Source: Streptomyces vietnamensis | GTDB taxonomy: Bacteria; Actinomycetota; Actinomycetes; Streptomycetales; Streptomycetaceae | Direction of reading: 5' to 3' | DNA length: 64,000 nt | Assembly (NCBI RefSeq): GCF_000830005.1 | Contig: NZ_CP010407.1 | Span: 3,267,001-3,331,000, forward strand | In this document: positions 1 to 64,000 of the stretch, piece after piece | How the letters are laid out: each line of letters opens with the position of its first letter | Position numbering within the stretch: position 1 is the stretch's first letter | Position numbers and translations under genes: made by a program | The notes under the pieces: generated by a model | What the model was told of the DNA's origin: nothing | Databases searched by the model: none | The model's input: only the letters and a program-made list of their open reading frames with translations

Positions 1-1072
1 TGGCCATCGCCCGCTGCACGTCCGAGGGTTCGCCGTCGACCGCGAGGCCCTCGACCGTCCGCACCTCGCTCCCGGCGGCGGTCGCCGCGGGCACCAGGCA
101 GGAGGCCACGAGCCGGCCGTCGACCTGCACGTTGCACGCGCCGCACTCGCCCTGCGAGCAGCCGTCCTTGGCCCCGGCGAGGCCGAGGCGCTCGCGCAGG
201 ACGTAGAGCAGCGACTCGCCGATCCAGGAACCGGTGACGGGCCGGTCCGTGCCGTTGACCCGCAGGGTGTACGAGGTGTGGGGGTGCTCGTCGCTGTCCG
301 TGGAGGCGTCGACGGGCGGCGCGACGGGGGCGGGGGCTGTCGGGGCCTCCTCCTGTACGGCCTCCGGCACGGCCTCGGGAGCGGGCTCCTGCACGGCCTC
401 GGGAGCGGGCTCCTGTACGGCCTCCGGAACCTCCTCCGCGGCGTCCGTCCCGGCGGCCTCCGAGGCCTCCGCGGCCTCCTCCGCCACCGGCTCCTCCGGG
501 AGCGCCCAGGGCGCGGGCGCGCCGCCCGGCAGCGTCACCGGAGCCTCGGCGTACGAGGCGGGCGAGGCGAGCGGGGTGGGCGAGGCGAGCGGGGTGGGCG
601 AGGCGGGCGGGACGGATGCCTCCGGCTCGGCCGGGATCTGCCACTGGCCCGTGGACTCCTCGAAGCGCCACTCGGCCGTCGCGTGCGGGTCCTGCCCGTC
701 GTACTCGGCCACGTGCTCGCCGACGTGCTCGACGGCGTGCTCGACGTACGCCGGCGGCTGGAAGTGCTCGACGTCCTGGAACGTCTCGCCCTGGAACGTC
801 TCGCCCTCGAAGTACTGCGTCTGCTCCGCCTCCGTCGGGACGTGCACCGTCCAGGTGCCCGTCGCCGCCGGGTCCGTCGCCGCGCTCGGGGCGAGCGGCT
901 GGAGCGGGGTGATCATCGGCGGTACGTAGCCGTGGCCGGGCGCCTCCAGGGGCACGCCGTCCAGCATGAAGTCGGGCGGCAGCTGGACGAAGGCGGTCGC
1001 GTCGCCGTCGTATCCCTCGCTCTGCGGGATCGGCTCCCAGCCGCCCGTCTGACCCTTGTGCGCGTCGCTCAT
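1..1072 (-). CDS. (2Fe-2S)-binding subunit of a xanthine dehydrogenase-family molybdenum hydroxylase (partial, C-terminus outside window)
   Basis: The small subunit of these enzymes carries electrons from the Mo cofactor to FAD through two 2Fe-2S clusters. The ferredoxin-like fold begins near residue 263 (YTLRVNGTDRPV) and contains the cluster motif CSQGECGAC around residues 301-309. The visible part breaks off before the second, helical 2Fe-2S domain. About 260 residues rich in Pro, Ala, Glu and Gln precede the ferredoxin domain, including repeated EPAPEAVQ units; ordinary family members start almost directly at this domain, so the extension is unusual. The ATG at 1070-1072 overlaps the stop of the upstream FAD subunit gene as ATGA, implying translational coupling. 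The Mo-binding large subunit should follow beyond base 1. The substrate cannot be read from the sequence. Confidence 0.88.
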   Translation of the reverse strand, partial: MSDAHKGQTGGWEPIPQSEGYDGDATAFVQLPPDFMLDGVPLEAPGHGYVPPMITPLQPLAPSAATDPAATGTWTVHVPTEAEQTQYFEGETFQGETFQDVEHFQPPAYVEHAVEHVGEHVAEYDGQDPHATAEWRFEESTGQWQIPAEPEASVPPASPTPLASPTPLASPASYAEAPVTLPGGAPAPWALPEEPVAEEAAEASEAAGTDAAEEVPEAVQEPAPEAVQEPAPEAVPEAVQEEAPTAPAPVAPPVDASTDSDEHPHTSYTLRVNGTDRPVTGSWIGESLLYVLRERLGLAGAKDGCSQGECGACNVQVDGRLVASCLVPAATAAGSEVRTVEGLAVDGEPSDVQRAMA

Positions 1073-1944
1073 GCCAGTGCCCTCCCCAGTGCCCGTCGGG
1101 CGAGTGCGGCGACGGTGCGCCGCAGGTGCAGTACGGCCGGGGGCAACTGTTCGTCGCCCGGCGGGTCCGGGATGCAGGCGGCGGCGACGTACTCGCCGAA
1201 GGCCGCGAGCGCCTCCGGGGCGAGCCCCCGGTCGTTGTCCCAGTCCACCAGCGAGGCGATCCAGCGCTCGGCCTCCAGCGGGCGCAGCGGCATGGGCGCG
1301 ACGGCGCCGACCGCGCAGCGCACGCCGCGCCGGGCCGGGTCGAGGACGACGGCGACGGAGGCGGTGGCGCGGGCCGGGCCGGTGCGGCCGGTGGCCTTGA
1401 GGAAGACCTGGGGGGCGTGGAGCAGCGGGACGCGGACGAAGCCGACGAGCTCGCCGGGGGCGAGCAGGTCGCGGCCCGCGAGGAGGTGGGAGACGGGGAT
1501 CTCGCGGGTGCCGAGCGGCCCGAGGACGACGAGGTCGGCCTCCAGGGCTGCGAGGACCGGCAGCGAGTCGCCGGTGGGCGCGGCGGTGACGATGTTGCCG
1601 CCGAGGGTGCCGGCGTTGCGGATCTGGGGCGGCCCGGCCGCGCGACTGGCGGCGGCGAGGGCCGGGATGAGGGCGGCGAAGTCGGGGCGGCCCATCCGGG
1701 CGTGGGTGAGGCCCGCGCCGAGGAGGGCGTGGCCGTCCTGGTACTGCCAGCCGCGGATCTCGTTGATGCGGCTCAGGCCGACGAGTCCGGCGGGGCGGAG
1801 CTGGCCTTTGTTGACGGCGGCCATGAGGTCGGTGCCGCCGGCGACGGGCACGGCGGCCGGCATGGCCGTGAGTGCCGCCACGGCCTCGTCGAGCGAGGCG
1901 GGCAGCGTCACGGACTGCGCCGTCTGTGGTGCGTGCGTGGTCAA
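1069..1944 (-). CDS. FAD-binding subunit of a xanthine dehydrogenase-family enzyme (CoxM/XdhB type)
   Basis: Middle subunit of a three-part molybdenum hydroxylase; it passes electrons from the 2Fe-2S subunit to the acceptor through FAD. The FAD-contact motifs AGGTDLMAAV near the N-terminus and NAGTLGGN in mid-protein are intact, followed by the CO dehydrogenase flavoprotein C-terminal domain. At 291 residues it has the usual family length. I chose the TTG at 1942-1944 because AAGGGG lies 7 bases upstream and the protein then starts TTHAPQTAQSVTLPASLDEA. The open frame extends 45 codons further upstream, but that stretch is low-complexity and lacks a ribosome binding site. It is the first gene seen of the operon and overlaps the 2Fe-2S gene by 4 bases. 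Confidence 0.88.
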   Translation of the reverse strand: MTTHAPQTAQSVTLPASLDEAVAALTAMPAAVPVAGGTDLMAAVNKGQLRPAGLVGLSRINEIRGWQYQDGHALLGAGLTHARMGRPDFAALIPALAAASRAAGPPQIRNAGTLGGNIVTAAPTGDSLPVLAALEADLVVLGPLGTREIPVSHLLAGRDLLAPGELVGFVRVPLLHAPQVFLKATGRTGPARATASVAVVLDPARRGVRCAVGAVAPMPLRPLEAERWIASLVDWDNDRGLAPEALAAFGEYVAAACIPDPPGDEQLPPAVLHLRRTVAALARRALGRALA

Positions 1945-2193
1945 CCCGCTGCCCCTTCCCGGTGTCCCGGTGGTCCCCGACTGTTGCCCGGTCGTCGCGC
2001 CTGCGAGCGGCGGTACGACGCGCCTGCGTGTGGGCGTACCGTACGTGCTCGCAGGCCGGACGTGGCAACTCTGGCACATCTTCCGAGGAGTCCGGCGCGA
2101 GGGTCCGCGAAGGACTGTTCCGTCCGGGACGCCCTGGCTGCGACGGTAACTTCCGTTTCACCACTCTTGGGTGACCGGGTGACGTCGGGTCCC

Positions 2194-3840
2194 TCACACG
2201 TTCGGGGGCGTGCCCTCCAGGGGGCGGCCCAGGACCCCCGGCCGCTGCTGCCAGGGGTGGGGTCCGGCGGGCGGGCGGTAGTCGACGCCGAGGGCGTCCA
2301 GGCGCCGGTAGTGGGTGCGCATGCGGCGCTCGAAACCGGCGTGGTCGCGCGCCTCCGGCGCGGGCAGCGCGGACCAGGCGACCTCGGCGAAGGCGGCGAG
2401 GCGCGGGAAGACCTGGTAGTCGACGCGGGAGCGGTTCTCCATCACCTCGGTCCAGACGTTGGCCTGGGTTCCCAGGATGTGGGCGGCGGCCTCGGGCGAG
2501 AGGCCCGGCGGGACGGGCTCGAAGCGGTAGACGTCCTCCAGGGTGCGGACGTATCCGATGGGCACGGGTTCGTCCTCGCCGGGCGCCTGTCGGTGGTCCA
2601 GGTACACGTGCTGTTCGGGGCACATGACGACGTCGTGGCCGGCCTCGGCTGCGGCGATTCCGCCCGCGTACCCCCGCCAGGACGACACGGCCGCTCCGTC
2701 GGCGAGTCCGCCCTCCAGGATCTCGTCCCAGCCGATGAGGCGGCGGCCGCGGGCGGCGAGCCAGCGGTCGAAGTGGCGGATGAACCAGGACTGGAGGCCG
2801 TCCTCGTCGCCGACCCCGAGTTCCTCGATGCGGGCCTGGGCGGTCGGGGAGGCCTTCCACTGGTCCTTGGGGCACTCGTCGCCGCCGACGTGGACGAAGG
2901 TGGACGGGAAGAGGTCGAGGACCTCCTCGAAGACGCCCTCGTAGAAGCGGAGGACGGCCTCGGTGGGGGCGAGGACGTTGGGGTTGACGCCCCAGGTGTC
3001 CCAGACGGTGAGGGCGGCGGTGTCGACGACGTCGGTGTTGCCGAGTTCGGGGTGGGCGGCGATGGCGGCCTGCGCGTGGCCGGGGAGGTCGATCTCGGGG
3101 ACGACGGTGATGTGCCGCTCGGCGGCGTACGCGACGATCTCGCGGATGTCGTCCTGGGTGTAGAAGCCGCCGTACGGGGTCTCGGTCCAGAGCGGCGAGG
3201 CCCGGTGCCCCCACTTGGTGCGGGCCCGCCAGGCGCCGACCCCGGTGAGCTTCGGGTGGCGCTCGATCTCGATGCGCCAGCCCTGGTCGTCGGTGAGGTG
3301 GAGGTGGAAGACGTTCAGCTTGTGGGCGGCGAGGAGGTCGAGCAGGCGCAGGACGTCGTCCTTGGGCGTGAAGTGCCGGGAGACGTCGAGGAGAAGGCCG
3401 CGCCAGCCGAAGCGGGGGCCGTCCTCGATGGTCACGTACGGGAGGTCCCGGGCCGCGTCCCTCCGCACGGGCGCCTTGCGGTACGCGTCGGGGCCGAGGA
3501 GCTGACGGAGGGTCTGGGCGCCCCAGAACACCCCGGCGGGGCCGCCGCCCTCGATGACGACGGCGGCACCGGGACGCTCGGTGCTCAGGCGGTAGGCCTC
3601 CGGGCCCCGCTCCCGCGCCACCTCCTCGCTGATCCGCAGCCGTACGGCGTGCTCGCCCGCTCCGTCGGCGAACGGCAGCCCGGTGGCGGCGCCGAGCGCG
3701 GCGCGGAGCCAGCGGGCGGTGGACCCGGTGCCGGGTCCGGCGTCGAGCGTGGTCCGCTCGTCGAGCGGGAAACACCCGGCGGAACTCCCCCGGTGCTCCA
3801 CCGACAGCGGTACGGGAATCAGGTCCTGCTCCGACGTCAT
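2194..3840 (-). CDS. Beta-N-acetylhexosaminidase, glycoside hydrolase family 20
   Basis: Removes terminal N-acetylglucosamine from chito-oligosaccharides by substrate-assisted catalysis. The GH20 signature HVGGDECPKDQW supplies the catalytic Asp-Glu pair in a TIM barrel; an N-terminal GH20b-type domain precedes it, and WRGLLLDVSRHF marks the barrel entry. The 548 residues are normal for the family. No signal peptide follows MTSEQDLIPVPLSV, so the enzyme is probably cytoplasmic and acts on imported chitobiose-type sugars. ATG 3838-3840 has GGAGGGGG just upstream; an in-frame extension to 3933 would run through the promoter and is rejected. Upstream lie a -35/-10 pair, a DasR-like site and two TTGCA dyads, which fits amino-sugar-responsive control. 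The gene appears monocistronic. Confidence 0.93.
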   Translation of the reverse strand: MTSEQDLIPVPLSVEHRGSSAGCFPLDERTTLDAGPGTGSTARWLRAALGAATGLPFADGAGEHAVRLRISEEVARERGPEAYRLSTERPGAAVVIEGGGPAGVFWGAQTLRQLLGPDAYRKAPVRRDAARDLPYVTIEDGPRFGWRGLLLDVSRHFTPKDDVLRLLDLLAAHKLNVFHLHLTDDQGWRIEIERHPKLTGVGAWRARTKWGHRASPLWTETPYGGFYTQDDIREIVAYAAERHITVVPEIDLPGHAQAAIAAHPELGNTDVVDTAALTVWDTWGVNPNVLAPTEAVLRFYEGVFEEVLDLFPSTFVHVGGDECPKDQWKASPTAQARIEELGVGDEDGLQSWFIRHFDRWLAARGRRLIGWDEILEGGLADGAAVSSWRGYAGGIAAAEAGHDVVMCPEQHVYLDHRQAPGEDEPVPIGYVRTLEDVYRFEPVPPGLSPEAAAHILGTQANVWTEVMENRSRVDYQVFPRLAAFAEVAWSALPAPEARDHAGFERRMRTHYRRLDALGVDYRPPAGPHPWQQRPGVLGRPLEGTPPNV

Positions 3841-3860
3841 CGCCCCCTCCACACGCGAGC

Positions 3861-3898
3861 GTTGCAGCATGTGCAACAGTCGTTTCGCGTTGCACAAC
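3861..3898 (-). promoter_or_regulatory. Two inverted-repeat operators in the GH20 leader
   Basis: Two related palindromes lie between the predicted transcription start and the ribosome binding site. 3861-3877 reads GTTGCA-N5-TGCAAC and is a perfect dyad. 3889-3898 reads GTTG-CA-CAAC. TTGCA...TGCAA dyads are typical of LacI/GalR-family operators, and binding here would block initiation or early elongation. The identity of the regulator is inferred; no candidate regulator gene is adjacent. Confidence 0.55.
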
Positions 3899-3904
3899 AC
3901 GGCG

Positions 3905-3933
3905 AGGCTAGGGGCCTTCGACCGGGCCGACAA
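3905..3933 (-). promoter_or_regulatory. Predicted vegetative promoter of the GH20 gene
   Basis: On the minus strand TTGTCG (3928-3933) is followed, after exactly 17 bases, by TAGCCT (3905-3910), a good match to the HrdB-type -35/-10 arrangement. The predicted start point is near 3898, giving a leader of about 58 nt that carries the two TTGCA dyads. Confidence 0.55.
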
Positions 3934-3948
3934 GAGGTCTCGACCACA
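3933..3948. promoter_or_regulatory. Candidate DasR-responsive element (dre)
   Basis: AGAGGTCTCGACCACA agrees with the published dre consensus ACTGGTCTAGACCACT at 12 of 16 positions, including GGTCT and GACCAC. It abuts the -35 box of the GH20 promoter. DasR is the GntR-family regulator of chitin and N-acetylglucosamine genes in Streptomyces, which matches the enzyme downstream. Confidence 0.6.
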
Positions 3949-3990
3949 TCGGCCGCATCGACCACATCGACCCGTTCCGGAACGCGCAAC

Positions 3991-4030
3991 GGCCCCCGTC
4001 GCACGTACCGAAGTACGCGCGACGGGGGCC
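3991..4030 (-). terminator. Strong hairpin terminator after the DUF3039 gene
   Basis: Near-perfect inverted repeat: GGCCCCCGTCGC pairs with GCGACGGGGGCC, with an inner GTAC/GTAC pairing and a CGAA loop. It lies downstream of the minus-strand gene ending at 4066 and upstream of the GH20 promoter, insulating the two. Confidence 0.75.
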
Positions 4031-4065
4031 GCGGAAGGGCTCGCCCCGACGTCAGGACGGCACGG

Positions 4066-4353
4066 CTACTTGTCCTTGCCGCCCTTGTCCTTGTCGCCGC
4101 CGCCCGCGCCCATGGAGTCGTAGATCTCCTTGCACATCGGACAGACCGGGTACTTCTTGGGGTCGCGCCCCGGTACCCAGACCTTTCCGCACAGCGCCAC
4201 GACGGGCGTGCCGTCGAGGGCGCTCGCCATGATCTTGTCCTTCTGGACGTAGTGGGCGTAGCGCTCGTGGTCGCCGTCACCGTGGGACACCTGCGGCGTC
4301 GGCTCGACGAGGGTTCCCGTACCTGCCCCGCGCTCGGGCTCGAGAGTGCTCAT
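4066..4353 (-). CDS. DUF3039 domain protein, small putative zinc-binding protein
   Basis: A 95-residue protein of the actinobacterial DUF3039 family; function unknown. It has a conserved acidic, His-containing segment (HGDGDHERYAHYV, residues 24-36) and a Cys cluster: C55 in ALCGKVWVP, then C71 and C74 in CPMCKEIY. This looks like a zinc-ribbon or knuckle, although no metal has been shown. The tail is Lys/Asp/Gly-rich. ATG 4351-4353 is preferred; an in-frame TTG three codons upstream is possible, and no strong ribosome binding site separates them. It starts 30 bases after the yqgE stop, so the two genes are probably co-transcribed, and it ends in a strong terminator. Confidence 0.85.
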   Translation of the reverse strand: MSTLEPERGAGTGTLVEPTPQVSHGDGDHERYAHYVQKDKIMASALDGTPVVALCGKVWVPGRDPKKYPVCPMCKEIYDSMGAGGGDKDKGGKDK

Positions 4354-4383
4354 AACCGCCAAGGGTACTGAAAGCCGTGGCCC

Positions 4384-4944
4384 TCAGTTGAGGGACGGGT
4401 CGTCGGGGTACGTCGCGATCATCGCGAGCTCGCCGCGCTGCCGTCGCAGCACCTGCCGCCAGAGCGTCTCGGGGCGCGGCGAGGAGACGTCGCCGGGCTC
4501 CGACTCGACCACGTACCAGGCGCCGTCGCCGAGCTCGGCCTCCAGCTGGCCGGGGCCCCAGCCCGCGTACCCGGCGAAGATCCGCAGCGAGCCGAGCGCG
4601 GGTCCGAGCAGCTCGGGCGGGGCCTCCAGGTCGACCAGGCCGATCGCCCCGTACACCCGCCGCCAGCCGAGGGGGCCCTCGTCGCCGGGGATCACGGCGA
4701 CGCCGAGGGCCGCGTCGAGCGAGACGGGGCCGCCCTGGAAGACGACGCCGGGTTCGCCGGCGAGGGCGGCCCAGGGGGCGAGGATGTCGCCGACGGTGAC
4801 CGGCGTGGGCCGGTTGAGGACGACGCCGAGCGAGCCCTCGTCGTCGTGGTCGAGCAGCAGGACCACCGCGCGGTCGAAATTCGGGTCCGCCAGCGCGGGG
4901 GTGGCCACGAGCAGCCGTCCTGTGAGCGAGGACACCTCGGTCAT
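4384..4944 (-). CDS. YqgE/AlgH family protein
   Basis: Member of the UPF0301 YqgE/AlgH family, 186 residues, standard length. Family features are the N-terminal SLTGRLLVATPALADPNFDRAVVLLLDHD, GVVLNRPT, VFQGGPV and the C-terminal FAGYAGWGPGQLEAEL. The biochemical role is unknown; AlgH was named as a regulator in Pseudomonas, but that does not transfer safely. The start is ATG 4942-4944 (MTEVSSLTGR); another ATG lies three codons upstream at 4953, and neither has a convincing ribosome binding site. The gene is divergent from murA across about 280 bases and is probably co-transcribed with the DUF3039 gene. Confidence 0.88.
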   Translation of the reverse strand: MTEVSSLTGRLLVATPALADPNFDRAVVLLLDHDDEGSLGVVLNRPTPVTVGDILAPWAALAGEPGVVFQGGPVSLDAALGVAVIPGDEGPLGWRRVYGAIGLVDLEAPPELLGPALGSLRIFAGYAGWGPGQLEAELGDGAWYVVESEPGDVSSPRPETLWRQVLRRQRGELAMIATYPDDPSLN

Positions 4945-5223
4945 GCGACACATGATCCCGCATCTTCGGCGTTCGCGGGGGGTTGTCGGACGTGATCCGG
5001 GGAAGCCGGTGACCACCGCAGCTCAGGAGGGCCGGGGCCGCGGCGTCGGACCGCCCCGCGAGGACAAGCGGACGGTGACGCTCCGCAAGATCACGGGAAC
5101 AGAGGGTGTTGTGCCGAATTCATTACATCTGACAGGCCCCATGGGGCACCCGATCGGGGTCTCATGGCCCCTTACCCTTTTCTCTGGCCACCCGTCGGAC
5201 CCCACTTTCGGAACGCGAGATTC

Positions 5224-6564
5224 ATGACCGGCACAGACGATGTCCTGCTTGTCCACGGCGGAACCCCGCTGGAGGGCGAGATCCGCGTTCGCGGCGCGAA
5301 GAACCTCGTGCCCAAGGCGATGGTCGCCGCCCTGCTCGGCAGCGGTCCCAGCCGTCTGCGCAACGTTCCCGACATCCGTGACGTCCGCGTCGTCCGCGGG
5401 CTGCTCCAGCTGCACGGAGTGACGGTCCGCCCGGGCGAGGAGCCCGGCGAGCTCGTCCTCGACCCGACGCACGTCGAGTCCGCCAACGTCGCCGACATCG
5501 ATGCCCACGCCGGTTCGTCGCGCATCCCGATCCTCTTCTGCGGCCCGCTGCTGCACCGCCTCGGCCACGCCTTCATCCCGGGCCTGGGCGGCTGCGACAT
5601 CGGCGGCCGGCCCATCGACTTCCACTTCGACGTGCTCCGCCAGTTCGGCGCGACCATCGAGAAGCGGGCGGACGGGCAGTACCTGGAGGCCCCGCAGCGT
5701 CTTCGCGGTTGCAAGATCCGCCTGCCGTACCCCTCGGTCGGCTCGACCGAGCAGGTGCTGCTCACGGCGGTCCTCGCGGAGGGCGTCACCGAGCTGTCGA
5801 ACGCGGCCGTGGAGCCCGAGATCGAGGACCTGATCTGCGTCCTGCAGAAGATGGGCGCGATCATCTCCATGGACACCGACCGGACCATCCGGATCACCGG
5901 TGTCGACCGTCTCGACGGCTACACCCACCGGGCGCTCCCGGACCGCCTGGAGGCGGCCTCCTGGGCGTCGGCGGCGCTGGCCACCGAGGGCAACATCTAC
6001 GTGCGCGGCGCCCAGCAGCGCTCGATGATGACCTTCCTCAACACGTACCGGAAGGTCGGCGGCGCCTTCGAGATCGACGACGAGGGCATCCGCTTCTGGC
6101 ACCCGGGCGGCTCGCTGAACGCGATCCACCTGGAGACGGACGTGCACCCCGGCTTCCAGACGGACTGGCAGCAGCCGCTGGTCGTGGCCCTGACGCAGGC
6201 CTCCGGCCTCTCCATCGTCCACGAGACGGTGTACGAGTCCCGGCTCGGCTTCACCTCCGCGCTGAACCAGATGGGCGCGCACATCCAGCTGTACCGCGAG
6301 TGCCTGGGCGGCTCCGACTGCCGCTTCGGCCAGCGGAACTTCCTGCACTCGGCGGTCGTGTCGGGCCCGACGAAGCTCCAGGGCGCCGACCTGGTCATCC
6401 CCGACCTGCGCGGCGGCTTCTCGTACCTGATCGCGGCGCTCGCGGCCCAGGGCACGAGCCGGGTCCACGGCATCGACCTGATCAACCGCGGCTACGAGAA
6501 CTTCATGGAGAAGCTCGTCGAGCTGGGCGCGAAGGTCGAGCTGCCGGGCAGCGCGCTGGTCTGA
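5224..6564 (+). CDS. murA: UDP-N-acetylglucosamine 1-carboxyvinyltransferase (MurA)
   Basis: Transfers enolpyruvate from PEP to UDP-GlcNAc, the first committed step of peptidoglycan synthesis, in the cytoplasm. The protein has 446 residues with the two-domain EPSP-synthase fold. RGAKN (residues 23-27) is the UDP-GlcNAc/PEP site. The catalytic loop reads GGCDIGGRPIDFH with the PEP-binding cysteine at about C124. Because Cys rather than Asp occupies this position, the enzyme is expected to be fosfomycin-sensitive, unlike the mycobacterial version. ATG 5224 gives the normal N-terminus MTGTDDVLLVHGG; the frame is open to 5164 but without a better start. The gene stands alone, divergent from yqgE, and ends in a perfect 18-bp hairpin. 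Confidence 0.95.
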   Translation: MTGTDDVLLVHGGTPLEGEIRVRGAKNLVPKAMVAALLGSGPSRLRNVPDIRDVRVVRGLLQLHGVTVRPGEEPGELVLDPTHVESANVADIDAHAGSSRIPILFCGPLLHRLGHAFIPGLGGCDIGGRPIDFHFDVLRQFGATIEKRADGQYLEAPQRLRGCKIRLPYPSVGSTEQVLLTAVLAEGVTELSNAAVEPEIEDLICVLQKMGAIISMDTDRTIRITGVDRLDGYTHRALPDRLEAASWASAALATEGNIYVRGAQQRSMMTFLNTYRKVGGAFEIDDEGIRFWHPGGSLNAIHLETDVHPGFQTDWQQPLVVALTQASGLSIVHETVYESRLGFTSALNQMGAHIQLYRECLGGSDCRFGQRNFLHSAVVSGPTKLQGADLVIPDLRGGFSYLIAALAAQGTSRVHGIDLINRGYENFMEKLVELGAKVELPGSALV

Positions 6565-6570
6565 TTCTCG

Positions 6571-6608
6571 GACGCCTTACGGGGCCCCGTGGGGCCCCGT
6601 AAGGCGTC
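6571..6608 (+). terminator. murA terminator, perfect 18-bp stem
   Basis: GACGCCTTACGGGGCCCC, a GT loop, then its exact complement, starting 6 bases after the murA stop. No U-run follows, as is common in Streptomyces. Confidence 0.8.
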
Positions 6609-6640
6609 AAGGGCCCGCAAGGGCCCGTACGGGCGCGAAC

Positions 6641-6679
6641 GAAAGGGCGGCCACCCCCTGACAGGGTGGCCGCCCTTTC
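6641..6679 (-). terminator. Terminator of the HU gene
   Basis: GAAAGGGCGGCCACCC (6641-6656) pairs perfectly with 6664-6679 across a short loop. It lies 17 bases downstream of the minus-strand HU stop codon and back to back with the murA terminator. Confidence 0.8.
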
Positions 6680-6696
6680 TGCGCCTCTAGGCAGCC

Positions 6697-6978
6697 TTAC
6701 TTGCCCTTGGCGGCTTCCTTGAGCTTCGAGCCCGCGGAGACCTTCACGCTGTAGCCGGCCGGGATGTCGATCGGGTCGCCGGTCTGCGGGTTACGAGCGG
6801 TGCGAGCGGCACGGTGGGTGCGCTCGAAGGTCAGGAAGCCGGGGATGGTGACCTTCTCGTCACCCTTGGCGACGACCTCACCGACGGTCTCGGCGAGAGC
6901 GGCCAGCACGGCGTCGGCGTCCTTGCGGGTCACCTCGGCGCGGTCGGCCAGGGCGGCCACCAGCTCACTGCGGTTCAT
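6697..6978 (-). CDS. hup: HU-family nucleoid DNA-binding protein
   Basis: Histone-like protein that bends and compacts DNA as a dimer. The 93 residues begin MNRSELVAALADRAEVTRKDADAVL and contain the HU signature GFLTFERTHRAARTARNPQTG, whose proline-tipped arm (NPQTG) inserts into the minor groove. This is the short HU, not the Streptomyces HupS form with a long Lys-rich tail; the C-terminus ends SKLKEAAKGK. The start ATG is preceded by GGGAG at a 7-base spacing. It is flanked by terminators on both sides and is probably transcribed alone. Confidence 0.95.
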   Translation of the reverse strand: MNRSELVAALADRAEVTRKDADAVLAALAETVGEVVAKGDEKVTIPGFLTFERTHRAARTARNPQTGDPIDIPAGYSVKVSAGSKLKEAAKGK

Positions 6979-7325
6979 GTTGTTACTCCCGTGTTCTTCT
7001 TGCCTGTGAGGCGTGCCACGCGGCGGAAGCCGCGCGATTGGGTACAGCGAAGCCGATGCTGCCAGGGCCCTCGGACAGTCCCCGGACCCGGGTCAAATGA
7101 CAGACCCTCGCGCCCAAACACGCATCCTGCCCCCACCAGCGGCGGGAACGCCAATCCGGCACCCCCGCGGGTCACACGAAAAGCGCCAGAGTCCCGTGGT
7201 GGTGACGTTCCGTCGACGCCGCGAAAACAGCGCGGAGCCGAAAAGCCACCCTAAAGGCGGGTTTACGGCTCCGCGAATCGCGACGCGCCGTCAGCGGCCG
7301 CTCGGCGTCCGCTGACGGCGCCCGC
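6979..7325. other. Intergenic region between malic enzyme and HU genes
   Basis: A 347-base non-coding stretch. Its right part holds the malic-enzyme terminator (7285-7321). A second, longer dyad (CGCGGAGCCG at 7231-7240 with CGGCTCCGCG at 7266-7275) encloses a smaller CCACC/GGCGGG-type pairing. The left part holds the HU leader and ribosome binding site. No convincing -35/-10 pair and no small gene was found. Confidence 0.6.
7285..7321 (-). terminator. Terminator of the malic enzyme gene
   Basis: Perfect 12-bp inverted repeat GCGCCGTCAGCG / CGCTGACGGCGC with a 13-base loop, beginning about 5 bases after the minus-strand stop codon at 7326. Confidence 0.75.
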
Positions 7326-8756
7326 TCAGCGGCCGTTCGACGCCGTGCCCGCGCCCGCGGCCTTCGCCGCGTTCCGGACGGCTCCGGCGACCGCGCCGGC
7401 GACCTTGTCGTTGAAGACCGACGGGATGATGTAGTTCGGGTTCAGCTCGTCCTCGGTGACCACGCCGGCGAGGGCGGAGGCCGCCGCCAGCATCATCTCC
7501 GTGTTGACCGTACGGGACTGCGCGTCGAGCAGACCGCGGAAGACGCCCGGGAAGACCAGCACGTTGTTGATCTGGTTCGGGAAGTCCGAGCGGCCGGTGG
7601 CGACGACGGCGGCGGTCTGCCGGGCGGCGGCCGGGTCGACCTCCGGGTCGGGGTTCGCGAGCGCGAACACGATGGAGCCCTCCGCCATGGCGGCGACGTC
7701 CTCCGCGCCGAGCAGGTTCGGGGCCGAGACGCCGATGAAGACGTCCGCGCCGACGACGGCCTCCTTGAGGGTGCCGGTGACGCCCTCGGGGTTGGTGTTG
7801 TCGGCGATCCAGCGCAGCGGCGTGCCGGGGGCGGCGTCGACCAGGTCCTCGCGGCCCGCGTGCACGACGCCGTGGATGTCGGCGACGACGGCGTGCTTCA
7901 CACCCGCCGCGATCAGCAGCTTGAGGATGGCCGTACCGGCGGCGCCGGCACCGGACATGACGACCCGTACGTCGCCGATGCCCTTGCCGACGACGCGCAG
8001 CGCGTTGGTGAGGGCGGCGAGGACGACGATGGCGGTGCCGTGCTGGTCGTCGTGGAAGACGGGGATGTCGAGGGCCTCGCGCAGCCGGGCCTCGATCTCG
8101 AAGCAGCGGGGCGCGGAGATGTCCTCCAGGTTGATGCCCGCGAAGCCGGGGGCGATCGCCTTGACGATCGCGACAATCTCGTCGGTGTCCTGGGTGTCGA
8201 GGCAGATCGGCCAGGCGTCGATGTCGGCGAAGCGCTTGAACAGGGCCGCCTTGCCCTCCATGACCGGCATCGCGGCCATCGGGCCGATGTTGCCGAGGCC
8301 GAGGACGGCGGAGCCGTCGGTGACGACCGCGACGGTGTTGCGCTTGATGGTGAGGCGGCGGGCGTCCTCGGGGTTCTCGGCGATCGCCATGCACACGCGG
8401 GCGACGCCCGGGGTGTAGATCATGGAGAGGTCGTCACGGTTGCGGATGGGGTGCTTCGACGCCATCTCGATCTTGCCGCCGAGGTGCATCAGGAACGTAC
8501 GGTCGGAGACCTTGCCGAGGACGACGCCCTCGATGGTGCGCAGCTGCTCGACGATCTCGTCGGCGTGCGCGGTGGAGGTCGCGGCGATGGTGACGTCGAT
8601 GCGGAGCTTCTCGTGGCCGGAGGCGGTCACGTCGAGGCCGGTGACGGATCCGCCGTGGGACTCCACCGCCGTGGTGAGCTGGGAGACCGCGGTTCCGCTG
8701 GCGGGAACCTCCAGCCGGACCGTCATCGAGTACGAGACGCTGGGCGCCGTTGCCAT
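7326..8756 (-). CDS. Malic enzyme with N-terminal ACT-like domain
   Basis: Oxidatively decarboxylates malate to pyruvate, linking the TCA cycle with pyruvate/PEP pools. The 476 residues contain an ACT-like regulatory domain (about 1-85), then the malic N-terminal domain (IYTPGVARVC, VVTDGSAVLGLGNIGP, FHDDQHGTA) and the NAD(P)-binding domain with the Rossmann motif SGAGAAGTAILK. Cofactor preference cannot be fixed from sequence alone; ACT-containing small malic enzymes are often NAD-linked. The start ATG follows AGAGGA at a suitable distance. Upstream, between this gene and the helicase-like gene, lie a structured RNA and terminator that might attenuate it. It is followed by its own terminator. 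Confidence 0.92.
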   Translation of the reverse strand: MATAPSVSYSMTVRLEVPASGTAVSQLTTAVESHGGSVTGLDVTASGHEKLRIDVTIAATSTAHADEIVEQLRTIEGVVLGKVSDRTFLMHLGGKIEMASKHPIRNRDDLSMIYTPGVARVCMAIAENPEDARRLTIKRNTVAVVTDGSAVLGLGNIGPMAAMPVMEGKAALFKRFADIDAWPICLDTQDTDEIVAIVKAIAPGFAGINLEDISAPRCFEIEARLREALDIPVFHDDQHGTAIVVLAALTNALRVVGKGIGDVRVVMSGAGAAGTAILKLLIAAGVKHAVVADIHGVVHAGREDLVDAAPGTPLRWIADNTNPEGVTGTLKEAVVGADVFIGVSAPNLLGAEDVAAMAEGSIVFALANPDPEVDPAAARQTAAVVATGRSDFPNQINNVLVFPGVFRGLLDAQSRTVNTEMMLAAASALAGVVTEDELNPNYIIPSVFNDKVAGAVAGAVRNAAKAAGAGTASNGR

Positions 8757-8920
8757 GGCCGAGTTCCTCTGCTTTCCCTGAGCTTCGCTGCTACGCCGCC
8801 CCGGCTGGTTGCCTGGCGGCGCCCTCCGATGGTCGCACCTACCCGCCGGTAGCAGGTAATGCGGTCATTTCGTTTTCGGAAAGTAGTTTCCACCATACGA
8901 GAAGTGCTGGGGAAACAGAA
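8757..8920 (-). promoter_or_regulatory. Leader/promoter region of malic enzyme with a short dyad
   Basis: This is the stretch between the terminator hairpin and the malic enzyme ATG. It contains a perfect short dyad, GGAAA-GTAG-TTTCC, at 8878-8891, a possible operator. It is AT-richer than its surroundings around 8856-8895, as expected for a promoter, but I cannot assign a -35/-10 pair with confidence. Confidence 0.35.
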
Positions 8921-8954
8921 GAGGCCCCCGTCACCGGATGGTGACGGGGGCCTC
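8921..8954 (-). terminator. Intrinsic terminator of the predicted small RNA
   Basis: Perfect 14-bp stem GAGGCCCCCGTCAC / GTGACGGGGGCCTC with a 6-base loop, followed on the minus strand by TTCTGTTTCCCC. The pyrimidine-rich tail gives its direction. Confidence 0.75.
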
Positions 8955-9068
8955 AACTTCGTACATACATCTAAGTGGCACCGACCCGCCATGCTCGCCT
9001 CGCGGCAAGTGGTCCCTCTGAGGGACGAAGGTTGGGCCCGGGGGCTTGGATCGAGCCGGTGCCACGAC
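8921..9068 (-). ncRNA. Predicted structured small RNA or leader attenuator upstream of malic enzyme
   Basis: On the minus strand a closing stem GTGGCACCG (9057-9065) pairs perfectly with CGGTGCCAC (8975-8983). Inside are GCTCG/CGAGC, a GTCCCT-CAG-AGGGAC hairpin and a GCC-GCGA-GGC hairpin. A single-stranded linker leads to a 14-bp terminator hairpin (8921-8954) followed by TTCTGTTTC. A GGAAT-N18-GTT promoter ends about 7 bases upstream of the predicted 5' end. The implied transcript is about 148 nt. No open reading frame fits. It could be a free small RNA or a leader whose terminator controls malic enzyme, since GCCCCCGGG upstream could compete for the terminator's GGGGGC arm. Confidence 0.55.
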
Positions 9069-9074
9069 AAGGCT

Positions 9075-9100
9075 AACAAACCACCCTGGCTGGTGATTCC
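9075..9100 (-). promoter_or_regulatory. SigR-type promoter motif
   Basis: On the minus strand GGAAT (9096-9100) is followed by exactly 18 bases and then GTT (9075-9077), the published GGAAT-N18-GTT pattern of the thiol-oxidative-stress sigma factor SigR. Start-point geometry places the 5' end at the base of the structured RNA. A chance match somewhere in the window is expected; the position is what supports it. Confidence 0.5.
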
Positions 9101-9168
9101 AGCGCCACAGGTTGACCTGAAATCGGCGCCGCGGCCCCGGTCGGCCCGGCCCCGCGGCGTCGACCGGC

Positions 9169-11448
9169 TCAGTCCCGCAGCAGGTCCGGGACCCCCGCCC
9201 CGTCCGGCATGTCACGGTCGCCCGCGAGCACCGTGAGCGCCTGGGTGGACCGGGTGAGGGCCACGTACAGCACCCGCAGGCCGGCGGGCGACTCGTCGGC
9301 GATCTCGGCGGGAGAGACGACCACCGTGGCGTCGTACTCGAGGCCCTTCGCCTCCAGGGAGCCGAGGGCCACCACCCGGTCGCCGAGGCCGGCGAGCCAA
9401 CGCGCGGCCTCTTCCCGCCGGTTCATGGCGACGACGACACCGACGGTCCCGTCCACCTCGCCGAGCAGCCGCTCCGCTTCCAAACGTACGGTTTCGGCCA
9501 GATCACCCTTCTCCGCGACGGGGACGAAGCGGGGCTCGACGCCCGTCGAACGGACCGCGCGCGGCGACTCCTTGCCCGGCATGGCGAGGGCGAGGACCTT
9601 GGCGGCGAGCTCGGCGATCTCCGCCGGGTTCCGGTAGTTCACGGTGAGCTCGAAGCGGCGCCGCGGCCGGGAGCCGAGGGCCTCGTCGCGGGCCTCGGCG
9701 GCCTCGTCCGGGTCCGACCAGGAGGACTGCGCCGGGTCGCCGACGACCGTCCAGGTGGCGTGCCGGCCGCGCCGGCCGACCATCCGCCACTGCATGGGCG
9801 TCAGGTCCTGGGCCTCGTCGACGATCACGTGCGCGTACTCGGTGCGCTCGGCGGCGAGCCGCTCGGCCCGCTCCCGCTGGGTCTCCTCCCGTACGGGCAT
9901 CAGCTCCTCGAGGCCCGTGAGCTGGTCCAGCGGGTCGTACTCCCGCTTCTTGCGGGGCCGGGCCGGGGCGCCGAGCAGGGTGTTCAGCTCGTCGAGGAGG
10001 GCGACGTCGTGGACGGAGAGGTCCCGGCGGCGCAGCGAACGCGCGAGCCGCCGCACCTCGCCCGGGTTGAGGATCCGCCGGGCCCAGCGCCCGAGCCGCC
10101 GCTCGTCGGCCATGGCGTCGAGGACCTGACGGGGCGCGAGCTCGGGCCACCAGGCGTCGAGGAAGGAGAGGAACGAGTCCTCGGTCGACACGTCCTCGTC
10201 GAAGGAGGAACGCAGCTCGGCGGCGAGCTCGGGGTCGCTGTGCCGGCCGGCGGCGCCGGACTTGGCGTACAGCGCGTCGAGGAGCAGCCGCCGGGCACGC
10301 GGCCGGAGCAGGTTGACGGGGGCGGTGCCGCCGAGGACGTTGTGGCGGATGCGGCGGAGTTCGTCGGCCTCCAGCTCGAGCCGCCGCCCGAAGGCGACGA
10401 CGCGCAGGAGCTGCGGGGCGTCGGGGCTCTCCAGGGCACCCCGGGCGGCCTTCCGCAGCACGTGCACCATGCGGGAGGAGCCCTTGACGCGGGCGACGGC
10501 GGGCTCGTCGTAGGCGGTGGCCTCGGCGCCGTCGACGAGCGAGCCGACGGCGCGGATCGCGACCTGGCCCTCCTCGCCGAGGGAGGGCAGGACGCCCTCG
10601 GTGTACGAGACGAGGAGCGGGGTCGGGGAGACGATGAGGATGCCGCCCGCGTAGCGCCGCCGGTCCTGGTAGAGCAGATAGGCGGCGCGGTGCAGCGCGA
10701 CGGCCGTCTTGCCGGTCCCCGGCCCGCCCTCGACGTACGTGACGGAGGCGGCGGGCGCGCGGATGACCAGGTCCTGCTCGGCCTGGATGCTGGACACGAT
10801 GTCCCGCATGGTGTGGCTGCGGGCCTGGCCGAGGGCGGCCATCAGGGCGCCGTCGCCGATCACGGGCAGCTCGCGCCCGTCGAGGGTGGCGCGGAGCTCG
10901 GGACGCATGAGGTCGTCCTCGACGCCGAGGACCTGGCGGCCCTTGGAGCGGATGACGCGCCGGCGCACGACGCGGCCGGGGTCGACGGGGGTGGACCGGT
11001 AGAAGGGCGCGGCGGCGGGCGCGCGCCAGTCGATCACGAGGGGCGCGTAGTCGGAGTCGAGGACGCCGATCCGCCCGATGTGGAGGGTCTCGCCGATCTC
11101 GGCGGTGTTGTCGGGGCGTACGGCGTCCTCGGCGGGCTCGACGGAGGTGTAGGCGCCGTCGGGGCCCTTCTTCCCGTCCTTCCCGTACAGCAGATCGATC
11201 CGACCGAAGAGGAAGTCCTCGAACTCGTTGTTGAGCCGGTTGAGGTGGATGCCGGCCCGGAAGACCTGGGCGTCCCGCTCGGCGAGGGCGCCGGGCGTGC
11301 CGACCTGGCCCCGCTGGGCGGCGTCGTTCATCAGGAACTCCGCCTCGTGGATCTTCTCCTCCAGTCGGCGGTAGACCTGATCCAGATGTTCCTGCTCGAC
11401 ACCGATCTCACGGTCTCTGACCGTGTCCACGGCTTCCTGCGCGGCCAC
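9169..11448 (-). CDS. HelD-family superfamily 1 helicase-like ATPase
   Basis: UvrD/Rep-like protein of the HelD type, a family whose members strip RNA polymerase from stalled complexes and, in some actinomycetes, protect it from rifamycins (HelR). In its 759 residues, an N-terminal coiled coil (EQEHLDQVYRRLEEKIHEAE) precedes a domain with VLDSDYAPLVIDWRAP. Then come Walker A GGPGTGKTAVALHR (about 238-251), Walker B VIVDEAQD (about 540) and C-terminal motifs VNYRNP and LYVALTRSTQAL. The start is GTG 11446-11448 with AAGGGGG six bases upstream. No rifamycin-associated palindrome was seen in the 103-base upstream gap, so rifampicin inducibility is not supported. Its 3' end faces the small-RNA region. 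Confidence 0.85.
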   Translation of the reverse strand: MAAQEAVDTVRDREIGVEQEHLDQVYRRLEEKIHEAEFLMNDAAQRGQVGTPGALAERDAQVFRAGIHLNRLNNEFEDFLFGRIDLLYGKDGKKGPDGAYTSVEPAEDAVRPDNTAEIGETLHIGRIGVLDSDYAPLVIDWRAPAAAPFYRSTPVDPGRVVRRRVIRSKGRQVLGVEDDLMRPELRATLDGRELPVIGDGALMAALGQARSHTMRDIVSSIQAEQDLVIRAPAASVTYVEGGPGTGKTAVALHRAAYLLYQDRRRYAGGILIVSPTPLLVSYTEGVLPSLGEEGQVAIRAVGSLVDGAEATAYDEPAVARVKGSSRMVHVLRKAARGALESPDAPQLLRVVAFGRRLELEADELRRIRHNVLGGTAPVNLLRPRARRLLLDALYAKSGAAGRHSDPELAAELRSSFDEDVSTEDSFLSFLDAWWPELAPRQVLDAMADERRLGRWARRILNPGEVRRLARSLRRRDLSVHDVALLDELNTLLGAPARPRKKREYDPLDQLTGLEELMPVREETQRERAERLAAERTEYAHVIVDEAQDLTPMQWRMVGRRGRHATWTVVGDPAQSSWSDPDEAAEARDEALGSRPRRRFELTVNYRNPAEIAELAAKVLALAMPGKESPRAVRSTGVEPRFVPVAEKGDLAETVRLEAERLLGEVDGTVGVVVAMNRREEAARWLAGLGDRVVALGSLEAKGLEYDATVVVSPAEIADESPAGLRVLYVALTRSTQALTVLAGDRDMPDGAGVPDLLRD

Positions 11449-11551
11449 CTAAGGCCCCCTTCTCACGTGCACTGGGCAGCCGTCGAGCGTACGCCACGAG
11501 GGGGCACCGTGTCAGGCGCGGGCCGCAGGCCCACGGCGGGGGGCGGCGGGG

Positions 11552-12766
11552 TCAGCCGTCGTACTTCTGCTCCGGGGGTGCGTCCAGGGCCAGGCGGTAC
11601 CCCCGTTTCACCACCGTCTGGATCAGGTTCGGCGTGCCGAGGGCCGTCCGGAGCCGGGCCATCGCCGTCTCCACGGCGTGTTCGTCGCGCCCCGAGCCCG
11701 GCAGCGCCCGGAGGAGGTCGGCGCGGGAGACGACCCAGCCGGGCCTGCGGGCCAGGAGGCCGAGGAGGGCCATCCCGGCGGGCGGGACGGGCCGCAGGGC
11801 GCCGTCGACGAGGACCGCGTGCCCGCGGATCTCGACGCGGTGGCCGGCGACGGGCAGGACCCGGGCGCGCCCGGGGAGCTCCCGGCAGAGGAGCTGGACG
11901 AGCGGCCCGAGCCGGAAGCGCTCGGGCTGGTACGTGTCGATGCCCTCCGCCTGGAGCGGCAGCGCCGTCACGGGCCCCACGCACACCGCGAGCACGTCGT
12001 GCCGGAGCGCGGCGACGAGTTCGTCCCGTACGCCCTTCTCCGCCGCCCGGGAGAACAGCGACACGGCGGCCGGCGCACTGGTGAAGGTCACCGCGTCGAG
12101 CCCGCGCGCGAGGACCGCGTCGAGGAGCCGGTCGAGCGGGCCGAGGTCCTCGGGCGGCATCCAGCGGTAGACGGGGACGCCGACGACCTCCGCCCCGCCC
12201 GCCGTCAAGGCCTCCACGAAGCCGGGGAGGGGCTCGCCGTGGAGCTGGACGGCGATGCGGCGGCCCTCGACGCCCTCCGCGAGGAGCCGGTCGAGGACCT
12301 CGGCCATGGACTCGGACGAGGGCGACCAGGACTCGGTGAGCCCGGCGGCCCGTACGGCCCCCTTGACCTTCGGGCCCCGGGCGAGGAGCTCGACGCCCCG
12401 CAGCACGTCGAGGAGCTCCTCCCCGCACCCCCACCCCTCGGCCGCCTCGACCCACCCCCGGAAGCCGATCGCCGTGGTGGCGACGACGACGTCCGGGGCG
12501 TGGCCGACGAGTTCCTTGGTGGCGGCGAGGAGTTCGGTGTCGTCGGCGAGCGGCACGATCCGCAGGGCGGGGCCGTGGACGACGGCGGCGCCGCGTCGGC
12601 GCAGCAGCGCGATCAGCTCGTCGGCGCGTCGTGCCGCGGTGACGCCGACCGTGAAGCCCGCGAGGGGGCCGTGTTCTTGCTCGTCCATGGGGCCCGAGCC
12701 TGACGGGGACGCGTGACGGTCCGGGTTCGCGCGTATTTCCTGGTCGTTACGGTCCGCGCCGGGCAT
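11552..12766 (-). CDS. nnaR: HemD-like regulator NnaR (uroporphyrinogen-III synthase fold plus winged helix)
   Basis: A 404-residue two-domain protein. Residues of about 35-290 have the uroporphyrinogen-III synthase fold (LAGFTVGVTAARRADELIALL, VTFTSAPAAVSLF, VCVGPVTALPL). The C-terminus is an OmpR-like winged-helix DNA-binding domain (HAVETAMARLRTALGTPNLIQTVVKRGYRL). This architecture and its place right after narK match NnaR of S. coelicolor, reported to work with GlnR in activating nitrate and nitrite assimilation genes. Seven bases separate it from the narK stop, so it is co-transcribed. ATG 12764-12766 is used; ATG 12686-12688 (MDEQEHGPLAG) is a credible alternative, since the intervening 26 residues look like linker. 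It probably no longer makes haem precursor. Confidence 0.85.
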   Translation of the reverse strand: MPGADRNDQEIRANPDRHASPSGSGPMDEQEHGPLAGFTVGVTAARRADELIALLRRRGAAVVHGPALRIVPLADDTELLAATKELVGHAPDVVVATTAIGFRGWVEAAEGWGCGEELLDVLRGVELLARGPKVKGAVRAAGLTESWSPSSESMAEVLDRLLAEGVEGRRIAVQLHGEPLPGFVEALTAGGAEVVGVPVYRWMPPEDLGPLDRLLDAVLARGLDAVTFTSAPAAVSLFSRAAEKGVRDELVAALRHDVLAVCVGPVTALPLQAEGIDTYQPERFRLGPLVQLLCRELPGRARVLPVAGHRVEIRGHAVLVDGALRPVPPAGMALLGLLARRPGWVVSRADLLRALPGSGRDEHAVETAMARLRTALGTPNLIQTVVKRGYRLALDAPPEQKYDG

Positions 12767-12772
12767 CGGACA

Positions 12773-14128
12773 TCACACCCGCGCGAATCCGGGCCGGGAC
12801 TCCGGCTCCGTGACCGCTTCCACGACATCGGGAACGGTGACCGGCGCCCGAAGGTATACCGCCCAGGTGACCAGCATGCAGGCCGCGTAGAAGGCGAGGA
12901 AGGCGACGAAGGCTGCGGTGCCGGTGCCGGCGGTCTGGAAGGACTGGCGGAAGGCGAGGTTGATGCCGAGTCCGCCGAGCGCGCCGACGGCGCCGATGAG
13001 CCCCATGGAGGCCCCGGAGAGCCGCCGCCCGTAGGCCTCGGCGGGCTCGCCCACCAGCCCCTTGCGGTGCCCCTGGGCGAGGAAGATCGCCGGGATCATC
13101 TTGTACGTGGAGCCGTTGCCGAGGCCGCTGAGGACGAAGAGTCCGATGAAGCCGACGAGGAAGACGGAGAGGGACTCGACGACGGAGGCGTAGATGACGA
13201 CGCCGGTCGCGGCGGCCATCGCGGCGAAGGTCCACAGGGTGATGCGGGCGCCGCCGTGCCGGTCGGCGAGGGAGCCGCCGAGGGGCCGGATGAGGGAGCC
13301 GAGGAGCGGGCCGATGAAGGTGAGGGACGCGGCCTGGAGCGGGGTGCGGCCGAACTGGGTCTGGAGGACGAGGCCGAAGGCGAAGCTGTAGCCGATGAAG
13401 GAACCGAAGGTGCCCACGTACAGGAAGGCCATGATCCAGGTGTGCCGGGCCCGTACGGCTTCCTTCGCGGCCCCGGTGTCGTTCTTCACGGGGGCGAGGT
13501 TGTCCATGAAGAGCGCGGCGCAGACGGCGGCGACGACGATGAGCGGCAGGTAGACGCCGAGCACGATCCTCGGGTGCATCGCGCCGGCGGTGCCGATGAC
13601 GAGGAGGCCGACGAGCTGGACGACGGGGACGCCGATGTTGCCGCCGCCCGCGTTGAGGCCGAGCGCCCAGCCCTTCTTCCGGAGCGGGAAGAAGGCGTTG
13701 ATGTTGGTCATCGAGGAGGCGAAGTTGCCGCCGCCGACGCCGGTGAGCGCGGCGACGAGGACGAAGGTGGTGTACGAGGTGCCGGGGTGCATCACCGCGA
13801 AGGCGAGGCCGGTGGGCAGCAGGAGCAGCAGGGCGCTGAGGATCGTCCAGTTGCGGCCGCCGAAGCGGGCGACGGCGAAGGTGTACGGGATGCGGATCAG
13901 CGCGCCGACGAAGGTGGCGGTGCCGATGAGGAAGAACTTGCCGGCCGGGTCGACCCCGTACTGCGGCCCCATGAAGAGCACCATGACCGACCAGAGGCTC
14001 CAGACGGAGAAGCCGATGTGCTCGGAGAGCACGGAGAAGGCCAGATTGCGCCGGGCGATCTTCTCCCCCTTCTCCCTCCAGAAGGTCTCGTCCTCCGGTT
14101 CCCAGCGTTCGATCCAGCGGCCACCCAT
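12773..14128 (-). CDS. narK: Nitrate/nitrite MFS transporter (NarK/NasA)
   Basis: Twelve-helix major facilitator for nitrate uptake or nitrite export, 451 residues. The two Gly-rich nitrate signature motifs are present: GVGGGNFASSMTNINAFFP in the first half and LSGLGNGSTYKMIP in the second. GLNAGGGNIGVP lies between them. ATG 14126-14128 has a strong GGAGGTG ribosome binding site. The reading frame is open another 1.2 kb upstream through the opposite face of the LysR gene, but that part has no transporter sequence. It is followed seven bases later by nnaR, forming a nitrate assimilation transcription unit. Upstream, GTTAC, GTCAC and GAAAC elements recall GlnR half-sites, although their spacing is imperfect. 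Confidence 0.92.
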   Translation of the reverse strand: MGGRWIERWEPEDETFWREKGEKIARRNLAFSVLSEHIGFSVWSLWSVMVLFMGPQYGVDPAGKFFLIGTATFVGALIRIPYTFAVARFGGRNWTILSALLLLLPTGLAFAVMHPGTSYTTFVLVAALTGVGGGNFASSMTNINAFFPLRKKGWALGLNAGGGNIGVPVVQLVGLLVIGTAGAMHPRIVLGVYLPLIVVAAVCAALFMDNLAPVKNDTGAAKEAVRARHTWIMAFLYVGTFGSFIGYSFAFGLVLQTQFGRTPLQAASLTFIGPLLGSLIRPLGGSLADRHGGARITLWTFAAMAAATGVVIYASVVESLSVFLVGFIGLFVLSGLGNGSTYKMIPAIFLAQGHRKGLVGEPAEAYGRRLSGASMGLIGAVGALGGLGINLAFRQSFQTAGTGTAAFVAFLAFYAACMLVTWAVYLRAPVTVPDVVEAVTEPESRPGFARV

Positions 14129-14262
14129 CTCGCACCTCCACGGAGTCGGATCCCTGATGCGACCGACGCTAGGGAGGGCGCGTTTCAGGCCGGTGCCGTG
14201 AGGTGACGGTAACGGAACCTTGCTCTCACCCGGCGTACGACTCCCCTGTGAGCGCCCCCGTT

Positions 14263-15213
14263 CTACGCGGGCAGGCCGGGCTCCCCCTCGGGCAGCCAGG
14301 AGCCGGGCGGGCGCTCCAGCCAGCCCTCCCGGGCGCCCAGCTCCGCAGCGGCCCGGCGGAGGGCGTCCAGGCCGGGGTGGCGGAGTCCCTTGCGCCACAC
14401 GAGGCTCACGGGCGAGAGGGGGACGGGGTCGACGAGCGGCCGGATCACACAGTCCGGCATGGGCGGGAAGTCGACGACGGCGAGGACCGGGTCGCGGTAC
14501 TTGGCCATGAGCCGACGGAACTCCTCCTTGCCGACGGCGAGCGGCGCGGGCGGGGCGATCTCGATGCCCCGGCCGGCGAAGAGGCGGGCGGCGAGGTCGG
14601 TCCACTCGGGGGTGCGGTCGTTTCCGGCCCCGGCGTAGATCCGCTCTCCGGCGAGGCGGGCGAGCGGCACCTCGGGCAGGCCGGCGAGCGGGTGGTCCTC
14701 GGGGAGGATGACCGCCATCGGCTCGTACCGGACGAACTGGACGTCGAGCCGCGCCCGGAGGCGGGCGTCGAGTCCCCCGTACCGGCCGAAGGAGGTGTCG
14801 ATCCGCCCGGCGAGGATCTCCTGCACGGCTCCGGTGAGTCCGCTCTCGTAGCGGGCCATCAGCTCCTGCTCCGGGGCGAGTTCGCGGGCCCGGCGCAGGA
14901 CGTCCTCCGGGGCGAGGCCGGGGCTGTTGAGGTCGACGAGGAGCGGCCGGGGCGCGGCGCGGAAGGCGTCGTCCAGCTCGTCGTGGGCGGCCAACACCCG
15001 GCGGGCGTACGGGAGGAGGCGTTCGCCGTCGGGGGTGAGGGCGACCTGCCGGGTGGTCCGTACGAAGAGTTCGGCGCCCAACTCGCGTTCCAGGCGCCGG
15101 ATGTCGCGACTGAGGGCCTGCTGGGCGACGAACAGCCGCCCGGCGGCGCGGGTGAAGTGCAGTTCTTCGGCGACGGCGGTGAAGGCGCGCAGCAGGCGGG
15201 GGTCGACGGACAT
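14263..15213 (-). CDS. LysR-family transcriptional regulator
   Basis: A 316-residue regulator with the typical N-terminal winged helix (LLRAFTAVAEELHFTRAAGRLFVAQQALSRDIRRLERELGAELF) and a periplasmic-binding-protein-like effector domain. The start is ATG 15211-15213 (MSVDPRLLRAF); the open frame continues 12 codons further but the homology begins at this Met. It is divergent from the MFS transporter gene across 83 bases, the usual layout for a LysR protein controlling its neighbour and itself. The effector is unknown. Its 3' end approaches the narK promoter region without an obvious terminator. Confidence 0.9.
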   Translation of the reverse strand: MSVDPRLLRAFTAVAEELHFTRAAGRLFVAQQALSRDIRRLERELGAELFVRTTRQVALTPDGERLLPYARRVLAAHDELDDAFRAAPRPLLVDLNSPGLAPEDVLRRARELAPEQELMARYESGLTGAVQEILAGRIDTSFGRYGGLDARLRARLDVQFVRYEPMAVILPEDHPLAGLPEVPLARLAGERIYAGAGNDRTPEWTDLAARLFAGRGIEIAPPAPLAVGKEEFRRLMAKYRDPVLAVVDFPPMPDCVIRPLVDPVPLSPVSLVWRKGLRHPGLDALRRAAAELGAREGWLERPPGSWLPEGEPGLPA

Positions 15214-15296
15214 CGCCGCATTCAACAACACAGGCGCGTGAATGGCCACCGAGAAGGTGTTGGACCGGCGGGGCCGCGCCGAAGGAGCCTTGATCC

Positions 15297-16568
15297 ATGC
15301 CGCAACCGGACCTCACTCCCACCCCGGCGGGCCTCACCCTCACCCCGGCGGGCCCGGCCCTCGCCCCCCGCTACCGCGACGATCCCCGCGCCCTCCCCGC
15401 CAACCCCTACCTCCGCCTCTTCTCCCACCCCGGCACCCGCGCCTTCACCGCCGGGAACCTGATCGCCCGGCTGCCGATGGGCATGTTCGGCGTCAGCGCC
15501 GTGATCATGATCGCGGGGGCGTACGGCTCCTACGCCCTGGCCGGCGCGGTCACCGCCACCGGCCTCGCCGTCGGCTCCGTCACCGGACCGCTGATCGCCC
15601 GGCTCGTCGACCGGTACGGCCAGGCCAGGATCGCGGTCCCGGCCACCGCGTACGCGGTCCTGGGCCATCTGGTCCTGCTGCTCTGCGTCCACGAGAGGGC
15701 CCCGGTCTGGTCCCTCTTCCTCACCACGGCCGTCACCGCCACCACCCCGAACACGGGCGGCATGTCCCGGGCCCGCTGGGCACACCTCTTCCGGAACGAC
15801 CCGGACGCGCTGCACACCGCGAACGCCTTCGAGCAGGCCGCCGACGAGCTCTGCTACATGATCGGCCCGGTGCTCGCCGCCGTCCTCTGCTCGGCGCTCT
15901 TCCCGGAGGCCGGCACGCTCACCGCGGGCCTCCTCTTCCTCTCCGGCGTCCTGGTCTTCGCCGCCCAGCGCTCCACCGAACCCCCGGTCGCCCCCCGCAC
16001 CGCCGCGGGCTCCCCGCTGCGGGCCCCCGGCATGGCGCCGCTGCTCGCGGTCTTCCTCGCCACGGGGGCGGTCTTCGGCTCCATGGAGGTCGTGACCCTG
16101 GCGTACGTGGACGGGCCCGTCGCGGGACCGGTCCTCGCCCTCCAGGCCGCGGGCTCCTGCGCGGCGGGCCTCCTCTACGGCCACGCCCGCCGCACCGCCC
16201 GGCTGCGCACCTGCCTGGCCGCGATGACCGTCCTGATGGCGATGCCGCTGCTCGCCGCCTCGACCGGCTCCCTGCTCGCCCTGGCCGCCGGCCTCCTGGT
16301 GGCGGGCATGGCGACGGCCCCGACGATGGTGACGGGCATGGGCCTGATACAGCGCCTCACGCCCGCGTCCCAGCTCAACGAGGGCATGACCCTCGCCGTG
16401 ACCGCCCTCCTGGCGGGCATCGCGACCGGCTCGGCGACCGGCGGCTGGGCCGCCGACCACGCCCCCTTCGCCGCCTTCGGCTTCCTGATCCCGGTGACGG
16501 CGGCGGCGGTGGCCCTGACCCTGTGCACGACGGCCCGCGTGGGTCGGGGCTCTCGCGTCCGGGCATGA
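15297..16568 (+). CDS. MFS transporter, efflux type
   Basis: A 423-residue major facilitator with about 12 predicted helices, beginning after a proline-rich cytoplasmic N-terminus (helix 1 near NLIARLPMGMFGVSAVIMI). The loop LVDRYGQARI matches the DRxGRR-type motif between helices 2 and 3. The substrate is unknown; the family resembles small-molecule exporters. ATG 15297 has GAAGGAG 10 bases upstream. Its divergent LysR neighbour probably regulates it. A strong hairpin follows the stop codon. Confidence 0.85.
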   Translation: MPQPDLTPTPAGLTLTPAGPALAPRYRDDPRALPANPYLRLFSHPGTRAFTAGNLIARLPMGMFGVSAVIMIAGAYGSYALAGAVTATGLAVGSVTGPLIARLVDRYGQARIAVPATAYAVLGHLVLLLCVHERAPVWSLFLTTAVTATTPNTGGMSRARWAHLFRNDPDALHTANAFEQAADELCYMIGPVLAAVLCSALFPEAGTLTAGLLFLSGVLVFAAQRSTEPPVAPRTAAGSPLRAPGMAPLLAVFLATGAVFGSMEVVTLAYVDGPVAGPVLALQAAGSCAAGLLYGHARRTARLRTCLAAMTVLMAMPLLAASTGSLLALAAGLLVAGMATAPTMVTGMGLIQRLTPASQLNEGMTLAVTALLAGIATGSATGGWAADHAPFAAFGFLIPVTAAAVALTLCTTARVGRGSRVRA

Positions 16569-16570
16569 CG

Positions 16571-16603
16571 AAGGCCCGGTGGTCGAGGTGACCACCGGGC
16601 CTT
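16571..16603 (+). terminator. Hairpin terminator between the MFS gene and ssrA
   Basis: AAGGCCCGGTGGTC (16571-16584), GAGGT loop, then the exact complement, followed by TTG. It ends 17 bases before the 3' end of the minus-strand tmRNA, so it probably serves both converging units. Confidence 0.8.
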
Positions 16604-16620
16604 TGCCCACATGGGATGAG

Positions 16621-17011
16621 TGGAGATGGCGGGAATCGAACCCGCGTCCAACGGTGCGGAATCAGGGCTTCTCCGTGTGCAGTCTGGTACGAGTTTCTCA
16701 GCCCTCCGGATCACCCAGACAAGTCCGGAACGGGCTCAGTCACTGTTTGATTTCCCTCCCACCCCCGTGACCGGGGCGAGAGGTTTAGATCCCTTAATGA
16801 CGCCAGGATCCGGGTCGGGACCACCCCCGGGCTGACGCTCCTCACAGAGGCTTCTGTTCGTTACCTAAAATTAGGCAGCGAGGGCGAAGCGGGAGTTATC
16901 GCTCTTGGTGTTGGCGATTATTGGTTGCGACATATGGTTTACGAGATCATTGCCGCTTCCTCGACACGCTTCCCACTGCTTCGACATCCGCTGTCGAAAC
17001 CGATCATCCCC
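16621..17011 (-). ncRNA. ssrA: Transfer-messenger RNA (tmRNA)
   Basis: Rescues ribosomes stalled on truncated mRNA, with SmpB. The 5' end GGGGATGATCGG (from 17011) pairs its first seven bases with CATCTCC at the 3' end to form the acceptor stem. The T-loop GGTTCGATTCC sits near the 3' end. A discriminator A falls at 16621 and no CCA is encoded there (CTC follows), so CCA must be added by nucleotidyltransferase. The resume codon is GCC at 16913-16915. The 391 nt are normal for the genus. The region is clearly lower in GC than its neighbours. smpB lies 114 bases upstream on the same strand. Confidence 0.95.
16871..16915 (-). other. tmRNA proteolysis-tag reading frame
   Basis: From the resume codon GCC (16913-16915) the frame encodes ANTKSDNSRFALAA and ends in TAA (16871-16873). 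The ALAA terminus is the recognition element for ClpXP-type proteases. The actinobacterial tag start ANTK is kept; the middle differs from and is shorter than the S. coelicolor tag as I recall it. Confidence 0.9.
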
Positions 17012-17124
17012 ATGTTGATTTTTCAAAACACACACCCTCTGTGGGGTGCAGGTCCCATCGTACGTGACCGACGGGGCCGGTTGCCAGCACATTAACGGCG
17101 GGAGGCACCAGGCGCTCCGGGCGC

Positions 17125-17664
17125 CTACGCGCTCTGCGCCGCCCGCTGCCGCCGCCGGGCCGCCGCGATCGCCCGGTTCGTCTCGCGCGTGTCCTGCTTC
17201 TCCCGCAGGGTCTGGCGCTTGTCGTACTCCTTCTTGCCCTTGGCCAGCGCGATCTCGCACTTCACCCGGCCGTTCAGGAAGTACAGCGAGAGGGGCACGA
17301 TCGTGTGACCCGTCTCCTGCGACTTCGACTCCAGCTTGTCGATCTCGGCCCGGTGCAGCAGCAGCTTCCGCTTCCGCTTCGCGTGGTGGTTGGTCCAGCT
17401 GCCCTGCATGTACTCGGGCACGTGGATGTTGTGCAGCCACGCCTCGTGGCCGTCGATCTGGACGAAGCCGTCGACCAGCGAGGCCCGGCCCATGCGCAGC
17501 GACTTCACCTCGGTGCCCATGAGCACCACACCGCACTCGTAGGTGTCGATGATGTGGTAGTCGTGCCGCGCCTTCTTGTTCTGCGCGATGAGCTTGCGCT
17601 CAGGCGCCTTGTCCGATGCCTTCTTCGCAGGCTTGCCCTGCACGTTCACGAGTCCCTTTGCCAT
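17125..17664 (-). CDS. smpB: SsrA-binding protein SmpB
   Basis: Small oligonucleotide-binding-fold protein that binds the tRNA-like domain of tmRNA and occupies the decoding centre of stalled ribosomes. The 179 residues include [28 protein letters not shown], the conserved beta-barrel strand [13 protein letters not shown] (here GHEAWLHN), and a basic C-terminal tail ([13 protein letters not shown] ... [10 protein letters not shown]) that mimics the mRNA track. An N-terminal Lys-rich extension is normal for actinomycetes. ATG 17662-17664 lies 18 bases after the S41 protease stop, suggesting co-transcription. The tmRNA gene follows on the same strand. Confidence 0.95.
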
Positions 17665-17682
17665 AGTGCGGCCATTTTCGCA

Positions 17683-18858
17683 CTACGAGCCCCCTCCGAG
17701 GCCACTCAATACCGTTCTCGCCCGCTCCTCTGCCCGCTCCCCCGCCGCCAGGTCCGGCGTGATGCCGCGGCCGTCGACGGCGTGCCCGGCGGGGGTCCGG
17801 TAGTGGCCGACGGTCAGCTCGGCGACCGAGCCGTCGGGCAGGGCGCTCGGCATCTGGACCGAACCCTTCCCGAAGGTCCGCGAGCCGACGGTGACCGCCC
17901 GGCCCCGGTCCTGGAGGGCGCCCGTGAGCAGCTCGGCCGCGCTCATGGTGCCCCCGTCGATCAGCGCGACCAGCGGCCTTCCCGTGTCCCCGCCGCCCTC
18001 CGCGTACACGGCCCGCTGCTCGCCCTCCACGTCGTACGTGGCGACGAGCCCGCCGTCGAGGAAGGCGGAGGCGGCGACGGCGGCCTCGGCGACCAGGCCG
18101 CCGGAGTTGCCGCGCAGGTCGAGGAGGACCCCGGCGCCGGCCGGCGCGGTCCGCACCGCGTCCCGTACGCGCGCGCCCGCCCCCTTCGTGAAGGCGGCGA
18201 CCCGGATCAGTACGGCCCCGTCGTCGAGGCGGCGGACGGTGACCGGGTCCGTCGCGACCCGGGCCCTGCGCAGGGTCTGCGTCCAGGCGGCGCGGCCGCG
18301 CTCGACCCGGAGGGCGACGGCCGAGCCGGGAACCCCGTCGCCGCGCAGCAGGGAGACCACCTCGGAGACGGAGAGCCCGTCGACCGGCCGCCCGTCGACG
18401 GAGAGGAGCCGGTCGCCGGTACGGAGCCCGGCCCTGTCGGCGGGGCCGCCGGACCGGACCCGGGTCACCCGGATCCCGCTCGCCCCGGTCCGGCCGGCGG
18501 AGAGCCCGACCCCGGTGTAGGCGCCGTCGAGGGCCTGCTCGAACTCGGCGTACTCCTTCTTGTCGTACACCGCGCCCCAGCGGTCGCCGCTGCGGCTGAC
18601 GAACTCCTCGGCGGCCTGCTTGCCCGACTTCCCGTCGGCCATGGCCGCGGCGGCGGCCCGGCTGAGCGCGGCACCGTCGACGGTCCCGCCGTCCGGCACC
18701 CGGGCCGGCGCCGGCCGCTCCGCGCGCGCGGACTCCTGCCGTGGCAGCGAGCCGGTGGCCGCGGCGGTGGCGAGGACCCCGGTGAAGACCAACGTCAGAA
18801 CGGCCCCGCGGACGACTCCGCGGGGCCGGATACAGAAGGGTGCGGGCCCGGCCGACAT
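17683..18858 (-). CDS. S41-family C-terminal processing peptidase with PDZ domain
   Basis: Exported serine protease of the Ctp/tail-specific type, 391 residues. An N-terminal hydrophobic segment (VVRGAVLTLVFTGVLATAAATG) is a signal peptide or anchor. A PDZ domain (GIRVTRVRSGGPADRAGLRTGDRLLSVDG) precedes the S41 core. The catalytic serine lies in GGTMSAAELLTGAL and the lysine in TFGKGSVQ, the Ser-Lys dyad of the family. ATG 18856-18858 is used; an in-frame GTG three codons earlier is possible. It sits between ftsEX and smpB, a conserved actinobacterial order; separation from ftsX by a terminator argues for its own promoter. Substrates are unknown. Confidence 0.9.
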   Translation of the reverse strand: MSAGPAPFCIRPRGVVRGAVLTLVFTGVLATAAATGSLPRQESARAERPAPARVPDGGTVDGAALSRAAAAAMADGKSGKQAAEEFVSRSGDRWGAVYDKKEYAEFEQALDGAYTGVGLSAGRTGASGIRVTRVRSGGPADRAGLRTGDRLLSVDGRPVDGLSVSEVVSLLRGDGVPGSAVALRVERGRAAWTQTLRRARVATDPVTVRRLDDGAVLIRVAAFTKGAGARVRDAVRTAPAGAGVLLDLRGNSGGLVAEAAVAASAFLDGGLVATYDVEGEQRAVYAEGGGDTGRPLVALIDGGTMSAAELLTGALQDRGRAVTVGSRTFGKGSVQMPSALPDGSVAELTVGHYRTPAGHAVDGRGITPDLAAGERAEERARTVLSGLGGGS

Positions 18859-18880
18859 GGCGCCCACTCTAGGACAAGGC

Positions 18881-18917
18881 GATGGCGCCGCACGGGCTTT
18901 GCCCGTACGACGCCATC
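18881..18917 (-). terminator. Terminator of the ftsEX operon
   Basis: GATGGCG...CGGGC-TTT-GCCCG...CGCCATC, a two-part stem located 20 bases after the ftsX stop codon on the minus strand. Confidence 0.7.
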
Positions 18918-18936
18918 CGCCGTCAGAGGTGTCTTC

Positions 18937-19854
18937 TCACACCTTCAGGTACTTGCGCAGCGCGATGAAGGCGGCCACGGCGGGCATGAGCAGCCCGATG
19001 ACGAGCACCAGCGGCAGCTTGGCGAGGACGGCGTCCCAGCCGATGAAGTTGACCAGCTGCATCTTCTCGGCGAGCGCGATGCCGTGGTCGATCAGGAAGT
19101 ACCGGCCGACGAGCAGCAGCACACAGGCGACGCCGCCGCCGAGGAGTCCGGCGAACGCGGCCTCCATGATGAACGGCATCTGGATGTAGAAGCTGGACGC
19201 GCCGACGAGCCGCATGATGCCGGTCTCGCGGCGACGGCTGAAGGCCGAGACGCGGACGGTGTTGACGATCAGCATCAGCGCGATGATCAGCATCAGGCCC
19301 ATGACGCCGAGGGCGGCGATGTTCATGCCGTTCATCAGGTCGAAGAGGTTCTGCAGGATGTTCCGCTGGTCCTGGACCGACTCGACGCCGTCGCGGCCGG
19401 CGAAGGCCGTGGCGACGACCTTGTACTTCTCCGGGTCCTTGAGCTTGACCCGGAACGACTCCTGCATCTGATCCGGCGTCACCACGGAGGCGATGGCGGT
19501 GTCGCCGTACTGCTCCTTGTAGTGCTTGAACGCCTGGTCGGCCGTCTCGTGCTGGACGGACTCGACGATGTCCATCTTCTTCAGATCGGCCTCGATCTGC
19601 TCCTTCTGCTGGCCGGTGACCGCACCCTTGGCGCACTTGGCGCCCGAGACCGCGTCCGCCTTGTTGCAGAGGAAGATGGAGACGTTGACCTTGTCGTACC
19701 AGTAGTCCTTCATCGTGCTGACCTGCTCGCGCATGAGCAGCGCACCGCCGAAGAGGGCGAGCGAGAGGGCCACGGAGACGATCACGGCGAAGGTCATCGT
19801 CAGGTTGCGGCGGAGACCGACGCCGATCTCCGAGAGCACGAACTGAGCGCGCAT
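18937..19854 (-). CDS. ftsX: Cell division protein FtsX
   Basis: Membrane component of the FtsEX complex, which couples cytoplasmic ATP hydrolysis to peptidoglycan hydrolase activation outside the cell. The 305 residues contain four transmembrane segments (about 18-40, 176-200, 225-250 and 278-297) and the large extracellular loop between the first two, which includes two Cys (FLCNKADAVSGAKC) likely to form a disulfide. The C-terminal half has the FtsX/MacB permease motif RRRETGIMRLVGAS. It starts 21 bases after the ftsE stop codon and is certainly co-transcribed with it. Confidence 0.95.
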   Translation of the reverse strand: MRAQFVLSEIGVGLRRNLTMTFAVIVSVALSLALFGGALLMREQVSTMKDYWYDKVNVSIFLCNKADAVSGAKCAKGAVTGQQKEQIEADLKKMDIVESVQHETADQAFKHYKEQYGDTAIASVVTPDQMQESFRVKLKDPEKYKVVATAFAGRDGVESVQDQRNILQNLFDLMNGMNIAALGVMGLMLIIALMLIVNTVRVSAFSRRRETGIMRLVGASSFYIQMPFIMEAAFAGLLGGGVACVLLLVGRYFLIDHGIALAEKMQLVNFIGWDAVLAKLPLVLVIGLLMPAVAAFIALRKYLKV

Positions 19855-19875
19855 GGTGTTCTGGATCCCCCGCCG

Positions 19876-20565
19876 TCAGTGCTGGTAGCCGTAGACGCCG
19901 CGCGCCTGGTCGCGGACGAGGCGGCCCTTTTCGAGCTCGATGACGCGCTTGCGCATCTGGTCGACGATGTTCTGGTCGTGGGTCGCCATGACGACGGTGG
20001 TCCCTGTCCTGTTGATCCGGTCGAGCAGCTTCATGATGCCGACGGAGGTCTGCGGGTCGAGGTTGCCGGTGGGCTCGTCGGCGATCAGCAGCATCGGCCG
20101 GTTGACGAAGGCCCGCGCGATGGCGACGCGCTGCTGCTCACCGCCGGAGAGCTCGCCCGGCATCCGGTCCTCCTTGCCGCCGAGTCCGACCAGGTCGAGC
20201 ACCTGCGGCACGGCCTTGCGGATCTCGCCGCGCGGCTTGCCGATGACCTCCTGCGCGAAGGCCACGTTCTCGGCGACGGTCTTGTTGGGCAGCAGGCGGA
20301 AGTCCTGGAAGACGGTGCCCAGCTGGCGCCGCATCTGCGGCACCTTCCAGTTGGAGAGCCGGGCCAGGTCCTTGCCGAGGACGTGCACCTGGCCCTGGCT
20401 GGCACGCTCCTCGCGCAGGAGCAGTCGCAGGAAAGTCGACTTTCCGGAGCCGGAGGAACCGACGAGGAAGACGAACTCCCCCTTCTCGATCTCCAGGGAG
20501 ACATCCCGGAGCGCGGGGCGGCTCTGCTTCGGATAGGACTTGGAGACGTTGTCGAATCGGATCAC
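19876..20565 (-). CDS. ftsE: Cell division ATP-binding protein FtsE
   Basis: Cytoplasmic ABC ATPase partner of FtsX, 229 residues. Walker [10 protein letters not shown] is at 36-44, the Q-loop at [11 protein letters not shown], the ABC signature LSGGEQQ at 139-145, Walker B LLIADEP at 159-165, and the switch His in MATHDQ. The C-terminal [20 protein letters not shown] is typical of actinobacterial FtsE. The start is GTG 20563-20565, with no strong ribosome binding site upstream; a leader with a weak site is possible. It is the first gene of ftsEX and divergent from a small zinc-ribbon gene across 235 bases. Confidence 0.95.
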
Positions 20566-20800
20566 GGATGCACCACGGTCGGCCGGGAGTAGGTGTGCGT
20601 GACCTTACGCGACCGGGGATGGCCCGCGCAGTCGCGGTCCTGGCTTGCGCCGTTTATCCTTTTCGCCCCTCCGGGCGGAAGGTGGGCAATCGGGCGGGGC
20701 GCGCCGAAACGCCGCGGAGCTGGCAGAGTGGTAGGGGGAACGTCCGGAGCTCACCGGACGTTGTCCTGGTGTGTACCCCAGTGCGGGAGGAGGAGAGCGC

Positions 20801-20983
20801 ATGACCTACGACCGACTGGTCTGCGCCAACTGCGCGGCCCCGGTCGCCGAAGGTCGCTGCCCCGTCTGCCGCGCGAACCGGGAGCGCCTGACCCCTCAGG
20901 GGCTGTCCCCCGCGATGCTGCTGACGCTGGCGATCGCGCTGCTTGCGGCGATCGCGCTGCTCGCGGCGGTCCAGGCGGCCTGA
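20801..20983 (+). CDS. Small zinc-ribbon membrane protein
   Basis: A 60-residue protein. Residues 8-23 carry C-x2-C-x8-C-x2-C (CANC...CPVC), a compact zinc ribbon, and residues 36-58 form one transmembrane helix (MLLTLAIALLAAIALLAAV). ATG 20801 is preceded by GGGAGGAGGAG, one of the strongest ribosome binding sites in the window, which supports a real gene despite its size. The function is unknown; such genes are conserved beside ftsE and prfB in Streptomyces, so a link to division or translation is only positional. It is transcribed alone and ends at a bidirectional hairpin. Confidence 0.8.
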   Translation: MTYDRLVCANCAAPVAEGRCPVCRANRERLTPQGLSPAMLLTLAIALLAAIALLAAVQAA

Positions 20984-21023
20984 TCGAGGGCGTACGGAGC
21001 CCACACGAGCCGAAACCATGCGA

Positions 21024-21053
21024 AAGGGCCGGGGAGCGAACCCCCCGGCCCTT
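21024..21053. terminator. Bidirectional terminator
   Basis: AAGGGCCGGGG (21024-21034) pairs with CCCCGGCCCTT (21043-21053) between the converging small zinc-ribbon gene and the surface protein gene; A- and T-rich flanks sit on either side. Confidence 0.75.
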
Positions 21054-21084
21054 CGTCATGCGTCTACACGTCTGCGCGGGTGCG

Positions 21085-22032
21085 TCAGACGGCGGCGCGA
21101 CCACCGCCGACGAGACGCGGCAGCATGCGGAAGCCGATGCCGCCGGCGATCATGGTCGCGGCGCCGATGACCAGGAACGAGGTCTCGGCCGCACCGGTCT
21201 CGGCGAGCTCCTCCTTCGCCTCACCCTGCTGCACCGGCTGCGAGCCGCCCTGGTTGGGGTCGGCGTTGTTCGGGGTGTCCACGCACTCGGCGCCGTCGAG
21301 GTCGACGGTGCAGGTGCCGGCGCCACCGTCGGTGGAGGAACCGCCGGTGGTGGTGGAGCCGCCGGTGGTCGAGGAACCACCGCTGGTGGAGGAACCGCCG
21401 GTGGCGGAGGTGCCGCCGGTGCCGTTCGAACCGGAACCGTTCGAGCCGGAACCGTTGGAGCCCGAGCCGTTGGAGCCGGAGCCGTTCCCGTTGGAGCCGT
21501 TCGAGCCGGAGCCGTTCGACGAGTTGCCGCCGTCGGAGGAGTTGCCACCGTCCGACGCGTTGCCGCCGTCGCTGTTGCCACCGTCGGCGGCCGCACCGCC
21601 ATCGGCGGCCGCGCCACCATCGGCAGCGGCGCCACCGTCGGCAGCCGCACCACCGTCAGCGGCCGCACCGCCGTCAGCAGCGGCACCACCATCGGCAGCC
21701 GCACCACCATCGGCAGCGGCGCCACCGTCGGCAGCCGCACCACCGTCAGCGGCCGCACCGCCATCGGCAGCCGCGCCACCATCGGCGGCAGCGCCACCGT
21801 CAGCGGCAGCGCCACCGTCGGCAGCAGCGCCACCGGCGATCCCGCCGAGGCTCGTGTTGCCGGTGTCCTCTTCCTCGCCGCCCAGGGTGACCTGGACCCC
21901 GAGGCCCGCGTCCTGCTCTGTTCCGAACCCGCCGACGGCCTGCGCGGCACCGGCCGCCGTCAGGGACGCGCCGGCGATGATCACGGCACTGGCCGCGACC
22001 CGCACCAAGCGGACTCGCGTCTTGTTGGTCAT
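21085..22032 (-). CDS. Repeat-rich LAETG surface protein, predicted sortase E substrate
   Basis: A 315-residue secreted protein. Residues 1-32 form a Sec signal peptide (RLVRVAASAVIIAGASLTAAGAAQA). A short acidic segment follows, then about 14 tandem GGAAAD hexapeptides, a GGNSDGG/GSNGS section and a TGGSST section. A small C-terminal module has two Cys (GTCTVDLDGAECVDT). The C-terminus is a cell-wall sorting signal: LAETG at 276-280, a hydrophobic helix (FLVIGAATMIAGGIGF) and a basic end (RMLPRLVGGGR). LAxTG is the motif used by class E sortases of Streptomyces. The low-complexity Gly/Ala/Asp stalk suggests a flexible wall-spanning spacer, but no binding domain is recognised. ATG 22030-22032; weak ribosome binding site GGGGG. 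Confidence 0.85.
   Translation of the reverse strand: MTNKTRVRLVRVAASAVIIAGASLTAAGAAQAVGGFGTEQDAGLGVQVTLGGEEEDTGNTSLGGIAGGAAADGGAAADGGAAADGGAAADGGAAADGGAAADGGAAADGGAAADGGAAADGGAAADGGAAADGGAAADGGAAADGGAAADGGNSDGGNASDGGNSSDGGNSSNGSGSNGSNGNGSGSNGSGSNGSGSNGSGSNGTGGTSATGGSSTSGGSSTTGGSTTTGGSSTDGGAGTCTVDLDGAECVDTPNNADPNQGGSQPVQQGEAKEELAETGAAETSFLVIGAATMIAGGIGFRMLPRLVGGGRAAV
21581..21834. repeat. 18-bp coding tandem repeat (about 14 copies)
   Basis: Imperfect 18-bp units, read on the minus strand as Gly-Gly-Ala-Ala-Ala-Asp. Copies differ mainly at third codon positions, showing selection on the peptide or age of the array. Copy number is likely to vary between strains. Confidence 0.85.
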
Positions 22033-22425
22033 CTGGCTGCTACCCCCAGTAGCTCATCTCGTCATGGGGCAGCGCTCGGGGCCCCGCGCAGCAGGGGCGT
22101 GTCACGACTGGACCGGCCCCCGTTCACACGCGTCCCAGGAAAGCGCATGCCAGTACGCCACCCTTCCGAGTTTCCGATGAAGCGTCAAGGTCGTTGCGCG
22201 TGCGATGCCCGAAAGATCACCAGCTGACCGACATGCGACGATGCAACTGTGACGTAAACCCGGAACTCCGGGCCCGGCAACGGCAGTTCCCTTGTCGACA
22301 AAGCGCCTCGATGGCCTCGCTTCCGCTTGCGTCAGCGAATACGCGGGAGGCCGCGGAACGGCCCCGGGCCCCGCACCGAGAGGTGCGGGGCCCGGGGCTC
22401 GTACGACCGAGTACGACCGAGGGGA
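22033..22425. other. Intergenic region between the surface protein gene and prfB
   Basis: 393 bases with no supportable gene. The right end carries the prfB terminator (22361-22398). The left part is the surface-protein promoter region. CCCGGAACTCCGGG is a small dyad near 22259-22272. No clear -35/-10 pair was found. Confidence 0.5.
22361..22398 (-). terminator. prfB terminator
   Basis: Perfect 17-bp stem GCCCCGGGCCCCGCACC and its complement with a 4-base loop, 28 bases downstream of the minus-strand prfB stop. Confidence 0.8.
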
Positions 22426-23529
22426 CTACTTGTCCTGCTGCTTGCGCCAGCGGATGCCCGCCTCCAGGAAGCCGTCGATCTCGCCGTCCAGGACGGACTG
22501 CGGGTTGCCGACCTCGAACTCCGTACGGAGGTCCTTGACCATCTGGTACGGGTGGAGCACGTACGAACGCATCTGGTTGCCCCAGGAGCTGCCGCTGTCC
22601 TTGAGGGCGTCCATCTTGGCCCGCTCCTCCTGGCGCTGGCGCTCCAGGAGCTTGGCCTGGAGGACGTTCATGGCGCTCGCCTTGTTCTGGATCTGGGAGC
22701 GCTCGTTCTGGCAGGAGACGACGATGCCGGTCGGGAGGTGCGTGATGCGCACGGCCGAGTCGGTCGTGTTGACGCCCTGGCCGCCGGGGCCGGAGGCGCG
22801 GTACACGTCGACGCGCAGGTCCGACTCCTCGATCTCGACGTGGTCCGAGGACTCGACGACGGGGAGGATCTCGACGCCGGCGAAGGAGGTCTGGCGGCGG
22901 CCCTGGTTGTCGAAGGGCGAGATGCGGACGAGCCGGTGGGTGCCCTGCTCGACGGAGAGCGTGCCGTAGGCGTACGGGGCCTTCACGACGAAGGTGGTGG
23001 ACTTGATGCCCGCCTCTTCCGCGTACGAGGTCTCGTAGATCTCCGTCGGGTAGCCGTGGCGCTCCGCCCAGCGCAGGTACATGCGCTGGAGCCGCTCGGC
23101 GAAGTCGGAGGCGTCGACGCCGCCGGCCTCGGCGCGGATGTTGACCAGGGCCTCGCGCTCGTCGTACTCGCCGGAGAGGAGGGTGCGGACCTCCATCTCG
23201 TCGAGGGCCTTGCGGACGGAGGTCAGCTCCGCCTCGGCCTCGGCGAGGGTGTCCGGGTCGTCCATCTCCTCGGCGAGCTCGAAGAGCACCGCGAGGTCGT
23301 CGATCCGGCCGCGCAGGGTCTCGGCCTTGCGGACCTCGGCCTGGAGGTGCGAAAGCTTGCTCGTGATCTTCTGCGCCGCCTCCGGGTCGTCCCACAGGGA
23401 CGGGGCCGCGGCCTGCTCTTCGAGCACGGCGATGTCGGCCCTCAGCTTCTCGAGGTCCAGGACGGCCTCGATCGACCCCATGGTCGAGGAGAGGGACTTC
23501 AGCTCTTCGGATACATCGACGACTGCCAC
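22426..23529 (-). CDS. prfB: Peptide chain release factor 2
   Basis: Recognises UGA and UAA stop codons and triggers peptidyl-tRNA hydrolysis. The protein has 367 residues. The class-defining SPF tripeptide is in [12 protein letters not shown], and the catalytic GGQ in SGPGGQGVN near residue 249. The reading frame is continuous from ATG 23527-23529, with no in-frame UGA around codon 25, so the autoregulatory frameshift known from E. coli prfB is absent. It starts 29 bases after the pkaB stop codon and may be read from the kinase promoter as well as its own. A strong terminator follows. Confidence 0.96.
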
Positions 23530-23558
23530 GCGTCCAGCGTAACGGCTCGCCGCCGGTC

Positions 23559-24791
23559 CTACGGCAGTGAGGACTGCTTGGAGTCCTGCGGCGGGGTCTC
23601 CGCGTCCCCCGAGGCCGCCAGATAGCCGCCCGCGCCGAGCGCGCCGGCGATGACGACCGCCGCGACGGTGAGGGTGATGCGGCGCTTGCGGACCGCCTTG
23701 TGGCGGGCCGAGCCGGGGCGGCGGGCACCGGCGGGGCGCGGGGCGCGGGCGGTGCCGAGGGGGCCGCCGGAGAGCTCGTCGGGGGCCGGGACCCGCATGG
23801 AGGTGTGGGTGTCGCGGTTGGAGTCGGCGGAGGCTCCGGGGACGAGCGGGACGGCGGCGCGGCGCGGCGCGGACTCGCCCGTGCCCGTACCGGTGGCGTA
23901 CGCGTCCTCCTCGTACGCCTCCGGGGCCGGCTCCGCGCCGGGCTCGTCGACGTCAAGCGGCGGGATGCCCTTGAGCAGCGGCAGGACGTCCTTCAGGCGG
24001 GCGGCGAGCTCGGAGGCGCGCAGCCGGGAGGCGGGGGCCTTGGCGAGGCACTGGACGATCAGCTGCCACAGCTCCTCGGGGATGCCGGGCAGCGGGACGA
24101 CGGTCTCGGTGACGTGGCGGCGCAGGACGGCGCCGGGGTGGCCGCCGCCGAACGGGGTGAAGCCGGCGAGCAGCTCGTACAGGACGGTCGCGAGGGCGTA
24201 GATGTCGACGGCGGCGCGCGGCGGGAGGCCCTCGACGATCTCGGGGGCGAGGTAGTCGGGGGTGCCGATGATCCGGGTGGCCTTGGTGCGGCCGGGGGTG
24301 TCGATCAGCTTGGCGACGCCGAAGTCGGTGAGGAGGGCGGGGTGGGCGCCGCCGGGGCCGAGGGGGCCCTCCATGTCGAGCAGGATGTTCTCGGGCTTGA
24401 CGTCCCGGTGGACGACCCCGGCGGCGTGCGCGGCGGCGAGGGCCTCGGCGACGTCCTTGACGATCGCGACGGCGGCCTCGGGCGCGAGGCGCCGCTCCCG
24501 GTCGAGCCGGGTGCGCAGGTCGGTGCCGCGGACGAGGTCCATGACGAGGGCGAGGTCCGTGCCGTCGACGACGAGGTCGCGGACCTTGACCACGCGGGGG
24601 TGGTCGAGGCCGAGGAGCGCGGTCCGCTCCTGCACGAAGCGGCCGACGAGCTCCTGGTCGGACGCCAGGTCCTCGCGCAGCAGTTTGACGGCGACGGGCC
24701 CTTCGGGTCCCTCGCCGAGCCACACCGTTCCGGCGCTGCCCCGCCCGAGGATCTGGTGGGCGGTGTAGCGGCTGCCGATGTTCCGTGCCAA
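23559..24791 (-). CDS. pkaB: Membrane-anchored Ser/Thr protein kinase PkaB
   Basis: Hanks-type kinase, 410 residues. The Gly-rich loop is [10 protein letters not shown], the ATP Lys is in [10 protein letters not shown], the catalytic loop is [11 protein letters not shown] and the metal-binding DFG is in [10 protein letters not shown], all intact. A kinase domain of about 270 residues is followed by a Pro/Ala-rich linker and one transmembrane segment ([23 protein letters not shown]) near the C-terminus, leaving a very short outside tail and therefore no sensor domain. TTG 24789-24791 is chosen because GGGAG lies 5 bases upstream and homology begins [16 protein letters not shown]. It lies downstream of pkaA with a hairpin between and upstream of prfB. 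Length and order match PkaB of S. coelicolor. Confidence 0.88.
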
Positions 24792-24855
24792 GACTGCTCC
24801 CTCAGCGGCTGCGGTTCTCGACAAAGCTACGCGTCCACGGCCGCCGGTCTCGACC

Positions 24856-24879
24856 TCCGAGGGGAAATCACCCCTCGGA
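24856..24879 (-). terminator. Hairpin between pkaA and pkaB
   Basis: TCCGAGGGG - AAATCA - CCCCTCGGA, a perfect 9-bp stem in the 107-base gap, 20 bases after the pkaA stop. It may end part of the pkaA transcripts and lower pkaB and prfB expression. Confidence 0.6.
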
Positions 24880-24898
24880 AGTCGACAAATCGACAGCG

Positions 24899-26641
24899 TT
24901 ACTGCCCCGTACCGCCGGTAGCACCCCCGGAACCGGTGGCCTCGCCGATCGAGGAGATCCAGTCGGTGACCGCCGAGATGCCGTCGCCGATGGCCTGCCA
25001 GTAGCTCTTGCCCTGGGCGACCCAGTCCTGCAGCGGGGTGAGCTCCCAGATGAGCCAGCCGCCGATCACGAACAGGACGATCATGATCAGGCAGCCCTTG
25101 AGGCAGCCGAGACCGGGGATGCGGACCGGGTTCGCGCTGCGCTGGCGCGGCGGGCGCGGCTCGCGCGGCGCCGGGGCCTGGGGCGGCGGCTGCGGCGGCT
25201 GGTACTGCTGCTGGGGCGGAGCCGGGGCGTACTGCTGCGGGGGCGGCGGGGGCGCGTACTGCTGCGGCTGCTGGTACGGCTGGGGCTGCGGCGGCCGCTG
25301 AGGGGCCCGCTGCTGCTGGTACGGCTGCTGCCCGTGCTGCTGGCCGTACGGGCCGGGCCGGGCGTCCTGCGGCGGCTGCTGCGGCCGGCGCTGCGGGCGG
25401 CGGCGCAGCGGGTCCTCGCTCGGGTCCAGGTACTGCACCTGGGTCTGCTCGTTCCGGTCGCGGACCTGCCGCAGCTGGCTCTGCCAGGGGTGCGGGTCCT
25501 CGGACTGACCGGACTGGGGGGGCTGCGGCGGCACGGGGGGCATGACGGCCGTCGGGTCGGCGGCGCCCGCCGGGCCGCTGGTCGGCATGACGCTGGTCGC
25601 GGCGGCGGGGTCGTACTGCGGGGGCATCCCGGCGGCGGCCGCCGCTCCGGCGGCGCCGGTGGGCAGCACCTGGGTCGGGTCGGCGGCGCCCGGGGTCTGC
25701 GCCTCGGGGGTCCCCGGGACCGGCGCGGGCGCCGGGTCGGGGGCGAGGAGCGCCCCGACGCCCTCCGCGGCCTCGATCTGGGCGGGGGTGGCGTGGACGC
25801 CGATGCCGGCGGCGACCGCGCGCAGGCCCCGGGCGAGGTTCACGGCGCTCGGCCGCTGGTCCGGGTTCTTGCTGAGGCAGCGCTCTATGACCGTCCACAG
25901 CGGTCCGGGCACGGTCGAGGGGCGGCGCGGCTCCTCGCTGAGGTGCCGGTGGAGGACCTCCAGGGCGGTGCCGCCCGCGAACGGAGGCCGGCCGGTGACC
26001 AGCTCGTAGAGGAGGATGCCCGCGCCGTAGATGTCGACGGCGGAGGTCTGCGGGCGGCCCTCGGCGGACTCGGGCGCCACGTACGCGGGCGTGCCGACGA
26101 ACTCGTGGGTGCGGGTCAGGCCCGGGGAGTCCGCGAGGCGCGCGATGCCGAAGTCGGTCAGCATCGGGTGCATCTGGCCGCCCTGCTCGGCGAGCAGGAC
26201 GTTGGCCGGCTTGAGGTCGCGGTGGACGACGCCGTCGGCGTGGCTGGCGGCGAGCGCGTCGGCGATCTGGGCCGTGAGGAGGGCGGCGGCGACCGGGGTG
26301 AGCGGGCCGCTCTCCCGGATGTACCGGTGCAGGTCGGGGCCCTCGACGAGGTCCATGACGAGCGCGAGGACGTCGCCCTCGACGACCAGGTCGCGGGTGC
26401 GCACGATGTTCGGGTGGGTGAGCCGGAGCAGCACGGACCGCTCGCGCAGGAAGCGCATCACGATGTCCGCGTCGTTGGCCAGCTCCTCCTTGAGGACCTT
26501 GATCGCGACGGTCTCGCCGGGCTCGCCGGGCACGGCCGCCTCGGCGCCCGCCGTCTCCCGCTGGCGGGCTCGCCAGACGGTGCCCGTGGCGCCGCGGCCG
26601 AGCGGCTCCTCGAGCAGGTACTTGCTGCCGATAGGCCGCAC
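24899..26641 (-). CDS. pkaA: Ser/Thr protein kinase PkaA
   Basis: A 580-residue kinase. Catalytic elements are complete: LGRGATGTVW, VAIKVLKEEL, HRDLKPANVLL, DFGIARL and the activation-loop GTPAYVAPE. A small insertion (ETAGAEAAVPGEPGE) sits in the N-lobe beta-2/3 turn. After the kinase domain (about 1-290) comes a 230-residue linker rich in Pro, Gln and Tyr (PQQYAPPPPP-type units), then a transmembrane helix (CLKGCLIMIVLFVIGGWLIW) and a short external tail. GTG 26639-26641 has GGGAG 8 bases upstream. It heads the pkaA-pkaB-prfB line and is divergent from the FHA/FtsK-like gene across 520 bases, a likely functional pairing because FHA domains read phospho-threonine. Confidence 0.88.
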   Translation of the reverse strand: MRPIGSKYLLEEPLGRGATGTVWRARQRETAGAEAAVPGEPGETVAIKVLKEELANDADIVMRFLRERSVLLRLTHPNIVRTRDLVVEGDVLALVMDLVEGPDLHRYIRESGPLTPVAAALLTAQIADALAASHADGVVHRDLKPANVLLAEQGGQMHPMLTDFGIARLADSPGLTRTHEFVGTPAYVAPESAEGRPQTSAVDIYGAGILLYELVTGRPPFAGGTALEVLHRHLSEEPRRPSTVPGPLWTVIERCLSKNPDQRPSAVNLARGLRAVAAGIGVHATPAQIEAAEGVGALLAPDPAPAPVPGTPEAQTPGAADPTQVLPTGAAGAAAAAGMPPQYDPAAATSVMPTSGPAGAADPTAVMPPVPPQPPQSGQSEDPHPWQSQLRQVRDRNEQTQVQYLDPSEDPLRRRPQRRPQQPPQDARPGPYGQQHGQQPYQQQRAPQRPPQPQPYQQPQQYAPPPPPQQYAPAPPQQQYQPPQPPPQAPAPREPRPPRQRSANPVRIPGLGCLKGCLIMIVLFVIGGWLIWELTPLQDWVAQGKSYWQAIGDGISAVTDWISSIGEATGSGGATGGTGQ

Positions 26642-27161
26642 GTCACGCGCTCCCTGCTGATCGTGGTCCTGGGGTGGTTCCTTGAGGTGTCCCCGGGGTC
26701 CTTGTCCTCTGTTGTGACCCGTCCGGGTGTCCGACCCACTTTAGTGCCGCCGAACGGGTCACAGGCCGGTCGTCCACAGGCCGGTTCCGATGTCGTGTTC
26801 GAGCCCCGCCGGGGGCGGTCCCGGAGGGCCGGAGCCAACGGAACCTGTTCCCCGCTTGTGCCGAACTTGTCCGGAAGAAGACGCTCCACGGAAGGAGACG
26901 GTTGCCACGCATGCTCCGAAGGCATGCCCAACCAGGCTATTTCTCGTCCACGGCCGACCATTCAAGATCACTTATGGCCGACCCGCGGGCGTGTTGTCGG
27001 TGGCAGGTGCGAGGATGCCTGCAGCACGTCGCGACGACGGGGTCGGGAGCCCCCGCGCCGTGCCGACCTGTACCGGGCGACGCGTCCGTGCCGGGTGGGG
27101 GGAGACACAGGGCGGTTCCCCCCTGCCGGGCCGGCTCTCGCAGAAGGGACCGCTGACGGCG
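26642..27161. other. Divergent control region between pkaA and the FHA/FtsK-like gene
   Basis: 520 bases. GTGACCCGT (26714-26722) and ACGGGTCAC (26754-26762) form a perfect 9-bp dyad with a 31-base spacer close to the pkaA start. A plus-strand open frame (26902-27156) follows AAGGAGACGG and a TTG codon, but its sequence looks non-coding and it ends just before the next gene; I do not call it a gene. The plus-strand leader ends with AGAAGGGACC ahead of ATG 27162. Confidence 0.5.
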
Positions 27162-30100
27162 ATGCAGATCCGGCTGACCGTCCTCGCGCCGTACGCCGGC
27201 CACGGCACCGGGCGCGCCTGCGACGTGCTCGTCACGGCCCCCGCCGGGACGGCCCTCGCCGCCGTGGCCTCGAACCTCGCCGCCGCCGTCACCGGCCCCG
27301 ACACCTCCTCCTCGGGCACGACCGTGCTCTACGCGGGCGCGGAGCGGCTCGACGGCCGGCGCTGCGTGCTCGGCGAGCCCCCGCTGGTCGACGGCGCGGT
27401 CCTCTCCCTCCAGGTCCCCGGACCGGACGACCGGGCCGACGGGACGGCCTCCGCCCGGCTGCACGTGGTGGCGGGCCCGGACGCGGGCGGGGTGCACCTG
27501 CTGCACGGCGGAGCGATCAGAATCGGCCGTTCCGTCGACGCCGACGTGCCCCTCGACGACCCGGACGTCTCCCGCTCCCACTGCACGGTGACCGTCGCCG
27601 AGGACGGCCGGGTCACGGTCGCCGACCGCGGCTCGACGAACGGCACGACGCTCGACGGCGTGCCCGTCGGCGACCGCCCGGTCCCGCTCCGCCCGGGCGC
27701 GCTGCTGCGCCTCGGCGAGTCCGCCCTCCGTCTGACGGGCGCCGGCGGTACGGACGCACTGGCGACCGCACCGGACGGCGAGGGCCACCTGCGCGTCGCC
27801 CACGCGACGGACCTGCCGGACCGTACGGGCCCCTCCGACGACAGCACCCACGGCGGGGCGCGCGGCATCGCGTACGGCGAGGTCTACGACGGGGGCCACG
27901 CGCACGCGGGGGACACGCACGACGGACACGGCGGGGCGGAGCCGCACGGCAGGACCCGGCAGACCGACCCGCCCCAGGAGCGGGGAGCCGCACCCGCGCC
28001 TCCCGTCAAGCGCGGGCTCGGCGCCTGGGCCCGGCGCCTGGCGGGCGGCCGCGAGGAGCTTCCGGCCCCCGCCGCGGGCCCCCACGCCTCCACGGACACG
28101 CACGCGGGCACCCGGCCCGGCGCCGACGCCCGGGACGGCGCCCCCGGTCCCGTACCGGTCGCCGACACCTGGCCCGACCCGGCCACCGTCCTTCTCACCG
28201 CCCTCGGCCCCGGCCCCCGCCTCTGGGAGCGGGCCCAGGACCACCCCGAGTCCCTGGTCGTCCGGCTCGGCACGACGGACCGCGCCGAGCTCTCCGGCGT
28301 ACCGGTCACCGTCGGCCTGCGCGAGGCCGGCTCCCTCGGCCTGGCGGGCCCCGGCGACCGGCTCACCGGGCTCGCGCGCTCGGTCGTGGCCCAGCTCGCC
28401 GCCCTGCACTCCCCCTCCGACCTGGAGATCGTGCTCATCAGCGCCGACCGGAACCGGCCCCTGGAGGAGCGGCGCCGCTCCTGGGGCTGGCTCGGCTGGC
28501 TCCCGCACGTCCGCCCGGCCCACGGCCAGGACTGCCGGCTGCTCCTGGCGTACGACCGCGAGCAGGCCCAGGCCCGCACGACCGAGCTGACCCGGCGGCT
28601 CGACGACGGCCCGCTCGGCCCCGGCTGGCCCAGCGCCGACCGCGCGTCCGTCGCCGAGGCAGCGGCCCGCCACGACGGCCCGACGACGGTCGTGATCGTG
28701 GACGGCGACCCGGGCTCCGCGGCCCTGCGCGAGACGGTCGCGCGCCTCGCGGGCGTGGGCGCGGCGGCCGGCATCCACCTCCTGTGCCTGGCCGAGGCCC
28801 CCTCGGCCACCCCGGACTCGCCGGTGGCCGCCACGTACGAGGCCGCGTGCGCCGCGTCCCTCGCCTTCCGCGAGTGCGGGGCCGCCGCGCTCCTCAGCGG
28901 CGACGTGGCGACGGCGCTGCGGCTGCTCCGTACGTCCGGCGGGCGGCTCGCGGGCCACGGCACGGTCGGCGTGGTGGACGCGGTGTCCGTCGCCTGGGCC
29001 GAGCGGTTCGGCCGGGCCCTCGCCCCGCTGCGCCCCGAGACGGCGGCGGCGCCGGGCGCCCGGGCCGCCGCGCTGCCCCCGTCGTCCCGCCTGCTCGACG
29101 AGCTCGGGCTGGCCCGGGCCACCCCCGCCTCCCTGATGGCCCGCTGGGCCTCCGCCGGGGACGGCACGGCGGTCCTGGGCGCGGGCCCGCGCGGCCCCCT
29201 GTCCGTGGACCTCACGGCGGAGGGCCCGCACCTGCTGATCGAGGGCCCGGCGGGCAGCGGGCGCACCGAACTGCTCCGCTCGATCGCCGCCTCCCTCGCG
29301 GCGGGCGGACGCCCGGACCGGCTCGGCCTGCTCCTCGTGGACGGCGCGGGCGGCGAGCGCGGCGAGGGCCTCGCGGTCTGTACGGAGCTGCCGCACGTCA
29401 CCGAGCACCTGGTGGCCTCGGACCCGGTACGGATGCGGGAGTTCGCGCAGGCGCTCGGCGCCGAGCTGAAGCGCAGGGCGGAGCTCCTGGGCGACGGCCA
29501 CTTCGCCGACCGCCGCGGAGCGGCGCGCGCCGCCGACCGGCTGATCGGGCAGCGCGGCCCGAGCGCGGCGGAGTCCGTGCCCCAGGGCGCCCGCGCGACC
29601 GTCCGCGTCCCGGACACCGCCGACCTCACGGACCGCCCGAGCGGCCGCACGCTCCGCACGGGCGACGGCACGATCGGCGCGCTCCCGAGCGGCCGCGGCG
29701 GCCGGGCCCCGTACCCGGGCGCGGAGGACGTGCCGGGCCGCACCAGCGGCCGGGTCCCGTACCCCGGTACGGGAGACCTCGGCGGCCGCCCGAGCGGCCG
29801 CACCCTCCGCACCGGCGACGGAGACCTCACGGACCACCCGAGCGGGCGGGTCCCGCGCACGGGCGCGGACGAGGCGCCGACCCGATCGAACGGGCGCGTG
29901 CCGTACCCGGGCGCGGACGACGTGACCGGCCGGGTCGGCGGGCGCGGGTCGTACCCGGGTGCGGACGACGTCACCGGCCGATCCAGCGGGCGCGTCCCGT
30001 ACCCGAGCGCCGAGGACGCCTCCGGCCACGTGGCCCACCCCGGTGCCGACGATGTGACGGGCCGCAGCAGCGGCCGTGTCCCGCACCCCGAGGCCGGTGA

Positions 30101-31172
30101 TCTCGCCGAGCGCCCGAGCGGACGGGTCCCCCGTTCCGGTGATCTCACGGACCGCCCCAGCGGGCGCGTCCCCCGTGCCGGGGACGGATCGCTCGACGAG
30201 CGGGCCGGCGCGCGGGCGCGGTCCGGCGGGGACGCCTTCCTGGCCGACACGCCCAGCGGGCGGCTGCCGCGGCGGGACGGCGGGGCACTCGACGACCGCC
30301 CGAGCAGCCGAACGCTCCGCACCGGCGACGGCGACTTCTCGGACCACCCCAGTGGCCGAGTCCCGCGCGCGGCGGCGGACGACGTCCCGAGCCGGGCGAG
30401 CGGGCGCATCCCGTACCCGGGCGCGGACGACGTCACCGGCCGGGCCGGCCGCATGCCCCACCCCGGCGCGGACGACGTGACGGGCCGGGCGAGCGGGCGC
30501 GTCCCGTACCCCGGCAGCGACGACGTGACGGGCCGGTCCAGCGGCCGCGTCCCCCACCCCGCCTCCGAGGACGCCGCTGGGCGGATCCCGCGGCCCGCCT
30601 CCGGGGAGCAGGCTTCCGCGCGGGTGGCGGGGGGCGGGCAGCTGCCGCGGCTCGTCGTGCTCGTCGACGACTTCGACGCCCTGGTCTCCCCCGCGCTCGG
30701 CGCCCCCGGCCGGCCGGCCGCCGGGTCCGTCGTACGGGCCCTGGAGGCCGTCGCGCGGCACGGTGAGCGGCTCGGGGTGCACCTCGTCGCGACCTCGGCG
30801 CGCCCGGACCGGACCGCCGACACGGAGCTGGCCCACGGGGCCCGGCTGCGGATCGTGCTGGACGCGCCCCCGGTGGCGCCGGGTCCGGACGTGCCGGCGG
30901 CAGGCCGGGGCCGCCTCGGGCATCCGGACGGCCGGGTCACCCCCTTCCAGGCGGGCCGCGTCACGGGCCGGATCCCCCGGACGGCGACGCTCCGCCCGAC
31001 GGTCGTCCCGCTGGAGTGGGAGCGGATGGGTGATCCGCCCACCCGCCGCCCGGTCCGTGAGCTGGGCAACGGCCCGACGGACCTGGCCCTCCTGGCGAGC
31101 GCGCTCGACCGCGCGGCACGCTCGGTCGAGGCGACGCCCATACCCCCGCTCGCCCCCGCCACGCACGGCTGA
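27162..31172 (+). CDS. Large FHA-domain protein with FtsK/EccC-like ATPase modules and an internal repeat region
   Basis: A 1336-residue protein. An N-terminal ubiquitin-like segment (about 1-90) leads to an FHA domain (about 100-200: IRIGRSVDADVPL, VSRSHCTVTV, DRGSTNGTTLDG), which binds phospho-Thr. Then come a linker and two FtsK/SpoIIIE-like regions, as in EccC of type VII secretion. The nucleotide loop EGPAGSGRTELL (694-705) has Arg701 where Walker A normally has Lys. Between this and the Walker B-like LPRLVVLVDDFDAL (near 1163-1176) lies a repeat of about 330 residues (821-1147, consensus SGRVPYPGADDVTGR). No transmembrane helix is evident. ATG 27162 is chosen because domain homology starts at MQIRLTVLAPYAG; AAGGGA lies 12 bases upstream. 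It is divergent from pkaA. A role in kinase signalling or secretion is inference. Confidence 0.82.
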   Translation: MQIRLTVLAPYAGHGTGRACDVLVTAPAGTALAAVASNLAAAVTGPDTSSSGTTVLYAGAERLDGRRCVLGEPPLVDGAVLSLQVPGPDDRADGTASARLHVVAGPDAGGVHLLHGGAIRIGRSVDADVPLDDPDVSRSHCTVTVAEDGRVTVADRGSTNGTTLDGVPVGDRPVPLRPGALLRLGESALRLTGAGGTDALATAPDGEGHLRVAHATDLPDRTGPSDDSTHGGARGIAYGEVYDGGHAHAGDTHDGHGGAEPHGRTRQTDPPQERGAAPAPPVKRGLGAWARRLAGGREELPAPAAGPHASTDTHAGTRPGADARDGAPGPVPVADTWPDPATVLLTALGPGPRLWERAQDHPESLVVRLGTTDRAELSGVPVTVGLREAGSLGLAGPGDRLTGLARSVVAQLAALHSPSDLEIVLISADRNRPLEERRRSWGWLGWLPHVRPAHGQDCRLLLAYDREQAQARTTELTRRLDDGPLGPGWPSADRASVAEAAARHDGPTTVVIVDGDPGSAALRETVARLAGVGAAAGIHLLCLAEAPSATPDSPVAATYEAACAASLAFRECGAAALLSGDVATALRLLRTSGGRLAGHGTVGVVDAVSVAWAERFGRALAPLRPETAAAPGARAAALPPSSRLLDELGLARATPASLMARWASAGDGTAVLGAGPRGPLSVDLTAEGPHLLIEGPAGSGRTELLRSIAASLAAGGRPDRLGLLLVDGAGGERGEGLAVCTELPHVTEHLVASDPVRMREFAQALGAELKRRAELLGDGHFADRRGAARAADRLIGQRGPSAAESVPQGARATVRVPDTADLTDRPSGRTLRTGDGTIGALPSGRGGRAPYPGAEDVPGRTSGRVPYPGTGDLGGRPSGRTLRTGDGDLTDHPSGRVPRTGADEAPTRSNGRVPYPGADDVTGRVGGRGSYPGADDVTGRSSGRVPYPSAEDASGHVAHPGADDVTGRSSGRVPHPEAGDLAERPSGRVPRSGDLTDRPSGRVPRAGDGSLDERAGARARSGGDAFLADTPSGRLPRRDGGALDDRPSSRTLRTGDGDFSDHPSGRVPRAAADDVPSRASGRIPYPGADDVTGRAGRMPHPGADDVTGRASGRVPYPGSDDVTGRSSGRVPHPASEDAAGRIPRPASGEQASARVAGGGQLPRLVVLVDDFDALVSPALGAPGRPAAGSVVRALEAVARHGERLGVHLVATSARPDRTADTELAHGARLRIVLDAPPVAPGPDVPAAGRGRLGHPDGRVTPFQAGRVTGRIPRTATLRPTVVPLEWERMGDPPTRRPVRELGNGPTDLALLASALDRAARSVEATPIPPLAPATHG
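29622..30603 (+). repeat. Degenerate 45-bp coding repeat inside the ATPase region
   Basis: About 21 imperfect units encode variants of SGRVPYPGADDVTGR, SGRTLRTGDGDLTDHP and SGRVPRTG. The frame is kept throughout. Units recur in blocks (for example PSGRTLRTGDG three times), suggesting growth by unequal recombination. Confidence 0.85.
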
Positions 31173-31178
31173 CGGCAC

Positions 31179-31209
31179 GTCACGAGGGCGTCACGATCGC
31201 CCTCGTGAC
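31179..31209 (+). terminator. Terminator after the FHA/FtsK-like gene
   Basis: Perfect 12-bp stem GTCACGAGGGCG / CGCCCTCGTGAC with a 7-base loop, 7 bases after the stop codon and 85 bases before the ABC transporter operon. Confidence 0.75.
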
Positions 31210-31293
31210 ACGGAAGGCGGTATTGCGGGGCTCCGCGGCCCGGCGTAGACCTGTCGGACGGACAGCGAAGCGCACGGGAGAGACGGGGCAGCG

Positions 31294-32667
31294 ATGCGTA
31301 CAACTCTTCGTCCACACAAGGCCCGCAAGGCCCGCAAGGCACCCAAGGCCTTAGCCACGGCGGCGGCGACGGCAACCGTCCTCGCCCTCACCCTCGCGGG
31401 CTGCGGCGACGGATCCGCGAAGGACCCGCAGCCCGCGCCCGACCGCGAGCTCTCCCTCAAGGGCGAGAAGATCGAGGTCGCCGCCGTGTGGACGGGCCCC
31501 GAGCAGGAGAACTTCACCAAGGTCCTGAAGGAGTTCGAGAAGCGCACCGGCGCGACCGTCACCTTCGTGCCCGCGCAGGACCCGATCGTGAACTTCCTCG
31601 GTACGAAGATCGCCGGCGGTTCCCCGCCCGACGTGGCGATGCTCCCGCAGGTGGGCGCGATCCAGCAGGCCGCCGCCCAGAAGTGGCTGAAGCCGGTCGG
31701 CCCGGAGGCCAAGGCCGCGCTGGCGGCGAACTACTCGCGCGGCTGGCAGGAGCTCGGCGCGGTGGGCGGCACCCAGTACGGGGTCTACTTCAAGGCCGCC
31801 AACAAGTCCCTGGTCTGGTACAACACCGCCGTCTTCGAGAACGCGGGCGCCTCCGAGCCGAAGACGTGGAAGGAGTTCCTCGCCACCGCCGAGACGATCT
31901 CGGCCTCCGGCGTGACCCCGGTGTCGGTCGGCGGCGCGGACGGCTGGACCCTCACCGACTGGTTCGAGAACGTCTACCTGTCCCAGGCCGGCCCGGCCAA
32001 GTACGACCAGCTGGCGAAGCACTCCATCAAGTGGACGGACCCGTCCGTGGCCGCCGCCCTGAAGACCCTCGCCGAGCTCTTCGGGAAGCCGGCGCTGATC
32101 GCGGGCGGGGCGTCCGGCGCGCTGCAGACGGAGTACCCGGCCTCGGTCACGCAGACCTTCACGGGCGGCGACCAGCCCAAGGGGGCGATGGTCTTCGAGG
32201 GCGACTTCGCCGCCGTCAACATCGCCCAGACGAAGGCGGAGATCGGGAAGGACGCGAAGGTCTTCCCCTTCCCGAAGGTCGGCGACGGCGGCACCTCCCC
32301 CGTGGTGACGGCCGGCGACGCGGCCGTGGCCCTGAAGGACACCAAGGGCGCGCAGGCGCTGCTCGCCTTCCTCGCCTCCCCGGACGCGGCGAAGATCTGG
32401 GCGGCCGAGGGCGGGTTCCTCTCCCCCAACAAGAACCTGGACCCGGCGGCGTACCCGAACGACGTCCAGCGCGAGATCGCCAAGGCGCTCATCGGCGCCG
32501 GTGACGACTTCCGCTTCGACATGTCGGACCAGATGCCGCAGTCCTTCGGCGGGACGCCGGGCAAGGGCGAGTGGAAGACGCTCCAGGACTTCCTGAAGAA
32601 CCCGAAGGACATCGCGGGGACGCAGGCGCGCCTGGAGGCGGACGCGGCGAAGGCGTACAAGGGCTGA
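31294..32667 (+). CDS. Sugar ABC transporter substrate-binding lipoprotein
   Basis: Extracellular solute-binding protein family 1, 457 residues. An unusually Lys/Arg-rich N-region (RPHKARKARKAPKA) precedes the hydrophobic signal and the lipobox LAGC with acylated Cys37. The mature part has family features: VWTGPEQENFTKVLKEFEKRTG, SPPDVAMLPQ, the YNTAVFENAG segment and GDFAAV. The substrate is probably an oligosaccharide but cannot be named. ATG 31294 has a GAGAGACGGGG leader. It is first in a three-gene operon with two permeases; no ATPase is present, so the shared ATPase MsiK (elsewhere in Streptomyces genomes) is the likely energiser. Confidence 0.9.
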   Translation: MRTTLRPHKARKARKAPKALATAAATATVLALTLAGCGDGSAKDPQPAPDRELSLKGEKIEVAAVWTGPEQENFTKVLKEFEKRTGATVTFVPAQDPIVNFLGTKIAGGSPPDVAMLPQVGAIQQAAAQKWLKPVGPEAKAALAANYSRGWQELGAVGGTQYGVYFKAANKSLVWYNTAVFENAGASEPKTWKEFLATAETISASGVTPVSVGGADGWTLTDWFENVYLSQAGPAKYDQLAKHSIKWTDPSVAAALKTLAELFGKPALIAGGASGALQTEYPASVTQTFTGGDQPKGAMVFEGDFAAVNIAQTKAEIGKDAKVFPFPKVGDGGTSPVVTAGDAAVALKDTKGAQALLAFLASPDAAKIWAAEGGFLSPNKNLDPAAYPNDVQREIAKALIGAGDDFRFDMSDQMPQSFGGTPGKGEWKTLQDFLKNPKDIAGTQARLEADAAKAYKG

Positions 32668-32677
32668 GGGGCCGGCC

Positions 32678-34039
32678 GTGTCCCGGATCCCCGGCAGGAG
32701 CAGGGTCGTGGCGGCGGGTTTCCTGCTGCCCGCCCTGCTCCTCCTCGGCGCGCTCGTCGTCTACCCGATCGGGTACTCCGTCCGCCGTTCGCTCTTCGAC
32801 CGCTCGGACGCGTCCTTCGTCGGCCTGGACAACTACCTCGCCCTCGTCACCGACGACTCGCTCCGCACCGCCGTACGGAACAACCTGATCTGGCTGGTGG
32901 TGGCCCCGGCGGTCGCCACCGCGCTCGGTCTGGTCTTCGCGGTGCTCACCGAACGCGTGCGCTGGGGCACGGCGTTCAAGCTGGTCGTCTTCATGCCGAT
33001 GGCGATCTCGATGCTCGCCGCCGGGATCATCTTCCGGCTCGTCTACGAGCAGGACCCGGACCGCGGGGTCGCCAACGCCGTCTGGGTCGGGGTCCACGAC
33101 ACCTTCGCCGAGTCCTCCGGCTTCCCGCGGGCCCGACCGCTGCCCGTGCACCCGCTGAAGGCCGCGGGCGGCGGCGCGTTCGTCACGAAGGAGCCGGTAC
33201 GGGCCGGCGTGCCCGTGCTCCTCCCGCTGGTCGGGGTGGCTCCGGCGCAGATGCCCCAGGACGCGCGCCCCGCCCGCACGCCCCACGCCACCGGCACAGG
33301 CACAGGCACCGGCACAGGCACAGGCACCGGCGCCGGTGCCGGCACCGGCGCCGGCACCGGCGCGGACATCACCGGCACGGCCTGGCTGGACTTCACCCGG
33401 GGCGGCGGCGGGAAGCCGAACGTGGTCGACCCGAAGGAGCTGGGCCTGAAGGGGCTGCGGATCGAGGCCGTACGGGACGGAAAGGTCGTCGCCACGGCCA
33501 CGGCGGCGGCCGACGGCAGCTTCAGCCTGCCCGCCGACCGCGCCGACGGAGCCGTACTGCGTCTGCCCGCGAGCAACTTCCGGGAGCAGTACGACGGCGT
33601 GGAGTGGCTGGGCCCCTCGCTCGTCACCCCGGCCGTCATCGGGGCGTACGTGTGGATGTGGGCCGGGTTCGCGATGGTCCTGATCGGCGCCGGGCTCGCG
33701 GCCGTACCGCGCGAACTCCTGGAGGCGGCGCGGGTGGACGGGGCGAACGAGTGGCAGGTGTTCCGGCGGATCACGGTGCCGCTCCTGGCGCCGGTCCTCG
33801 TGGTCGTCCTCGTCACGCTGATGATCAACGTGCTCAAGGTCTTCGACCTGGTCTTCGTCATCGCGCCGGGCTCCGCGCAGGACGACGCGAACGTGCTCGC
33901 GCTCCAGCTGTACCGCTCGTCCTTCGGCACGGACGCGGACCTCGGGGTCGGCTCGGCCATCGCGGTCGTCCTGCTCCTTCTCGTGCTGCCGGTGATGGTG
34001 GTCAACATCCGCCGCATCCGAAGGGAGTCCCGCCGGTGA
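32678..34039 (+). CDS. ABC sugar permease (MalF-like) with an inserted extracellular domain
   Basis: Inner-membrane permease, 453 residues against about 300 for the family. Helices at about 10-30, 65-87 and 97-121 are followed by an insertion of about 180 residues (127-307), and then the rest of the permease with the EAA loop PRELLEAARVDGANEWQVFRRITVPLL. The insertion contains a TGTGTG.../AGAG dipeptide tract from a short DNA repeat (about 33290-33365). It then has a beta-rich module (ITGTAWLDFTRGGGG ... GLRIEAVRDGKVVATATAAADGSFSL) resembling Cna-B/SdrD-like folds, and should face outside. GTG 32678 follows the binding-protein stop by 10 bases; its stop overlaps the next permease as GTGA. Confidence 0.85.
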   Translation: MSRIPGRSRVVAAGFLLPALLLLGALVVYPIGYSVRRSLFDRSDASFVGLDNYLALVTDDSLRTAVRNNLIWLVVAPAVATALGLVFAVLTERVRWGTAFKLVVFMPMAISMLAAGIIFRLVYEQDPDRGVANAVWVGVHDTFAESSGFPRARPLPVHPLKAAGGGAFVTKEPVRAGVPVLLPLVGVAPAQMPQDARPARTPHATGTGTGTGTGTGTGAGAGTGAGTGADITGTAWLDFTRGGGGKPNVVDPKELGLKGLRIEAVRDGKVVATATAAADGSFSLPADRADGAVLRLPASNFREQYDGVEWLGPSLVTPAVIGAYVWMWAGFAMVLIGAGLAAVPRELLEAARVDGANEWQVFRRITVPLLAPVLVVVLVTLMINVLKVFDLVFVIAPGSAQDDANVLALQLYRSSFGTDADLGVGSAIAVVLLLLVLPVMVVNIRRIRRESRR

Positions 34040-34887
34040 AGAGCTTCGCGGCAAAGGCCTCGGCGCGTGCGGCAGGCGGTGCCGTCCGGGTCTTCCTCCT
34101 CCTCGCCGGCCTGTTCTGGCTGCTGCCGACGGTCGGGCTGCTGCTCTCCTCGCTCCGCTCGCCCTCCGACATCGCGGCGAGCGGCTGGTGGGAGGTGTTC
34201 GCGGCCCCGGCCCGGCTGACCACCGAGAACTACGCCAGTCTCCTGGCGAACGACACGATCACCGACTCGCTCCTCTCCACCGTCCTGATCACCGTCCCGG
34301 CCACCCTCCTCGTCCTCCTCATCGGCTCGCTCGCCGGTTACGCCTTCGCGTGGCTGGAGTTCCCGGGCCGGGACTGGTGGTTCCTGGGCGTGGTCGCGCT
34401 CCTCGTGGTCCCGGTGCAGGTGGCGCTGGTCCCGGTGTCGAAGCTGTTCGGCGCGGTGGGGCTCTTCGAGACGACCCTCGGGGTGGTCCTCTTCCACACG
34501 GCGTTCGGGCTGCCGTTCGCGATCTTCCTGCTGCGGAACTTCTTCGCGGAGATCCCGCGCGAGCTCCTGGAGGCGGCGCGGCTCGACGGGGCGGGCGAGA
34601 TCCGGCTCTTCACCCGGGTGGTGCTGCCGCTCGGGGGTGCGGCGATCGCCTCGCTCGGGATCTTCCAGTTCCTGTGGGTGTGGAACGACATGCTGATCGC
34701 GCTGATCTTCGCGGATTCGCAGTCGCCGCCGATCACGGTGGCGCTCCAGCAGCAGGTGCGCCAGTTCGGCAACAACGTGGACGTGCTCGCGCCGGGGGCG
34801 TTCGTGTCGATGGTGGTGCCGCTGGTGGTGTTCTTCGCGTTCCAGCGGCAGTTCGCGTCCGGGGTGATGGCGGGCGCGGTGAAGTAG
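34036..34887 (+). CDS. ABC sugar permease (MalG-like)
   Basis: Second permease of the importer, 283 residues, six helices, normal length. The cytoplasmic EAA loop reads EIPRELLEAARLDGAGEIRLFTRVVLPL, the contact point for the ATPase. GTG 34036-34038 overlaps the preceding stop (GTGA) and has AAGGGAG 8 bases upstream, so translation is coupled. The open frame extends upstream through the previous gene in another phase; that is not coding. This is the last gene of the operon; a 26-bp tandem duplication, not a clear terminator, follows before the converging TetR gene. Confidence 0.9.
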   Translation: MKSFAAKASARAAGGAVRVFLLLAGLFWLLPTVGLLLSSLRSPSDIAASGWWEVFAAPARLTTENYASLLANDTITDSLLSTVLITVPATLLVLLIGSLAGYAFAWLEFPGRDWWFLGVVALLVVPVQVALVPVSKLFGAVGLFETTLGVVLFHTAFGLPFAIFLLRNFFAEIPRELLEAARLDGAGEIRLFTRVVLPLGGAAIASLGIFQFLWVWNDMLIALIFADSQSPPITVALQQQVRQFGNNVDVLAPGAFVSMVVPLVVFFAFQRQFASGVMAGAVK

Positions 34888-34896
34888 GGGCTGCTA

Positions 34897-34950
34897 CCCG
34901 CGCGGCGAAGCAGGAGCTGTTGCGCGCGCGGCGAAGCAGGACCTGTTGCG
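34897..34950. repeat. Two-copy tandem duplication of about 26 bp
   Basis: CGCGCGGCGAAGCAGGAGC and CGCGCGGCGAAGCAGGACC units each end in TGTTGCG. They lie in the 109-base gap between the convergent permease and TetR genes. Confidence 0.7.
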
Positions 34951-34996
34951 CGCGGAGGGCGCCGGGCAGCGGGCGAGGGGGAGCAACCCCGCGGGG

Positions 34997-35596
34997 TCAC
35001 GCCTTGAGCGCCGCGACCGCCGCGCGCGCGAGCTCGTCCACGTACCCCTTCGGCAGGGGCGTACGGACGACGACGAGGCGCCAGTAGAGCGGGCCGACGG
35101 CCAGGTCGAGGGCCTTGCCGGGGTCGGTGCCCTCGGGGAGTTCGCCGCGTGCGACGGCCGCGCGGACGACCTGGGTCATGACGCCCTGCTGCCCGTCGAG
35201 CAGCACGGCCTTGACGGTCTCGGCGATCTCGGGATGCCGGGCGGCCTCGACGAGCAGGTCGGGGATGACCTGCGAGGCGACCGGGTGGCGCAGGGCGTGC
35301 GAGGCCACTTCGAGGAGGACGCGCAGGTCCCCGTACAGGGAGCCGCTGGCGGGGGCCGGCAGGCCCTGGGCGGCGAAGGCGCCGACGAGGTCGAGGACGA
35401 GGGAGAGCTTGGACTTCCAGCGCCGGTAGACGGCGGTCTTGCCGACTCCCGCGCGGCGCGCGATGCCCTCGATGGACATCCGGGCGTAGCCGACGGCCGC
35501 GAGCTCCTCGAAGACGGCGGCGCGGATGGCCTCGGTCACGTCCTCGCGGAGTACGGCGGCACCGGCGGGGGCGCGGCGGGGGGTCGGGTCGGTCAT
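34997..35596 (-). CDS. TetR/AcrR-family transcriptional regulator
   Basis: A 199-residue regulator. The N-terminal helix-turn-helix is clear (FEELAAVGYARMSIEGIARRAGVGKTAVYRRWKSK), and the C-terminal all-helical ligand domain has the GPLYWRLVV segment of the TetR_C_11-type group. ATG 35594-35596 has AGGA 8 bases upstream; another ATG lies three codons earlier. It is divergent from the TagG-like permease gene, with 161 bases between, so that exporter is the natural target besides itself. The ligand is unknown. Confidence 0.88.
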   Translation of the reverse strand: MTDPTPRRAPAGAAVLREDVTEAIRAAVFEELAAVGYARMSIEGIARRAGVGKTAVYRRWKSKLSLVLDLVGAFAAQGLPAPASGSLYGDLRVLLEVASHALRHPVASQVIPDLLVEAARHPEIAETVKAVLLDGQQGVMTQVVRAAVARGELPEGTDPGKALDLAVGPLYWRLVVVRTPLPKGYVDELARAAVAALKA

Positions 35597-35757
35597 GAAC
35601 GGCATCCTAACCAACGGCGATGTCCCGGAGGCGTTACGACGATACGGTTGCGTTCCGACGCATGGGCGCCCTAACCTCCCCGTAGCGACGATACGGACCC
35701 GTCCCATCGCCGACGGCAGCACGCACCCCCCCGCACCCTCGTCGAAAGCGCCCGCCC

Positions 35758-36675
35758 GTGACCACGACCCTCGCCCCACCCACGCAGCCGGCCGCCCCCG
35801 CGGAGCAGGAGGACCTGGCCGCCCTCGCCCGCCGCCACGGCCTGAGCGTCAGCGGGGCCCGCCCCTCGCTCCCCTCCTATGTGCGGCAGCTCTGGTCCCG
35901 CCGCGACTTCATCACCGCCTTCGCGACCGCCCGGCTGACCGCCCAGTTCAGCCAGGCGCGCCTGGGCCAGGTCTGGCAGGTGATGACCCCGCTCCTCAAC
36001 GCGGCCGTGTACTACCTGATCTTCGGCGTCATCATGAACGCGAAGAACGGCGTGCCCGACTACGTCCCCTTCCTGATGACCGGCATCTTCGTGTGGACCT
36101 TCACCTCCAACACGGCCCTGGCCGGCACCCGGGCGATCAGCGGCAACCTGGGCCTGGTCCGCGCCCTGCACTTCCCGCGCGCGAGCCTGCCGATCTCGCT
36201 CGCGTTCCAGCAGCTCCAGCAGCTGCTGTTCTCGCTCGCCACCCTGGCCGCGATCCTGGCCTGCTTCGGCGAGTTCCCGACCTGGAGCTGGCTGCTCGCC
36301 GTCCCGGCGCTGTTCCTCCAGGCGCTGTTCAGCACGGGCCTGGCGCTCGTCCTGGCCCGGGTCTCGGCCCGCACGCCGGACGTCAGCCAGCTGATGCCGT
36401 TCGTGCTCCGCACCTGGATGTACGCCTCGGGCGCCATGTTCTCGATCCAGAACCTGGCGCACAGCGGGCGCTTCCCGGAGGCCGTGGTGCTGGCCCTCCA
36501 GTGCAACCCGGCGGCGGTCTACATCGACCTCATGCGCTTCGCTCTGATCGAGAGCTTCACGGCCTCGCAGCTGCCGCCGCACGTGTGGGCGCTCGCCGCC
36601 GGCTGGGCCCTCCTCGTCTTCGCGGGCGGTTTCATGTGGTTCTGGAAGGCGGAGGAGACGTACGGCCGTGGCTGA
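35758..36675 (+). CDS. ABC-2 permease for wall polymer export (TagG-like)
   Basis: Membrane half of a two-component exporter of teichoic acid or another polysaccharide, 305 residues. A cytoplasmic N-terminus is followed by six ABC-2 helices. The family segment AQFSQARLGQVWQVMTPLLNAAVYYLIFG and the re-entrant region around FVWTFTSNTALAGTRAISGN are present. GTG 35758; the site upstream is weak (GTCGAAAGCG). The 3' end overlaps the ATPase gene by 8 bases. The DNA between the TetR gene and this start should hold both promoters. Confidence 0.87.
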   Translation: MTTTLAPPTQPAAPAEQEDLAALARRHGLSVSGARPSLPSYVRQLWSRRDFITAFATARLTAQFSQARLGQVWQVMTPLLNAAVYYLIFGVIMNAKNGVPDYVPFLMTGIFVWTFTSNTALAGTRAISGNLGLVRALHFPRASLPISLAFQQLQQLLFSLATLAAILACFGEFPTWSWLLAVPALFLQALFSTGLALVLARVSARTPDVSQLMPFVLRTWMYASGAMFSIQNLAHSGRFPEAVVLALQCNPAAVYIDLMRFALIESFTASQLPPHVWALAAGWALLVFAGGFMWFWKAEETYGRG

Positions 36676-37465
36676 AGACCCGAAGACCCCCACCGTCATC
36701 GCCGACGGCGTCCACGTCACGTACACCGTCCACGGCGGGCACCCCGGCGGCCGGGGCGCCGCCACCGCCGCCCTGGGCCGGATGCTGCAGCGGCGCACGG
36801 CGCCGGCCGGCCGCCGGGTCCACGCCGTGAAGGGGGTCAGCTTCGTCGCGCACCGGGGCGAGGCGATCGGCCTGATCGGTTCGAACGGATCCGGGAAATC
36901 CACCCTCCTGAAGGCCGTCGCGGGCCTCCAGCCCGTGGACCGGGGGCGGATCTACACCCATGGACAGCCCTCCCTCCTCGGCGTCAACGCGGCCCTGATG
37001 GACGATCTGACCGGCGAGCGGAACGTGATCCTGGGCGGCCTCGCCATGGGCATGAGCCGCACGGAGGTCGAGGAACGCTACGACGAGATCGTCGACTTCT
37101 CCGGCATCAACGAGAAGGACGACGCGATCTCCCGCCCGATGCGGACGTACTCCTCCGGCATGGGCGCCCGGCTGCGCTTCTCCATCGCCGCCGCCAAGAG
37201 CCACGACGTGCTCCTGATCGACGAGGCCCTGTCGACCGGCGACGCGCGCTTCCGCCGCCGCAGCCAGCAGCGGATCGACGAGCTGCGGGCGGAGGCGGGG
37301 ACGGTCTTCCTGGTCAGCCACTCGAACTCCACGATCACGGAGACCTGCGACCGGGCGCTGTGGCTGGAGGCGGGGACGCTGCGGATGGACGGCCCGGCGA
37401 AGGAGGTCGTGGCGGCATACGAGGAGTTCACGGCCAAGCCGGGCGCGAAGAAACCAAATAAATAG
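36668..37465 (+). CDS. ABC ATPase for wall polymer export (TagH-like)
   Basis: ATPase partner of the TagG-like permease, 265 residues. The N-terminal region VTYTVHGG and the RRVHAVKGVSFVAHRGEAIGLI lead-in are followed by Walker A GSNGSGKST at 71-79, signature YSSGMGARL near 160, Walker B VLLIDEALSTGD and the switch VSHSNSTI. The STGD after Walker B is the hallmark of the TagH/RfbE polysaccharide-export group. GTG 36668 lies inside the end of the permease gene. Together with the downstream GT87-like protein it suggests a locus for making and exporting a surface glycopolymer. Confidence 0.9.
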   Translation: MAEDPKTPTVIADGVHVTYTVHGGHPGGRGAATAALGRMLQRRTAPAGRRVHAVKGVSFVAHRGEAIGLIGSNGSGKSTLLKAVAGLQPVDRGRIYTHGQPSLLGVNAALMDDLTGERNVILGGLAMGMSRTEVEERYDEIVDFSGINEKDDAISRPMRTYSSGMGARLRFSIAAAKSHDVLLIDEALSTGDARFRRRSQQRIDELRAEAGTVFLVSHSNSTITETCDRALWLEAGTLRMDGPAKEVVAAYEEFTAKPGAKKPNK

Positions 37466-37491
37466 GACATTGCGGGCTAAAGTGCGGTGGG

Positions 37492-38865
37492 ATGACGAAC
37501 GATCACCCGCAGCCCGACCCCCTCCGGTCGCCGCCCCGGCCCACGAGCGAACCCCCCGCCCCGGACCGGTCCGGAAGCGAACCCTCCACCCCGTCCCGGT
37601 CCGGAAGCGAACCCCCCACCCTCACCGGGTCCCCCTTCGACTCGGACACCTTCACCTCCGCCACCTTCGTCAGGATCGGCAACGGCCCCTACCTCGCCCT
37701 TGCCGTCGTCTGGCTCCTCACCCGGGCCGGCATGCTCCTGCTCCTCGTCCGCGACAACCTCGGCATCGGCGGGGTGGCCCGCGAGGTGGACCTCTACCAG
37801 TACTGGTACGGGAAGTTCGCCGAGGGCACCTTCCCGCCCGGCGACGTCACCTGGCAGTACCCGCCCGGCGCGGGGCTCGTGATCATGTCGCCGGGCGTCC
37901 TCCCCTGGCTCACCTACTTCCAGGCCTTCGTCGCCCTCACCGTCCTCGCCGACGCGGTCGTCACGCTCGCCCTCGCCCACGCCGACAGCGCCCGCCTCAC
38001 CCACGGCGCCCTGATCTGGGTCCTCGGCCTCCCCCTCCTCCTCCACCTCCCCTTCGCCCGGTACGACGTCCAGACCACCGCCCTCGCCGTACTCGCCCTC
38101 CTGGCCCTCGGTACCCGCGCCACCGCCACCCGCCGGCTCGGCGGGGCGCTCGCCGGGATCGGCGCCATGGTCAAGGTGTGGCCGGCGCTCGCCCTGATCG
38201 GCACGCCCCGGGGCCGTACCACCCGCGAGGCCTGGACCGCCGCCGCCGTCACCGCCCTCGCGCTCCTCGCCACCCTCGCCCTGTTCTTCTCCGACGCGCT
38301 GGGCTTCCTGCGCCAGCAGGGCAGCCGCGGCATCCAGATCGAGTCCCTGTGGGGCACGGCCCTCGCGGCGGCCCGCGCGAGCGGCATCTGGCCGGGCCGG
38401 ATCGAGTTCCGCTACGGGGCCTACGAGTACGTCGGCCCGTACGTCTCCAGCCTCGGGCACCTCGCCCTGCTGCTCACCGTCATCGCCTTCGGCTGGCTCC
38501 TCCTGTGGCGCCTCCAGGCCCGCCGCTGGACCGACGCCACCCCGTTCGACGCGGCCCTCGCCGCCGTCCTGCTCTTCACCGTCACCAGCCGGGTGATCAG
38601 CCCCCAGTACATGATCTGGCTGCTCGGCCTCGCCGCCGTCTGCATGACCTCCCGGGCGACCGTGATGCGCCCGGTCGCCCTGCTGCTCCTCCCGGCGGCC
38701 GCCCTCAGCTCCCTCGCGTACCCCGTCCTCTACGACGACGTCGTCACCGGCACCACCACCGGCCTGGCCGTCATGGTGCTCCGCAACGCCCTGCTGCTCG
38801 CAGCGGCCCTGCTCGCCGCCCGCCGCCTGTGGACCTCGACGACCGGAGGGCCGCCCGACGCCTGA
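37492..38865 (+). CDS. GT87-like integral membrane glycosyltransferase (DUF2029)
   Basis: A 457-residue polytopic protein with about ten helices, resembling the polyprenyl-phosphate-sugar-dependent mannosyltransferases of actinobacteria (GT87, GT-C fold). The first external loop has VDLYQYWYGKFAEGTFPPGDVTWQYPPGAGLV, whose Asp and YPP elements are typical. The cytoplasmic N-terminus is Pro/Ser-rich with repeated SGSEPPT units (short DNA repeats at about 37570-37620). ATG 37492 lies 26 bases after the TagH stop, suggesting co-transcription with tagGH. Donor and acceptor are unknown. No terminator was noticed before the kinase gene. Confidence 0.82.
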   Translation: MTNDHPQPDPLRSPPRPTSEPPAPDRSGSEPSTPSRSGSEPPTLTGSPFDSDTFTSATFVRIGNGPYLALAVVWLLTRAGMLLLLVRDNLGIGGVAREVDLYQYWYGKFAEGTFPPGDVTWQYPPGAGLVIMSPGVLPWLTYFQAFVALTVLADAVVTLALAHADSARLTHGALIWVLGLPLLLHLPFARYDVQTTALAVLALLALGTRATATRRLGGALAGIGAMVKVWPALALIGTPRGRTTREAWTAAAVTALALLATLALFFSDALGFLRQQGSRGIQIESLWGTALAAARASGIWPGRIEFRYGAYEYVGPYVSSLGHLALLLTVIAFGWLLLWRLQARRWTDATPFDAALAAVLLFTVTSRVISPQYMIWLLGLAAVCMTSRATVMRPVALLLLPAAALSSLAYPVLYDDVVTGTTTGLAVMVLRNALLLAAALLAARRLWTSTTGGPPDA

Positions 38866-38996
38866 ACCCACCCCACCGGAAAGGGAATTCGACAAGATCC
38901 ACCGTGTCGTAGTCTCGTCCGGCAAGCGCTGCCGACTCCTGCGCGGCGGCGACACCCGGAGCAGGGGAGGCTCACATCGGTACCGGCGTCGACGAC

Positions 38997-40733
38997 GTGC
39001 TCACGCCCCTCGGACCCGACGACCCGCGGGACGTCGCCGGATACCGGCTGGTCGCCCGGCTCGGCGCGGGCGGCATGGGCACCGTCTACCTCTCGCACAC
39101 GCGCGGCGGCCAGCCCGTCGCCCTGAAACTGATCCTGCGCGAGCACGGCCAGGACCCCGAGTTCCGGCGGCGCTTCGAGCAGGAGGTGCGGGCCGCCCGC
39201 CGGGTGCGGGGGTACCACCTGGTGCCCGTCGTCGACCACGACACCTCGGGCGCCTCCCCCTGGCTGGCCTCCGCCTTCGTCCCCGGCATCGCGCTGCACG
39301 AGGCGCTCGGCGCCTTCGGGGCACTGCCGCCGGCGACCGTCTTCCCGCTCGTCGGCTGCGCGGCCCGGGCCCTGACCTCGATCCACGCGGCCGGGGTCGT
39401 CCACCGCGACCTGAAGCCGAGCAACATCATGCTCGCCCCCGACGGCCCGTACGTCATCGACTTCGGCATCGCCCGAGCCGCCGACGCCACCCAGATCACC
39501 CGCAGCGGGCGGATCATCGGCACCCCGCAGTACATGTCACCGGAGCAGGCCCTCGGCGAGCCGGTCACCCCGGCCTCCGACGTCTTCTCCCTCGGCCTGA
39601 TCGCGGCGGTCGCCGCCACCGGACGCCATCCGTACGGCGACGGCGCGGCCTTCACCGTCGGCACCCGGATCGCCAACACCGCCCAGCGGCCCCCGGAACT
39701 CGACGGCTACCCGACGGAGCTGCGCCCGCTCCTGGAGCGCTGCCTGGCCGCCGACCCGGCGGCCAGGATCACCCCCGCCGAACTGACCGACTGGTGCGAG
39801 CGCGCCACGGGCCGCCCGCTCACGACGCTCGGCGACTGGCTGCCGGCCCCCGTGGCGGAGGCCGTCGACCGCCGCGTCCGTGCGGCCGCACAGCCGGCAG
39901 CCGGAGACACCCCTCCCCCACCGCCGTACGAGCCGACCCGCCCGGACACGCCTCCGCCACCGCCCCACGAGCCGACCCGCCCGGACACGCCTCCGCCACC
40001 GCCCCACGAGCCGACCCGCCCGGACGCGCCTCCGACCGGCACCCCCTACGCGCCGACCATGGACGCCCCGGCCCCGCCGCCACCGCCACGGTTCGGTCCG
40101 CCGACCGCGGCCCCCGCCCCAACCCAACGGCGGCAGGTCCGCATCGCGCTGGCCGTGACGGCGGCCGTCCTCGCGGTCGCCGGCGTCTGGGGCGTCGCCC
40201 AGAGCCTCGGCGACAGCGGCGACGGCGGGAACGACGCACGAGGAGGAGGCGGCAGACCCACCGCCACGGCCTCCACCACACCCTCCGCCAAGCCCTCCAC
40301 CACCCCGTCCAGCGGCGGCGACGAAGGCACCCTCCTCTTCAAGGACCGTCCCTTCGCTCTCCGCGCCCCGGCGGAACCGGGAATCGCCATGGCCGACCTC
40401 GACATCCCCGCGGTCGACACGAGCGCGAAGTTCAACACTCCCGAGGCCGAGCTGGTCATGAGCGAGGTCTCCGGAGGCCGCTGGGAGTTCCCCAACGGCA
40501 TGGGCAAGAGCACCGGCAGGACGGCCTCCGAGTGCCTGGAGGGCGCCCGGAGCAACGCCCTGCCCGACAAGATCGACGCCAAGGACCTGCGTACGGAGAT
40601 CCCCGTGGGCACCCTCCTGTGCGGCACGACCAGCGACGGCCGGCTCGCCCTGCTTGAGATCACCAGGATCACCCAGAACGCCGAGAACGACCTGCCGGAC
40701 TACTTCGCCAAGCTGACGGTCTGGAAGCCCTAG
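38997..40733 (+). CDS. Membrane Ser/Thr protein kinase with extracellular domain
   Basis: Hanks-type kinase, 578 residues from this start. It has LGAGGMGTVYL, VALKLILRE, HRDLKPSNIML, DFGIARA and GTPQYMSPEQ. The kinase core (about 14-275) is followed by a Pro-rich linker with three exact 13-residue repeats (DTPPPPPHEPTRP), a transmembrane helix (RIALAVTAAVLAVAGVWGVA), a Ser/Thr-rich stalk and an extracellular domain of about 140 residues containing two Cys (TASECLEGA, GTLLCGTT), likely a sensor. The start is uncertain: GTG 38997 lacks a site nearby, whereas GGGGAGG (38964-38970) sits 5 bases before an in-frame ATC (38976). No partner gene is adjacent. It ends at a strong bidirectional terminator. 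Confidence 0.87.
   Translation: MLTPLGPDDPRDVAGYRLVARLGAGGMGTVYLSHTRGGQPVALKLILREHGQDPEFRRRFEQEVRAARRVRGYHLVPVVDHDTSGASPWLASAFVPGIALHEALGAFGALPPATVFPLVGCAARALTSIHAAGVVHRDLKPSNIMLAPDGPYVIDFGIARAADATQITRSGRIIGTPQYMSPEQALGEPVTPASDVFSLGLIAAVAATGRHPYGDGAAFTVGTRIANTAQRPPELDGYPTELRPLLERCLAADPAARITPAELTDWCERATGRPLTTLGDWLPAPVAEAVDRRVRAAAQPAAGDTPPPPPYEPTRPDTPPPPPHEPTRPDTPPPPPHEPTRPDAPPTGTPYAPTMDAPAPPPPPRFGPPTAAPAPTQRRQVRIALAVTAAVLAVAGVWGVAQSLGDSGDGGNDARGGGGRPTATASTTPSAKPSTTPSSGGDEGTLLFKDRPFALRAPAEPGIAMADLDIPAVDTSAKFNTPEAELVMSEVSGGRWEFPNGMGKSTGRTASECLEGARSNALPDKIDAKDLRTEIPVGTLLCGTTSDGRLALLEITRITQNAENDLPDYFAKLTVWKP
39906..40022 (+). repeat. 39-bp tandem repeat, three copies
   Basis: Three consecutive 39-bp units (39906-39944, 39945-39983, 39984-40022) encode DTPPPPPHEPTRP-type peptides in the kinase juxtamembrane linker. 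The second and third copies are almost identical, so the expansion is recent. Confidence 0.85.
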
Positions 40734-40742
40734 AGGCTCCGT

Positions 40743-40790
40743 GCATGAGGAAGGGCCCCACCGGAACACCGGCGGGGCCCTTCCTCATGC
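40743..40790. terminator. Bidirectional terminator between the kinase and GDH genes
   Basis: GCATGAGGAAGGGCCCC (40743-40759) pairs perfectly with 40774-40790, with an inner CCGG/CCGG pairing. It serves converging genes ending at 40733 and 40805. Confidence 0.8.
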
Positions 40791-40804
40791 GCGGAATGCG
40801 CGGA

Positions 40805-43800
40805 TCAGCTGTGCGAACGGAGCAGCGTGCGCATCGTCCGCATCGCCACCGACAGGTTCGCCAGGTCGAAGGTGTCCGAGCCCTGGATCTCCTCCAGGGT
40901 CGTCCGCGCGCGGCCCAGGATCGCCGCGTTCTTCTCCTCCCAGGCCTTGAACCGCTCCTCGGGGCTCGTCGTGCCGTTGCCGACCGTCAGGACGTCGGCG
41001 GTCAGCGCCGCGTGCGCCGCGAAGAGGTCCTCGCGGATCGAGGCGCGGGCCATCGACTGCCACCGGTCGCTGCGCGGCAGCTCGATGATGCGGTCCATCA
41101 GGTCGGTGATCCGCAGCCGGTCGGCCAGGTCGTAGTAGACCTCGGCGACCGCGAGCGGCTCCTTGCCCATGCGGTCCGCGATCGCGACGATGTCGAGCGT
41201 CGGGAAGGCGGAGGAGAAGCCGGCGACGCGGAGCGCGAGCTCCTCCGGCACGCCGACCTCGGTCAGCTCCTCCAGGATCGACTGGTACCACTCCAGGTCC
41301 GCGCCGCGCAGCAGCTGCGGCAGCTGCGCCCAGACCTCCTCGACGCGGTCGGCGAAGAACTCGATCGTCTCCGTGAGCTGGAGCGGCTGCGGCCGGTTGT
41401 TGAGCAGCCAGCGGGTGCCGCGCTCGACGAGCCGGCGGGAGTGCAGCCGCATCCGGGTCTGGATCTCGGCCGGCACCACGTTGTCGAGTGCCTCGACGGC
41501 GTCCCAGACCTGGCCGAGGCGGAAGACGACCCGGGCGGCGGTCTGCGCGCGGACGATCTCCTCGATCGACGCGCCGCTCTCCTCGCGGAGGCGGTGCAGG
41601 AAGGTCGAGCCACCGGTGTTGACGGTGTCGTTGACCAGGACCGTGGTGATGATCTCGCGGCGCAGGGCGTGGTTGTCGACGGCCTCGGTGAACTTCTCGC
41701 GCAGCAGCGTCGGGAAGTACGCGTGGAGCAGCCCGCGCAGGTACGGGTCGTCCGGCAGCTCCGTACCGATCAGCTCGTCGGCCACCGTGATCTTGGTGTA
41801 CGCGAGGAGGACGGCGAGCTCGGGCTGGGACAGGCCCCGGCCGTTGTTGAGGAGCTCGCGGATCTGCCGGTCGTTGGGCAGGAACTCGAGCTGGCGGTCG
41901 AGGGCCCCGTCGCGGCCCAGGCGGCGCATGAACCGCTGGTGGGCGTGGAGCAGGGACGGCGACTGGGCGACGGCGTTGGCCAGGGCGGTGTTCTGCGCGT
42001 AGTTGTTGCGCAGGACGAGCCGGCCGACCTCGTCCGTCATCTCGGCGAGGATCTTGTTGCGCTGCTTGACGGTCATGTCGCCCTCGGCGACGAGCCCGTT
42101 GAGCAGGATCTTGATGTTGACCTCGTGGTCGGAGGTGTCGACGCCGGCGCTGTTGTCGATGGCGTCGGTGTTGACCTTGCCGCCCTGGCCCTCGGGGCCG
42201 CCGGCGCGGGCGAACTCGATGCGGCCCAGCTGGGTCGCGCCGAGGTTGCCGCCCTCGCCGATGACCTGGGCGCGGACGTCCTGGCCGTCGACGCGGATGG
42301 CGTCGTTGGCCTTGTCGCCGACGTCGGCGTTGGACTCGGCCGAGGACTTCACGTACGTGCCGATGCCGCCGTTCCACAGCAGGTCGACGGGCGCCTGCAG
42401 GATCGACTTCATCAGATCGGCCGGGGTCATCTTGGTGACGCCGTCCTCGATGCCGAGGGCGGCCCGCATCTGCGCGTTGACCGGGATGGACTTGGCGCTG
42501 CGGGGGTGGATGCCGCCACCCGCCGAGAGCAGCGAGGTGTCGTAGTCCGCCCACGAGGAGCGCGGCAGGTCGAAGAGCCGGCGGCGCTCGGCGTACGAGG
42601 TGGCCGCGTCCGGGTTCGGGTCGATGAAGATGTGGCGGTGGTCGAAGGCGGCGACCAGGCGGATGTGCTCGGAGAGCAGCATGCCGTTGCCGAAGACGTC
42701 GCCGGACATGTCGCCGACGCCGACGACGGTGAAGTCCTCGGTCTGGGTGTCGTGGCCCAGCTCGCGGAAGTGCCGCTTGACGGACTCCCAGGCACCGCGG
42801 GCGGTGATGCCCATGCCCTTGTGGTCGTAGCCGGCGGAGCCGCCGGAGGCGAACGCGTCGCCGAGCCAGAAGCCGTACGCCTCGGCGACGCCGTTGGCGA
42901 TGTCGGAGAAGGTCGCGGTGCCCTTGTCGGCGGCGACCACGAGGTACGTGTCGTCCTCGTCGTGGCGGACCACGTCGACCGGCGGCACGACCTCGCCCGC
43001 GACCAGGTTGTCGGTGATGTCGAGCAGCGCCGAGATGAAGGTCTTGTACGAGGCGATGCCCTCGGCCAGCCAGGCGTCGCGGTCCACGGACGGGTCCGGG
43101 AGCTGCTTGGCGACGAAGCCGCCCTTGGCGCCGACCGGCACGATGACGGTGTTCTTCACCATCTGCGCCTTGACCAGGCCGAGGATCTCGGTACGGAAGT
43201 CCTCACGGCGGTCGGACCAGCGCAGGCCGCCTCGGGCGACCTTGCCGAAGCGCAGGTGGACGCCCTCGACGCGCGGGGAGTAGACCCAGATCTCGAAGGC
43301 GGGGCGCGGGGCCGGCAGGTCGGGGATGGCCTGCGGGTCGAACTTCATCGACACGTAGGAGTGCGGCTTGCCCTCCGCCGTGGTCTGGAAGAAGTTCGTC
43401 CGCAGCGTCGCCTTGATGACGGTGAGGAAGGACCGCAGGATCCGGTCCTCGTCCAGGCTCGCGACCTGGTCGAGGGCGGCGTCGAGCTCTTCGAGGAGCG
43501 CGTCGATCAGCTCGGTGCCGGCGCGCTGCCGCTCCGGGGCCATGCGGGCCTCGAAGAGGTTGACCAGCAGCCGGGTGGTGTGGACGTTGTTGCGGAGGGT
43601 GTCCTCCATGTAGTCCTGGCTGAAGGTCGAAGCGGCCTGGCGCAGGTACTTGGCGTAGGCGCGGAGCACCATCGCCTCGCGCCAGGTGAGCCCGGCGGAG
43701 AGGACGAGCGAGTTGAAGTTGTCGTTCTCGGCCTGGCCGGTCCAGGTGGCGGCGAAGGCCTCCTGGAAGCGCTCGCGGGCGTCGTCGCCGAGGTAGTCGC

Positions 43801-45769
43801 CGTTCCCGGTCTGCGTGGGCATCCGCAGGCCGAAGTCGTAGATCCAGACGTTGCTGCGGTCGGCGAGGCGCAGCTCGTACGGGCGCTCGTCGGTCACCTC
43901 GACGCCGAGCCGGTTGAGGACCGGCAGGACGGCGGAGAGGGAGATCTCGGCGCCAGTCTTGTAGATCTTGAAGCGGCGCTCGCCGGCGCCGGAGGCGACG
44001 GGCTCGTACAGGGAGAGCGCGAAGTCCTTGCCGCTGCCGGCGAGGGCCTCCAGGTGGCACAGGTCGGCGACGGCCGCGCGCGGCGAGTGGTCGGCCTTGT
44101 AGCCCTCGGGGAAGGCGTTGCCGTAGCGGCGGAGGAGTTCGGCGGCGCGCTCCTCGCCGAGCTCGGCGTTGAGCGCCTCGCCGAAGCCGTCGGCCCAGGA
44201 GCGGGCGGCCTCGACGAGCCGGGCCTCGATGCGGTCGACGTCGGCGTCGGTGAGCTTCGCCAGCTCGGTGCCGGGCTTGACGCGGACGACGAAGTGCAGG
44301 CGGGAGAGGATCGACTCGGTGTTCCAGGCGGTGAAGTCGACGCTGATGCCGTCGAGCTCCTCCTTCAGGATGTCGATGATCCGCAGCCGGACGCGGGTCG
44401 TGTAGCGGTCGCGCGGCAGGTAGACGAGGGCCGAGTAGTAGCGGCCGTACTCGTCCTGGCGCAGGTAGAGCCGCAGCCGGCGCCGCTCCTGCAGGTACAG
44501 GACGCTGGTGACGATGGACTGCAGCTGGTCGCTCGGGGTCTGGAAGAGCTCGTCGCGCGGGTAGGTCTCCAGGATCTGGAGCAGGTCGCGGCCGTCGTGG
44601 CTGTTCGGCGAGAAGCCGGCGCCCGCGAGGACCTCCTGGACCTTGCGCTTGACGACGGGGACCCGGCGGACGGACTCGGTGTAGGCGGCGGACGAGAAGA
44701 GGCCGAGGAAGCGGCGCTCGCCGATGACGTTGCCGTCGGCGTCGAACTTCTTCACGCCGACGTAGTCGAGGTACGAGGGGCGGTGCACGGTCGCCCGGCT
44801 GTTGGCCTTCGTCAGGATCAGCAGCTTGTGCTCGCGCGCCTTGGCGCGGGCGTCGGCGGGCAGCCGGCTGAAGGAGGGCGAGACGGGGTGGGCGTGGTGG
44901 CCCTGGTCGTCGGCGCCGTGCAGCGGGTCGGAGCGCAGGATGCCGAGTCCGGTGCCGGGCACGGCGGACAGGGCGTCGCCGTTGACCAGCTCGTACTCGC
45001 GGTAGCCGAGGAAGGTGAAGTGGTCGTCGGCGAGCCAGCGCAGCAGCTCCTGGGCCTCTTCCACCTCGGTGGGCCGCAGGTCGGAGGCGGTGGGCTCGCC
45101 GGAGAGGCCGTCGGCGATGCGCAGGGCGGCATCGCGCATCTTGTCCCAGTCCTCGACGGTCTCGCGGACGTCGGACAGGACGCGCAGCAGGTCGTTGGTG
45201 ATCTGCTTGAGGTCGGCCTTGTCGGTCTCGCGGTCGATCTCGACGTGGATCCAGGACTCGGTGAGCGCGTCGTGCGGCAGCTCGCCGTGGATCTGCGTCG
45301 ACAGGACCTCGATGAGCTTCCCGGCGACGTCACGGCGGACGAGGACCTGCGGGTGGATCACGACGTGGATGCCGCGGCCCTGGCGGGACAGCTCGTTGGT
45401 GACCGAGTCGACGAGGAAGGGCATGTCGTCGGTGACGACCTCGACGACGGAGTGGCTGCTGGTCCAGCCGTTCTCCTCCACCGTCGGGGTGTGGACGCGC
45501 ACGTTCGCGGTGCCCTGCGGACGGTTCTCCGCGAGGCGGTAGTGAGAGAGCGCGGCACCGAACACGTCGACCGGGTCGCGGTCGGCGAGGTCCTCGGGCG
45601 CGGTGTGCAGGTAGTAGCGCTGGAGGTAGTCGAGCACGGTGTCCCGGTCCGGACGCTCCCCCGCGCCCTCCGGGCCCGTCGGAAGTCGCCCCCCGACCGG
45701 GCTGTGCTCAGCTACCCGAGCGGCCCTCTCGAGCAGCTCGGCCTTTGCTTCGTCCAGCTTGGTCTGCAT
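40805..45769 (-). CDS. gdh: Large NAD-dependent glutamate dehydrogenase (180-kDa class)
   Basis: Converts glutamate to 2-oxoglutarate and ammonium with NAD, mainly a catabolic role. The 1654 residues match the giant GDH first characterised in Streptomyces clavuligerus. A long N-terminal region with ACT-like regulatory segments precedes the catalytic core (about 720-1250): the substrate part GGLRWSDRREDFRTEILGLVKAQMVKN and KGGFVAKQ, and the coenzyme domain VGVGDMSGDVFGNGML. A C-terminal helical region follows. ATG 45767-45769 is chosen (MQTKLDEAKAELLERAARV) with AGGAG 9 bases before it; an 18-codon upstream extension is less likely. It is monocistronic, ends at a strong terminator and is divergent from the DJ-1 gene. 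Confidence 0.94.
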   Translation of the reverse strand: MQTKLDEAKAELLERAARVAEHSPVGGRLPTGPEGAGERPDRDTVLDYLQRYYLHTAPEDLADRDPVDVFGAALSHYRLAENRPQGTANVRVHTPTVEENGWTSSHSVVEVVTDDMPFLVDSVTNELSRQGRGIHVVIHPQVLVRRDVAGKLIEVLSTQIHGELPHDALTESWIHVEIDRETDKADLKQITNDLLRVLSDVRETVEDWDKMRDAALRIADGLSGEPTASDLRPTEVEEAQELLRWLADDHFTFLGYREYELVNGDALSAVPGTGLGILRSDPLHGADDQGHHAHPVSPSFSRLPADARAKAREHKLLILTKANSRATVHRPSYLDYVGVKKFDADGNVIGERRFLGLFSSAAYTESVRRVPVVKRKVQEVLAGAGFSPNSHDGRDLLQILETYPRDELFQTPSDQLQSIVTSVLYLQERRRLRLYLRQDEYGRYYSALVYLPRDRYTTRVRLRIIDILKEELDGISVDFTAWNTESILSRLHFVVRVKPGTELAKLTDADVDRIEARLVEAARSWADGFGEALNAELGEERAAELLRRYGNAFPEGYKADHSPRAAVADLCHLEALAGSGKDFALSLYEPVASGAGERRFKIYKTGAEISLSAVLPVLNRLGVEVTDERPYELRLADRSNVWIYDFGLRMPTQTGNGDYLGDDARERFQEAFAATWTGQAENDNFNSLVLSAGLTWREAMVLRAYAKYLRQAASTFSQDYMEDTLRNNVHTTRLLVNLFEARMAPERQRAGTELIDALLEELDAALDQVASLDEDRILRSFLTVIKATLRTNFFQTTAEGKPHSYVSMKFDPQAIPDLPAPRPAFEIWVYSPRVEGVHLRFGKVARGGLRWSDRREDFRTEILGLVKAQMVKNTVIVPVGAKGGFVAKQLPDPSVDRDAWLAEGIASYKTFISALLDITDNLVAGEVVPPVDVVRHDEDDTYLVVAADKGTATFSDIANGVAEAYGFWLGDAFASGGSAGYDHKGMGITARGAWESVKRHFRELGHDTQTEDFTVVGVGDMSGDVFGNGMLLSEHIRLVAAFDHRHIFIDPNPDAATSYAERRRLFDLPRSSWADYDTSLLSAGGGIHPRSAKSIPVNAQMRAALGIEDGVTKMTPADLMKSILQAPVDLLWNGGIGTYVKSSAESNADVGDKANDAIRVDGQDVRAQVIGEGGNLGATQLGRIEFARAGGPEGQGGKVNTDAIDNSAGVDTSDHEVNIKILLNGLVAEGDMTVKQRNKILAEMTDEVGRLVLRNNYAQNTALANAVAQSPSLLHAHQRFMRRLGRDGALDRQLEFLPNDRQIRELLNNGRGLSQPELAVLLAYTKITVADELIGTELPDDPYLRGLLHAYFPTLLREKFTEAVDNHALRREIITTVLVNDTVNTGGSTFLHRLREESGASIEEIVRAQTAARVVFRLGQVWDAVEALDNVVPAEIQTRMRLHSRRLVERGTRWLLNNRPQPLQLTETIEFFADRVEEVWAQLPQLLRGADLEWYQSILEELTEVGVPEELALRVAGFSSAFPTLDIVAIADRMGKEPLAVAEVYYDLADRLRITDLMDRIIELPRSDRWQSMARASIREDLFAAHAALTADVLTVGNGTTSPEERFKAWEEKNAAILGRARTTLEEIQGSDTFDLANLSVAMRTMRTLLRSHS

Positions 45770-46199
45770 GTCCTCTGACTCCTGTCGCGCGCCGTTGCGT
45801 GACGTCGGTGGAAGAAAGGGCACAACGCCACGACGCGGTGATTCCGGTCGAAGGAGACGTTATGCCCGAATGAGAGACGCCCGGACCGAAACCGGCCACG
45901 AAGTGCGGCACGCCCGGGCGGAGGGGATCGGCGAACGCACGGTCGGCCCGGCCGCTGTCGCGGACCGGACGGCAGCCGGGGGCTCCACTGCCCCCATGGC
46001 GTATCGCGCTGATCACGGCAAAAGCCTATCGCTCATGACCCCCGAACCGTCATGAGCCGTATGCGTACAAAAGAACGGGGGAAGTTTGACGATATGGACA
46101 GCGACACGTGTCCTCTTGGCAAACCACCCCGTCAGGGGCAGCGTGTACGCAAGCATGGGCACAACACGACAGACCGACCATCTGTGATCTGGGAGAGCC
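45770..46199. other. Divergent intergenic region between gdh and the DJ-1/PfpI gene
   Basis: 430 bases without a supportable gene. It contains a perfect 9-bp dyad at 46031-46057. The stretch around 46055-46110 is locally AT-rich and a likely promoter area. An open frame starting ATG 46094 runs into the DJ-1 gene in another phase and is not considered real. Confidence 0.5.
46031..46057. promoter_or_regulatory. Perfect dyad, possible operator
   Basis: GCTCATGAC - N9 - GTCATGAGC, a perfect 9-bp inverted repeat with a 9-base spacer. It lies 143 bases upstream of the DJ-1 start and 262 bases upstream of gdh. The spacing between half-sites (18 bases centre to centre) suits a dimeric regulator more than a terminator. 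Confidence 0.5.
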
Positions 46200-46754
46200 A
46201 TGGCGAAGATCCTGATCGTGACCGGGGACGCGGCGGAGTCGCTGGAGGTGATGTACCCCTACCAGCGCCTCCTCGAGGAGGGCTACGAGGTCGACATCGC
46301 GGCCCCGGCCCGCAAGACGCTCCGCTTCGTCGTCCACGACTTCGAGCCGGGTTACGACACGTACACGGAGAAGCCGGGCTACACCTGGCCCGCCGACCTG
46401 GCCTTCTCGGAGGTCGACCCGGGCGCGTACGTGGCGGTGGTGATCCCGGGCGGCCGGGCGCCGGAGTACCTGCGCAACGACCCGGAGCTCCGCAAGATCC
46501 TCAAGGCCTTCTTCGACGCGGACAAGCCGGTGGCCCAGATCTGCCACGGCCCGCTCCTGACGGCGGCGATCGGCAGCCTTGAGGGCCGCCGCGTCACGGC
46601 CTACCCGGCCCTGGAACTCGACATGCAGTCGGCCGGTGCGACCTTCCAGGACACCGCGGCGGTCGTGGACGGCCTCCTGGTCTCCTCCCGAGCCTGGCCG
46701 GACCACCCCACCTGGATGCGCGAATTCCTGAAGGTCCTCCGCGCGAAGGGCTGA
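46200..46754 (+). CDS. DJ-1/PfpI family protein
   Basis: A 184-residue class I glutamine-amidotransferase-like protein. The nucleophile elbow AQICHGPLL carries Cys115 with the following His; Glu16 in SLEVMYPYQRL matches the conserved acidic residue near the cysteine in the PfpI/DJ-1 group; VVIPGGRAPEYLR is typical. Candidate roles in the family are deglycase, glyoxalase III or protease activity, and none can be assigned here. ATG 46200 has GGGAG 5 bases upstream. It is transcribed alone and followed by a complex palindrome before the converging HAD gene. Confidence 0.9.
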   Translation: MAKILIVTGDAAESLEVMYPYQRLLEEGYEVDIAAPARKTLRFVVHDFEPGYDTYTEKPGYTWPADLAFSEVDPGAYVAVVIPGGRAPEYLRNDPELRKILKAFFDADKPVAQICHGPLLTAAIGSLEGRRVTAYPALELDMQSAGATFQDTAAVVDGLLVSSRAWPDHPTWMREFLKVLRAKG

Positions 46755-46766
46755 CACAGGCGTACC

Positions 46767-46845
46767 GGGGTTGTGGGCATACGTTCCGCAACGGGGGTCC
46801 CCCCTGGACGAAGTCCTTGGGGGAGGAACGGGTGGGCACAACCCC
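46767..46845. terminator. Nested palindromic element, probable bidirectional terminator
   Basis: The outer arms GGGGTTGTG (46767-46775) and CACAACCCC (46837-46845), inner CGTTCC/GGAACG, and a central CCCC-CT-GGAC-GAA-GTCC-TT-GGGG hairpin together form a long cruciform-capable stem. It sits between the converging DJ-1 and HAD genes. The GGAC-GAA-GTCC core resembles intergenic palindromes I have seen repeatedly in Streptomyces genomes. Confidence 0.65.
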
Positions 46846-46898
46846 CCACCGGGCCGCACCCGGCCCCACCCCACCCGCCCACCACCGGACGGAAGCCG

Positions 46899-47555
46899 TC
46901 AGACCAGCTCCTCCGCGACGGCGACGGCCTCGGCCAGCGAGTCGACCACCGGCACCCCGACCCTCGCGAGCGAGGCCCGGCTGTGCGAGCCCCCGGTATA
47001 AAGCACGGCCCGCGCCCCCACATGCGCCGCCGCGATCGCGTCATCGGCGGCGTCCCCGATGACCACGACCCGTTCCGCCGAAACGCCCAGCGCGGCCAGG
47101 TGCCGCACCATGTGCCCCGACTTCCCGTCCGTCGACGCATCGACGCGCCCGTCCACCCGGAGGAACCGCTCGGCGATCCCGTACCGCGCAACGAGCGGCA
47201 CGAGATCGGCGTGCGGCGCGAGCGACAGCAGCGACTGCGTGAACCCGGACTCCTGCCGCGCGGCCAGCAGCTCCGCCGCCCCGGCGGTGAGCGTGCAGGA
47301 CTCGGCCCGCGCCCAGTAGTGCCGGTGGAAGGTCCCGTCCATGAGGGTCCACTCCTCGTCCGTGGGCAGCCGCCCCATCAGCCGCTCGTAGAACTTCGGC
47401 ACCGGCACCGTGTACAGCTCGCGGTACCGCTCGAGCGTGATCTCTTCGAGCCCCAGCTCCGCGAAGGCCGCGTTCGTCGCCCCGATGACCGCGCCGATGT
47501 CGTCGAGCAGTGTGCCGTTCCAGTCCCAGACCAGGTGTTTTCCGTGCTTCCCCAT
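46899..47555 (-). CDS. HAD-superfamily hydrolase
   Basis: A 218-residue haloacid-dehalogenase-type phosphatase. Motif I reads VWDWNGTLLDD: Asp11 is the nucleophile, but the usual +2 Asp is Asn13, as in an actinobacterial subgroup. The helical cap follows (about 20-85), then motif II LLSLAPH, motif III Lys near DGKSGH, and motif IV VVVIGDAADDAIAA. The substrate is unknown. The ATG at 47555 lies 36 bases after the DUF6912 stop, so the two genes are likely co-transcribed. It converges on the DJ-1 gene. Confidence 0.87.
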   Translation of the reverse strand: MGKHGKHLVWDWNGTLLDDIGAVIGATNAAFAELGLEEITLERYRELYTVPVPKFYERLMGRLPTDEEWTLMDGTFHRHYWARAESCTLTAGAAELLAARQESGFTQSLLSLAPHADLVPLVARYGIAERFLRVDGRVDASTDGKSGHMVRHLAALGVSAERVVVIGDAADDAIAAAHVGARAVLYTGGSHSRASLARVGVPVVDSLAEAVAVAEELV

Positions 47556-47591
47556 GGACAGAGACGGTACCTGGCCCCACCGACAGGGACG

Positions 47592-48098
47592 TCAGCCCAG
47601 GAGACCCGGGATCTCCTGCACCCCGAACCACAGCAGCTCGTGGTCCTCGGCCCCGTCCACGACGAACTGCGCGTCGTCGTCGCCCTGGTCCGCCGCGCCC
47701 AGCGCGTCCGCCGCCGCCGTGACGTCCGCCTCGGCGTCGTCCGCGTCGGCGTGCACGGCGGCCGCCTTGGCCAGGGGTACGGCTCCGGCGATGCGGACCT
47801 CGCCGATGGAGCCGGCGTCGAGCCCGCGGTCGGGGTCGACGGTCGCGTCCTTGTCGGCCACGTCGACGGCGACGACGACCCTGCGCCGGGGCGCCTCGGG
47901 ATCGCCGGCGAGGAGTCGCAGGGAGGCGGACGCGGCCCGGTTGAGCGCCGCGTACTCCAGCTCCTCGATGTCGTCGGAGACGTACCACTCGCGCAGCGCG
48001 GGGGTGACGGCGTAGGCGGTCAGCGGACCGGGGCCCAGCTCGCCCGCCTTGTGCGCCTGTGCGAGACCGGGGAGGGTCAGGGGGACGTAGACGCGCAT
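47592..48098 (-). CDS. DUF6912 family protein, function unknown
   Basis: A 168-residue actinobacterial conserved protein starting MRVYVPLTLPGLAQAHKAGELGPGPLTAYAVTPALREWY. It is acidic, with DDIEELEYAALNRAASASLRLL in the first half and an Asp/Ala-rich segment (ADADDAEADVTAAADALGAAD) before the C-terminal ELLWFGVQEIPGLL. No signal peptide, membrane helix or catalytic motif is apparent. It is upstream of and probably in one operon with the HAD hydrolase, and divergent from the Rv3235-family gene with 275 bases between. Confidence 0.8.
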   Translation of the reverse strand: MRVYVPLTLPGLAQAHKAGELGPGPLTAYAVTPALREWYVSDDIEELEYAALNRAASASLRLLAGDPEAPRRRVVVAVDVADKDATVDPDRGLDAGSIGEVRIAGAVPLAKAAAVHADADDAEADVTAAADALGAADQGDDDAQFVVDGAEDHELLWFGVQEIPGLLG

Positions 48099-48373
48099 GG
48101 CAGGCCGCTTTCGTAGACGGAGAGGCCCTCAGGATACGTGCGGAGTCCCCCTTCGGGGCGGCGGGCCGGAGCAGCCGTCCGTCCACCGCGGAAGGCCGCT
48201 CGCCGAGCCGCCGGAGAGCCGGTTTCCGACCGCGTCACCCTGATAGGTGATCCGTTTTCGGGACCGCCCGGCCGCGGCGGCCTCCTTGCGGGGCCCCGGA
48301 GTCCCCCCGTACAAGATCCCCAACGGAAGTTACCGACTGGTACCACTCGGTTACGCAACGACAGGGGCTCGCC

Positions 48374-48916
48374 ATGGACGCCACGCTCATCACCACGCCC
48401 TCCCCGCTCCCCCGCCCCCGCACGGCCACCGGCGGACCGGCCGGCACGCGCCCGCGTGGGGCCGCCGGGGCCCGCCCGCGCGGTTCCGCCGGCACCCGCC
48501 CCCGCACCCCCGCCCAGGCCGGCCCACCCCGTACCCCGGCCCAGGCCGGCCCGCCCCGCACCGCGGCGCCCCGCACGCTCCCGCCGCACACCGTCTTCGC
48601 CGAGCGCCTGCTCGCCGTGCTCAGCGGGGAGCGGCCCGTCCACTGGATGCTCGGCCACACCGTCGGAGACGCGTACGAGCAGCTCGTCCGGCTGGCCCCG
48701 GAGACACCCCTGCGCTCCCACGGCCCGCGCCCGGTCCTGCGCCGCTGCTCGATCCAGGTGCACGCCCCCCACTCGGCGATCGAGGCCTTCGCGACCATCG
48801 CGACGGGCGCCCGCGTACGGGCCATGGCCTTCCGCCTGGAGCGCGGCGAGGACCAGCGTTGGCGCTGCGCCGCCGTGGAACTGGACGGCCTCGGCGCGGC
48901 CGCCCGCCACCCATGA
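48374..48916 (+). CDS. Rv3235 family protein
   Basis: A 180-residue protein. The N-terminal third is low-complexity and basic, with repeats RPRGAAGA/RPRGSAGT and two RTPAQAGPP units. The conserved part (about 70-175) contains FAERLLAVLSGERPVHWMLGHTVGDAYEQLVRLA and RRCSIQVHAPHSAIEAFATIATGARVRAMAFRLE ... WRCAAVELDGL, matching the family named after mycobacterial Rv3235. The molecular function is unknown. Location beside secA is conserved in actinomycetes; a link to secretion is only suggested. ATG 48374 has AGGGGC upstream. It converges on secA across an array of short repeats. Confidence 0.82.
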   Translation: MDATLITTPSPLPRPRTATGGPAGTRPRGAAGARPRGSAGTRPRTPAQAGPPRTPAQAGPPRTAAPRTLPPHTVFAERLLAVLSGERPVHWMLGHTVGDAYEQLVRLAPETPLRSHGPRPVLRRCSIQVHAPHSAIEAFATIATGARVRAMAFRLERGEDQRWRCAAVELDGLGAAARHP

Positions 48917-49014
48917 CGAAGGGGCCGGCCACCATCGGGCGACCACGCCGAAGGGACCGGCCGCAACTGGGCGACCGCACCCACGCCGAAGGGGCCGGCC
49001 GCCACCCGGCGACC
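48915..49014. repeat. Three imperfect tandem repeats of about 35 bp
   Basis: Units beginning ACGCCGAAGGGGCCGGCC and ending GGGCGACC recur at about 48915, 48945 and 48983, directly after the Rv3235-family stop codon. The GGGGCCGGCC cores could pair with one another and may act as a terminator. Confidence 0.7.
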
Positions 49015-49025
49015 GACCCCTCCGC

Positions 49026-49064
49026 ACTGCTCAGAACGACTGCTCAGAGCGACTGCTCAAAGCG
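49026..49064. repeat. 13-bp tandem repeat, three copies, abutting the secA stop
   Basis: ACTGCTCAGAACG, ACTGCTCAGAGCG and ACTGCTCAAAGCG lie end to end at 49026-49064; the next base begins the minus-strand secA stop codon. Confidence 0.8.
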
Positions 49065-51872
<2,808 letters not shown>

Positions 51873-52111
51873 TGAGGCTGGTCTCCTTGCCGGTCGGGCC
51901 TGGCACTGGGTCTTGTGATGGACGCGAGCGCGGGCACGGCAGGTGGTCCCCACCGTAACGGCCATCGTAAGCGAGACCGCCCGTGCAGAGGGAGGCCCGC
52001 AGTGCCGGAGCCGTACGTCCGCCCGTATGGAGAACGCACGAGGTGGGCGGAAGGTGCCGCCCCATCCGAAAAGTGTTCGCTTCCGATCCGCGAGGTCAGC
52101 ACAATCCCGGC

Positions 52112-52687
52112 ATGGAACCGATCACCCTCACCACCGACCGGCTGCGACTGCGGATCCCCGTCACCGAGGACGTCGACGCGGTGTACGCGATCTGCCAGGA
52201 CCCCGACATCCGCCGATGGACGACCGTCCCCGACCCCTACAAGCGCGAGGACGCGGAGTTCTTCGCGGACCGGCTGGTCCCGGACGGCTGGCGCGAGGAC
52301 ACCGAGTACACCTTCGTCGTGGAGCCCGTGGAGGGCGGCCCGCTGTTCGCCGCGGCCACCCTGTCCAGTCGCGGCGCGGGCGTCTGGGAGGTCGGCTACT
52401 GGCTGGCGAAGGAGCACCGCGGCGCCGGCCACATGACCGAGATCGTCCGCGCCCTCGCCCACTGGGCCTTCACCGGGCTCGGCTGCACCCGCCTGATCTG
52501 GCGCGCCGAGGTCGGCAACACCGGCTCGCGCGCGGTGGCCGAGCGGGTCGGCTTCGTCGTCGAGGGCGTGCAGCGCGCCGCCCTGGCCAACAAGGGCACG
52601 CTCCGGGACGCCTGGGTCGGCGCCCTGCTCCCGTCCGACTTCGGCCTGCCGAGCCCCCTGCCGTACCTCCCGGCCCCCGCCGCCTGA
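52112..52687 (+). CDS. GNAT-family N-acetyltransferase (RimJ/RimL-like)
   Basis: A 191-residue acetyltransferase. The N-terminal [24 protein letters not shown] is typical of the RimJ/RimL group. The acetyl-CoA loop is around [24 protein letters not shown] (R-G-x-G-x-x pattern kept as RGAGHM), followed by [18 protein letters not shown]. The acceptor, an N-terminal amine or a small molecule, is unknown. ATG 52112 is chosen at the start of homology; no strong ribosome binding site is nearby and the frame is open further upstream. It is divergent from secA and 39 bases before the YcaQ-like gene, probably one operon. Confidence 0.85.
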
Positions 52688-52726
52688 GCGCTCCCGTTGT
52701 CAGTGCCGGGACCTAGGGTGCGGTGC

Positions 52727-53890
52727 ATGACGACTGCGCCGCGCCCCGCCGCCGAACTGTCCGCCGACGAAGCCCGCAGGCTCGCCCTGCGCGCCCAGGG
52801 GTTCCTGGGCGCGCCCGACCGCAGGGCCGGGGTCCGCGGGGTCCTCCGGTCGCTCGGCCAGGTCCAGCTGGACACCATCTCGGTCCTGGCCCGCTCGCAC
52901 GAGCTCATTCCGTACGCCCGCCTGGGCGCCGTGGGCCGCCCGACCGTGGAGAACGCGTACTGGACCGAGGCTCACGCCTTCGAGTACTGGTCGCACGCCG
53001 CCTGCATCCTGCCCGTCGAGGAGTGGCCGCACTTCGCCTTCCGCCGGCGCGCCTACCGCGACCGCCCGCACTGGAGCCACGAGCTGTCGGCCGGGGCGTA
53101 CGACAAGGTCATCGACCAGCTGCGGGCCGAGGGGCCGCTGACGGCCACCGAACTGGGCGGCGCGAAGAACAAGGGCGAGTGGTGGGACTGGTCCGACAGC
53201 AAGATCGCCGTCGAGCGGGCCCTGATGTACGGCGAGGTGGTCGTCACGGAGCGGCGCGGCTGGAAGCGGGTGTACGACCTGGCCGAGCGGGCGATCCCGC
53301 AGGCCCTGCTCCATGACGAGCTGGACGACGCCGAGTGCGTGCGGCGCCTGGTGCGGCAGGCGGGCGAGGCCCTCGGCGTGGGCACGCGCGCGGACATCGC
53401 CGACTACCACCGGATCAAGGCCGAGCAGTTCGACGCGGTGGTGGAGTCCTCGGGTCTGGTGCCGGTGACGGTGGCGGGCTGGGGGAAGCCCGCGTGGGCG
53501 GATCCGGCGGCGCTCGCCACCGAGCCGCGCGGCCGGCACCGGACGACGCTGCTCTCGCCGTTCGACTCTCTGATCTGGGAACGGCCGCGCACGGAGCGGA
53601 TCTTCGGCTTCACGCACCGCCTGGAGGCGTACGTGCCGAAGCAGAAGCGGATCCACGGCTACTTCGCGATGCCGGTGCTCGCCGGGGGCCGCCTGGTGGG
53701 CCGGGTGGACCCGGCGCGGGAGGGCAGGACGCTGGTGGCGAAGCAGGTCTCCCTCGACGGCCCCAAGGCCGTGCCCGCGGTGGCGAAGGCGCTGCGCGAG
53801 GCGGCCGAATGGGTGGGCTGCGACGCGGTGGCGGTGGAGCGGATGGACCACCCGGAACTGCTGCCCGAGCTGCTCAAGGCCCTCGCCTGA
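52727..53890 (+). CDS. YcaQ/AlkX-like winged-helix protein, putative crosslink-repair DNA glycosylase
   Basis: A 387-residue member of the HTH_42 superfamily to which E. coli YcaQ (unhooks interstrand crosslinks) and Streptomyces AZL/AlkX self-resistance glycosylases belong. The catalytic-type motif is intact: Q47-L48-D49 in SLGQVQLDTISVLARSHELI. Further family features are YWTEAHAFEYWSHAACILP, the WDWSDSKIAVERALMYGEVVV winged helix and LLSPFDSLIWERPRTERIFGF. Its housekeeping location here suggests the YcaQ-like rather than the antibiotic-linked type. ATG 52727. The last 14 codons, including the stop, lie in a 42-bp tandem repeat. Confidence 0.85.
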   Translation: MTTAPRPAAELSADEARRLALRAQGFLGAPDRRAGVRGVLRSLGQVQLDTISVLARSHELIPYARLGAVGRPTVENAYWTEAHAFEYWSHAACILPVEEWPHFAFRRRAYRDRPHWSHELSAGAYDKVIDQLRAEGPLTATELGGAKNKGEWWDWSDSKIAVERALMYGEVVVTERRGWKRVYDLAERAIPQALLHDELDDAECVRRLVRQAGEALGVGTRADIADYHRIKAEQFDAVVESSGLVPVTVAGWGKPAWADPAALATEPRGRHRTTLLSPFDSLIWERPRTERIFGFTHRLEAYVPKQKRIHGYFAMPVLAGGRLVGRVDPAREGRTLVAKQVSLDGPKAVPAVAKALREAAEWVGCDAVAVERMDHPELLPELLKALA

Positions 53891-53970
53891 GGGCCTGAGG
53901 GTCTGCCCGAGCTGCTCAAGGCCCTCGCCTGAGGGCCTGAGGGTCTGCCCGAGCTGCTCAAGGCCCTTGC
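53864..53970. repeat. 42-bp tandem repeat spanning the YcaQ-like stop codon
   Basis: Two exact 42-bp units (53864-53905, 53906-53947) and a partial, diverging third (from 53948) begin CCCGAGCTGCTCAAGGCCCT. The first encodes the end of the protein (PELLKALA and stop); later copies are non-coding and fill the gap up to the converging response regulator gene. Confidence 0.9.
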
Positions 53971-53977
53971 CCGAGGG

Positions 53978-54730
53978 TCAGCGGATCTCCAGGATCTTCT
54001 CCCGCATCGCGTAGACCACGGCCTCCATCCGGGAGTGCAGTTGCAGCTTCTCCAGGATGTTCCGGACGTGGTTCTTCACCGTGTTCTCGGAGATGAACAG
54101 CTCCTTGGCGATGTCCCGGTTGTTCATCCCGGTCGCGACGAGCTTGAGGACCTCCAGCTCACGGTCGGTCAGCCGGGGGGCGGGCACGAGCCGGCGCTCG
54201 TCGGTGCGCTGGATCATCGACTTGAACTCGGTGAGGAGCTTGGACGCCATCGAGGGGCTGATCTGCGACTGCCCGTCCGCGACCGCGCGGATCGCGGTGG
54301 CGACCTCGTCGGTGGAGATCTCCTTGAGGAGGTAGCCGGTGGCCCCCGCCTTGATCGCGTCGTAGAGGTCGGCCTCCTCGTCGCTGATCGTCAGCATGAT
54401 GATCTTCGCGCTGGGTGCCACCTCCTTGATGGAGGTGCACGCCTCGATGCCGCCGCGCCGGGGCATCCGTACGTCCATCAGGACGATGTCGGGCAGCAGA
54501 TCGGCGGCCTTGTCGACGGCCTCGGCGCCGTCACCGGCCTCGCCGACGACCTGGATGTCCTCTTCCTGGGCGAGGACGATCTCGAGCCCACGGCGGAAGA
54601 GGGCATGGTCGTCCACGACGAGGACCCGGATCGGCTCTTTGCGGAATGCAGCGCTGTCCGAATCCGATCCCTCCGGGATCGGACCACCGTGCTCGCGCCC
54701 GCTGAGCACCGGCCCGAAGCTGTCCGCCAT
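53978..54730 (-). CDS. NarL/FixJ-type response regulator
   Basis: A 250-residue DNA-binding regulator. The receiver domain (34-150) has acidic VVDD (38-41), phospho-acceptor Asp86 in IVLMDVRMP and Lys in LLKEIS. The C-terminal LuxR helix-turn-helix reads LTDRELEVLKLVATGMNNRDIAKELFISENTVKNHVRNIL. A 33-residue N-terminal extension precedes the receiver. ATG 54728-54730 has a perfect GGGGGAGG site; an in-frame upstream ATG at 54811 is less likely. No kinase gene is adjacent, so it is an orphan here. It lies downstream of hpf behind a terminator, and its 3' end meets the 42-bp repeat. Confidence 0.9.
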   Translation of the reverse strand: MADSFGPVLSGREHGGPIPEGSDSDSAAFRKEPIRVLVVDDHALFRRGLEIVLAQEEDIQVVGEAGDGAEAVDKAADLLPDIVLMDVRMPRRGGIEACTSIKEVAPSAKIIMLTISDEEADLYDAIKAGATGYLLKEISTDEVATAIRAVADGQSQISPSMASKLLTEFKSMIQRTDERRLVPAPRLTDRELEVLKLVATGMNNRDIAKELFISENTVKNHVRNILEKLQLHSRMEAVVYAMREKILEIR

Positions 54731-54861
54731 CGTTCCTCCCCCTGAAGGCCGTGGCCTGAATTCGTTTCCGGTCCTCCAACCCGTGCCCGCTCGGCACCGG
54801 TTGGCGTGCACGCCATAGTTTCATGCCCGGGCGACGACGGGGCGATCCGCAGACGCACGGG

Positions 54862-54899
54862 GGTGCCCCTGGGGGCGCGAAGTGCGCTCCAGGGGCACC
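54862..54899 (-). terminator. hpf terminator
   Basis: GGTGCCCCTGG (54862-54872) pairs with CCAGGGGCACC (54889-54899), with an inner GCGC/GCGC pairing around a short loop, 42 bases after the hpf stop. Confidence 0.7.
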
Positions 54900-54940
54900 G
54901 AGAGGGACACCTCAGTTCGGAGGGCGGTCCGGGGTGACGG

Positions 54941-55627
54941 TCAGCCGCCGAGCGCACCGCCCGCGCCGCCGAGGTCCTCACCCGCGAGGGGGTCGCTCTC
55001 CAGGTGGATGACGCCGTAGTCGTAGGCGTGCCGCCGGTAGACGACACTGGGCTGCTTCGTGTCGGAGTCGACGAAGAGGTAGAAGTCGTGCCCGACCAGC
55101 TCCATCTCGTAGAGCGCCTGGTCGAGCGTCATCGGTGCGGCCCGGTGGGTCTTCTCCCGGACCACGAGCGGGCCTTCGCCCTCGACCTTGATGGAGCCCA
55201 TCATCGTGGTGGGCACCTTGTCGGTCTCGTCCACGGCCAGTTGGCCGTCTCCGTTGAGTTGGGCGGCGCCGGGCACCACGTCTCCCACCTCCGCCGCGGA
55301 CAACCGGCCGCTGCCACGGCGGGTGTACCGCTTGTCGTGCTGCTTGCGCAGTCGCGCCTCGAGCTTGCCGTGGGCGAGGTCGAGCGCTGCGTACGGGTCG
55401 CCTGCCGCAGCTTCCGCCCGGATCACCGGGCCTCGGGAATGGACGGTGATCTCCACGCGGTCGGACCGGTCGGCCTGCCGCGGGTTGGTCTCCTTGGACA
55501 CCTCGACGTCGAGGCTGATCACCTTGCCGTCGAGCTTCTGGATCTTCTCCAGGTTCAGCTTCTCGGCCACGTGCTTGCGGAACCGCTCGGGCACCTCGGT
55601 CTTGCGGCCCTTGACGACGATGTCCAC
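54941..55627 (-). CDS. hpf: Ribosome hibernation promoting factor, long form
   Basis: Binds the 30S decoding region and pairs ribosomes into inactive 100S dimers in stationary phase or stress. The 228 residues carry the long-form layout: an N-terminal RaiA/HPF domain (about 1-105; DIVVKGRKTEVPERFRKHVAEKL, DPYAALDLAHGKLEARLRKQHDKR), a linker, and a C-terminal dimerisation domain (about 160-210; MTLDQALYEMELVGHDFYLFVDSDT, VVYRRHAYDYGVIHL). GTG 55625-55627 follows GGAG with 6 bases between. The frame is open upstream but homology starts here. It lies after comF in the conserved mtrAB-lpqB-comF-hpf order, with 294 bases between that should contain its own promoter. Confidence 0.93.
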   Translation of the reverse strand: MDIVVKGRKTEVPERFRKHVAEKLNLEKIQKLDGKVISLDVEVSKETNPRQADRSDRVEITVHSRGPVIRAEAAAGDPYAALDLAHGKLEARLRKQHDKRYTRRGSGRLSAAEVGDVVPGAAQLNGDGQLAVDETDKVPTTMMGSIKVEGEGPLVVREKTHRAAPMTLDQALYEMELVGHDFYLFVDSDTKQPSVVYRRHAYDYGVIHLESDPLAGEDLGGAGGALGG

Positions 55628-55921
55628 GCAGAACTCCGTTCCCGGATCGCCCGGATCGGCTCCTTGGCCGCCGGGCATCTCCCTTTGCACCAGACTCCGG
55701 TGGTTACCGGAGCTCGGACTTGGCGACTTCGCCCTCCTCCTCCCCAGTCGACAAGATCCCCACCCCATCGACAAGAGGTTAATTCGCCCTGAACTCCTGT
55801 CCTGTAGGCGCAACCATGTATTCGGTGAGGCGATGGCATTCGCCATTCCTCACAACCGAACATAGCCCCTTCGGACGGGTGTCGGCACCCGCTACCGCGA
55901 CATACCTCCGCTCGAGTGCTT

Positions 55922-56725
55922 TCACCTCTCACCACCTGCAACGATCCAAGTTTCTGGCGAGTTCCGGTTTATTTCGAACGAAGCGGGAGAGGATGCGATC
56001 ACAGCCGCCACCCGCTGTTCGATTCCGTGCTGCGCCGAACCGGCCGGTAAGCCGTGCGGTATTCCAGGAATGAACGGAACGTGTACGGCTCCGAGGGCGC
56101 GCGCCGCCTCCGCGAGCGAGGCGCCCGTGGTCATCAGGTCGTCCACGAGAATCGCCCTTCCCGCCGTCAGCAGCCGCGCGCCGCCCGGCACGACCTCCAG
56201 CGCCCCGGACAGGTTCGCGAGGCGCCCGCGCGCCCCGAGCCCCGCCTGGTCCGCCACGTACCGACGCTGCCGCAGCACGGGCACGACCCGCGCCGGCCTC
56301 CCCGCGCGCCGCAGCCGGGCCGCCGCGGCCAGCGCGATCCGCCGCGTCGGATCATGGCCACGCGCCCGTACGGATCGCCGCGAGGACGGCACCGGTACGA
56401 GGAGCAGCGGACCGTCCGCGGGTCCCGCCCCTGGCCCGGCAGCGGCCTCCACGGCCCCGGCGAGGGCGCCGCCCAGGGGTCCGGCGAGCGTGAGCGCCCC
56501 GCGTTCCTTGTGGGCGATGAGCAGTTCCCGTACGGCGTCGGCGTACGGCGCGGCGGCGTGGACCACGGGCAGCCCGGCGGGCTCGGGCGCGGGCCGCACC
56601 CTGCGCGGCCGCGTCCCGGCGAGCGCGTCGGCGCAGGCCGGACACAACTCCGTCCGCGGTCTGCCGCAGCCTCCGCAGGCGACCGGCAGCACCAGTCCGG
56701 CGATCTCGCGCCACCACCCCCGCAT
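55922..56725 (-). CDS. comF: ComF-family phosphoribosyltransferase-like protein
   Basis: A 267-residue protein. The N-terminus has a four-Cys zinc finger (C17-x2-C20 ... C28-x2-C31 in CGGCGRPRTELCPAC). A type I phosphoribosyltransferase domain carries the PRPP loop AILVDDLMTTGASLAEAA and the LVPVPSSRRSVRARGHDPTRRIA segment. ComF is needed for DNA uptake in competent bacteria; its role in Streptomyces is unknown. The C-terminus ends SSPASFEINRNSPETWIVAGGER. ATG 56723-56725 is used, with GGAG unusually close; a GTG at 56761 would add 12 residues. It lies 157 bases after lpqB. Confidence 0.87.
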   Translation of the reverse strand: MRGWWREIAGLVLPVACGGCGRPRTELCPACADALAGTRPRRVRPAPEPAGLPVVHAAAPYADAVRELLIAHKERGALTLAGPLGGALAGAVEAAAGPGAGPADGPLLLVPVPSSRRSVRARGHDPTRRIALAAAARLRRAGRPARVVPVLRQRRYVADQAGLGARGRLANLSGALEVVPGGARLLTAGRAILVDDLMTTGASLAEAARALGAVHVPFIPGIPHGLPAGSAQHGIEQRVAAVIASSPASFEINRNSPETWIVAGGER

Positions 56726-56881
56726 GGCTCCAGGGTGCGCCTCCGGCCGCCTCCCGGCCACCCCTGTGGAAAACCCCCGCCGGGGGCTCCGGAGTACGTC
56801 AGGTGCACCCTGTACGCCCGGGGAGCCCCCGGCATCGTCCGGGGCGCGACACGTCCTCTCCGGCCATCCGGAACAGACCGG

Positions 56882-58747
56882 CTATCCGGGATAGACCGGC
56901 GAGAAGCCCTTCTTGGCCATCGGTTGCCAGTTCGTCCCCGGCGCCAGCCGGACGATGCCGTCGTTGCCGGAGTCGGCCACCACCGGCGACTTGTCCGTGT
57001 GCGGCGCGGCCACCGAGGTCACCCCGTTCAGACCGGGGAGCACCGAGCTCGTCGAGGTCGAGCCGTCGGTCTGGAGGTAGCGGATCTGCTGGACGCCGCC
57101 GGCCTCCTTGCCGACCACGACGAGCCGGCTCGGCCCCGCCCAGGAGACGGCCGTGACCGACTCCATCCGGGGCGCGGCGGGCTGCAGGGACTCGACGGAG
57201 ACGACCGGCTCCTCGCCCGTCGTCTCCCGCTGGATCCGGCCGATCTGCAGGGTCGTGTGCTCGCCCCGCGTGACGACCAGGGCGATCCGTACACCGTCCG
57301 CGGAGACCCGCAGGGACTCGATGCGGGTGTCGTCCCCCAGCCACGGCGTGTGGACCTCGACGGGATGGCCGGTGCCGCCCGGCACCAGCCACAGCCGGGG
57401 TGCGGCGGGGTCGCGGTCGGCGACCCACAGGTCTCCCCTGCCGTCCCAGCTGGGCGCGGACAGCCGGTCGGCGGGCCGGGCGGCCTTGCTGGTCAGGACC
57501 GGCGGCAGCGGGTCCTGCTCGGTGGTGATGGAGGAGACGAGCAGCTCGCGGCCGGTCTGCCCGATCCCGGCGGCCCGGGTCTCGCCCCGGTCGACGGCGA
57601 CCGAGCGGAGCGGCACCGTGCCCTTGCCGAACGGCCCCGGCACCTCGAGCGGCGCGTTCGCCTCCTTGCCGCCGACCAGGAGCATCATCAGCTTGCCGTG
57701 CTCGTCGACGAAGTACGGGTTCTCGTCGCGGTCGGTGTTCCGCACCGCCGCGAACTCGACCGCCTGCCCCCGGCCCAGCCGGCACAGCGACTGCCCGCCC
57801 GACCCCAGGAGCTCGACCTGCTCGACGTTGACGGAGGTCAGGTCGCGCAGCGTGAAGAGCAGCTGTGCCGCCATCCGCCGGCACGCCTCACCACTGGCCC
57901 GGTCCGCCTTGCGGTTGAGCGGCACCCGCAGCGTGGACTGGTCGTCCGTGGTCAGGGTGGTGACGCCGCTCTTCAGCTCCGTACCGGAGGGGAACTGCGA
58001 GTCGACGGCCGGCTTCAGCCAGTTCGTCGGCCCTTCGAGCAGCGCCTTGACCGTCTGCGTCACCGGATCCATCCGGGTGACGGGGTCCTGCCGCTGCCGG
58101 ATGTAGACGGGGTCGGCGACGACCCAGTCCTCCCCGGAGGCGAAGTAGTACTTGTTGACCGACCGGTAGTTGCGGAGGAAGTCGGCCTCTCCGAGGATCA
58201 GGCCGGGCGGGAGGCTGTCGATGCGCCACTCCCTGCCCTTGCCGTTCGCCGCCGGCTGCTGCACGACGTGGATCGACTGCAGGTACTCGGTGGGGCTGAC
58301 CGGCTGGTAGGCGTGGCGGTCGTCCACGGTCGCGATCATGCGGCCGGAGAGCGGGAAGGCACGCCCCTGGTTGTCGGGGTCGGCGTTGCGGTCGGCCGGA
58401 CTGCGGCCGGGCGCGTTGGTGAGCACGGTGATGCTCTGCTCCGGCTTCCAGCTCCGCGCGGCCTTCTTCGTGAGGTACGTGCGGGCGGTGGCGAAGCCGG
58501 GGTCGTCACTGGTCATGGCTTCGAGGAAGCCGTCGACGATCTCGTCCGGGTCCGCGTTCTCGCGGGGTGCGACGGCGTAGACCCGTACCTGCGAGTCGCC
58601 CGTGTTGGACCCCTTCACCGGCGACACGTCCCCGCTGTCGGGCATCGTCGCGCACCCGGTCATCAGGAGCCCGCCGCAAGCGGCAACCACCACCGCGCGT
58701 GTACTCCGTCCCCGCCCCGCGTGCTCCGCTCGGGAGTCAGCGCCCAC
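56882..58747 (-). CDS. lpqB: Lipoprotein LpqB, accessory to the MtrAB system
   Basis: Extracytoplasmic lipoprotein known in actinobacteria to bind the sensor domain of MtrB and modulate MtrA phosphorylation. The 621 residues start with an Arg-containing signal sequence and the lipobox MTGC (acylated Cys32). A GerMN domain (about 195-310; FASGEDWVVADPVYIRQRQ, LLEGPTNWLKPAVDSQFPSGTEL) is followed by a C-terminal beta-propeller-like LpqB domain. GTG 58745-58747 has GGAGG 9 bases upstream. Its first codons overlap the end of mtrB by 11 bases, so synthesis is coupled to the kinase. Confidence 0.93.
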   Translation of the reverse strand: MGADSRAEHAGRGRSTRAVVVAACGGLLMTGCATMPDSGDVSPVKGSNTGDSQVRVYAVAPRENADPDEIVDGFLEAMTSDDPGFATARTYLTKKAARSWKPEQSITVLTNAPGRSPADRNADPDNQGRAFPLSGRMIATVDDRHAYQPVSPTEYLQSIHVVQQPAANGKGREWRIDSLPPGLILGEADFLRNYRSVNKYYFASGEDWVVADPVYIRQRQDPVTRMDPVTQTVKALLEGPTNWLKPAVDSQFPSGTELKSGVTTLTTDDQSTLRVPLNRKADRASGEACRRMAAQLLFTLRDLTSVNVEQVELLGSGGQSLCRLGRGQAVEFAAVRNTDRDENPYFVDEHGKLMMLLVGGKEANAPLEVPGPFGKGTVPLRSVAVDRGETRAAGIGQTGRELLVSSITTEQDPLPPVLTSKAARPADRLSAPSWDGRGDLWVADRDPAAPRLWLVPGGTGHPVEVHTPWLGDDTRIESLRVSADGVRIALVVTRGEHTTLQIGRIQRETTGEEPVVSVESLQPAAPRMESVTAVSWAGPSRLVVVGKEAGGVQQIRYLQTDGSTSTSSVLPGLNGVTSVAAPHTDKSPVVADSGNDGIVRLAPGTNWQPMAKKGFSPVYPG

Positions 58748-60755
58748 GTGTCCCGTCCTCCTGCTCCAGTTGCCCGTTCCCACCGGCCGTCGCCGTGCCC
58801 GCTCCGCCGCCGTCGCCGTCGGTCGCCGCTCGCGCCACGACCCGGGCGCCGCTGCCGGGCAGCGCCGTCGGGTCGACGGTCGCCCGCGGCGGCGCGGGCA
58901 GCCTCGGCGGTACGGGGAGCACGGCCCGGTCCCCGGCGGGCTGCGCCGGGACCGCGGCGAGCCGGCCGGTCTCCTGGGCGCGTCCGGCGGCCGCCTGCTC
59001 GCGGTTGCGCCGGGAGTCCTCGGGCTCCAGCGGGATCGGGGAGCCCCGCAGCGGCTCGTCCGCGGTGCGCGGCAGGGTGAGCCGGAACTGCGAACCGCCG
59101 CCGGGCTCGCCCCAGGCCTGGAGCCAGCCGCCGTGCAGCCGCGCGTCCTCGACGGCGATCGACAGGCCGAGGCCGGTGCCGCCGGTCGTACGCGCGCGTG
59201 CCGGGTCGGCGCGCCAGAACCGGTTGAAGACCCGGGTCGCCTCGCCCGGCTTCAGACCCACGCCGTAATCCCGTACGGCCACGGCGACGGCCCCCCCGGC
59301 GGCGGCGAGCTTCACGACGACGTCGCGGCCCTCGCCGTGCTCGACGGCGTTGACGACGAGGTTGCGCAGCACCCGCTCGACCCGGCGGGCGTCCGCCTCG
59401 GCCACGACGGGCTGCTGGTCGCCGAGGACGACGATCCGGGTGCCCTTGCGCTCGGCGAGGGGTTCGGCGCCGCCTATGACCCGGCGGACGACCTGGCGCA
59501 GGTCTATCGGCTCGGCCTCCAGGGCGGCCGCGCCCGCGTCGAAGCGGCTGATCTCCAGGAGGTCGGAGAGCAGCGACTCGAAGCGGTCGAGCTGGTCGCC
59601 GAGGAGTTCGGCGGAGCGGGCGGTGATGGGGTCGAAGTCGACGCGGGCCTCGTGGATGACGTCGGCGGCCATCCGGACCGTGGTCAGCGGGGTGCGCAGC
59701 TCGTGCGAGACGTCGGAGACGAAGCGCCGCTGCATCCGCGACAGCTCCTCCAGCTGCTGGATCTTGAGCTGGAGGTTGGAGGCCATCTTGTTGAAGGCCT
59801 CGCCGAGCCGCGCGATGTCGTCCTCGCCGGTGACCTTCATCCGTTCCTGGAGGCGGCCGGCCGAGAGCCGTTCGGCGATCCCGGCGGCCATCCGCACGGG
59901 CGTGACGACCTGGCGCACCATGAGCCAGGCGATGGCTCCGAGCAGGACGACGACGAAGAGTCCGGCGGTCGCCAGGGTGCCCTTGACCAGGGTGAGGGAG
60001 TCCTCCTCCTGGGCCAGCGGGAAGAGGTAGTACAGCTCGTACTGGGTGCCCTCGGCGTCGTTCAGCCGCTTGCCTATCACCAGGCCCGGCTCGGACGCCT
60101 TGCCGCTGGTGTAGTGGATGCGCGTGAACTTCTGGAAGGTCCCGGTGCCCTGGGCGACCCAGTGCCGCAGGTCCGCCGGGATGCTCGTGGTCGGGTCGAC
60201 CTCGCCGGAGGCGCGGGCGCCGCGGCTCGCGGTGTCACCGGTGTCGAGGGAGAGCGCGACCACGTTGAAGGCGCTCTGGCCACCGCTGGCGAGCTGTTCG
60301 ACCAGGGTGGAGCGCCAGTTCACGGAGGAGCCGGCCCGTCCGCCGTCCTGCTGTCCGGGCGCCGAGGCAGTGGTCGCCGCCCGGTCCTGGGCGGCGGAGA
60401 ACCCCCCGGCTGCCTGGCTCTGGGCGGCTTTCTCCTTGGCGTCGAGCAGGCCGTTGCGCACCTGCCCGATGACGACGATGCCGAGCAGCAGCACCACTCC
60501 GAGGGACATCAGCAGGGTGCCCGCGACGATCCGCAGCTGGATGTTCCGCCGCCACAGCCGCACGGCGGGCAGCAGCGGCCGGCGGACCCAGCGCGCGAAG
60601 AGCCGGAGGACCGGTCCGCCGCGCGTCCCGTCACGGAAGAGCCGTCCACCGTGCAGCAGACGGCCGAATCGCGAGCCCCCCCGCCCCGGTCCGGCAGTCC
60701 GCCCCGTACGGACTCCCGGGTCCCCGGGCCTCGGAGCAGCACTGCCTTCAGTCAT
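58737..60755 (-). CDS. mtrB: Sensor histidine kinase MtrB
   Basis: Membrane kinase that phosphorylates MtrA; controls cell wall, division and development genes in actinomycetes. The protein has 672 residues. A basic N-terminal tail of about 70 residues precedes helix 1 (72-98), an extracellular sensor (about 100-245), helix 2 (GTLATAGLFVVVLLGAIAWLMV), a HAMP domain, and the dimerisation/phospho-acceptor box FVSDVSHELRTPLTT with His351. N-box NLVVNAVEHG and GTGLGLSIA complete the kinase. A Pro/Ala-rich C-terminal tail of about 90 residues is longer than in mycobacteria. ATG 60753-60755 is one base after the mtrA stop; the gene end overlaps lpqB. Confidence 0.94.
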   Translation of the reverse strand: MTEGSAAPRPGDPGVRTGRTAGPGRGGSRFGRLLHGGRLFRDGTRGGPVLRLFARWVRRPLLPAVRLWRRNIQLRIVAGTLLMSLGVVLLLGIVVIGQVRNGLLDAKEKAAQSQAAGGFSAAQDRAATTASAPGQQDGGRAGSSVNWRSTLVEQLASGGQSAFNVVALSLDTGDTASRGARASGEVDPTTSIPADLRHWVAQGTGTFQKFTRIHYTSGKASEPGLVIGKRLNDAEGTQYELYYLFPLAQEEDSLTLVKGTLATAGLFVVVLLGAIAWLMVRQVVTPVRMAAGIAERLSAGRLQERMKVTGEDDIARLGEAFNKMASNLQLKIQQLEELSRMQRRFVSDVSHELRTPLTTVRMAADVIHEARVDFDPITARSAELLGDQLDRFESLLSDLLEISRFDAGAAALEAEPIDLRQVVRRVIGGAEPLAERKGTRIVVLGDQQPVVAEADARRVERVLRNLVVNAVEHGEGRDVVVKLAAAGGAVAVAVRDYGVGLKPGEATRVFNRFWRADPARARTTGGTGLGLSIAVEDARLHGGWLQAWGEPGGGSQFRLTLPRTADEPLRGSPIPLEPEDSRRNREQAAAGRAQETGRLAAVPAQPAGDRAVLPVPPRLPAPPRATVDPTALPGSGARVVARAATDGDGGGAGTATAGGNGQLEQEDGTRGR

Positions 60756-60756
60756 G

Positions 60757-61434
60757 TCAGCTCGGCCCCGCCTTGTAACCGACACCGCGGACGGTCACCA
60801 CGATCTCCGGGCGCTCGGGGTCCTTCTCGACCTTCGAGCGCAGCCGCTGGACGTGCACGTTCACCAGGCGGGTGTCGGCCGCGTGCCGGTAACCCCACAC
60901 CTGCTCGAGGAGGACCTCGCGCGTGAACACCTGCCACGGCTTGCGCGCGAGCGCGACCAGCAGGTCGAACTCCAGCGGCGTCAGCGCGATCGACTGCCCG
61001 TCCCGCTTCACGGAGTGCCCGGCCACGTCGATGACCAGGTCGCCGATGGTGAGCTGCTCGGGAGCCGGCTCCTCGGACCTCCGCAGCCGCGCCCGGATCC
61101 GGGCGACGAGCTCCTTCGGCTTGAACGGCTTCACGATGTAGTCGTCGGCGCCGGACTCCAGGCCCACGACCACGTCGACGGTGTCGCTCTTGGCCGTGAG
61201 CATGACGATCGGCACCCCGGACTCGGCCCGGATGAGCCTGCACACCTCGATGCCGTCCCGTCCGGGCAGCATCAGGTCGAGGAGCACCAGGTCGGGCTTG
61301 GCCTCTCTGAAAGCGGCAAGCGCCTTGTCACCGTCCGCGACGAACGACGGCTCGAACCCTTCACCCCGCAGCACGATGCCGAGCATCTCGGCCAGTGCGG
61401 TGTCGTCGTCGACGACAAGAACGCGTCCCTTCAT
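60757..61434 (-). CDS. mtrA: Response regulator MtrA
   Basis: OmpR/PhoB-type regulator, 225 residues. The receiver has Asp9-11, phospho-acceptor Asp53 (LLDLMLPG), Thr in MLTAKS and Lys in VKPFKP. The winged-helix domain (about 130-222) contains LTPLEFDLLVALARKPWQVFTREVLLEQVWGYRHAADTRLVNVHVQRLRSKVE and VRGVGYKAG. ATG 61432-61434. It is the first gene of mtrA-mtrB-lpqB. Upstream, the plus strand has GTTACC-TGCC-GTGACC (61460-61475), which resembles a direct repeat of MtrA-type half-sites and could serve autoregulation, although this is not established. Confidence 0.96.
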   Translation of the reverse strand: MKGRVLVVDDDTALAEMLGIVLRGEGFEPSFVADGDKALAAFREAKPDLVLLDLMLPGRDGIEVCRLIRAESGVPIVMLTAKSDTVDVVVGLESGADDYIVKPFKPKELVARIRARLRRSEEPAPEQLTIGDLVIDVAGHSVKRDGQSIALTPLEFDLLVALARKPWQVFTREVLLEQVWGYRHAADTRLVNVHVQRLRSKVEKDPERPEIVVTVRGVGYKAGPS

Positions 61435-61764
61435 ATCGACATCATCCCATTAGCCAATCGTTACCTGCCGTGACCTGTCCCACAGCGTCTCCCCCTGCCC
61501 GGGCCTTGATCTCGTGGTCGGCGGCCCGCTCGGCCCGTCTGCGCGCGGTTCGCGCGACCAGATCGGGCATCCGCACAGTGTGCCGCCTGCCGCTCGCACA
61601 ATGAAGGTCCGGACAAAGGTACGAAGGAGATCACGGCTCCGGCCCACGGGCGGTCCCCGCGTGGCACGATGGCACCCGGCCCGCCGCCCTGTCAGGTGTC
61701 GGCCGCCGTGACCGAGCCGGTTCGCCGATCCGGCACCGCGACCATTCATCCGAGGTGGACGACC
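61435..61764. other. Divergent control region between mtrA and the membrane-protein operon
   Basis: 330 bases holding the promoters for both directions. Next to mtrA is the GTTACC-N4-GTGACC direct repeat (61460-61475). Further right, GATCT...GGTCG near 61507 and CGACCAGATC near 61555 form an imperfect dyad. No gene is supportable in this stretch. Confidence 0.5.
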
Positions 61765-62979
61765 GTGAACGACACTCCGGGCTGGACCTCGCCCGGATCC
61801 GCCCCCTCCGACGGCCAGGACGGCTCGGGGGCCCCCGGGCCCTCCTCCGCGGCCGACGCGAACGGCTCCGCCACCCAGTGGTCTAAGGACCAGCCGCCCG
61901 CCGGCCAGTGGTCCCCGCCGACCGACCGGACTCCGCCCCCCGGCCCCGGCCAGAACTGGGGAACCCCGCCCCCGAACGTCAACTGGGGCAGGCCTCCGGC
62001 CGCGAAGCCCGGAGTCGTCCCGCTGCGCCCGCTGGGCATGGGCGAGATCCTCGACGGCGCGGTGAAGACCCTCCGCACCTACTGGCGCACGGTCCTCACC
62101 ATCACGGTCACGGTCGCGGTGATCTCCCAGGTCGCCAACATCCTGGCCCAGAAGTACCTCGTCCCGGCGCCCCCCGAGCTCAACCCGGACGCCACGCCCG
62201 CCGAGGCGCTGGAACAGTCCCTCGACTCCGCCCAGGCCTCCCTGATCGGCCTGGGCCCGGCGCTGCTCGTGACGATGATGGCCTCGCTCGTGAGCGCCGC
62301 CCTGCTGACCGTCGTCATCAGCCGCGCGATCCTCGGCCGCCCGGTCTCGCTGGGCGCCGCCTGGCAGGAGGCCCGCCCCCGCCTGCTCCAGCTGCTCGGC
62401 CTGACCCTGCTGCTCGCGGCGATGACCGCCGCCATCGTGTTCGTCGGCCTGCTCCCCGGGCTCCTGATCAGCGGCGCCCCGGGCGTGGCCCTCGCCCTCC
62501 TCGGCAGCTTCGGCGCCATCGTGGCGGTCGTCTGGCTGGTGATCCGCTTCAGCCTCTCGTCGCCCGCCCTGATGCTGGAGCGCCAGGGTGTCATCCAGTC
62601 GCTGAAGCGCTCGGCGAAGCTGGTGCAGGGCTCGTGGTGGCGGATCTTCGGCATCACCGTGCTCACGCAGCTGCTGGTCTTCGTCTTCACCATGATCGTC
62701 TCGATCCCGTTCATGATCATCGGCTTCCTGGCGGACAGCGACGGCTTCACCGGCCTCCTCTCCGGCACCTCCAACACCTACGGCTGGCCGTTCCTGATCA
62801 TCACGGGCATCGGCGGCGTGATCACCAGCGCGATCACCTACCCGATCTCCGCCGGTGTGACCGTCCTCCTCTACGTGGACCAGCGCATCCGCCGCGAAGC
62901 CCTGGACCTCGAACTCGCCCGAGCCGCAGGCCTCCCCGGCTACGGCGCCACACCGGACACCGACACCGTCGGGGGCTGA
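61765..62979 (+). CDS. Multi-pass membrane protein, glycerophosphodiesterase membrane-domain-like
   Basis: A 404-residue protein. A Pro/Gly/Ser-rich cytoplasmic N-terminus of about 85 residues leads into VVPLRPLGMGEILDGAVKTLRTYWRTVL, a signature of actinobacterial proteins with the GPDPase-type membrane domain, and about six to seven helices. No phosphodiesterase catalytic domain is attached, so the name describes homology only. GTG 61765-61767 has GAGGTGG 7 bases upstream and gives the expected MNDTPGWTSPG start. It begins an operon with the DUF4129 and DUF4350 genes (4-base gap to the next). Confidence 0.84.
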   Translation: MNDTPGWTSPGSAPSDGQDGSGAPGPSSAADANGSATQWSKDQPPAGQWSPPTDRTPPPGPGQNWGTPPPNVNWGRPPAAKPGVVPLRPLGMGEILDGAVKTLRTYWRTVLTITVTVAVISQVANILAQKYLVPAPPELNPDATPAEALEQSLDSAQASLIGLGPALLVTMMASLVSAALLTVVISRAILGRPVSLGAAWQEARPRLLQLLGLTLLLAAMTAAIVFVGLLPGLLISGAPGVALALLGSFGAIVAVVWLVIRFSLSSPALMLERQGVIQSLKRSAKLVQGSWWRIFGITVLTQLLVFVFTMIVSIPFMIIGFLADSDGFTGLLSGTSNTYGWPFLIITGIGGVITSAITYPISAGVTVLLYVDQRIRREALDLELARAAGLPGYGATPDTDTVGG

Positions 62980-62983
62980 TGCG

Positions 62984-63676
62984 GTGACGGTCACGGGGGG
63001 AGCGGCCGCGGCACTGGCACGGCTGCGCGCCGACGGCGACGTACCGGTGGACATCTCCCGCGTCCCCGCCCGCGAGGCGGCGGAGCGGGAGCTGTCCGAT
63101 CCGAGGTACCACGAGAACGACCCGAACCTCCTCCAGCGCGGCCTCAACCGGTTCTGGGAGTGGCTCGACGACCTCTTCGGCGCCGCTTCGGGGGCCACCC
63201 CGGGCGGTGTCCTCGGCCTCGTCGTCATCGTCCTGGCCGTGGCCGCCCTCGCCGCCGCCCTCTGGTGGCGCCTCGGCACCCCGCACCGGGCACCCGGCAC
63301 CACCGGCGACTCCCTCTTCTCCGACGGCCCCCGCACCGCCCGGGACCACCGGACGGCCGCCGCCCGCCACGCCTCCGCCGGCCGCTGGAACGAGGCCGTC
63401 CAGGAACGGATGCGGGCCATCGTCCGCTCCCTCGAGGAGCGCACCCTCCTCGAACCCCGCCCCGGCCGCACCGCCGACGAGGCGGCCGCCGAAGCCGGCC
63501 GCTCCCTCCCCTCCCACGCGGACGACCTGCGCCTCGCGGCCCGCACCTTCGACGACGTCACGTACGGCGGCCGCACCGCCGACGAGCCCGCGTACCGCCG
63601 CGTCGAGGAACTGGACACCGCCCTGGAGCGGACCCGCCCCACCCTCGACACCACCTCCACGGGGACGCCCGCATGA
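62984..63676 (+). CDS. DUF4129 domain protein
   Basis: A 230-residue protein with one transmembrane helix (GVLGLVVIVLAVAALAAALWW, about 77-97). The outer N-terminal region contains the conserved Asp-Pro-Tyr/Trp stretch REAAERELSDPRYHENDPNLLQRGLNRFWEWLDDLF. The C-terminal DUF4129 domain, ARHASAGRWNEAVQERMRAIVRSLEERTLLEPRPGRTADE, resembles transglutaminase-associated modules. GTG 62984 lies 4 bases after the previous stop, and its own stop overlaps the next ATG. DUF4129, DUF4350, MoxR and DUF58 genes usually form one operon; the last two should lie beyond the window. Confidence 0.88.
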   Translation: MTVTGGAAAALARLRADGDVPVDISRVPAREAAERELSDPRYHENDPNLLQRGLNRFWEWLDDLFGAASGATPGGVLGLVVIVLAVAALAAALWWRLGTPHRAPGTTGDSLFSDGPRTARDHRTAAARHASAGRWNEAVQERMRAIVRSLEERTLLEPRPGRTADEAAAEAGRSLPSHADDLRLAARTFDDVTYGGRTADEPAYRRVEELDTALERTRPTLDTTSTGTPA

Positions 63677-64000
63677 GCCGCCCGGCCACCGGCACCACCT
63701 CGACCGCCCCCACCGCCCGCCAGGTGTGGACCCGCGTCCGCGGCGCCGTCCTCGTCCTCGCCCTGGTCCTGATCGGAGGCCTCGTCCTCGCGACGTTCCG
63801 GTCCACCGACGCCCACGGCGCACTCGACCCGCGCTCCGCCGACCCCCACGGCAGCCGCGCCGTCGCCGAACTCCTCAAGGACCGCGGCGTCACCGTCACC
63901 CTCGCCACCACCCTCGACGAGGCCACCGCGGCCACGGACACCGGAACCACCCTCCTGGTCACCACCCCCGACCTGCTGACGGACGCTCAGCAGTCCACCC
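63673..64000 (+). CDS. DUF4350 domain protein (partial, C-terminus outside window)
   Basis: The first 109 codons are present. A short cytoplasmic N-terminus, one helix (VRGAVLVLALVLIGGLVLATF) and the start of the DUF4350 domain: ALDPRSADPHGSRAVAELLKDRGVTVTLATTLDEATAA, TTLLVTTPDLLTDAQ. The domain has an ABC-type glutamine-amidotransferase-like fold in related proteins; the role is unknown, with a suggested link to MoxR ATPase complexes at the membrane. ATG 63673 overlaps the DUF4129 stop as ATGA. Confidence 0.87.
   Translation, partial: MSRPATGTTSTAPTARQVWTRVRGAVLVLALVLIGGLVLATFRSTDAHGALDPRSADPHGSRAVAELLKDRGVTVTLATTLDEATAATDTGTTLLVTTPDLLTDAQQST

Follow-up and report, generated by a model that had tools for sequence, protein, structure and literature searches.

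The window, by which is meant the whole stretch of 64,000 nucleotides that was analysed, carries on its minus strand a HelD-like helicase gene (SCO2952-like; 9169–11448) and a malic enzyme gene (SCO2951-like; 7326–8756), which are the neighbours of the element described here within Streptomycetaceae and which lie outside the conserved unit itself. Between them, and read on the same strand, a GGAAT at 9100–9096 is separated by an 18-base spacer from a GTT at 9077–9075, exactly as an earlier, sequence-only reading had reported; the two have the form of the -35 and -10 elements of a SigR/SigH-type promoter, and both are kept in relatives. Nine bases after the GTT begins an element of 91 nt (9065–8975, minus strand), which opens with GTGGCACCGG, ends with CGGTGCCAC, and is identified by conservation searches and covariation as the core of a conserved structured RNA. 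The sequence-only reading had described this element as closed by a perfect GTGGCACCG/CGGTGCCAC stem, and this stands, except that the full closing helix (P1) amounts to 14 bp, GTGGCACCGGCTCG/CGGGTCGGTGCCAC. The same reading had placed a perfect 14-bp terminator after the element; an intrinsic terminator hairpin is indeed present by sequence and fold (8921–8954, minus strand), with a stem of 15 bp instead of 14 (8954–8940 with 8935–8921), a loop of ATCC, the sequence TTCTGTTT after the stem, and a T-rich tail at 8920–8913. Judging from the distance between P1 and the GTT, the transcript would be about 150 nt long, starting near the 5' end of P1 and stopping where the T-tract of the terminator ends (8914–9067, minus strand).

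Open reading frames from a mechanical listing overlap the element. The core, however, measures 84 to 94 nt in 60 distant loci, with all three remainders modulo 3 represented, so that reading frames across it are no evidence of coding. Among 30 Streptomyces loci, the downstream hairpin is better than all 30 shuffles in 26, a T-rich tail follows in 13, and the arms of the terminator vary in sequence from locus to locus. In a set of 66 copies, six of them from Streptomyces, the downstream hairpin beats all 30 shuffles in 23 and a T-rich tail is found in 15; a strong downstream hairpin is not general outside the family. Further downstream, between the terminator and the malic enzyme gene (8872–8906, minus strand), lies a block CTCGTATGGTGGAA, here followed by TTTCCGAAA, which 21 of the 30 Streptomyces loci have downstream of the core and which looks like an operator-type inverted repeat belonging to a separate, putative promoter region of the malic enzyme gene.

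Fold, covariation and distribution of the RNA

The segment 9080–8915 folds with a predicted energy of -89.6 kcal/mol, against -62.6 (sd 4.5) for shuffled sequences (z = -6.0). The core is formed by four helices: a long closing P1 (14 pairs in the model), a C-rich hairpin A, a hairpin B, and a hairpin C capped by a GNRA-type loop, to which a short helix P1a is added. All of these are read on the minus strand. The 5' strand of P1, GTGGCACCGGCTCG (9052–9065), pairs with CGGGTCGGTGCCAC (8975–8988), and double-sided changes occur at all 14 of its pairs among 68 sequences. After an AT bulge, the CCA of P1a (9047–9049) pairs with TGG (8991–8989), again on the grounds of fold and covariation. Hairpin A (9036–9045; GCC-CCCG-GGC, with a C-rich loop) is the weakest helix, with 80.9% of its cells paired, while hairpin B (9012–9026; GTCCCT-CAG-AGGGAC) displays compensatory changes of G-C to C-G and of C-G to U-A, and the tetraloop of hairpin C (8994–9009; CTTGCC-GCGA-GGCGAG) appears as GCGA, GAGA or GTGA in relatives.

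Compensatory changes in the stems, for which the sequence-only reading had recommended a search, are found in abundance, and the base pairs covary strongly. In an alignment of 68 sequences (A3), from which two antisense self-matches (E 0.002 and 0.006) were removed beforehand and which was fitted to the covariance model and hence favours the structure, 91.5% of cells are paired versus 77.2% in shuffles, double-sided changes are present at 24 of 32 pairs, and 292 cells are doubly changed, compared with 97 in shuffles and 30–63 when the partners are slid. A mutual-information scan that is blind to the structure ranks pairs of the structure 1 to 10, and 14 of its top 15 belong to the structure. 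Moreover, in a MAFFT alignment of the 30 Streptomyces loci, made without any model fitting, a C-G to G-C switch in hairpin B occurs together with a change in the loop. Owing to the size of the signal and to the agreement of this unfitted alignment, we accept the covariation in spite of the fitting of A3.

The inner core is almost invariant among the 30 aligned Streptomyces loci. From Streptomycetaceae to Mycobacteriales, the C-rich stretch is the best-kept part besides hairpins B and C, and single-stranded conservation between families is confined to short stretches, C-rich (CCCC-GG) and of the CAA/CAC type. In one family (f14; L234 and L252–L256), a further small hairpin, its loop GAGA or GCAA, can be seen by eye between the promoter and P1.

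The four-helix core was detected in all 61 genomes sampled from the genus and, by BLAST, in 60 of 61 genomes of the family, covering 16 of 17 genera; in other families BLAST matches have 73–80% identity over about 80 nt. A covariance model built from 30 Streptomyces sequences (R1) has matches in 182 of 394 genomes of the class Actinomycetia, and the rebuilt model (R2), based on 68 diverse sequences, has matches in 236 of the 394, spread over 76 of 137 genera, with no R2 match in the other 158. Forty of the 236 positive genomes belong to the genus itself, 16 have two or more matches, and 10 have matches with E between 7e-4 and 0.01, a range where about 4 are expected by chance. A sample of 296 genomes of the phylum, which serves also as a specificity control, gave R2 matches in 23, of which 22 are inside the class and one is outside it with E = 0.007. 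One of the families compared (f4) was assigned to Mycobacteriales by inference from PPE genes, found in 6/6 genomes. The covariance searches, the covarying helices and the comparison of flanking regions described below establish, at the level of sequence, a family of RNAs in the class Actinomycetia that has a defined predicted fold, a promoter of its own and, in most Streptomyces loci, a terminator-like hairpin.

No family of Rfam 15 reaches its gathering threshold on the window element or in 20 of the 60 distant loci, and relaxed searches of 8850–9180 (E up to 5) and of 6500–14500 (E up to 10) gave only matches far below gathering scores. Elsewhere in the window, Rfam models place a tmRNA gene (RF00023) at 16618–17011 and a raiA-hairpin RNA (RF03059) at 55680–55725, both on the minus strand, and at one distant locus (L243) an ASdes small RNA family match at 2058–2125 is located near that genome's copy. 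A tRNA was considered and rejected, in that ARAGORN finds none in 20 distant copies, and collections of phages and plasmids, from which near records may have been left out, gave no match to the element.

Some known RNAs of actinobacteria invite comparison. RNAs of the Ms1/6S type fold as a long rod with a central bubble, which is not the fold of the element, and for this reason and for its different locus the element was not assigned to them. According to the text available on Ms1 (scr3559), this actinobacterial RNA binds the core of RNA polymerase and is, like the element, structured, widespread and free-standing, and an action in trans, which is that of Ms1, is proposed here; it differs in size, about 230 nt in S. 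coelicolor, and in position, between sco3558 and sco3559 (PMC9130861). The 6C RNA, as described in the text available, consists of two stem-loops with six or more C each (PMC8388888, PMC4046766); it is likewise actinobacterial and C-rich in its loops, whereas the core here has one C-rich hairpin (C4–C5), a long closing helix, a GNRA hairpin and no Rfam match, and was thus not classed as 6C.

The closest link is with scr2952, a small RNA of S. coelicolor (Vockenhuber et al. 2011) that the text available describes as expression-confirmed and as conserved in more than half of the Streptomyces tested (PMC8388888). Its name places it next to SCO2952, which the text available identifies as a HelD gene (PMC8655204) and which is thus like the upstream neighbour in the window; SCO2951 is a malic enzyme gene, and S. 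violaceoruber NRRL S-981 (L208) has the order helD – RNA – malic enzyme. On this basis of name and neighbouring genes, the Streptomyces copy may be scr2952 and has therefore probably been seen already as a transcript. There is one discrepancy, as scr2952 is stated in the same text to be in Rfam (PMC8388888) and the element here matches no Rfam 15 model. The published text found on scr2952 makes no reference to a class-wide family, a structure or a sigma-factor link, and open-licence papers yielded no description of the RNA family, its structure or a link to SigR, although supplementary tables of small RNAs could list the locus.

Promoters of single and paired copies

The published consensus for SigR, as given in the text available, is GGAAT-N18–19-GTT (PMC9205884), and the window element carries precisely these boxes at this spacing. 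The motif alone is unremarkable, with one match in the window where 0.39 are expected and at least one match in 31 of 100 shuffles; what makes it significant is its conservation in relatives and not its rarity in the window. Conservation of the motif, whose loss among relatives would have spoken against the sequence-only reading, is evident in Streptomyces, in other genera of the family and in distant loci. The strict form with a spacer of 18 or 19 is present in 28 of the 30 Streptomyces loci (L001–L030), the GTT is present in 30/30, and the exceptions are L013, which has GGAAA, and L024, which has neither; the upstream flanks of these loci are otherwise dissimilar. Use of a pattern restricted to the core found 119 named loci of Streptomycetaceae among the matches listed, which were reduced to 116 distinct upstreams after two loci with no usable upstream and one duplicate were removed. 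Among these 116, the strict motif with a spacer of 17–20 occurs in 98, and the remaining 18 include near misses (GGGAT, GGAGT) and copies from Kitasatospora that have GTTACATT and lack GGAAT. In 21 loci from other genera of the family, 11 have the strict GGAAT motif and 10 have no GGAAT, some of the latter being of the Kitasatospora type.

A second -10 box, to which the sequence-only reading did not refer, overlaps the first. The last T of the GTT is also the first letter of TAGCCT (9070–9075, minus strand), which has the form TANNNT of a housekeeping-type (HrdB-like) -10 box, and the composite GTTANNNT with this shared T is found in all 30 of L001–L030 and in 116/116 named Streptomycetaceae upstreams among the matches listed, including the 18 that do not have a strict GGAAT. 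A TTGAC-like -35 for this box was not seen by eye. The overlap suggests that the promoter does not serve SigR alone. Five Kitasatospora copies (L119, L121, L124, L141 and L174) have no strict GGAAT and are inverted between helD and the malic enzyme gene; the Kitasatospora copies inspected have GTTACATT at -10, and this lineage seems to have lost the stress-type -35.

The 60 distant loci were chosen for variety among the R1 matches listed, and several are close relatives of each other. Within 60 bases upstream, GGAA[TC]-N17–19-GTT is found in 32 of the 60, while its chance occurrence is 0.09% in flanking stretches and 0.23% under a first-order Markov model; in distant families the enrichment of GGAA[TC] at the correct spacing exceeds a hundredfold. 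Thirteen of the 60 have both the stress motif and TANNNT, 19 the stress motif only, 21 TANNNT only and seven neither, with TANNNT found by chance in 0.5% of flanking pieces in the zone used. In 24 of the 32 loci with the motif, P1 starts 4–11 nt after the GTT, which would put the start of the RNA at the base of P1. Transcription of SigR/SigH type in many lineages, joined to transcription of housekeeping type, is well supported by inference from these patterns. The main text of the RIViT-seq report mentions neither SCO2951 nor SCO2952 nor sRNA.

Genomes with two separate copies offer a further comparison, and seven were examined of the 16 with two or more R2 matches. In six of these the two promoter types are separated, with TANNNT and no stress motif at one copy and GGAA[TC]-N18 without TANNNT at the other; TANNNT occurs by chance in 1.1% of flanking pieces in the zone used for these genomes. 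The stress-type copies of the six continue after the spacer with GTT (four), GCT (one) or CTT (one). In the seventh genome (G139) both copies are of the stress type, and one of them has TANNNT as well. The paralogues of the six genomes differ also within the RNA, for after the C-run the stress-type copies have GGGC(C)TCAC, and the housekeeping-type copies have GGGTCCC in five cases and GGGCCCAA in the sixth (L243). A hairpin apex, GGTAAGCC, was noticed at most 100 nt downstream of five of the six stress-promoter paralogues (L262, L281, L318, L319 and L322; not L260) and of none of the six housekeeping-type copies.

Gene context and proposed function of the RNA

Within Streptomycetaceae the position of the RNA between helD and malic enzyme is kept and its direction is not. 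Orientation was assigned with an exact anchor and verified letter by letter for L033 and others. The RNA is on the same strand as both genes in 30/30 of L001–L030, in seven of nine further loci of the genus and in two of 21 loci from the family's other genera, and it is inverted between them in the remaining two and 19, respectively. For the 119 named loci among the matches listed, the same strand is shared with both neighbours in 96 and 13 more have one neighbour seen, while the RNA is inverted in 10, among them loci from Kitasatospora, one from a Streptacidiphilus and three from records named Streptomyces. As the unit is conserved even when turned round together with its promoter, it appears to be a gene of its own. 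Outside the family the neighbouring genes differ from one family to another: a tblastn search (E up to 1e-10) found neither malic enzyme nor helicase in any of the 60 distant loci, in 39 of which the nearest gene downstream, as defined by a simple ORF caller, is convergent with the RNA.

These observations bear on the proposal, made in the sequence-only reading as one of two possibilities, that the RNA is a cis-acting leader, i.e. an attenuator or riboswitch-like switch ahead of malic enzyme in which GCCCCCGGG would capture the GGGGGC arm of the terminator. The common strand in all of L001–L030 and in 96 of the 119 named loci listed speaks for such a leader, as does a complement of 7 nt to GCCCCCGGG in the window. 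An attenuator, on the other hand, is hard to reconcile with a unit that is inverted relative to malic enzyme in most loci of other genera and in 10 of the named loci listed, and that is found in 60 distant loci where the tblastn search gave no malic enzyme; the same downstream gene and strand are not maintained across lineages. The antiterminator pairing is not conserved either, as GGGGGC is present in only four of the 30 Streptomyces loci, where GCCCCCGGG is invariant, and the longest complement averages 5.9 nt versus 5.4 in shuffled segments. A leader of malic enzyme was consequently rejected; the proposal is already largely refuted, and we regard it as very improbable. One locus counts against a stand-alone RNA, namely L232, where the RNA lies directly against a gene start, in the manner of a leader.

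Two protein families recur beside the RNA. Family c0 (~200 aa) lies just upstream of it in L278, L245 and other loci; when 24 genomes were searched, c0 adjoined the RNA in nine of the 11 genomes that have it, in the opposite orientation in one (G139). Family c2 (~115 aa) is located beside the RNA in several families and in either orientation (L232, L235, L240, L253, L254, L256, L264 and L270), and of its four strong matches in the 24 genomes three are at most 100 nt from the RNA and one is about 1.2 kb away. The two families show no relationship, a single representative taken from each has no match in Pfam or NCBIfam, and neither family was found in G000 or the three genomes of Mycobacteriales that were searched. 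Both were rejected as a universal protein partner.

The other possibility raised by the sequence-only reading, a structured small RNA that has a SigR-type promoter and a terminator of its own, is supported by the conservation of the motif and by the compensatory changes. On the evidence of sequence comparison, the locus probably encodes a structured small RNA that is free-standing and acts in trans, belongs to an Actinomycetia family with no Rfam 15 model and receives both basal and SigR/SigH-type transcription. Under thiol stress, RNA polymerase with SigR (SigH in other families) would initiate at the base of P1; basal transcription by the housekeeping sigma factor would come from the TANNNT box that overlaps the GTT; and the finished RNA of about 150 nt would act in trans. 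Since it is folds and loops that are conserved, with little unpaired sequence kept between families, binding of a protein or ribonucleoprotein through the conserved hairpins and junction seems more likely than long antisense pairing.

Two rival readings accept a free-standing RNA and differ on how it acts or is controlled. It might be a base-pairing RNA, induced by SigR, whose C-rich loop of hairpin A (CCCC/CCCCG) and adjoining CCCAA or CUCAC pair with G-rich ribosome-binding sites, so that targets are repressed or protected in thiol stress. The retention of the C-rich stretch from Streptomycetaceae to Mycobacteriales fits this, and such RNAs are typically induced by stress sigma factors; yet the fold is better conserved than any long single strand, the CCCC-GG and CAA/CAC stretches that persist between families are short for a seed, and hairpins B and C and the GNRA loop are left unexplained. 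We therefore consider base pairing unlikely. Alternatively, it might be a housekeeping RNA whose transcription depends solely on the principal sigma factor, the GGAAT/GTT being incidental or serving another ECF sigma factor. The overlap of TANNNT with GTT in all 116 named upstreams listed, 18 of them with no strict GGAAT, and the 21 distant loci that have TANNNT without the stress motif would be expected of such an RNA, but the more than hundredfold enrichment of correctly spaced GGAA[TC] in distant families, the 19 distant loci with the stress motif and no TANNNT at -10, and the association of the GGAA[TC] promoter with one paralogue in two-copy genomes would not, and this reading appears less probable still than base pairing.

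The SigR/SigH response is a main thiol-oxidative defence of actinobacteria and has been described mostly in terms of proteins. A trans-acting RNA under dual control, the reading preferred here, can be extended, tentatively and as something possible rather than probable, to a core RNA of Actinomycetia with a reach comparable to that of Ms1-like RNAs, one that cells would require in basal quantity, and in greater quantity under thiol stress. Genomes with a single copy, such as those of Streptomyces, would supply both levels from one promoter with overlapping SigR and housekeeping -10 boxes, other lineages would divide them between two paralogues, one with a housekeeping box and the other with a SigH-type promoter, and the RNA would represent a missing non-protein arm of the SigR/SigH regulon. 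A structured RNA with this type of promoter in many families would be a new component of the thiol-oxidative response; it adds a widely distributed RNA family unmatched by Rfam 15, and it illustrates a putative dual-sigma promoter in one lineage and, in another, a division of promoters between paralogues. Other bacteria have small RNAs under the control of stress sigma factors, and the regulatory logic of a stress sigma factor acting on a small RNA would be the same here; the well-known ones pair with mRNAs via exposed strands, whereas the RNA described here is mostly folded and conserved in structure. At one distant locus (L248), two copies of the RNA are arranged in tandem (2888–2979 and 3070–3161), about 90 nt apart.
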